From the IMG/VR virus record IMGVR_UViG_3300027796_000251, positions 1 through 24,357 of that record: DNA of 24,357 bases; one strand, 5' to 3'. This stretch comes from a virus. The notes beneath the pieces are model-generated. The model worked only from the letters and a program-made list of their open reading frames with translations, did not search any database and was not told where the DNA came from. Made by a program: the position numbers and the translations under genes. Every line of letters starts with the position of its first letter. Position 1 is the stretch's first letter. Positions 1 to 24,357 of this stretch are shown here, piece by piece.

Positions 1-1
1 C

Positions 2-271
2 GCGCTCATCGGCAGGTACGGGCCTCTGCAGGAGGTTGTGTCAATTGATCCGGAAAAGGAAGATCCGGGTGCGGCAACGCAGGCGAAACTGCTGGAATTA
101 TCAAAAATAAAGGAACAGTTTTCATTTGAAATTGTTGAATCGGACGACAGTTATACCAGAGCCGGCGCGGTTATCACCATTGATGGTACTGATTTTGTGA
201 TTGAAGGAACGCAGCACAGTATCGTGAATGGTGCCCATAAGTCGAAGATAGATTTAAAAAAGTTCTATTAA
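2..271 (+). CDS. Phage baseplate hub protein, XkdQ/YqbQ-like, C-terminal part
   Basis: The reading frame is open to the left edge of the window, so this is the 3' end of a gene beginning upstream. The visible 89 residues start ALIGRYGPLQEVVSIDPE and continue through a segment ending in VIEGTQHSIVNGAHKSKIDL. The 'YG.LQ' strand, the later 'RAG..I.I.G..FVI.G..H...NG.H' block and the stop just after it resemble the C-terminus of the XkdQ/YqbQ family, related to gpD-type late control proteins that form the hub of contractile-tail baseplates. The next genes are homologues of XkdR, XkdS and XkdT in the PBSX order, which supports the call. A GTG at position 38 is internal rather than a start, because the family similarity continues upstream of it. 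Family assignment is by pattern and gene order only. Confidence 0.72.
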   Translation, partial: ALIGRYGPLQEVVSIDPEKEDPGAATQAKLLELSKIKEQFSFEIVESDDSYTRAGAVITIDGTDFVIEGTQHSIVNGAHKSKIDLKKFY

Positions 272-279
272 ATATTTTT

Positions 280-312
280 AAGGCGATTGTCATTAAAACA
301 ACCGTCTTTTTT
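280..312 (+). terminator. Terminator- or attenuator-like hairpin inside the tail operon
   Basis: AAGGCGATTGT (280-290) can pair with ACAACCGTCTT (298-308) across a 7-nt loop, with one G-U pair and one A-C mismatch. It is followed directly by a run of T ending at 312. It lies between the baseplate hub gene and the DUF2577 gene, the only sizeable gap in the tail cluster. It may reduce read-through or act as a processing site; the downstream gene has no obvious promoter of its own. Confidence 0.5.
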
Positions 313-329
313 GATGGGGTGAATGAGAT

Positions 330-602
330 TTGAACGGTATAGAAGAACTTGCAAAAATGCTGAAAGAGAGAGAAAATAAACAAGGGTACAGTCCGGTTTT
401 TGGGACAATCATTGATCTGTCGGCTCTGAAGATTCATTTGGGCGGGAAGGTCATTCTGACAGAAGAACATATTGTCCGGTGTGTTTCGGTTGACAGCAGA
501 GATGAAGACGGACAATATGAAAATTTAGGGAAAGAAGCGGTTTTGCTCCCCTTTGCGGATAACCAGAAATTTATACTGATTGGGATAACAATCGGTGAAT
601 AA
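330..602 (+). CDS. DUF2577 phage protein (XkdR-like)
   Basis: A 90-aa protein starting at TTG 330, about 7 nt after GGGGTGA (316-322). An upstream ATG at 323 is in another frame. The sequence begins with a short helix (NGIEELAKMLKERENKQ) followed by beta-strand-rich segments ('SPVFGTIIDLSALKIHLGGKVILTEEHI...' style) and ends '..VLLPFADNQKFILIGITIGE'. This length and the 'VLL....nQ.fil.g.i' ending are typical of DUF2577/XkdR proteins, small beta-barrel components of PBSX-like contractile tails encoded between the hub protein and the DUF2634 protein. Position in the cluster matches that order exactly. The molecular role in the baseplate is inferred from family and synteny. Confidence 0.75.
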   Translation: MNGIEELAKMLKERENKQGYSPVFGTIIDLSALKIHLGGKVILTEEHIVRCVSVDSRDEDGQYENLGKEAVLLPFADNQKFILIGITIGE

Positions 603-623
603 TAGAGGTGAGGAGGCGTGGAT

Positions 624-1049
624 ATGTTTCCAAATACGCAGGATTTGTCTGATTATGCTGCTGCAGAAAGTGCAGCCGCAGGAACGGGCAAATCCTTTTT
701 GTTTGATTTTCAAACAGGTGATTTTGTTATCCAAAACGGAAAGCTGGTTGAAACGAATGACATCTCCGTATGGATCGAGAAAATCCTCCGCACGGAAAAA
801 GACAGGTATGAAATTTATTCTGGTACGGAATACGGCGTACATCTGGAAGATCTGATCGTCGGCACAAATTATGATCAGGCTTTTGTTCAGAGCGAGCTGA
901 AACGCGAGATTGAGGAGACGCTGCTTTTGCATCCGGATATTACAGGAATATCGAATTTTACGGCGGAGAAAACAGAAACAGGAATCATCATCAGCATGGA
1001 GGTGGAGACAGGTGACAAGGCAGGAACTTTTAGCACAGCTCTTGGGTAA
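624..1049 (+). CDS. DUF2634 phage baseplate protein (XkdS-like, gp25-related)
   Basis: A 141-aa protein. AGGAGG at 611-616 is 7 nt from ATG 624 and only 1 nt from the in-frame GTG 618, so I place the start at 624, though 618 is possible. Residues include the pattern 'FLFDFQTGDFVIQNGKLVETND' (split here for length) followed by 'WIEKILRTEKDRYEIYSGTE' and 'YGVHLEDLIVG'. A short-range FDF.TGDF strand, an I..WI.K.L.TER.-like helix and 'Y..eYG...e.LIG' are the signature of DUF2634/XkdS and resemble the gp25/W family of baseplate wedge proteins. The gene overlaps the downstream baseplate J gene by 38 nt, indicating coupled translation. Confidence 0.8.
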   Translation: MFPNTQDLSDYAAAESAAAGTGKSFLFDFQTGDFVIQNGKLVETNDISVWIEKILRTEKDRYEIYSGTEYGVHLEDLIVGTNYDQAFVQSELKREIEETLLLHPDITGISNFTAEKTETGIIISMEVETGDKAGTFSTALG

Positions 1050-2046
1050 TATTTCGGATGACTATGACAAATTGGCAGGTTCCTTTTTCTATGATGCGCT
1101 GATGCCGGCAGCAATTGTGCTGGAAGGCATTTATGCCGATATTGCAAAAATACTGCCCCATGCGTTCGCCAAAACCGCTACGGGAATTTATCTGGACTAC
1201 AAGGTTGCGGAGCAGGGTCTTATAAGAAAAGAAGCGGCTAAGGCTGCGGGAACGGTTACGGTTTCCGGCAATAACGGCGCTGTTATCAAGGTAGGTGATA
1301 AGGTCTCGTCCGACACGGTGACATTTACAGTGACGCAAAGCGGCACCATAACAAACGGCAGTGTTACAGTTCCGGTGGAATGCGATATGGCCGGCGCTGT
1401 AGGCAACCTGCCCGCCGGAACAATCAACCGTTTTCCCGTTACCTTATCCGGAATCATCAGCGTCACAAACACTGAGCCAACCTCCGGCGGATATGACGCC
1501 GAAACAGACGATGAGCTGCGTGAACGGTATTTTGAAAAGGTATCCCGTCCACTTGCCGGCGGTAATATTTACGACTATATGCTGTGGGCAAAGGAGGTAG
1601 GCGGCGTTGGGGAAGTGAAGGTGATTCCTCTATGGAATGGTAACGGATCTGTTAAGGTTATGGTGATTAATTCGAATGGAACGGCAGCGGACAGTTCACT
1701 GATCACGAAGGTGGCGGCCAATATTGAACAGAAACGACCCGTAGGCGCAAACGTGACGGTGGTCAGCGCGGAGCCTCTGCCCATAAACATCAGCGTAATT
1801 ATATACATTAAGGAAGGATATGTATTGGATGATATAAAAATCGGCATTCAAAGCGCGGTTTCATTGTATCTGAAAAGCATTGCGTTTCAGCAGGATTATG
1901 TATCCTATGCGCAGATCGGCAGCAGGGTTCTGATTCAGGACGGCGTTTTGGATTATCAGGAGCTTCTGGTAAACAGCGGAAGCGGCAATGTGAATGTGGC
2001 TGAAAATCAAGTGCCTGTTTTGGGTGCGCTGGAGGTGAGCGTTTGA
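1012..2046 (+). CDS. Baseplate J/gp47 family protein (XkdT-like)
   Basis: A 344-aa protein starting at GTG 1012 (VTRQELLAQLLGNISDDYDK). The ribosome binding site GGAGGTGG (998-1005) sits inside the end of the previous gene. The frame is open further upstream, but that portion is the shadow of the DUF2634 gene. The N-terminal helical region with 'AKILPHAFAKTATGIYLDYKV', the 'AAGTVTVSGNNGAVIKVGD' strand segment, 'ETDDELRERYFEKVSRPLAG' and the later 'VKVMVINSNG' are characteristic of baseplate J proteins, which form the wedge that links the hub to the tail fibres in contractile tails. Length equals XkdT (about 350 aa). The TGA stop overlaps the start of the next gene. Confidence 0.92.
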   Translation: MTRQELLAQLLGNISDDYDKLAGSFFYDALMPAAIVLEGIYADIAKILPHAFAKTATGIYLDYKVAEQGLIRKEAAKAAGTVTVSGNNGAVIKVGDKVSSDTVTFTVTQSGTITNGSVTVPVECDMAGAVGNLPAGTINRFPVTLSGIISVTNTEPTSGGYDAETDDELRERYFEKVSRPLAGGNIYDYMLWAKEVGGVGEVKVIPLWNGNGSVKVMVINSNGTAADSSLITKVAANIEQKRPVGANVTVVSAEPLPINISVIIYIKEGYVLDDIKIGIQSAVSLYLKSIAFQQDYVSYAQIGSRVLIQDGVLDYQELLVNSGSGNVNVAENQVPVLGALEVSV

Positions 2047-2687
2047 TTATAGTAAAACCATCATATTATAAATATTCCAAGGTCATGAACAGCATTTATG
2101 ACGCGCTGGATCAGGAGATGGAAAGATTATCGGGAGAGGTATCGTTGACCGAAAATCAGTTCTTTGTCTTGCTGGCGGATAAAAGCCTGCCGGAGCATGA
2201 AAAGGATGTAGGGTTAAATATCAGCAATGCGGATACACAATCCAGACGGAGCAATATTCTGTCAAAGCTGCGCGGTTCGGGAACCACCAATATCAGCGCC
2301 TTGAAAAATGTGGTCGCCTCCTATGAGGGCGGCGAGATTGAGGTGATTGAGTATGTGAGCGAATACGCCTTTGCGATCAAATTTGTATCCAAAAAGGGTG
2401 TGCCTGTTAATCTGGACGATATAAAAAAAGTGGTGGAGGATATCAAACCGGCACATCTGGAGGTGCGGTATATCTTCACCTACCGGCTGTGGCAGGACGT
2501 GCTTGGTACAATAGAAAACTGGGAAGCGGCTCAAGCAAATTCATGGGAATGGATGCGCAGCTTTGAGATTGTATTTAATTTATATATTACAGATGATGGA
2601 CTTGTATACTACAGGGACACAAACGACGGAAACGCGTATATCGCGTTCGCAGGTGGAAAGCCTGTGGCGAGAAGGAAGGAGGACTGA
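2043..2687 (+). CDS. DUF2313 / YmfQ-like putative phage tail protein (XkdU-like)
   Basis: A 214-aa protein. The TTG start at 2043 overlaps the stop of the baseplate J gene and is preceded by GGAGGTG at 2031-2037. An ATG at 2085 is the alternative but has no comparable SD. The N-terminus 'PSYYKYSKVMNSIYDALDQE' is like the 'P.yY..s..m..i..a...E' opening of the family. A central alpha/beta portion ends 'KPAHLEVRYIFTYRLWQDV', followed by W-rich segments 'ENWEAAQANSWEWMRSF'. Members are encoded directly after baseplate J in Mu- and PBSX-like phages and are thought to connect the wedge with the tail fibre. Gene order and spacing support this role. Confidence 0.82.
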   Translation: MIIVKPSYYKYSKVMNSIYDALDQEMERLSGEVSLTENQFFVLLADKSLPEHEKDVGLNISNADTQSRRSNILSKLRGSGTTNISALKNVVASYEGGEIEVIEYVSEYAFAIKFVSKKGVPVNLDDIKKVVEDIKPAHLEVRYIFTYRLWQDVLGTIENWEAAQANSWEWMRSFEIVFNLYITDDGLVYYRDTNDGNAYIAFAGGKPVARRKED

Positions 2688-2690
2688 GGT

Positions 2691-4583
2691 ATGGGAGCAT
2701 TGCCAAGTGATATCGGGCTGGCTACGGCCACGGATGTGGGAGATGTGGCAAACCTGAACACACAAAGCAAAACGGTGGTGGAGGCCATCAATGAACTGCT
2801 GGCGAACGCCGGAGCGGCGGATTCTGACCAGATTTATGTGGAGGGAGAAGGAAACGCCATACTCGGAAGCGGAAATATTATCTACGGCAATAACAACAAA
2901 ATCATCGGTTCGGGAAATGTTGTTGTCGGCGACAATCATATCGTGATCGGACTGGATAAGAACATCTATAACGGGGTCAGCGGACTAAGTTTTGAAAATG
3001 TTGATATACCCTCAAAGACAATCTATTACTACGCTGGTAACGGAGCCGCTGATATTGCAGTAGGTGATAAAACTGTACTGAAATTCGGACAGTCATGGTA
3101 CAACAGTGACTGGACGGAGGAAACCGTGATTGAAACAGAAAAGGTTGTTACAACCGTTACAGCGATTGGCGAGGGAAATTTTACAGTGGCGGATATGCCG
3201 CTGAGCGGCAATCCGCCGGATGATATACATACCCAGTTATCTATGACCTATGTATATTTCTTTGACCTGCTTAGAGAGGACGCAAAGGTCATCGGAAACG
3301 GGTCGGTTACCATGGGGTATAAATCATCGGACGCGAACAGCTTCAGCGCCAACAGCGGCACTGCGTCCGCTTCCACGGCGGCGGCACTCAACTCTGCGGC
3401 GGCAAGCGCTCCTTTTGCCTTTGCCTGCAATTTCGGGCGTGCATCGGGATCGTATGGATTTGCGGCGAATTACGCACAGGTGTATCAGGAATACGGCGCG
3501 GCCGTCAATAACGGATACGCTTACGGCGGCTATTCGTTCGCCGCGGGCTATGGCAGAGCCGCAGGGCGGCCTATCAAGTGCACATCCCTCAGCTGCGCTG
3601 AACAGTCGGTCACGGCGTCCGCCGGAGAATCGCTGAGCGGGCTGTACGCTGGAAACAAAATTCTGGTGCGGTACAAAAACAACGCAAATACCATTATATT
3701 CGGCGTGTTTACAGTCAAAAGCGTGAGTGGACAGAAAATCTATGTGGAGGAGTCCTTCGGGGGCGGCAGCTTCGGCGAGGCGCTGATGCCGGACGGATAT
3801 ATCTTCCGGATTGAAACTACCTACGGGTACAACTTCGCGTCCGGTTACGGCATGGCAGGCAACAAGTATTCTCAGGCGCACGGGTATTATACCATCGCTG
3901 CGCACGAGGGCGCGAGTATTTACGGCAGATATGGAGTCACACCCGAAACCTATTCATGGTGCCTCGGGAACGGAACATCATTTTCAGCTATGGGTCTCGC
4001 AGCAAAAATCCTGCAGTCCGGCAATATGTTTATTGACGGCACCTATTCCAGCCCATGTGCTGACTATGCCGAGTGTTTTGAGTGGTTGGACGGAAATCAA
4101 AATAATGAGGATCGGGTCGGATATTTTGTCACGCTGATAAACGGGAAGATCAAAAAGGCAGAAGACTTTGAAAATGTCCTCGGCATTACCTCGGGCAACC
4201 CCGCTATCCTCGGGGACAGCGCCGGGCTGCGGTGGAATAAAAAATATATCACTGACGATTTCGGGCGGATCCGGTATCATGAGGTGGAAATCCCGGCGGT
4301 TACGGACGAACAGGGCAATATCACCGAGCCGGCAAAAATAGAGGTGCAGCCCATGATTAATCCGGACTATGATCAGGCAAAGGAATATATTCCCCGAATG
4401 GTGCGCCCAGAGTGGGCGGCGGTCGGGGTTTTAGGGAAACTGCCGGTAATGGACGACGGCATTGCAAATGTGGGTGATGTGGTGCGACCGACATCGGGCG
4501 GGATTGCGACGAAATCCATCAATAACGGATATCCGGTTTTGGAAAGGATATCCGCAAACGTTATTATAATCTGGGTGAGGTGA
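2691..4583 (+). CDS. Tail fibre/appendage protein with hexapeptide/YadA-like repeats and C-terminal peptidase_G2-type self-cleavage domain
   Basis: A 630-aa protein, ATG 2691 preceded by a GGAAGGAGG tract. Residues 1-50 form a short N-terminal attachment region. Residues 52-87 are Gly/Asn/Ile repeats (GEGNAILGSGNIIYGNNNK, then GSGNVVVGDNHIVIG) that would wind a left-handed beta-helix or YadA-head-like fold. Residues about 217-293 are Ala/Gly-rich with repeated 'YG.aa' and 'YsFAAGYG' motifs, again resembling trimeric adhesin heads. From about residue 456 the sequence (ADYAECFEWLDGN, NEDRVGYFVTL, GITSGNPAILGDSAGLRW, PEWAAVGVLGKLPV, GDVVRP) matches the peptidase_G2 intramolecular-chaperone domain known from phi29/GA-1-like appendages, which trimerises the fibre and then cuts itself off. 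Trimerisation and self-cleavage are inferred from the family; position after the YmfQ-like gene fits a receptor-binding fibre. Confidence 0.85.
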   Translation: MGALPSDIGLATATDVGDVANLNTQSKTVVEAINELLANAGAADSDQIYVEGEGNAILGSGNIIYGNNNKIIGSGNVVVGDNHIVIGLDKNIYNGVSGLSFENVDIPSKTIYYYAGNGAADIAVGDKTVLKFGQSWYNSDWTEETVIETEKVVTTVTAIGEGNFTVADMPLSGNPPDDIHTQLSMTYVYFFDLLREDAKVIGNGSVTMGYKSSDANSFSANSGTASASTAAALNSAAASAPFAFACNFGRASGSYGFAANYAQVYQEYGAAVNNGYAYGGYSFAAGYGRAAGRPIKCTSLSCAEQSVTASAGESLSGLYAGNKILVRYKNNANTIIFGVFTVKSVSGQKIYVEESFGGGSFGEALMPDGYIFRIETTYGYNFASGYGMAGNKYSQAHGYYTIAAHEGASIYGRYGVTPETYSWCLGNGTSFSAMGLAAKILQSGNMFIDGTYSSPCADYAECFEWLDGNQNNEDRVGYFVTLINGKIKKAEDFENVLGITSGNPAILGDSAGLRWNKKYITDDFGRIRYHEVEIPAVTDEQGNITEPAKIEVQPMINPDYDQAKEYIPRMVRPEWAAVGVLGKLPVMDDGIANVGDVVRPTSGGIATKSINNGYPVLERISANVIIIWVR

Positions 4584-4589
4584 TAGACA

Positions 4590-5210
4590 ATGCCGGCAAA
4601 TACAACAAACTACGGTTTTAAAAAGCCGTATTATACCGATAACGCCGATATCGGCGTGCTCAATGAAAACTTTGAATTGCTGGACGCGGAGCTGACGCCG
4701 ACGGTCGGCCAGAGTGCGGCGCCGCCGCAGACCAATCAGAAAGGCAAAATATCCGTCATTTTAGGCTGGCTGGCCAACCGGATCAAAGCAATCACCGGAA
4801 AGTCAAGCTGGTGGGATACGCCGGCTGTTACGCTGGAGGATTGCGCCAGCCATATACAAAACGGCACGCACACAGACACAACCGGAAGCACAAGCGGGTT
4901 TATGCCCGCACTGGATAAACAAAAGCTGGACAATGCCACAGCATCCTATACAGCCAACCGTCTGATGCTCCGCGACAGCTACGGCAGGGCGCAGGTGCAG
5001 GCTCCTGCTTCATCGTTTGATATCGCCAACAAATCCTATGTGGACGATAATTTTGTCTTGAAAAATACAGCTTCAACCATGTCCGCCATGTTGACAGCGC
5101 AGTCCAATACATCGTACACAACAAAGCAGGTCAGGAATATTGTAATCTGGACTAGCGGAGATACCCCACCTGCCAGTGGATATGGTGATATCTTAGTAAA
5201 AATTTTTTGA
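4590..5210 (+). CDS. Phage tail fibre-type protein
   Basis: A 206-aa protein, ATG 4590, with GAGGTGA at 4576-4582 inside the end of the preceding gene. The N-terminus 'TTNYGFKKPYYTDNADIGVL' followed by 'NENFELLDAEL' is the typical opening of clostridial tail fibre proteins ('t..ygl.kP...D..di..lN.N.d.id'). The middle contains 'HIQNGTHTDTTGSTSGFMPA' and a helix-forming 'LDKQKLDNA' segment as seen in phage tail-repeat proteins. The C-terminus 'YTTKQVRNIVIWTSGDTPPA' then 'GYGDILVKIF' is a common terminal strand in such fibres. It probably builds part of the distal fibre together with the 284-aa protein encoded 8 nt downstream. Confidence 0.75.
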   Translation: MPANTTNYGFKKPYYTDNADIGVLNENFELLDAELTPTVGQSAAPPQTNQKGKISVILGWLANRIKAITGKSSWWDTPAVTLEDCASHIQNGTHTDTTGSTSGFMPALDKQKLDNATASYTANRLMLRDSYGRAQVQAPASSFDIANKSYVDDNFVLKNTASTMSAMLTAQSNTSYTTKQVRNIVIWTSGDTPPASGYGDILVKIF

Positions 5211-5218
5211 GGTAATTT

Positions 5219-6073
5219 ATGAGCAGAGCAATCAGTCTTATTTATGATTACCCGTATTGCGGGTATAAAACAGCCGCCAGATACGGGAATCAGTGGTCGT
5301 CCAGCAGAACAACGCTGAATGGCAGTTACACCTATCCGATGGTGTTCAACAGCACCGTCCCCGGCTGCAGACATATGAAAATCAGCGTGGAGATAACAAA
5401 CACAGGCTCGGGAACGGTATACGGCAGGGTGTGGGATTTCATGGTATACAGGCAGAATTACGGCTGGATTGTTTTAGAAACGTTTACTCTGCCGGAGGGC
5501 GGACTTTATACGATTGACTGTGATATCTCAAACATTAACATTATCCAGTTCGCCGTGGTGCCCTCATCCAATCCGGGCAGCAGCCGGACATGGGACAGCT
5601 GGTTCGGAGTGGAACAGCTGACAATCACCGAGAATGTTACGACAGTTGATTTGGTGACGGGTGATTTCCAGTACGGTATATTTCCCAACCGGTACGGCGT
5701 TACCCAGCAGCCAAATGAGGTGTATGTTAATATCGGAGGAACGCTGACAAAAGCAAAGAAAATCTTTTTCAACGTTGACGGTACGCTCATAGAACTGCCG
5801 AAGGTATATTCGGGATATTTTAAATCAACCAAAGAAGAAATGCGGGTATATGAATTTATACCTCCATTGAGCGGAACTTATAACATCACACAGAAGAAAG
5901 TCTCCGGCGACCATGAAATCCGGCTGTATGATTCAACATTTACTCCGATATCGGAGTCCTATTTTTATAACGGCGCTTTTGCCCTTACCGGCGGAAGCGT
6001 CTTTTATATATCCGTCACCCATTATTACGGAAGTACAGAAACAGGAGAAAGCTATCTCCAAATTTACAAATAA
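5219..6073 (+). CDS. Probable phage tail tip / receptor-binding protein, beta-rich, PPC-like C-terminus
   Basis: A 284-aa protein, ATG 5219 with a GAGGT ribosome binding site overlapping the previous stop. I do not recognise a named family over the N-terminal part. It is rich in aromatic and Thr/Ser strands (for example 'GNQWSSSRTTLNGSYTYP', 'VYGRVWDFMVYRQNYGW') and looks like a jelly-roll or carbohydrate-binding fold. The last about 75 residues ('VYEFIPPLSGTYNI', 'DHEIRLYDSTFTPI', 'GGSVFYISVTHYYGS', 'ESYLQIYK') resemble the bacterial pre-peptidase C-terminal (PPC) beta-sandwich. Its place between the fibre gene and holin is where receptor-binding or fibre accessory proteins are found. The function is inferred from position and beta-richness only. 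Confidence 0.55.
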   Translation: MSRAISLIYDYPYCGYKTAARYGNQWSSSRTTLNGSYTYPMVFNSTVPGCRHMKISVEITNTGSGTVYGRVWDFMVYRQNYGWIVLETFTLPEGGLYTIDCDISNINIIQFAVVPSSNPGSSRTWDSWFGVEQLTITENVTTVDLVTGDFQYGIFPNRYGVTQQPNEVYVNIGGTLTKAKKIFFNVDGTLIELPKVYSGYFKSTKEEMRVYEFIPPLSGTYNITQKKVSGDHEIRLYDSTFTPISESYFYNGAFALTGGSVFYISVTHYYGSTETGESYLQIYK

Positions 6074-6092
6074 CGAAAGGGGAATTTTTATT

Positions 6093-6512
6093 ATGTTAGA
6101 AAAAATGAAATGGTTTTATGCCGCTGTATGCGGATTATTCAGTTACATATTCGGAGGTATGGATAAACTTCTATCCATACTTATTATTTTTATTTTGATT
6201 GACTTCGTCAGCGGGTTTATCAAAGCATGGGCAAAAAAAGAATTCAGTTCCAGCGTCTTTTATATAGGGGGTGTTAAGAAATGCGGTATTCTGCTGATTA
6301 TTGCGGTGGCAACGCAGCTTGATACATTAATGCTTGGCGACAGCGCGATATTGCGTGTTGCATCTATTTCATATTACATTGTAAATGAGGGCTTTTCGAT
6401 TCTTGAAAATTGGGGTGCACTCGGGCTTCCCTTACCCAGGACACTTAAGAATGCGCTCGCTAAATTAAAAGAAAAAACAGATGGGGAGGATGATCAGAAT
6501 GCTGCCGGTTGA
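6093..6512 (+). CDS. Phage holin (holin_4_1 / toxin secretion-lysis holin family)
   Basis: A 139-aa membrane protein. ATG 6093 follows GAAAGGGGAA (6075-6084). Upstream in-frame codons overlap the previous gene and are rejected. Hydrophobic segments lie at about 7-21, 25-44, 65-80 and 88-105, and a charged, Lys-rich C-terminal tail follows (LKNALAKLKEKTDGEDDQ). The segment 'LIDFVSGFIKAWAKKEFSSS' followed by 'VFYIGGVKKCGILLIIAVA' and 'YYIVNEGFSILENWGALGLP' is the characteristic signature of the Firmicutes holin_4_1 family. Holins permeabilise the inner membrane at a programmed time so that the endolysin reaches the peptidoglycan. The gene overlaps the amidase start by 14 nt, a classic lysis cassette. 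Confidence 0.92.
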   Translation: MLEKMKWFYAAVCGLFSYIFGGMDKLLSILIIFILIDFVSGFIKAWAKKEFSSSVFYIGGVKKCGILLIIAVATQLDTLMLGDSAILRVASISYYIVNEGFSILENWGALGLPLPRTLKNALAKLKEKTDGEDDQNAAG

Positions 6513-7140
6513 ACAGAAATTTATTTCAAAAAATTACTCCAAAGGCGTGGTAATCACACTAAAATATATTGTTGTTCATGAAACGGGAAATACCGCCGCC
6601 GGTGCAAATGCGGACGCGCATTATACCTATTGGAACACGAATGAATATGCTAATGCCAGCGCGCATTTTGTCGTGGATGATTCGAAAATTCTTCAGTTGC
6701 TGCCGCTGGACGCGAAAGCGTGGCATGTTGGGGACAACAAAGGGCACAGCGATATTACGAACAATAATGCCATCGGAGTCGAGATTTGCGTGAATTCTGA
6801 TGGGGATTATATGCGGGCACGGCAGAACGCGATTGAACTGGTACGGTATCTGCTGAAAATAACCGGCCTTTCCCCGGACAGGGTTGTAACGCACAACGAC
6901 GCCAGCGGCAAGTGGTGTCCGGCGATTATGCTGTCGCAGAATTTATGGGAGGATTTTAAAATTCGGATACGGGAAACGGAAGAATTGACTGACCCGAACG
7001 ATATTGCATGGGAGTATGGAAATAGAGGTATTGTAACAGATGTTGATGGATTTAAAGCGGAAATGGAGCGCAGCCCGGCCGGCCGGCTGTACTGGCTGGC
7101 AAGGAAAACCCTTCAATTTTTTAAGGAACATGATGTGTAG
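6499..7140 (+). CDS. N-acetylmuramoyl-L-alanine amidase endolysin (amidase_2)
   Basis: A 213-aa protein. GGGGAGG at 6483-6489 is best spaced from ATG 6499; in-frame ATGs at 6481 and 6490 are too close or upstream of it. Residues 21-31 (LKYIVVHETGN) give the first zinc ligand H27, SAHFVVDD (H56) is the usual second strand, GVEICVN carries E95, and THNDASGKWCP provides H132 and C140. This is the complete H/H/C zinc set of T7-lysozyme-like amidases, which cut the bond between MurNAc and the stem peptide. The last about 50 residues ('WEYGNRGIVTDVDGF', 'GRLYWLARKTLQFF') form a short helical tail also seen in clostridial phage amidases, possibly wall-binding. It overlaps the holin gene and ends the lysis module. 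Confidence 0.93.
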   Translation: MLPVEQKFISKNYSKGVVITLKYIVVHETGNTAAGANADAHYTYWNTNEYANASAHFVVDDSKILQLLPLDAKAWHVGDNKGHSDITNNNAIGVEICVNSDGDYMRARQNAIELVRYLLKITGLSPDRVVTHNDASGKWCPAIMLSQNLWEDFKIRIRETEELTDPNDIAWEYGNRGIVTDVDGFKAEMERSPAGRLYWLARKTLQFFKEHDV

Positions 7141-7153
7141 GGAGTGATGAGCT

Positions 7154-7582
7154 TTGACTCAGGATGAAAAGGATAGAATAATTCAGATGCGTACGGATAG
7201 CATGAGTTATGCAAAGATAGCGTTAATTATTGGCATTTCGGAAAATACAATTAAATCATTTTGCAGGCGCAATAACATAAACATTGCACCCAAAACTGTG
7301 TATGAAGAAATCAGGGGAATTCATACTGTATGCAGGCAATGCGGGAAACCTTTAACGCACACTGCAAAAGGACAGCCTAAGAAGTTCTGTTCAGATGCAT
7401 GCCGGCGAATGTGGTGGAAGGCGAATGAAAACCTGCTGAATAAAAAGGCATATTATATGCTAACCTGCGCCGGATGCGGCACTGAGTTCCAAAGCTACGG
7501 CAACCGGAACAGAAAATTCTGCGGTCATCCGTGCTTTATAAAAAACCGGTTTCAGAAAGGGGCGGACGGGCATGACGCATGA
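7154..7582 (+). CDS. HTH protein with two zinc ribbons (sigma-70-like / recombinase-associated family)
   Basis: A 142-aa protein, TTG start at 7154 after GGGAGTGA (7140-7147). Residues 1-42 form a helix-turn-helix like the C-terminal region of sigma-70 or resolvases ('MSYAKIALIIGISENTIKSF'). Two tetra-cysteine clusters follow: C60, C63, C79, C83 and C105, C108, C123, C127, with 'KKFCSDACRRMWW' and 'RKFCGHPCFIKNRF' as the second halves. Proteins of this type are commonly annotated as sigma-70-like in clostridial mobile elements and sit upstream of a SHOCT-like small gene and large serine recombinases, as here. It overlaps the next gene by 11 nt. The regulatory role is inferred; sigma activity is not supported because only an HTH is present. 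Confidence 0.7.
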   Translation: MTQDEKDRIIQMRTDSMSYAKIALIIGISENTIKSFCRRNNINIAPKTVYEEIRGIHTVCRQCGKPLTHTAKGQPKKFCSDACRRMWWKANENLLNKKAYYMLTCAGCGTEFQSYGNRNRKFCGHPCFIKNRFQKGADGHDA

Positions 7583-7727
7583 GCAGTTTGAACAGGAAAT
7601 AAGCTACCGGGTATCTCTTGCCATTGCGAAAATGATGCTTCATAACGGGCTTATATCGGAGATGGAGTATTGTAAGACTGATACAATGCTTGCCCGGAAA
7701 TACAGGCCTATAATCGGCAGTTTATAA
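7572..7727 (+). CDS. SHOCT-like small protein
   Basis: A 51-aa ORF starting at ATG 7572, within the end of the zinc-ribbon gene, and ending with TAA 7725-7727. The translation begins MTHEQFEQEISYRVSLAIAK and continues 'MMLHNGLISEMEYCKTDTML' and 'ARKYRPIIGSL'. The arrangement 'E...y......a..ML..GlIseeEy...d.....KY.P..g.L' is the pattern of the short SHOCT-type proteins that accompany zinc-ribbon HTH genes and serine recombinases in clostridial prophages and integrative elements. The 11-nt overlap implies coupled translation. Its function is unknown; SHOCT domains are generally thought to mediate oligomerisation. Confidence 0.8.
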   Translation: MTHEQFEQEISYRVSLAIAKMMLHNGLISEMEYCKTDTMLARKYRPIIGSL

Positions 7728-7876
7728 GCGTATACCGCCAGTCAGGATACGACAGTACAGATGTAACTAAAAAAACGTTCAGATTTGTTGATATTTACAG
7801 AATATATAACTTGATTTATAGCGCCATACAGAGTGATAGATATACCTAACCAAATTGAAGGGAGGGTATAGAGAAT

Positions 7877-8149
7877 ATGGATGAGAGATTTGAAAAGGCC
7901 ATGGAGGAATTTATAACCGGCAGAATTAATGACTGGGGATATGCTTCCTCCAAAGAGGTCTCCGAAGCGGCGGAACAGGCGGAGCGGCAGGAGAAAAAGC
8001 TGATGGATAGCTTATCAGAGGAACAGCAAAGGCTGTGGAATGCTTATGAATCCGCACGCAGCGTGCTGTTAGGTGAGGAAACCCGTTTCTACTACCGGGC
8101 AGGCTTCGGCGACGCACTGCGGTTTTTATGCCGGATGCGGGAAAAGTAA
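7877..8149 (+). CDS. Hypothetical small helical protein
   Basis: A 90-aa, highly charged protein with a good ribosome binding site (GGGAGGG about 10 nt before ATG 7877). It starts MDERFEKAMEEFITGRINDW and ends 'FYYRAGFGDALRFLCRMREK'. The predicted structure is almost entirely helical with a coiled-coil-like middle (EAAEQAERQEKKLMDSLSEE). Similar short proteins opening with 'MDERFE.A..EFI..RI' occur in clostridial mobile elements, but I know no function for them. The 149-nt gap upstream, between 7728 and 7876, is AT-rich and contains no clear promoter I can defend. It ends just before a strong hairpin shared with the convergent repressor gene. Confidence 0.65.
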   Translation: MDERFEKAMEEFITGRINDWGYASSKEVSEAAEQAERQEKKLMDSLSEEQQRLWNAYESARSVLLGEETRFYYRAGFGDALRFLCRMREK

Positions 8150-8154
8150 CATCA

Positions 8155-8210
8155 GGGAAAAAGAAAACGACAGACGGAAAGTGCTCCGATATGGGGCGCT
8201 TTCCGTCTGT
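8155..8210 (-). terminator. Rho-independent terminator of the minus-strand repressor gene (possibly bidirectional)
   Basis: ACAGACGGAAAGTGCTCC (8170-8187) pairs along its whole length with GGGGCGCTTTCCGTCTGT (8193-8210), with only two G-U pairs, around a 5-nt loop. On the minus strand the stem is followed by TCGTTTTCTTTTT (8167-8157), a convincing U tract. On the plus strand the bases after the stem are not T-rich, so termination of the 7877 gene there would be weaker. Confidence 0.75.
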
Positions 8211-8229
8211 TGCGAGATAATGAATGCGT

Positions 8230-8433
8230 TTAAGCTTTTTTGGATGGCTTGACATTCACATCAGGGTCGATTTCTCCTTCGATACTGCCGTGCTCGTTTT
8301 CGAATGCCTTAATATCCTCCCGAATCAGAACAAGGATATGACTGTTTACAGAACGTCCTTCATAATCGGCGACATACCCGATTTTTCGAAGCATTTCCTC
8401 TTCGATGCGGATAGACACACTTTTGGTAGCCAT
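8230..8433 (-). CDS. Ribbon-helix-helix (Arc/CopG-like) DNA-binding protein
   Basis: A 67-aa protein on the minus strand. I place the start at the ATG whose first base is 8433, 9 nt after GGAGG on that strand; an in-frame GTG three codons upstream lies in the ribosome binding site. The opening MATKSVSIRIEEEMLRKIGY is a short beta strand (SVSIRI) followed by 'EEEMLRKIGYVADYEGRSVN' and 'SHILVLIREDIKAFEN', the strand-helix-helix order of the Arc/CopG family. Such proteins act as dimers that insert the paired strands into the major groove, usually as repressors of their own divergent promoters. The AT-rich intergenic region upstream carries suitable half sites. The C-terminal acidic then basic tail (DPDVNVKPSKKA) is outside the fold. 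Confidence 0.8.
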   Translation of the reverse strand: MATKSVSIRIEEEMLRKIGYVADYEGRSVNSHILVLIREDIKAFENEHGSIEGEIDPDVNVKPSKKA

Positions 8434-8463
8434 AAATATCACCCTCCGAAAATATATTATGTA

Positions 8464-8519
8464 TTTATTTTATATCTATTATATGATATAATGTTAAATA
8501 TAGATATATTATATATCTA
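8464..8519. promoter_or_regulatory. Divergent promoter region with repeated operator half sites
   Basis: Three copies of an 8-bp half site occur: TATATCTA (8471-8478), TAGATATA (8501-8508) and TATATCTA (8512-8519). The last two form a near-perfect 19-bp palindrome. On the plus strand an extended -10 (TG-A-TATAAT, 8484-8492) lies between them with a weak -35 around 8464-8469. On the minus strand TATAAT (8483-8478) could serve the repressor gene. A dimeric ribbon-helix-helix protein from the adjacent gene is the obvious candidate to bind here and repress both directions; that is inference. Confidence 0.55.
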
Positions 8520-8544
8520 AAATATATTTTTTGGAGGAATGGCA

Positions 8545-8628
8545 ATGAAAGTCGTAATAATTTTCCTGACAGGCAGGACAGTTAAAAGCGCCGGTGTGGG
8601 CAGCATGAGAGGCGGAGTATGTATATGA
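8545..8628 (+). CDS. 27-aa small ORF, translationally coupled
   Basis: ATG 8545 is preceded by a perfect GGAGG (8533-8537) at 7-nt spacing. The peptide starts MKVVIIFLTGRTVKSAGVGS and ends MRGGVCI before TGA 8626-8628. Its stop overlaps the start of the following gene as ATGA (8625-8628). The hydrophobic first ten residues could be membrane-inserting. I do not recognise it. It may be a leader peptide that couples translation of the next gene, or a small functional protein; the strong ribosome binding site and coupling argue that it is translated. Confidence 0.5.
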   Translation: MKVVIIFLTGRTVKSAGVGSMRGGVCI

Positions 8629-8945
8629 ATGAACAATCCGCTTTTTTCGTAAAACATCCCAAAACAATTGAAAGCCTGCGCCGGCCGCATTTCAGTGAGC
8701 AGCGCAGGCTATTTACAGTGGAGAAAAAAGTTCGTCTTACAAAAATCGGCTACAACAATTTTATCAATGATATGTGCGTTCAAAGGCAGTTCCTTGAACC
8801 GCACTCTTGCCTATGCGGGATTGATGAAAACGGAATCTGGCATTGTATATTGGTTATGCAGAAAGGGAGGACAGACGGTATTCTTGTCATGAGCGGCGGA
8901 AGCGGAATTCCTGAATGGGCCGCATATCTGCCGAATTGCGGGTGA
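8625..8945 (+). CDS. DUF6329-like protein of mobile elements
   Basis: A 106-aa protein. The start is the ATG at 8625, 7 nt after GGCGGAG (8611-8617); an ATG two codons upstream (8619) abuts that SD. The core 'KKVRLTKIGYNNFINDMCVQ' and 'RQFLEPHSCLCGIDENGIWH' followed by 'CILVMQKGRTDGILVMSGG' is a well-conserved block in proteins annotated as DUF6329 in clostridial prophages and integrative elements, next to large serine recombinases. Two cysteines and a His (C-L-C-G, WHC) suggest possible metal binding, though no biochemical function is known to me. It lies in the same unit as the 27-aa ORF, downstream of the ribbon-helix-helix operator, and 127 nt before the recombinase start. Confidence 0.65.
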   Translation: MNEQSAFFVKHPKTIESLRRPHFSEQRRLFTVEKKVRLTKIGYNNFINDMCVQRQFLEPHSCLCGIDENGIWHCILVMQKGRTDGILVMSGGSGIPEWAAYLPNCG

Positions 8946-8970
8946 TATCCGCGATAAAATGGTTGTCAGA

Positions 8971-9049
8971 TTGATACAATTCTTTCCGCAGGACACGCCG
9001 TATAAACGGCACAATGCACATTGAATGTATCAATATAGTATGCTAATAT
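8971..9049 (+). promoter_or_regulatory. Recombinase operon promoter overlapped by dyad-symmetric sequence
   Basis: TTGAAT (9021-9026), a 17-nt spacer ending in TGC, and TAATAT (9044-9049) form an extended -10 promoter whose transcript would start about 16 nt before the recombinase ATG. TTGATACAATTC (8971-8982) is inverted as GAATGTATCAA (9023-9033), and an inner hairpin GCCGT-ATAA-ACGGC (8997-9010) lies almost exactly at the centre. The right arm covers the -35 and spacer, so a protein bound there should control the promoter. Confidence 0.55.
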
Positions 9050-9072
9050 GGTGATTGAAGGGAAGTGGTTTT

Positions 9073-10269
9073 ATGGAACGGATTATAAGGAAAATGCCGC
9101 CGTCAGCGCCGGTAATACCAAAGAAACTGCGGGTGGCAGCCTATGCCAGAGTGTCGACAGGGAAAGAGGCGATGGTGCATTCCCTGTCAGCGCAGGTCAG
9201 CTATTACAGCGAAATGATACAGAACCGTCCCGGATGGCTGTATTGCGGTGTGTATGCTGATTATGCGGTTACGGGAACAAAACAGGAACGGCCGGAGTTT
9301 CAGCGGATGCTTGCGGATTGCAGATCCGGAAAAATAGATATGATACTCACAAAATCTATCTCACGCTTTGCGCGGAACAGTGTTGATCTGCTTGAAACTG
9401 TCCGGGAACTGAAAAACCTTGGCATTGACTGTTATTTTGAAAAAGAAAATATTAATAGTATAAGCGGGGATGGGGAGTTGATGCTCTCCATCCTCGCTTC
9501 ATTTGCGCAGGAGGAAAGCCTGTCGGTCAGTGAGAACTGCACCTGGCGGATACGGAATAAATATAAAGATGGGATTCCCAATACCTTCACCATTCTGGGG
9601 TATGATGTGAAAAAAGGCGCTTTAACAGTTAACCCCGAAGAAGCGAAAATTGTTAAAATGATATTTGCGGATTATCTAAGCGGGATGGGAAAAACGGCAA
9701 TTGTCAAAAAGCTCCACGAATCGGGGGTAAGGCCGAAACTGAACGGGGAGTGGGATAGCCGGAAAATCCATGACATCCTATGTAACGAGAAGTACGCGGG
9801 AGATCTGTTGATGCAGAAAGGATATATAAGCGACCACCTTACTAAGAAAAACAGGAAAAACAACGGCGAGCTGCCGCAATATCTGGTGAAAGACAACCAT
9901 GAACCGATTATTGACAGAGGAGCCTTTGAAAAGGCACAAAAAGAAATGGCCAGGCGTGCCGGACAGTATCATCCAAGGTCAGACATTACAGCAAAGTATC
10001 CATTTACAGGAAAAATTGTGTGCGGCATATGCGGTAAACACTACAGGCGGAAAATCAATAATTCCGGTACGAAATATGAAAGGGTAATATGGGTATGCTC
10101 AACCTACAACACGTTGGGGAAAAGCTACTGCGCGTCAAAGCAGATTCCTGAAAGTATCCTGCAAAGCCTGACGGAGGGGTTAAAGGTGTACAGAATAGTT
10201 GCATATCCAGATAAAACGTTGAAAATGATTTTAGAGGATAATACTGAATTAATGAGGGAGTGGGAGTAA
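9073..10269 (+). CDS. Large serine recombinase, short form
   Basis: A 398-aa protein; ATG 9073 follows AAGGGA at 9057-9062. Residues 20-29 (RVAAYARVST) contain the nucleophile S28 of the resolvase catalytic domain. 'LTKSISRFARNSVDLLETV' carries the catalytic arginine, and 'ILASFAQEESLSVSENCTW' is the long helix E region. The recombinase domain follows (GYDVKKGALTVNPEEAKIVK), then a zinc ribbon from C317 (CGICGKHYRR ... VCSTYNTLGKSYC). The protein stops soon after, lacking the roughly 130-residue coiled-coil tail of the next gene. Large serine recombinases integrate and excise phage or element DNA through att sites. Because only 2 nt separate it from the second recombinase, the two probably work together. 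Absence of the coiled coil, which controls directionality in phiC31-type enzymes, is notable. Confidence 0.93.
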   Translation: MERIIRKMPPSAPVIPKKLRVAAYARVSTGKEAMVHSLSAQVSYYSEMIQNRPGWLYCGVYADYAVTGTKQERPEFQRMLADCRSGKIDMILTKSISRFARNSVDLLETVRELKNLGIDCYFEKENINSISGDGELMLSILASFAQEESLSVSENCTWRIRNKYKDGIPNTFTILGYDVKKGALTVNPEEAKIVKMIFADYLSGMGKTAIVKKLHESGVRPKLNGEWDSRKIHDILCNEKYAGDLLMQKGYISDHLTKKNRKNNGELPQYLVKDNHEPIIDRGAFEKAQKEMARRAGQYHPRSDITAKYPFTGKIVCGICGKHYRRKINNSGTKYERVIWVCSTYNTLGKSYCASKQIPESILQSLTEGLKVYRIVAYPDKTLKMILEDNTELMREWE

Positions 10270-10271
10270 GC

Positions 10272-11858
10272 ATGAACAGACAGGTTACAGTGATTCCGGC
10301 CGTTATGCCGCGGTTCTTAAACAAAAAAACATTGATCCTGAAAAAACGCGTAGCGGCGTATGCCAGAGTTTCAACCGATTTTGAGGAACAGCTGTCCAGC
10401 TATGAGGCACAGGTGGATTATTACACAAGGCATATCCAGTCCAATGAAAACTGGCAGTTTGTGCAGGTATACACCGATGAGGGAATAAGCGCGACGAGTA
10501 CCAAGCGGCGTGACGGGTTTAACAAAATGATAGCCGACGCCATGGACGGGGAAATCGACCTTATTATTACAAAGTCGGTCAGCCGTTTCGCTCGTAATAC
10601 TGTTGATACGTTGACCACTGTGCGTAAGCTGAAGGACAAAGGGGTGGAGGTATATTTTGAGAAGGAGTCAATATTTACTCTTGACAGCAAGGGCGAACTG
10701 CTGATTACCATCATGTCCAGCCTTGCGCAGGAGGAAAGCAGGTCAATTTCAGAGAATGTCACGTGGGGAATGAGGAAGCGGTTCGCGGACGGAAAGGTCA
10801 GCCTGCCCTATAAACATTTTCTCGGATATAAAAAAGGGGAAAACGGCCTGCCGGAAATTGTGGAGAAGGAAGCGGAAACGGTACGGCTTATATACAGGAT
10901 GTTTCTGGAAAACAAGACCTGTGGGGCAATAGCAAGGTATTTGGTAGACAGGGAAGTACCAACGCCGACAGGAAAGCAAAGCTGGAATCCGGCGACGGTA
11001 CGAAGCGTTTTGAAAAATGAGAAGTATATGGGCTCAGCAATACTGCAGAAAACCTATACCATAGATTTTCTGACCAAAAAGAAAAAAGTGAATGAGGGTG
11101 AAATCCAGCAGTTTTATGTAGAAAATTCTCATCCGGCAATTGTGTCCTCTGAGGTATTCGACATGGTGCAGTATGAGTTTCAGAAGCGGAAATCTGCCAA
11201 AGGTTATATGACGGGACACAGTCCGTTTTCGGGCAGAATCGTCTGCGGACAGTGCGGGGGATTTTACGGCAGCAAGGTCTGGCATTCCAACAGCAAATAT
11301 CGACGGGTGATCTGGCAGTGTAACCACAAATTTACGAATCAGGAGAAATGCAGAACCTCGCACCTTTATGAAGAGGACATTAAAAAGGCTTTCGTGAACG
11401 CAGTAAACCGGATGATAGTGAACAAAAAAGATATACTGCGGGAATACGATGGAATCGTTGACAGACTGACGGATACGTCACCACTTGACAGGGAGGACGA
11501 TAAACTGCGGGAGGAACTGGAAACGGTCACAGCACTTCTACGCGGCTGTGTGGATGAAAATGCGCGTTCGGCACTGAATCAAACTGAATATACCCAAAAA
11601 TATTCGGAGCTGAAAGACCGGTTTGACAGGATTCATACGGATATCGCCGCCGTCAGTAGTAAGAGGATGGAGTATGCCGCAAAGCGGCAGGCTATCACAG
11701 AATTTATACAGTCGCTGCAGAAGCAGGAGGGACTGATTACTGAATTTGACGAGGAACTCTGGAACACTGCGGTGGAAAAAGCGGTAGTGGATATGTCCAA
11801 TGGAATAACATTTGTCTTTAAGGACGGCAGTGAGATATGCGGTGAAAAGATAGTATAA
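10272..11858 (+). CDS. Large serine recombinase, full-length
   Basis: A 528-aa protein; ATG 10272 with GGGAG (10262-10266) in the end of the first recombinase gene. The catalytic domain has S34 in VAAYARVSTD and 'ITKSVSRFARNTVDTLTTV'. The recombinase domain includes 'GYKKGENGLPEIVEKEAETV' and 'NPATVRSVLKNEKYMGSAIL'. The zinc ribbon begins at C325 (CGQCGGFYGSKVWH ... WQCNHKF ... C). Residues about 395-490 are highly charged and helical (REDDKLREELETVTALLRGC and following), the coiled-coil element that mediates synapsis in this family. The pair resembles the multi-recombinase cassettes found in Firmicutes prophages and integrative elements. It is the likeliest integrase of the neighbouring prophage. 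Confidence 0.95.
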   Translation: MNRQVTVIPAVMPRFLNKKTLILKKRVAAYARVSTDFEEQLSSYEAQVDYYTRHIQSNENWQFVQVYTDEGISATSTKRRDGFNKMIADAMDGEIDLIITKSVSRFARNTVDTLTTVRKLKDKGVEVYFEKESIFTLDSKGELLITIMSSLAQEESRSISENVTWGMRKRFADGKVSLPYKHFLGYKKGENGLPEIVEKEAETVRLIYRMFLENKTCGAIARYLVDREVPTPTGKQSWNPATVRSVLKNEKYMGSAILQKTYTIDFLTKKKKVNEGEIQQFYVENSHPAIVSSEVFDMVQYEFQKRKSAKGYMTGHSPFSGRIVCGQCGGFYGSKVWHSNSKYRRVIWQCNHKFTNQEKCRTSHLYEEDIKKAFVNAVNRMIVNKKDILREYDGIVDRLTDTSPLDREDDKLREELETVTALLRGCVDENARSALNQTEYTQKYSELKDRFDRIHTDIAAVSSKRMEYAAKRQAITEFIQSLQKQEGLITEFDEELWNTAVEKAVVDMSNGITFVFKDGSEICGEKIV

Positions 11859-11878
11859 AACTAGAGAATTGAATAGGC

Positions 11879-11908
11879 AGGGAGATATCATACGGTGTCT
11901 CCCTTTTT
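11879..11908 (+). terminator. Rho-independent terminator of the recombinase operon
   Basis: AGGGAGATAT (11879-11888) pairs with GTGTCTCCCT (11895-11904), with two G-U pairs, around a 6-nt loop. The stem is followed by TTTT to 11908. It begins 20 nt after the second recombinase stop codon. Confidence 0.85.
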
Positions 11909-11947
11909 GGTATAAAAAATAATAATATATTGATGGGAGCGGTGGAT

Positions 11948-12865
11948 ATGGCGGTATTCAGAGTAGAAAAAGTGGCGGATTATACGGTGATGTCGAACCA
12001 TCACCTGAAAAATATACGTTTGTCTCTTAGGGCGAAGGGACTCCTATCACTTATGCTGTCACTTCCTGAGAATTGGGATTATACCCTCAAAGGGCTGGCT
12101 CGTATCAGCCTTGAAAGCGTGGACGCTATCCGGAAAGCGCTGCAGGAGCTGGAGACGGAAGGGTATGTTGTCAGGAGCAGAATTAGGAATGCGAAGGGCC
12201 AGCTGACGGATGCGGAATATGTGATTTATGAAAAGCCTGTACATAATACGCCCGAGCCGGATGAAACGACAGAGAAACAGCCTATACAGGAAAAGCCTAT
12301 GCAGGCGGAACCTGTGTTGGAAAAACCTATGTTGGAAAAACCTATGTTGGAAAAACCAATATTGGAGAAGCCTGTGTTGGAAAATCCAACGCAATTAAAT
12401 ATATATAATAATAAAATATATAATAAATTAAATACTAATCTATCAAGTACTAATCTATCAAATCCTATCCCATCCAATCCTGAGGAGTGGAAAGGATCGG
12501 ATGGGATTGCGAAGAGAGAACACTACAGGTCTGTCATTTTAGAGAATATCGGCTATGAGGTTTTATGTGAGCGTGAAAGCAAGGAACGTCTGGATGAAAT
12601 TGCGGAACTGATGCTTGATACAGTCTGTACCGCCAGAAAAACTGTCCGTATTGCCGGAGACGATTATCCTGCCGATGTTGTGCGATCAAGGCTGCTTAAA
12701 ATCACCAGTATGCACATTGAGTATGTTTTTGACGCACTGAAAAGCAGCACTACCCGCGTGAGAAATATCCGGCAGTATCTGCTTGCTGCCTTGTTCAATG
12801 CACCGTCTACCATGGATAATTATTACGCCGCACAGGTCAACCATGATCTTTACGGCACACAATAG
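11948..12865 (+). CDS. Winged-helix replication-initiator-like protein with DUF6017-like C-terminus
   Basis: A 305-aa protein. ATG 11948 is preceded by GGGAGCGGTGG; an earlier TTG/ATG in frame is less well placed. Residues 1-95 form a helix-turn-helix/winged-helix domain (NHHLKNIRLSLRAKGLLSLM, then 'NWDYTLKGLARISLESVDAI' and 'LETEGYVVRSRIRN'), typical of replication initiator or DnaD-like proteins of Firmicutes elements. Residues about 110-155 are Pro/Glu repeats (LEKPM-type, 5-aa period). A Ser/Asn-rich low-complexity linker follows. The C-terminal about 115 residues (VILENIGYEVLCERESKERL ... IRQYLLAALFNAP) resemble DUF6017. The architecture is typical of initiators on integrative elements and plasmids. 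It stands alone here: no ParA or relaxase gene follows, which suggests an element remnant or rearranged end. Confidence 0.8.
   Translation: MAVFRVEKVADYTVMSNHHLKNIRLSLRAKGLLSLMLSLPENWDYTLKGLARISLESVDAIRKALQELETEGYVVRSRIRNAKGQLTDAEYVIYEKPVHNTPEPDETTEKQPIQEKPMQAEPVLEKPMLEKPMLEKPILEKPVLENPTQLNIYNNKIYNKLNTNLSSTNLSNPIPSNPEEWKGSDGIAKREHYRSVILENIGYEVLCERESKERLDEIAELMLDTVCTARKTVRIAGDDYPADVVRSRLLKITSMHIEYVFDALKSSTTRVRNIRQYLLAALFNAPSTMDNYYAAQVNHDLYGTQ
12287..12391 (+). repeat. 15-bp tandem repeat within the initiator-like gene
   Basis: Seven consecutive 15-bp units: two degenerate (CAGGAAAAGCCTATG and CAGGCGGAACCTGTG) and five based on TTGGAAAAACCTATG, of which the first two are identical. They encode pentapeptide units of the form LEKPM/I/V. 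Because 15 is a multiple of three, slippage changes linker length without breaking the frame. Confidence 0.9.
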
Positions 12866-12893
12866 ACATAAACACTAAAATTTGAGAAAAATA

Positions 12894-12922
12894 TTGCAAA
12901 ATGTTGGATATTGTGCTATAAT
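12894..12922 (+). promoter_or_regulatory. Strong extended -10 promoter at the left edge of the defence island
   Basis: TTGCAA (12894-12899), a 17-nt spacer and TATAAT (12917-12922), with TG one base before the -10. This is near consensus for the vegetative sigma factor. It lies about 210 nt before the first start codon downstream (13132), so the transcript would have a leader of about 200 nt, in which I see no confident known riboswitch or open reading frame. Confidence 0.75.
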
Positions 12923-13131
12923 AAAACATAAACAACTTTTCTGTAAAACCTAATCGTCTTTGAAAAAAATGAATAAGTGTGGCTGGAGCCCTGAGATATC
13001 GGTTATGATGCAAAGTAATATAGAGGACAGGCATAGTTAATATTGCTGGGCAGCGTATCGTTCAGTAAAATGTCTGATTAAAGCAATAATGGGATTTTTG
13101 TATAAACAAAATTAAGGGAAAGGAAATATCT

Positions 13132-13380
13132 ATGAACGCTATTGTGAGAAGAGTTAATTATAAACGTGGATTAGTTGTATTTGAAAGTAATAGTTGTGAT
13201 TGTGGTTGGTTTGAAATTTTAGATACAGTAGACATAGAATTAAATGATGAATTATTAGGAAATTTTAATGAGTTGGGTGGAACAACAATAATTAAAAAAA
13301 GTACAGGTGAGAAAATAGAAGTCTTTATAGAAGATTATGGAATGTCATATAAAAAAGCAGTTGAAATGATATATAGATAA
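13132..13380 (+). CDS. Hypothetical small beta-rich protein
   Basis: An 82-aa protein; ATG 13132 follows AAGGGAAAGG. It begins MNAIVRRVNYKRGLVVFESN and is mostly beta strand with a short C-terminal helix (MSYKKAVEMIYR). The layout 'a.V..v...rGl.vf....cd.gwFEi...vdIelnDel.Gn....G.t.i....tgekIeV.ied' suggests a five-strand OB-like barrel, but I know no named family. The coding sequence is visibly richer in A and T than the upstream prophage genes, and it is the first gene behind the strong promoter. It is followed by 112 nt of non-coding sequence before the membrane protein gene, so co-transcription is plausible. Confidence 0.6.
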   Translation: MNAIVRRVNYKRGLVVFESNSCDCGWFEILDTVDIELNDELLGNFNELGGTTIIKKSTGEKIEVFIEDYGMSYKKAVEMIYR

Positions 13381-13492
13381 TTATGAGGCGGTTTGAGGAT
13401 GCTTTGCAATAAAAGTTTATATAGTAGCAATTGTAGGAATTCAAAGAGGGTAAAATTAAATTTCAAATTCTTTATCGAAACGAAGTGAAAAT

Positions 13493-14758
13493 ATGTTTTA
13501 CAAATACATTAAGGAAGCCAAACAGCTTAAGGATAGAATTTCATCATTAGAAAAAGACCTTTCTATAATATCACATACATTTAGTGTGAAAAAGTACGAT
13601 GAAAATTCAAAGTCTTTTATAGATTGCATAGATGAAGATGCCTATGATAATAAAAACACTGAATTAAGTAAAAATGAACTACTATTAGGTATACTTAAGT
13701 TTAAAATATACTTCATGACAAAAAAGCGTGTACAAGAAATAATGAGTAGTTATATCGCTTGCCTTAACAAAAAGATAGACTGGCTGAAAACAGAGAGAAC
13801 AATTAAAACAAAGAGTGGAAAATGGATATTAGATTATAGAAAAATACATGAAATGGAAAGGTATATAAAGTCGGAATCAGATTATTTTCAAAGGATCATT
13901 GATGGAAAGGCAGGGTGGATTGTATCTGTGGGATGTTATATGAAAAAAAACAGAAAAGTGATAATTGGCATTTTATTATTCTTTATTCTCTCACCCATAT
14001 GTGCTGGAATAATAGTATCAATTCCATCTTTTGATTGGTTAATAACGAAAGACAATGACTGGATTGGCTTTTGGGGAAATTACATTGGAGGGATTATCGG
14101 AGCTATCATTGGAGGAGTTGTAGCATATAAAGTGGCAGAATATGGATTTAAGAGTCAAAGAGAATTGGATAGACAAGTAAAAACTACGGAATTAATGATT
14201 AACAATCTTCCAAGATTTATCGCAGTAGTTTTGGGAGTGCAGCAAAAATTACTATTGAGTAGAGAATACATCTTTCATACATACAAAACCTTGAAAGAAG
14301 AATATAAGGCCCAAGATGAAAAAAAGAGAGTTGAATTCGAGTCAATATATGAAGATATTACACGTTCCCAATCGGTAATTGAAAAAAATCGTATAGAAAT
14401 ATATGATTATCTCGAAAAATATCAAGTTGAAAATGAAATAAGCCGCTTCCTTGTTAATAAATATCAAAATTCAATTGTTTCAACATATGATCAGATGCTG
14501 AAGTTATTACGTGAAACAGATAAATTTGAAACTCTTTTTACTATGTGCAATAAAAAAGTGTTATCCGATAACGTACAAATTGACTTTAATGGGTTTGATA
14601 AAGAATTGCATCAACTTGATAATTCTTTCAAAGGAGTAGATTATTCGCTGTATTTAATAATTACATTATTGAGAAATGAAATATCTTCAGAATTGGGGTT
14701 AACAACCCTTGCAGCCGAAGAAAAGGAAGATTATATCAACCAGCGATTTACGAGCTAA
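13493..14758 (+). CDS. Two-TM coiled-coil membrane protein, defence-island type
   Basis: A 421-aa, AT-rich gene. ATG 13493 has only a weak SD (GAAGTGA, 13481-13487). The first about 155 residues are charged and helical with coiled-coil character (YIKEAKQLKDRISSLEKDLS). Two adjacent hydrophobic segments follow: about 163-183 (VIIGILLFFILSPICAGIIV) and about 198-216 (NYIGGIIGAIIGGVVAYKVA), separated by DNDWIGFWGN. The remaining 200 residues are again helical and cytoplasmic in appearance. The 'DWIGFWGNYIGG' box directly before the second membrane segment is a recurring feature of uncharacterised membrane proteins found next to phage-defence genes. No enzymatic motif is visible. Role as a membrane-acting defence component is inferred from context. 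Confidence 0.65.
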   Translation: MFYKYIKEAKQLKDRISSLEKDLSIISHTFSVKKYDENSKSFIDCIDEDAYDNKNTELSKNELLLGILKFKIYFMTKKRVQEIMSSYIACLNKKIDWLKTERTIKTKSGKWILDYRKIHEMERYIKSESDYFQRIIDGKAGWIVSVGCYMKKNRKVIIGILLFFILSPICAGIIVSIPSFDWLITKDNDWIGFWGNYIGGIIGAIIGGVVAYKVAEYGFKSQRELDRQVKTTELMINNLPRFIAVVLGVQQKLLLSREYIFHTYKTLKEEYKAQDEKKRVEFESIYEDITRSQSVIEKNRIEIYDYLEKYQVENEISRFLVNKYQNSIVSTYDQMLKLLRETDKFETLFTMCNKKVLSDNVQIDFNGFDKELHQLDNSFKGVDYSLYLIITLLRNEISSELGLTTLAAEEKEDYINQRFTS

Positions 14759-14837
14759 TTGCTGATAATTATTTTACTTAATAATATATATAAACATAAT
14801 ATATTATTCAATTTTGTTTTGCCTAGGGGTGTACAAA

Positions 14838-15010
14838 GGGAAAACGAGCTGGATGAATTCATCGCCTATATAAAAAATTTGCCGGTTTTGAACGAAGAAT
14901 TATCTGCGGTGATTGAGCGCGATAAAAAAGAACTGAGCGGTGAACCAAAGAGACCTGAACTTCCGGTTAAATCAATCCAGCATTCATCTCAATTTTGCTG
15001 CTGTCCTTAA
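14838..15010 (+). pseudogene. Possible gene remnant
   Basis: The 373 nt between the membrane protein and the HTH gene (14759-15131) contain one stretch that reads like real protein, starting 'ENELDEFIAYIKNLPVLNEE' and continuing 'LSAVIERDKKELSGEPKRPE'. It has no usable start codon or ribosome binding site, the N-terminal side merges into AT-rich non-coding DNA, and the end ('HSSQFCCCP') looks out of frame. Its base composition is less AT-rich than the flanks. I interpret it as the truncated end of a lost gene; no family recognised. The rest of the gap holds only the promoter at 15065. Confidence 0.3.
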
Positions 15011-15064
15011 ACTTTTTGATTCCACGTGAAATTACGCCAATTCATATTTATTTTTGTTTAACCA

Positions 15065-15093
15065 TTGTATTTCGCATCGAGATATGTTATAAT
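15065..15093 (+). promoter_or_regulatory. Extended -10 promoter of the HTH-Mod-Res-AAA-S8 operon
   Basis: TTGTAT (15065-15070), a 17-nt spacer ending TG-T, and TATAAT (15088-15093). The predicted start of transcription is about 40 nt upstream of the HTH gene. No other comparable promoter is seen before the end of the protease gene, so this probably drives all five genes. Confidence 0.75.
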
Positions 15094-15140
15094 AGTTTAA
15101 ATGGAGTTAATATATCAGTTTATTAAAAGAGGTGTGTGAA

Positions 15141-15332
15141 TTGGCAATAGATAATGAGAAATGGGTTAGCCTTGAAGACATAGCCGATTATATAGGAGTA
15201 AATAAGGACACTATCCGTAACTGGATTAAGAAGGACGCTATTCCGGCACATCGAATCGGTCGGTTCTGGAAGTTCAAAAAGACGGAAATCGATGAATGGG
15301 TAGCCAGCGGTAAAAGCGCGGAAATAGTCTGA
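15141..15332 (+). CDS. Excisionase-family helix-turn-helix protein (HTH_17), operon regulator
   Basis: A 63-aa protein. AAAGAGG (15126-15132) is ideally spaced from TTG 15141; the GTG at 15132 overlaps the SD. The sequence reads NEKWVSLEDIADYIGVNKDT followed by 'IRNWIKKDAIPAHRIGRFWK' and 'FKKTEIDEWVASGK'. This is the full MerR/excisionase-type winged helix ('v.eiAdylgVs..TI..W.k...iPa.kiGr.wkFk..eid.Wv'). Small proteins like this head many restriction-modification and other defence operons, where they probably act as autoregulators rather than as recombination factors. There is no tyrosine recombinase nearby, which fits the regulatory reading. The gap of 79 nt to the methyltransferase holds a small ATGCC/GGCAT hairpin (15366-15381). 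Confidence 0.85.
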   Translation: MAIDNEKWVSLEDIADYIGVNKDTIRNWIKKDAIPAHRIGRFWKFKKTEIDEWVASGKSAEIV

Positions 15333-15411
15333 ATACAGCTAATCCTAAGAATAATAAGCTTAACCATGCCGCAATAGGCATATTCGATGTTATGAAAGAG
15401 GAGTAACCAAT

Positions 15412-17025
15412 ATGAACAGTTTGGAAAAAAGTAAGCAGGATTTAATCGCTGAGATTGACAAGCGCATTTCCGATAAGATTATTGAGCAGTCAAACGCTGA
15501 TTTATTAAAAAAATTAATCATTAACGCCGAGACTTTGACTGAGGCTGTAGATATCGCTAAACTCGGCACAACATATAAAAGAACGGGTTTCCATTTTGAT
15601 AAACGCAATGAAAAGATGGGTGATACAGTAAAATATTTTAAAAAGAACGATGTGTTGTCTTTCAGAACGAGCGAGGACGGCTTAACCCATAAGCTCATCG
15701 TTGGCGATAACTATGATGCCTTGCTTAATCTACTTATACAATACAGAGGCGCGGTAGATGTAATCTACATAGATCCTCCTTACGGAAAAGACAGTATGGG
15801 CGAGTTTGCACAGACGAATTATGATAACGCGATAACGAGGGACAATTTGTTGTCAATGCTTTATTCACGCCTTGTGCTTGCAAAGCAACTTCTTTCTGAT
15901 AGCGGCGTTATTTTTTGTAGTATAGATGATAGAAATCAAGCCTATGTTAAAGGTTTATTTGATGAAGTGTTTAGAGAAAGTAATTTTATTTCTTGTATAA
16001 CACGTGCAACTGGAACTCCGACAGGTGGCGGTTTCGACGGATTAGTAAACGAACTTGATTATATTCTTGCTTATGCAAAAGATAAACTCGATGTTACAAT
16101 TCAAGGCGTAACATTCAGTGAAAAAGATGCGATTATTTATAATTTGAAAGATGAAATTGGCAAATATCTTATTCGCCCATTGCGGAGAACAGGTGGCGAA
16201 GATAGGCGTGAAGATAGACCAACAATGTACTACGGCATAAACGCACCAGATGGAACTGAAGTTTTTCCTGTTGCTCCTTCTGGTTATGAAAGCCGTTGGA
16301 TTTGTGGCGAAAAGAAATATAAGGAATTGGTTGCAAATGGATTAATTGAATGGAAACAAGTCGAGAAAAACGGCGGCTTAGTTTGGCAAGTCTATCAAAA
16401 ATTTTATGTTGAAGATAGGAAAAAACAGCCAGGTAATTTGTGGACTGATGTTGAAGGAAATAAAAAAGCGACGCGAACCATGAGAGATATATTTAATGGC
16501 GAAAAAGTGTTTGATTTTCCAAAACCAGTTGGGCTGATAACAAAGATTCTTGAAATTGCAAGCAATTCAGATTCAATCATTCTCGACTTCTTTGCTGGCT
16601 CTGGCACAACAGGGCAAGCTGTCCTTGAACTAAACAAAGCGGACGGCGGCAAACGACAGTTTATTCTTGCCCAGCTAAACGAAATAACCAATACTACTCC
16701 AAATGGCGTGGTGCTTGACGTTACAAGCAAACGCTTAAAACGGGTTATGACAGGCTCTTGCTATGATGGCACAAAAGATTTTAGGTGGCTTGATAATAAC
16801 ACTCCGCTTGGAGATAACCTTGATGTTTATGATATTGCTACCGTTAACCCTTGTGAAACGAGTAAAGGTCAAACTCCGTTTGATGTAATTGACGAAACAC
16901 TCTACGGTCAGGCTCCGCTCGCTGTTACTGACAAAATCAAATGGGTATGCGAGAACTTCGACGGTACGCAAAAGAAGGTTGAAACTGACGGCGAATATAA
17001 AAGGCGTATAGGAGGCGAAGGATAA
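15412..17025 (+). CDS. mod: Type III-like site-specific DNA-methyltransferase (Mod), beta class
   Basis: A 537-aa protein; ATG 15412 with AGAGGAG 8 nt upstream. DPPY (D121-Y124, in VIYIDPPYGKDS) is the catalytic motif IV, and FAGSGTT (394-400, in ILDFFAGSGTTGQAV) is the S-adenosylmethionine-binding motif I. The order DPPY before FAGSG defines the beta class, as in type III Mod proteins that make N6-methyladenine on one strand of an asymmetric site. The stretch between about 200 and 370 (from ITRATGTPTGGGFDGLVNEL to the 'PGNLWTDVEGNKKATRTMRD' region) is the probable target-recognition domain. The gene ends directly at the start of the helicase gene. Both catalytic motifs are intact, so it should be active. 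The recognition sequence cannot be read from the protein. Confidence 0.93.
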   Translation: MNSLEKSKQDLIAEIDKRISDKIIEQSNADLLKKLIINAETLTEAVDIAKLGTTYKRTGFHFDKRNEKMGDTVKYFKKNDVLSFRTSEDGLTHKLIVGDNYDALLNLLIQYRGAVDVIYIDPPYGKDSMGEFAQTNYDNAITRDNLLSMLYSRLVLAKQLLSDSGVIFCSIDDRNQAYVKGLFDEVFRESNFISCITRATGTPTGGGFDGLVNELDYILAYAKDKLDVTIQGVTFSEKDAIIYNLKDEIGKYLIRPLRRTGGEDRREDRPTMYYGINAPDGTEVFPVAPSGYESRWICGEKKYKELVANGLIEWKQVEKNGGLVWQVYQKFYVEDRKKQPGNLWTDVEGNKKATRTMRDIFNGEKVFDFPKPVGLITKILEIASNSDSIILDFFAGSGTTGQAVLELNKADGGKRQFILAQLNEITNTTPNGVVLDVTSKRLKRVMTGSCYDGTKDFRWLDNNTPLGDNLDVYDIATVNPCETSKGQTPFDVIDETLYGQAPLAVTDKIKWVCENFDGTQKKVETDGEYKRRIGGEG

Positions 17026-19161
17026 ATGCTGCAAGAAGCAAAAGACCTCCAAAACGCCGCCGTAACCCGTCTTGTTGACCTAACCCACACGCTGGACGAA
17101 ATCACATTTAAAGCCCCGACCGGTAGTGGCAAAACCTATATGATGGCAGATATGATGAATCGCATTCTCTCCGAAGATGAGGATGTTGTTTTCCTTGTCT
17201 CTACACTTTCAAAAGGTGACCTCGCAACGCAGAACTACGAGAAGTTTTTGGAGTATTCCTCAAAAGGCGATTTTACGGAGTTAAACCCCTACCTCATATC
17301 AAGCCAAATCGCCGGAGAAGAACGGCTCTTCGTGCCGACGGTTCACAATGTTTATCTGTTGCCGCGAGACCTTTATAAAAAAGGTGGTCGGCTTATGCAG
17401 GGAGCGATGGAAAGCTTTTTGCAAAATATAACTTCAGATGAATGGTTCGGAGGACTGGGACAAAAAGTTTACCTGATAAAAGACGAGTGCCATATTGCGA
17501 CAAACAACCTTGACAGCCTGTCAGACAAGTATTTTGATAAAGTCTATAACTTTTCCGCTACGCCGAAGCTTTCTCGCGGTCAGAATCCTGATGTCGAGAT
17601 AAAAAACGATGATGCGGTTGCTGCAAAACTTATTAAAGATATTGAGCTTATTGATGATGCAAATGTAAAAGTCGCTGATGCAATTTGCAAGTTTGAAGAG
17701 ATAAAGGCTGACTATCGTAATTTTCTCGGTGTTAATCCCTGCCTGATTATCCAAATATCGAATAAAGATAAAGCCGAGGAAGAACTGCGGGAAATTTATG
17801 CGGAATTAGACAAAGCGGAGCATCTTGATTTGAAATGGATGTTGATTGTAAATGACGATAAAGAGTGTGATACAAACGATACCTTTAAGGCGAAAAAGCT
17901 CCCGGTCAGCAAGTGGAAAGATTATGCTAAAGAGAACCTTTCTACAATTGACATTATCATCTTCAAAATGGTCATAACCGAAGGCTGGGATATTCCCCGT
18001 GCCTGTATGCTTTATCAAATGAGAGATAGTAAAAGTAAGCAGTTAGATGAACAGGTCATGGGACGCGTTCGTCGTAATCCACGCTTGCTTGATTTTGAAC
18101 GGTTATCAGACGAAGCACAGACGCTCGCTATGACTTCGTGGATTTGGGGAATCATTCCTGAAGAGTTGAAGAAAGCGTTCGCTGTTAAACTTCAGCAGGA
18201 CAGCCACTTTATAACCGATGAGATTAAGATAAAAATCACACGATTGAACTCGTTAGGCAAGAAAGCTTCATTTGACCTTGCAGCGTTTCTTTGCGATCAG
18301 CCTGTTGTGAGTGCGCCGACAAGTATTTTCCAGCTCTACTCCGCTTTCAAAAAAGCGGATAACGGCGTTCAGACCATGTGCGATACCTACTCCACCGATT
18401 ATTCCAAATGGCGCGAGTTTACCGAGAATATTGAAGCAGTTCAGAAAGAAAACAATCTGCATATCTGCAATTACGCCATCAGCATGGAAGTGACAAAAGA
18501 CGAAGAGGGGAACGATTTAGAAGTTTCGTTTGCACTCGCTTCGCACTATACAGACAACGGGAATTATATCAACATCACAGATTGGGTATGGAAGCGAGCG
18601 GACGGAAAAGAAAGGTTCTCATTCGACAGTGATGCTGAGCGTAAATGGACTGAAATACTAAAAGACCTTACGCGAGAAGACAGTGCTTCCGGTGAAAGAG
18701 TCGGCAAACGGGTTAAAGTTGGTAAAAAAAATCCTATGGCTGGGCAGACCGACTTATTTGGAGAAGTTCAGCCTGAATTTCTTGATGAAAAAAACATTTA
18801 TCTGTGGGGAAAGAACTATGTACCTAACTCGTCGATAAAGTTTGAGTATTATCTGGGTGCCTTACACTCTTCTTATCCAGACTTTGTTATGAAGGACTGT
18901 TATGATCGCATTCATATTTTTGAGGTTAAGAGCGTTAATATTTCCTCAAATATGGTAGGTGGCTTCGATAACAACATATACAAAACTAAGCTGGAGGAAT
19001 TGAAAAGGGCTTATAAGCAAGCATCAAAAATTACCGAACAAATTTTTTATCTGCCGATTTTGCGAGATGAGGTTTGGCGTATATTTCAGTATGTCAACGG
19101 AACCGAAAGCATTTTTACAAAAGATCAGTTCCTGAGCTTTTGTAAAAAGAAGCCGGTATAA
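17026..19161 (+). CDS. res: Type III-like restriction subunit: DEAD/DEAH helicase with C-terminal nuclease (Res)
   Basis: A 711-aa protein whose ATG follows the Mod stop codon without a gap; GGAGGCGAAGG (17010-17020) is its ribosome binding site. Walker A is APTGSGKT (30-37), Walker B is DECH (in VYLIKDECHIAT), motif III is SAT (NFSATPK), and the C-terminal helicase motif is QVMGRVRRNPR. Near the C-terminus, 'SYPDFVMKDCYDRIHIFEVK' shows the D...EVK arrangement of a PD-(D/E)XK nuclease. Type III Res proteins of the EcoP15I group are near 970 aa; this one is compact, but the start is well supported and all motifs are present, so I do not consider it truncated. It would act with Mod as an ATP-dependent restriction complex. 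Confidence 0.9.
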   Translation: MLQEAKDLQNAAVTRLVDLTHTLDEITFKAPTGSGKTYMMADMMNRILSEDEDVVFLVSTLSKGDLATQNYEKFLEYSSKGDFTELNPYLISSQIAGEERLFVPTVHNVYLLPRDLYKKGGRLMQGAMESFLQNITSDEWFGGLGQKVYLIKDECHIATNNLDSLSDKYFDKVYNFSATPKLSRGQNPDVEIKNDDAVAAKLIKDIELIDDANVKVADAICKFEEIKADYRNFLGVNPCLIIQISNKDKAEEELREIYAELDKAEHLDLKWMLIVNDDKECDTNDTFKAKKLPVSKWKDYAKENLSTIDIIIFKMVITEGWDIPRACMLYQMRDSKSKQLDEQVMGRVRRNPRLLDFERLSDEAQTLAMTSWIWGIIPEELKKAFAVKLQQDSHFITDEIKIKITRLNSLGKKASFDLAAFLCDQPVVSAPTSIFQLYSAFKKADNGVQTMCDTYSTDYSKWREFTENIEAVQKENNLHICNYAISMEVTKDEEGNDLEVSFALASHYTDNGNYINITDWVWKRADGKERFSFDSDAERKWTEILKDLTREDSASGERVGKRVKVGKKNPMAGQTDLFGEVQPEFLDEKNIYLWGKNYVPNSSIKFEYYLGALHSSYPDFVMKDCYDRIHIFEVKSVNISSNMVGGFDNNIYKTKLEELKRAYKQASKITEQIFYLPILRDEVWRIFQYVNGTESIFTKDQFLSFCKKKPV

Positions 19162-19181
19162 AATATGAAGGAGAGTGCATT

Positions 19182-20150
19182 ATGGCTACTTCTGAGCAAC
19201 TTATAACTTTATTAACGGCACATTATGACGGCGATAATGAGCGGCTTAAAACGGTAGCCTTACAGATAGCTGCTCACGAGGCAAAGATTGGGCATACCGT
19301 GCTTGCTCAGTCAATTAAAGACCTTGTAATGAAGCGGAGTGCAACAGGTGCTATTATTAATCGAATTGCACCTATTGATAATAGCTTAATCATAAAAAAG
19401 ACAACAAAAAATCGCATAAGTGATCTTATTGTATCTGCAAAGCTTAGTAAACAAATTGATAATATCATTTTGGAATTTGCTCAACGCTCAAAGTTGAACA
19501 AAAATGGCTACTTTAACCGTAGAAAGATTTTATTAGAAGGCTTACCGGGAACAGGCAAGACGCTTACTGCTTCTATTTTTGCGAACGAATTGAAGCTTCC
19601 CCTTTATGTGGTGCAATCAGACAAGTTGATAAGTAAATTCATGGGCGAAACAGGAGCTAAACTTCGTCAGATTTTTGATGTTATTTCACAGCAGATAGGA
19701 ATTTATTTCTTTGATGAATTTGACTCAATAGGTTCAGAACGTGCATCGGATAATGATGTAAAAGAGATGCATCGCGTTCTAAATCTCTTTTTACAGTTTA
19801 TAGAGCAAGATACTTCAGAAAGTATTATTATTGCGGCAACAAACAGCGGTAATCTTTTAGACCAAGCGTTATTCCGTCGTTTCGATGATGTTTTACGATT
19901 TGAGCTTCCAGAGGAAGATGAAATAGAAAAGCTCTTAAAACTGAAACTGAGCAATTTTGCGGCAAAAAAACTAATCACAAAAGATATTATCGAATTGTCT
20001 GTAGGACTGTGCCACGCAGATATAACGAAAGCCTCTGAAAATGCGATTAAACAAGCGATATTGACTGACAAAAAGCAAGTGTCTCCCGATGTGTTGAAGG
20101 AAATGCTTGAAGAAAGAAAGAATGTGTATCAGTCAAAGGAGGGTAAATAA
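19182..20150 (+). CDS. AAA+ ATPase, IetA-like
   Basis: A 322-aa protein, ATG 19182 with AAGGAGAG 20 nt after the Res stop. Residues 1-110 are helical and would be a partner-binding region. The AAA+ core follows: Walker A GLPGTGKT (120-127), Walker B IYFFDEFD (174-181), sensor 1 IIAATN (216-221), arginine-finger segment FRRFDD (231-236) and a small helical lid (GLCHADITKASENAIKQAIL). This is the classical FtsH/katanin-like AAA module. An AAA+ ATPase immediately upstream of a subtilisin-like protease is the ietAS arrangement, described as a stability toxin-antitoxin pair on an Agrobacterium Ti plasmid, with the ATPase as the protective partner, and as an anti-phage defence pair. The stop overlaps the protease start by one base (TAATG), so production is coupled. 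Confidence 0.85.
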   Translation: MATSEQLITLLTAHYDGDNERLKTVALQIAAHEAKIGHTVLAQSIKDLVMKRSATGAIINRIAPIDNSLIIKKTTKNRISDLIVSAKLSKQIDNIILEFAQRSKLNKNGYFNRRKILLEGLPGTGKTLTASIFANELKLPLYVVQSDKLISKFMGETGAKLRQIFDVISQQIGIYFFDEFDSIGSERASDNDVKEMHRVLNLFLQFIEQDTSESIIIAATNSGNLLDQALFRRFDDVLRFELPEEDEIEKLLKLKLSNFAAKKLITKDIIELSVGLCHADITKASENAIKQAILTDKKQVSPDVLKEMLEERKNVYQSKEGK

Positions 20151-22645
20151 TGCCACGATTTGATAATATCTTTTTGACCGATACAGGAACAGCGGTTGAT
20201 TTCACTTCTGCTCCCCAAAGGGGAGGAGCAGCTACTATCCCTACGCGTTCAAACAGACGAACACACAGTAATGCTCTGCTTGCTCAATTTCAAAATGCCC
20301 AACAACATTTTCAGAATTACACGCCAGAACAAGTAGCCGCAATATCATATAACACAGGCACCTACATAGAGTTCTCGAGTGCAACTAATTGCGATTTGAT
20401 TACCAAGAGTTTAGAGAACATTCGACAAGGGATAAAGCTTCTTAATGTTCGTGACATTGTTACACAGGATGATACTGGGGCGAATGTCGTAACGACAAAA
20501 GCTACGGTATTTATTCCATCTGGGAAAGAGCAAGTTTTTATTAAAAAGATAACCGAATTTGCCACGACTGATACCCTCTATGGCAAGCCAAAAAACAATG
20601 ATTTGGTAAGCAGTATCGAATCTATTTCAGATGCTTTAAAAATCAGTTCTTTTTGGGTGGGGCGTCCACAAGATATGCCTACAGATACTGCTTCGTGGTA
20701 TGAATTGTGGGTAGATATCAACGAGGACAATTTTGAAGTGATAAAAAATCAGGCTTTTAATATCCTTGACGAATTGCATGTTTCTCATTGTAATTCGGAC
20801 AATTGTATTCGTTTTCCTGAACGTTTGGTAATACTCGCTTTGGTAAATAGGACAAATCTACTTGATATAATTAAGCAAGGTACAACTATTGCCGAAATTA
20901 GAAAGCCGGCAGAACCAAACGCTTACTTCGTTGATTCTAATTTAGGTGAACAGACCGATTGGGCAAACGATTTACTTGCCCGGACACATTATACTGATAC
21001 AGGTGTAGCGGTTTGTGTTTTAGATACCGGCATTAACAGAAACCATTCTTTGATAACTCCATATATGCCCAATACAGGTATGACAGTAGAAACTTCATGG
21101 GGCATTGATGATAATATAGGACACGGTACAAATATGGCGGGTGTAATTTTATATAATGATTTACGCCGTTATTTGATTTCGAGCTCAACATTTAATCTCA
21201 GCCACTCAATTGAATCAGTAAAAATACTCGGTGCAACAGCCACAACTCCATCTTTGTATGGCGCAGTCACTGAAAATGCCGCTCTGCTTCCAGAAATATT
21301 ATCGCCTATAACTAAGCGAATTTACTGTATGGCAGTAACTGATCCTAAAAGCAGTTCAAATGACGGACAACCTTCTTCATGGTCTGGAGCTATAGATAAA
21401 ATTTCTTCAGATGGGCAAAAGCGTCTGTTTATCATTTCAGCAGGAAACGTTGACCTTTTTTATTTGCAAGCAAATGGGGGTTACCCAGATGCCTGCTTAA
21501 AGAAATCGGTTGAAGATCCATCACAAGCTTGGAATGCATTGACAGTTGGGGCATACTCTACTGATACAACCATTCCGGCAACGGTCTTGACAGCAGGATA
21601 TTCTGCTGTTGCTCAGGCAGATGAACTTTCGCCTTATAGCTCAACTTCTATAAGCTGGGGTTCACAATGGCCTGTTAAACCCGAACTCGTATGCGATGGC
21701 GGCAATGTCGCAACTGACGGAACAAATTTTACAGAGCATGATGAGCTATCAAAGCTAACATTACATAAAGACATTAGCAGAAGGCTATTTGATACGATAT
21801 GGGCTACAAGTGCCGCTACTGCACAATGCTCATATATTGCAGGAGAATTGTTTTCGGCATATCCTGATATGCATCCCGAAACTGTTCGAGCCTTACTCGT
21901 ACATTCTGCAAGATGGACGGATTCAATGAAATTACAATTCGGTTTTCCTGACTCAAAAACACAGGGTAGAAAAAAATTGCTAAGGACTTGCGGTTATGGA
22001 GTGCCCGATTTAGGCAGAGCAAAAGATACTCTTAATAATCGGGTAAATATGATTATCGAAAGCGAGATACAACCATACGAAAAGACCCCAAGCTCTGTGC
22101 CAAAAATGAAAGAAATGCATTTTCATACACTTCCATGGCCTGTAAATGTACTGCAAACATTGGAAAACACAAATGTAAAAGTTCGTGTTACTTTATCGTA
22201 TTTTATTGAGCCCGGACCCGGACAAAAAGGATGGAAGAATAAATACAGATATGCATCTTGTGGATTGCGTTTTGAAATTAAACGTCCTAATGAAACAGTT
22301 CAACAATTTCAACAACGCATTAATAAAGCGATGCGCGAAGATGATTATCAAAACACAAACACAACTGACAACAATTGGTATTTGGGTGAAAGAAACAGAG
22401 ATGTAGGTTCTATCCATTCTGATGTTTGGGAAGACACCGCAATTAACTTAGCTCAAAGCGATAGCATAGCGGTTTTTCCTGTTGTTGGGTGGTGGAGAGA
22501 ACGAACAAACCTTAAAAAGTATAATTCCCGAATTAGGTACTCGCTTGTCGTTTCGATTGAAACGCCAGAGGAGACGGCAGATTTATACACCACTATTATG
22601 ACTAAGATTGCAAGCAGAATCACAGTACCAATTACAACGCCATAG
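20150..22645 (+). CDS. Subtilisin-like S8 family serine protease, IetS-like
   Basis: An 831-aa protein, ATG 20150 sharing its A with the TAA of the ATPase gene; GGAGGG lies 8-12 nt upstream. The catalytic triad is complete: D292 in VAVCVLDTGINRNHS, H325 in NIGHGTNMAG, and S554 in WATSAATAQCSYIAG; the oxyanion-hole Asn is N433 in FIISAGN. There is no signal peptide or transmembrane segment, so it works in the cytoplasm. Residues 1-275 are a large N-terminal region without recognised motifs, and about 230 residues follow the protease domain ('HFHTLPWPVNVLQTLENTNV', 'LRFEIKRPNETVQQFQQRIN', 'RYSLVVSIETPEETADLY'), resembling the beta-rich tail of defence-associated S8 proteases. It is the probable toxic effector, restrained or directed by the AAA+ partner; that is inference from ietAS. 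Confidence 0.88.
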   Translation: MPRFDNIFLTDTGTAVDFTSAPQRGGAATIPTRSNRRTHSNALLAQFQNAQQHFQNYTPEQVAAISYNTGTYIEFSSATNCDLITKSLENIRQGIKLLNVRDIVTQDDTGANVVTTKATVFIPSGKEQVFIKKITEFATTDTLYGKPKNNDLVSSIESISDALKISSFWVGRPQDMPTDTASWYELWVDINEDNFEVIKNQAFNILDELHVSHCNSDNCIRFPERLVILALVNRTNLLDIIKQGTTIAEIRKPAEPNAYFVDSNLGEQTDWANDLLARTHYTDTGVAVCVLDTGINRNHSLITPYMPNTGMTVETSWGIDDNIGHGTNMAGVILYNDLRRYLISSSTFNLSHSIESVKILGATATTPSLYGAVTENAALLPEILSPITKRIYCMAVTDPKSSSNDGQPSSWSGAIDKISSDGQKRLFIISAGNVDLFYLQANGGYPDACLKKSVEDPSQAWNALTVGAYSTDTTIPATVLTAGYSAVAQADELSPYSSTSISWGSQWPVKPELVCDGGNVATDGTNFTEHDELSKLTLHKDISRRLFDTIWATSAATAQCSYIAGELFSAYPDMHPETVRALLVHSARWTDSMKLQFGFPDSKTQGRKKLLRTCGYGVPDLGRAKDTLNNRVNMIIESEIQPYEKTPSSVPKMKEMHFHTLPWPVNVLQTLENTNVKVRVTLSYFIEPGPGQKGWKNKYRYASCGLRFEIKRPNETVQQFQQRINKAMREDDYQNTNTTDNNWYLGERNRDVGSIHSDVWEDTAINLAQSDSIAVFPVVGWWRERTNLKKYNSRIRYSLVVSIETPEETADLYTTIMTKIASRITVPITTP

Positions 22646-22674
22646 GCAAAAGAAATGTTGAGAAAAGGTTTGTC

Positions 22675-22706
22675 AACACCGGAAAATGGTGTTATCAAGC
22701 TTTTTT
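22675..22706 (+). terminator. Weak terminator-like hairpin after the protease gene
   Basis: AACACC (22675-22680) and GGTGTT (22688-22693) form a 6-bp stem with a 7-nt loop; a TTTTTT run follows at 22701-22706, seven nt after the stem. The distance to the T run makes efficient termination uncertain. The remaining 22707-22951 is non-coding with nothing else that I can name apart from the terminal-repeat-like sequence at 22823. Confidence 0.4.
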
Positions 22707-22822
22707 CTATAGTTATGGTGGCATATTTCATAACCCTCGTTGCGTGCTCTCCTCTTTAGACAAACTGGAGTGCTTATTAAATAGTAACATAAATTGTTAT
22801 TGTTGCTATTGCCATATAGACT

Positions 22823-22841
22823 TGTACCCAAAAATGTGGTA
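22823..22841. repeat. Degenerate IS3-type terminal-repeat-like sequence
   Basis: TGTACCCAAAAATGTGGTA resembles, in the same orientation, the putative IS end TGTACCCCAAAGAGTGGACA 129 bp to the right. It may be the relic of an earlier insertion of a related element. Similarity is partial and could be chance. Confidence 0.3.
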
Positions 22842-22992
22842 TCACTAAAAATTTCAAAGGAAAGAAAAAATGCAGGGGAATGACATCTGTATAAGGAAAA
22901 ACAAACCTAAGCTAAAATATTAATACTTTTTAGCGGAATTAAACAATGAAGTGTACCCCAAAGAGTGGACACATTTTAATTGTGTAATTGTA

Positions 22993-23320
22993 TCACATTG
23001 ACATCACCTCATTTTTTGATGTAGTTTTTTATGGGCTGCGGGATCACCTTTCCGGTCAGATGGGAGCCACCTGCCCATGGCACCAACTTGTTGTATCTGC
23101 CCAACCCTCGGTGAAAATATCAAACACGCCAAGTTTTTGTACCTTTTACTTGTCATGGTGGAGCGGTGGAGATTTTTTCGCCCCACGTGTAAGCGAAAAA
23201 ATACTACCGACTACCGTGACAACACAGACATGATATAATGTTTCTAAGGGCGTTAAGCGCATCAGGGCTTAACCCCTTAGCTGCTATTAATCATGCGCAA
23301 ATTGATTGCTGGTCAATTTA
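22993..23320 (-). other. Structured non-coding stretch resembling the leader of a type I toxin locus
   Basis: Read on the minus strand, this contains CCGGAAAGGTGATCCCGCAG (around 23056-23037) and then GAGGTGATGT (23010-23001) just before ATG at 22998, which is followed immediately by TGA. That arrangement resembles the 5' region of short holin-like type I toxin genes of Firmicutes, cut at the start codon. Inverted repeats nearby are ATTTTTTCGC/GCGAAAAAAT (23172-23202), CTAAGGG-C-GTTAAG/CTTAACCCCTTAG (23244-23280) and AAATTGA/TCAATTT (23299-23319). An extended -10 (TGATATAAT, 23231-23239) points rightwards. The resemblance is from memory of such loci and needs a search. Confidence 0.3.
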
Positions 23321-23348
23321 CGGGAGCTCGCCTTTGGAAATAATTGCG

Positions 23349-24308
23349 TTAACCCTTGGAGTCGCGGAGGCAGACCCCTAGCGAAGCCAAAACTTGAGGA
23401 TACTCTCCCGTTGTAACATATTTCCAGTATTCATTCGGAGATAGCTTTGCCAAGTTCCATTGAAAGCGGTCGTTGTTATAATAGTCCATCCAGTCATCGA
23501 CTATGCCTTTGATTTCCTCATGTGATTTGCCTTCAAAGTCCACGTCCTCTTTCATATGCCCGAAAAAGCTTTCCTGCGGTGCATTATCCCAACAATTCCC
23601 CCGCCTTGACATTGACTGCCGTAGATTAGAATTATTGACGATTTCGATGAATTTGTAGCTCGTATAATGGGAGCCCTGGTCGGAATGAACAATGGTGTTC
23701 TTATCAATTTCAGTGCCGTGTTTTTCGATTAACATACTAACGGTTTCAAGTACAAAGTCAACCGCCAAGGATGTGGAACAAGCCCAACCCAATACCTGCT
23801 TTGTAAATGCATCAATCATTACCGAAATATAAGTAAATTCGCCCTTTTTACGCCGGATGTATGTTATGTCTGTCAGTAAAATTCGTCTTGCACCATGCTT
23901 TTTGAATTCTCTGGCAACTAAATTGGGTGCAACATGGCTTGTTTTCAATGCCCTAGCCATGCGTCGGTACGGATTGGCGGCGCGGATAGGACAGAAAACC
24001 TTTGCCATTAAGCGGCGAATTTTCTTAAGGTTCATACGCACGCCTTTTCGAAGAAGGCGCATGTATATTCCCCTGGCGCCTTTCTTGTAACCTCGGTAAT
24101 TAAATGCCCATAAAATCAATTCCAAATCCGCCCTGTCGGTCTCTTCATGAGCCAAACGGTTTTGCTTGTTTGCTCGCCAGTCATAATACCCGCTTCTTGA
24201 AACGCCTGCGATATCGCATAAAAGCTGAATATTTAGCAGGTTGTCCGATTGTCTTATCGTTTTATTAATGATCTCGTATTTTAAACGCGGTTGCGCTTTA
24301 ATAAGCAT
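23349..24308 (-). CDS. IS3-family transposase OrfB (DDE, IS150-like)
   Basis: A 319-aa protein on the minus strand; ATG with first base 24308 follows AAGGAGG at 10-nt spacing. Residues 28-45 (QLLCDIAGVSRSGYYDW) are the usual OrfB N-terminal HTH motif. The HTH_21-type region 'GYKKGARGIYMRLLRKGVRM' follows. The integrase core has D147 in LLTDITYIRRKKGEF, D210 in IVHSDQGSHYTS and E246 in RRGNCWDNAPQESFFGHMK. The D210-E246 spacing of 35 residues is the canonical D(35)E of IS3. The conserved 'NDRFQWNLAKLSPNEYWKY' end is present, followed by a 15-residue extension (QVLASLGVCLRDSKG) beyond the usual end. The protein looks intact; it normally needs fusion to OrfA by -1 frameshift to make active transposase. 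Confidence 0.95.
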   Translation of the reverse strand: MLIKAQPRLKYEIINKTIRQSDNLLNIQLLCDIAGVSRSGYYDWRANKQNRLAHEETDRADLELILWAFNYRGYKKGARGIYMRLLRKGVRMNLKKIRRLMAKVFCPIRAANPYRRMARALKTSHVAPNLVAREFKKHGARRILLTDITYIRRKKGEFTYISVMIDAFTKQVLGWACSTSLAVDFVLETVSMLIEKHGTEIDKNTIVHSDQGSHYTSYKFIEIVNNSNLRQSMSRRGNCWDNAPQESFFGHMKEDVDFEGKSHEEIKGIVDDWMDYYNNDRFQWNLAKLSPNEYWKYVTTGEYPQVLASLGVCLRDSKG

Positions 24309-24355
24309 TTCAACTCTGCCTCCTTGTCCGCTGAAATAATTTTTTTTATAAATTC
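24281..24355 (-). CDS. IS3-family OrfA, C-terminal end (partial)
   Basis: A second minus-strand frame enters from the right edge and reads EFIKKIISADKEAELKCLLK then RNRV before a TAA ending at 24281. It overlaps orfB by 28 nt. A run of eight A on the minus strand (24347-24340) lies just upstream of the orfB start and would be a suitable slippery site for the -1 frameshift used by IS3 elements. Only 24 residues are visible, so assignment rests on position and overlap. Confidence 0.5.
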   Translation of the reverse strand, partial: EFIKKIISADKEAELKCLLKRNRV

Positions 24356-24357
24356 CA

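Follow-up and report, generated by a model that had tools for sequence, protein, structure and literature searches.

A portable small gene and a membrane-hairpin gene behind the promoter of a mobile element: a candidate defence-associated cargo unit

The stretch of DNA analysed here, referred to as the window, comes from IMG/VR, where it is a virus record of 24,357 bases with no assigned host. Our best reading of its sequence, held tentatively, is that adjacent genes for an 82-aa and a 421-aa protein constitute a defence-associated cargo unit, in which a portable small gene is combined with a membrane effector that would act by membrane attack or abortive infection. The initial annotation had proposed the two genes as a candidate uncharacterised defence or abortive-infection pair. 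That interpretation is partly supported and now shifts to a portable, defence-linked small gene and a hairpin protein that stand behind the promoter of a mobile element.

Results

The two genes lie in an AT-rich stretch behind recombinase and rep genes

By reading, the gene order of the window opens with tail, holin and amidase-type genes, which are followed by two large serine recombinases, a DUF6017-family rep-like gene and then the two-gene unit. 3′ of the unit come an HTH gene, genes for a type III methylase and a helicase/nuclease, an IetA/IetS-like pair and then a transposase of the IS type that has an rve integrase core. Both ORFs occupy the positions given to them in the initial annotation and begin with ATG (Table 1). 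The 1866-bp stretch from 12894 has a GC content of 29.5% (26.5% in the small gene and 30.3% in the large gene), while the recombinase/rep stretch on one side has 44.5% and the HTH/RM stretch on the other 40.7%. The lowest value among other stretches of equal size, taken from starts more than 1866 bp from 12894, is 37.2%, which upholds the proposal that the composition is foreign to both neighbours. The two genes are separated by a 112-bp gap, which counts against tight coupling, and a scan of this gap found no terminator-like site.

Several features surround the unit. It is separated from the restriction genes by a further AT-rich stretch (14759–15131) that contains an 83-aa frame with a TTG start; this frame matches no known family and may be what is left of a gene. 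In the region 15132–19161, the HTH gene, which matches MAD1 below the cut-off (63.6 of 80 bits), is found directly 5′ of the type III methylase and res genes. The region 19182–22645 encodes an AAA ATPase and subtilase pair that resembles the IetAS defence system (PADLOC E values of 2.5e-66 and 1.6e-43) and scores below the NCBIfam cut-offs for the named system. The unit may sit inside a prophage or in host DNA just outside one; the sections of PMC11318856 considered here describe a clostridial prophage with recombinases at its end.

Table 1 Features of the two-gene region and its upstream DNA (window coordinates)
Feature	Position	Strand	Evidence or remarks
Sigma-70-like promoter, extended −10	12894–12922	+	Consensus scan; kept in the alignments to L006 and L007
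Untranslated leader of the backbone	12923–13045	+	Conserved in L007 5759–5876 (~120 nt)
DNA block common to window and G111	13104–13378	+	L168 8813–9089; RBS region and small gene only
82-aa ORF	13132–13380	+	ATG start
421-aa ORF	13493–14758	+	ATG start
421-aa two-TM hairpin protein	13493–14758	+	Hydropathy; phrog_16113; N- and C-terminal parts predicted mostly helical
First membrane segment, residues 153–184	13949–14044	+	Kyte-Doolittle, 19-residue windows above 1.6
DWIGFWGNYIGG box, residues 189–200	14057–14092	+	Conserved loop of the 2TM hairpin
Second membrane segment, residues 197–215, glycine-rich	14081–14137	+	Kyte-Doolittle

The promoter and leader belong to the upstream element

A near-consensus promoter had been proposed in front of the two genes. 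Such a site exists (TTGCAA-17-TATAAT), agreeing with the consensus at 10 of 12 positions and carrying TG before the −10 hexamer. The match alone says little because AT-rich DNA yields many, and the region contains 28 such sites versus 16.7 ± 4.0 in shuffles. The promoter is credible, rather, because it is kept 3′ of the same rep gene in L006 and L007, the two relatives of the rep gene among viral contigs, both of which come from one metagenome. L007 is 83% identical to the window across 8963–13045 and L006 is 88% identical across 11867–12930. The leader aligns to L007 with a score of 110 (500 shuffles gave a mean of 49, an sd of 5.9 and a maximum of 68), and the 85 bases that follow 13045 are without similarity to L007. 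Behind the leader, L007, whose genes are chromosomal in appearance by reading, carries a DUF6485 gene and two other ORFs. Behind the promoter, L006 has a candidate group II intron start at 7078–7165 (40.6 bits, E 2.4e-8, below the Rfam gathering score of 49). Because the promoter and leader are kept in related contigs while the DNA behind them varies, both belong to the recombinase/rep backbone. Thus, of the initial proposal the site itself stands, and its assignment as the unit's own promoter does not, since in L006 and L007 it is that of the upstream element.

The leader may act as a regulatory RNA or contribute to an attachment site; it has no match in Rfam and its single-sequence fold gives a z of −0.23. 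Matches to a 15-base leader pattern in 119 viral stretches were for the most part no more than chance would give, and among the loci examined the pattern is followed by GACAGGC only in L007, besides the window's own L003. Relatives of the rep gene in 63 of 391 class genomes were assigned to other elements, and the leader was absent 3′ of class-genome rep genes in the 5 of 20 loci whose downstream bases were read.

The 82-aa protein belongs to an unnamed and mobile small family

Comparison with an 86%-identical protein gives a dN/dS of 0.24 and comparison with a 52–53%-identical protein one of 0.28, so the 82-aa frame is a real gene under purifying selection. Judged by sequence, its product belongs to an unnamed small family: it has no accepted match in Pfam, PADLOC, NCBIfam or PHROGs, and a seven-row alignment of the family reveals a common pattern with six invariant columns. 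At E ≤ 1, no PADLOC family was matched by either the 82-aa or the 421-aa protein. The label OB-like, which the small protein had been given, was not confirmed, as its single-sequence structure model has a mean pLDDT of only 38.7. The PDB contains no sequence match at E ≤ 10, and a profile of the family retrieved only irrelevant PDB entries (E ≥ 1.2). Within the terms used, literature searches found no paper on the family.

A single-sequence search located relatives of the small gene in two of 391 class genomes, G111 and G257. In G111, an 86%-identical protein is encoded 201 bp 5′ of a bSEFIR gene (PADLOC E 4e-79), with a KAP/PDC-S20 gene (8e-73) and a HEPN_Cthe2314 gene (9.5e-23) nearby. The window and G111 have in common a DNA block of 277 columns with 88% identity, which starts 28 bp 5′ of the ATG and extends as far as the stop codon, and comparison of the flanks gave no other significant match. 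The small gene is mobile as a single gene. The G111 defence cluster (L168 5399–14547), which comprises KAP/PDC-S20, HEPN, bSEFIR and GHKL-ATPase genes, is positioned directly behind genes of the ribosomal-protein type, and a gene of the tyrosine-recombinase type diverges from the small gene (both by reading). In G257, a 53% relative is situated between hsdS and a 178-aa gene that is followed by hsdR, within a type I RM operon whose cluster also has a Fic gene (SoFic, E 9.6e-41). Order-level searches matched 1 of 22 and 1 of 95 genomes and added nothing beyond the G111 and G257 copies.

Searching 309 phylum genomes with a five-row profile produced five matches, two of them full-length and good (G551, E 8e-16; G510, E 1e-12). 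Both copies reside in prophages and adjoin terminase genes, and in G510 the gene before the small gene has a weak PDC-S50 match (E 2.2e-6). The remaining three (G526, G724 and G757; E 9e-4 to 3.5e-3) are partial matches in frames of 245–472 aa and were dropped. Two weak plasmid matches (E 6e-3 and 1e-2) come from Paraburkholderia, with DUF4145 as a neighbour, and Mesorhizobium, with AbiJ_NTD4 and DUF4238. Also dropped were six Rhodococcus phage matches (E ≥ 0.2), one of which, H1, falls inside a longer gene next to the portal, a Microvirga plasmid match (E 0.5) and a Natrinema match in a CoA transferase (E 3e-2). No relatives of the small family turned up in further viral scans, and the G551 copy, used as query, likewise found none among phages and plasmids.

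The defence or mobile context that had been anticipated for the small protein is where its four good outside relatives are found, one beside bSEFIR, one within a type I RM operon, and the other two next to prophage terminases. As a raw count, PADLOC-listed neighbours accompany three of the five good members (window, G111 and G257), those of the window itself being the type III RM genes and the IetAS-like pair, and the other two members are in prophages.

Relatives of the 421-aa protein match its membrane hairpin

Hydropathy bears out the two closely spaced membrane segments that had been noted in the 421-aa protein, and the DWIGFWGNYIGG box is present as well. The loop carries DNDWIGFWGN, of which NDWIGFWG is invariant in the window, L142, L143, L001 and L002, and the hairpin flanks are basic, so that, judged by sequence, the loop should face outwards. 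The Pfam glycine-zipper 2TM model gives a sub-threshold match to the second segment (E 0.095), phrog_16113 matches residues 149–225 (E 3e-9), and no Pfam, PADLOC or NCBIfam family covers the protein. The coiled coil assigned to it by the initial annotation was not confirmed; the structure model is mostly helical with a mean pLDDT of 45.9. Because the models of both proteins are poor, neither the OB fold nor the coiled coil is established.

Relatives of the 421-aa protein match only its 2TM hairpin. With profile A2, the hairpin was found in 11 of 391 class genomes, at 12 places, four of which have internal stops. It is also present in L001 and L002, which are loci of species genomes, and in two phage contigs, and the proteins that bear it vary in their cytoplasmic parts. 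The phage-borne copies in L127, L142 and L143 adjoin terminase. Those in L001 and L002 occupy plain chromosomal places just behind glyA (by reading), with no defence gene recognised around them. Homologues mostly outside defence or mobile contexts are thus not what the small protein has, whereas for the 2TM hairpin the picture is mixed. Matches in G245 and G056, which read as lying in a transporter-like gene and a plasmid-partition-side gene, were not taken as hairpin relatives. The slot just ahead of terminase holds hairpin proteins in L127, L142 and L143 and members of the small family in L180 and L181.

The arrangement in which a relative of the 82-aa gene is followed by one of the 421-aa gene was seen in no other locus read, and the two are therefore not a fixed pair, as had been suggested; the pairing was seen once. 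Nor were relatives of the pair as a unit present in the viral contigs, phages or plasmids searched.

Discussion

In the reading that we prefer, two genes with different histories would have come to lie 3′ of a recombinase/rep module in a prophage-like element and would be transcribed from the promoter of this module. Of the two products, the 421-aa protein would most likely be the effector. Its helical arms would lie in the cytoplasm, anchored by a hairpin of two helices, the conserved acidic/aromatic loop of which is predicted to face out and the glycine-rich second helix of which could pack into oligomers. Once infection is sensed, assembly of the 421-aa protein would depolarise the membrane or make it permeable, and the infection would be aborted. 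The 82-aa protein would be a small soluble partner, drawn from a family that appears to accompany many different effectors, and would either restrain the effector or help sense infection. Here we infer both the partnership of the two proteins and the joint transcription of their genes, and it is the neighbourhood and anatomy that point to pore or membrane action and abortive infection. The sections of PMC9122126 considered here attribute a presumed suicide-effector role to the transmembrane proteins of antiphage systems and place such systems in prophage hotspots next to conserved genes. According to the corresponding part of PMC3710099, HEPN/AbiJ families are found with R-M operons, which fits the mixed company that the small gene keeps. 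A broader proposal, which we consider unlikely, is that the 82-aa family is a portable general immunity partner, a single-gene module that travels by itself and fills one sensing or safety-catch role for unrelated effectors such as SEFIR proteins, restriction complexes, membrane hairpins and possibly AbiJ and DUF4145.

Close in likelihood to the unit reading, and itself quite possible, is that two independent cargo genes simply lie side by side, the small gene travelling alone and the 421-aa gene encoding a prophage-type membrane accessory, for example a superinfection-exclusion factor. The block common to the window and G111 does hold the small gene alone, the hairpin adjoins terminase elsewhere, and the small gene was found in 0 of 3 records that include L142 and L143, in a profile A6 search run without a positive control. 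Against independence, the two genes are on the same strand, have no terminator between them and match in composition, and the small gene of G551 also stands behind genes read as encoding membrane segments.

Two further explanations assign the small protein a different task, and we rate both as improbable. It might be a counter-defence or regulatory factor of phages and mobile elements, such as an anti-restriction protein, that moderates defence systems; two of its four good relatives are indeed in prophages by terminase and one is inside a type I RM operon, yet the G111 copy belongs to a chromosomal defence cluster with no recognisable phage, and the protein has no similarity to a named anti-restriction family in Pfam, PADLOC, NCBIfam or PHROGs. 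The least probable of the explanations is a toxin-antitoxin pair that stabilises the element, with the small protein neutralising a membrane-toxic 421-aa protein. The order of a small gene first and a larger membrane gene second would suit such a pair, as would the occurrence of one small-gene DNA block in front of different larger genes. Antitoxins, however, normally fit one toxin, whereas the small family adjoins unrelated proteins (SEFIR, HsdS/HsdR and the products of terminase-side genes).

Small genes in defence loci are easily overlooked. A family that relocates as a single gene and comes to stand beside effectors of unrelated kinds would flag defence units yet to be characterised, and would hint that effectors are sensed or restrained in a common way. 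More may be sought in the prophage slot by terminase, which the small family and the 2TM hairpin both occupy.

Comparison with known systems

PHROG 16113, a group of phage proteins with no function assigned, covers the hairpin of the 421-aa protein with positions 8–84 of its 258-position profile; the match stops after the hairpin and leaves the long arms of the 421-aa protein uncovered. PutAbiC (PF16872), which Pfam labels a putative phage abortive infection family, presumably resembles the 2TM loop of the 421-aa protein; it gave no match in this protein at E ≤ 1 and was found in 0 of the 4 genomes with 2TM relatives. The bSEFIR locus of G111 is similar to the window in that the gene for the 86%-identical small protein precedes an effector gene, and differs in that its effector is a SEFIR protein rather than a membrane-hairpin protein. 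Membrane effectors of abortive infection, among them the 2TM proteins Cap1 and Csx23 of type III CRISPR systems, likewise combine membrane helices with cytoplasmic parts and, in the portions of their descriptions considered here, have a proposed or shown membrane action. The likeness drawn is one of layout, and the 421-aa protein is without a recognised nucleotide-binding domain. Finally, the prophage antiviral hotspots of P2, P4 and others, as presented in the sections of PMC9122126 considered here, are small variable loci by conserved phage genes, some with TM proteins. Unlike those hotspots, the slot described here adjoins terminase, both in IMG/VR contigs and in prophages of class- and phylum-level relatives of G001, and the unit of the window is placed behind recombinase/rep genes.
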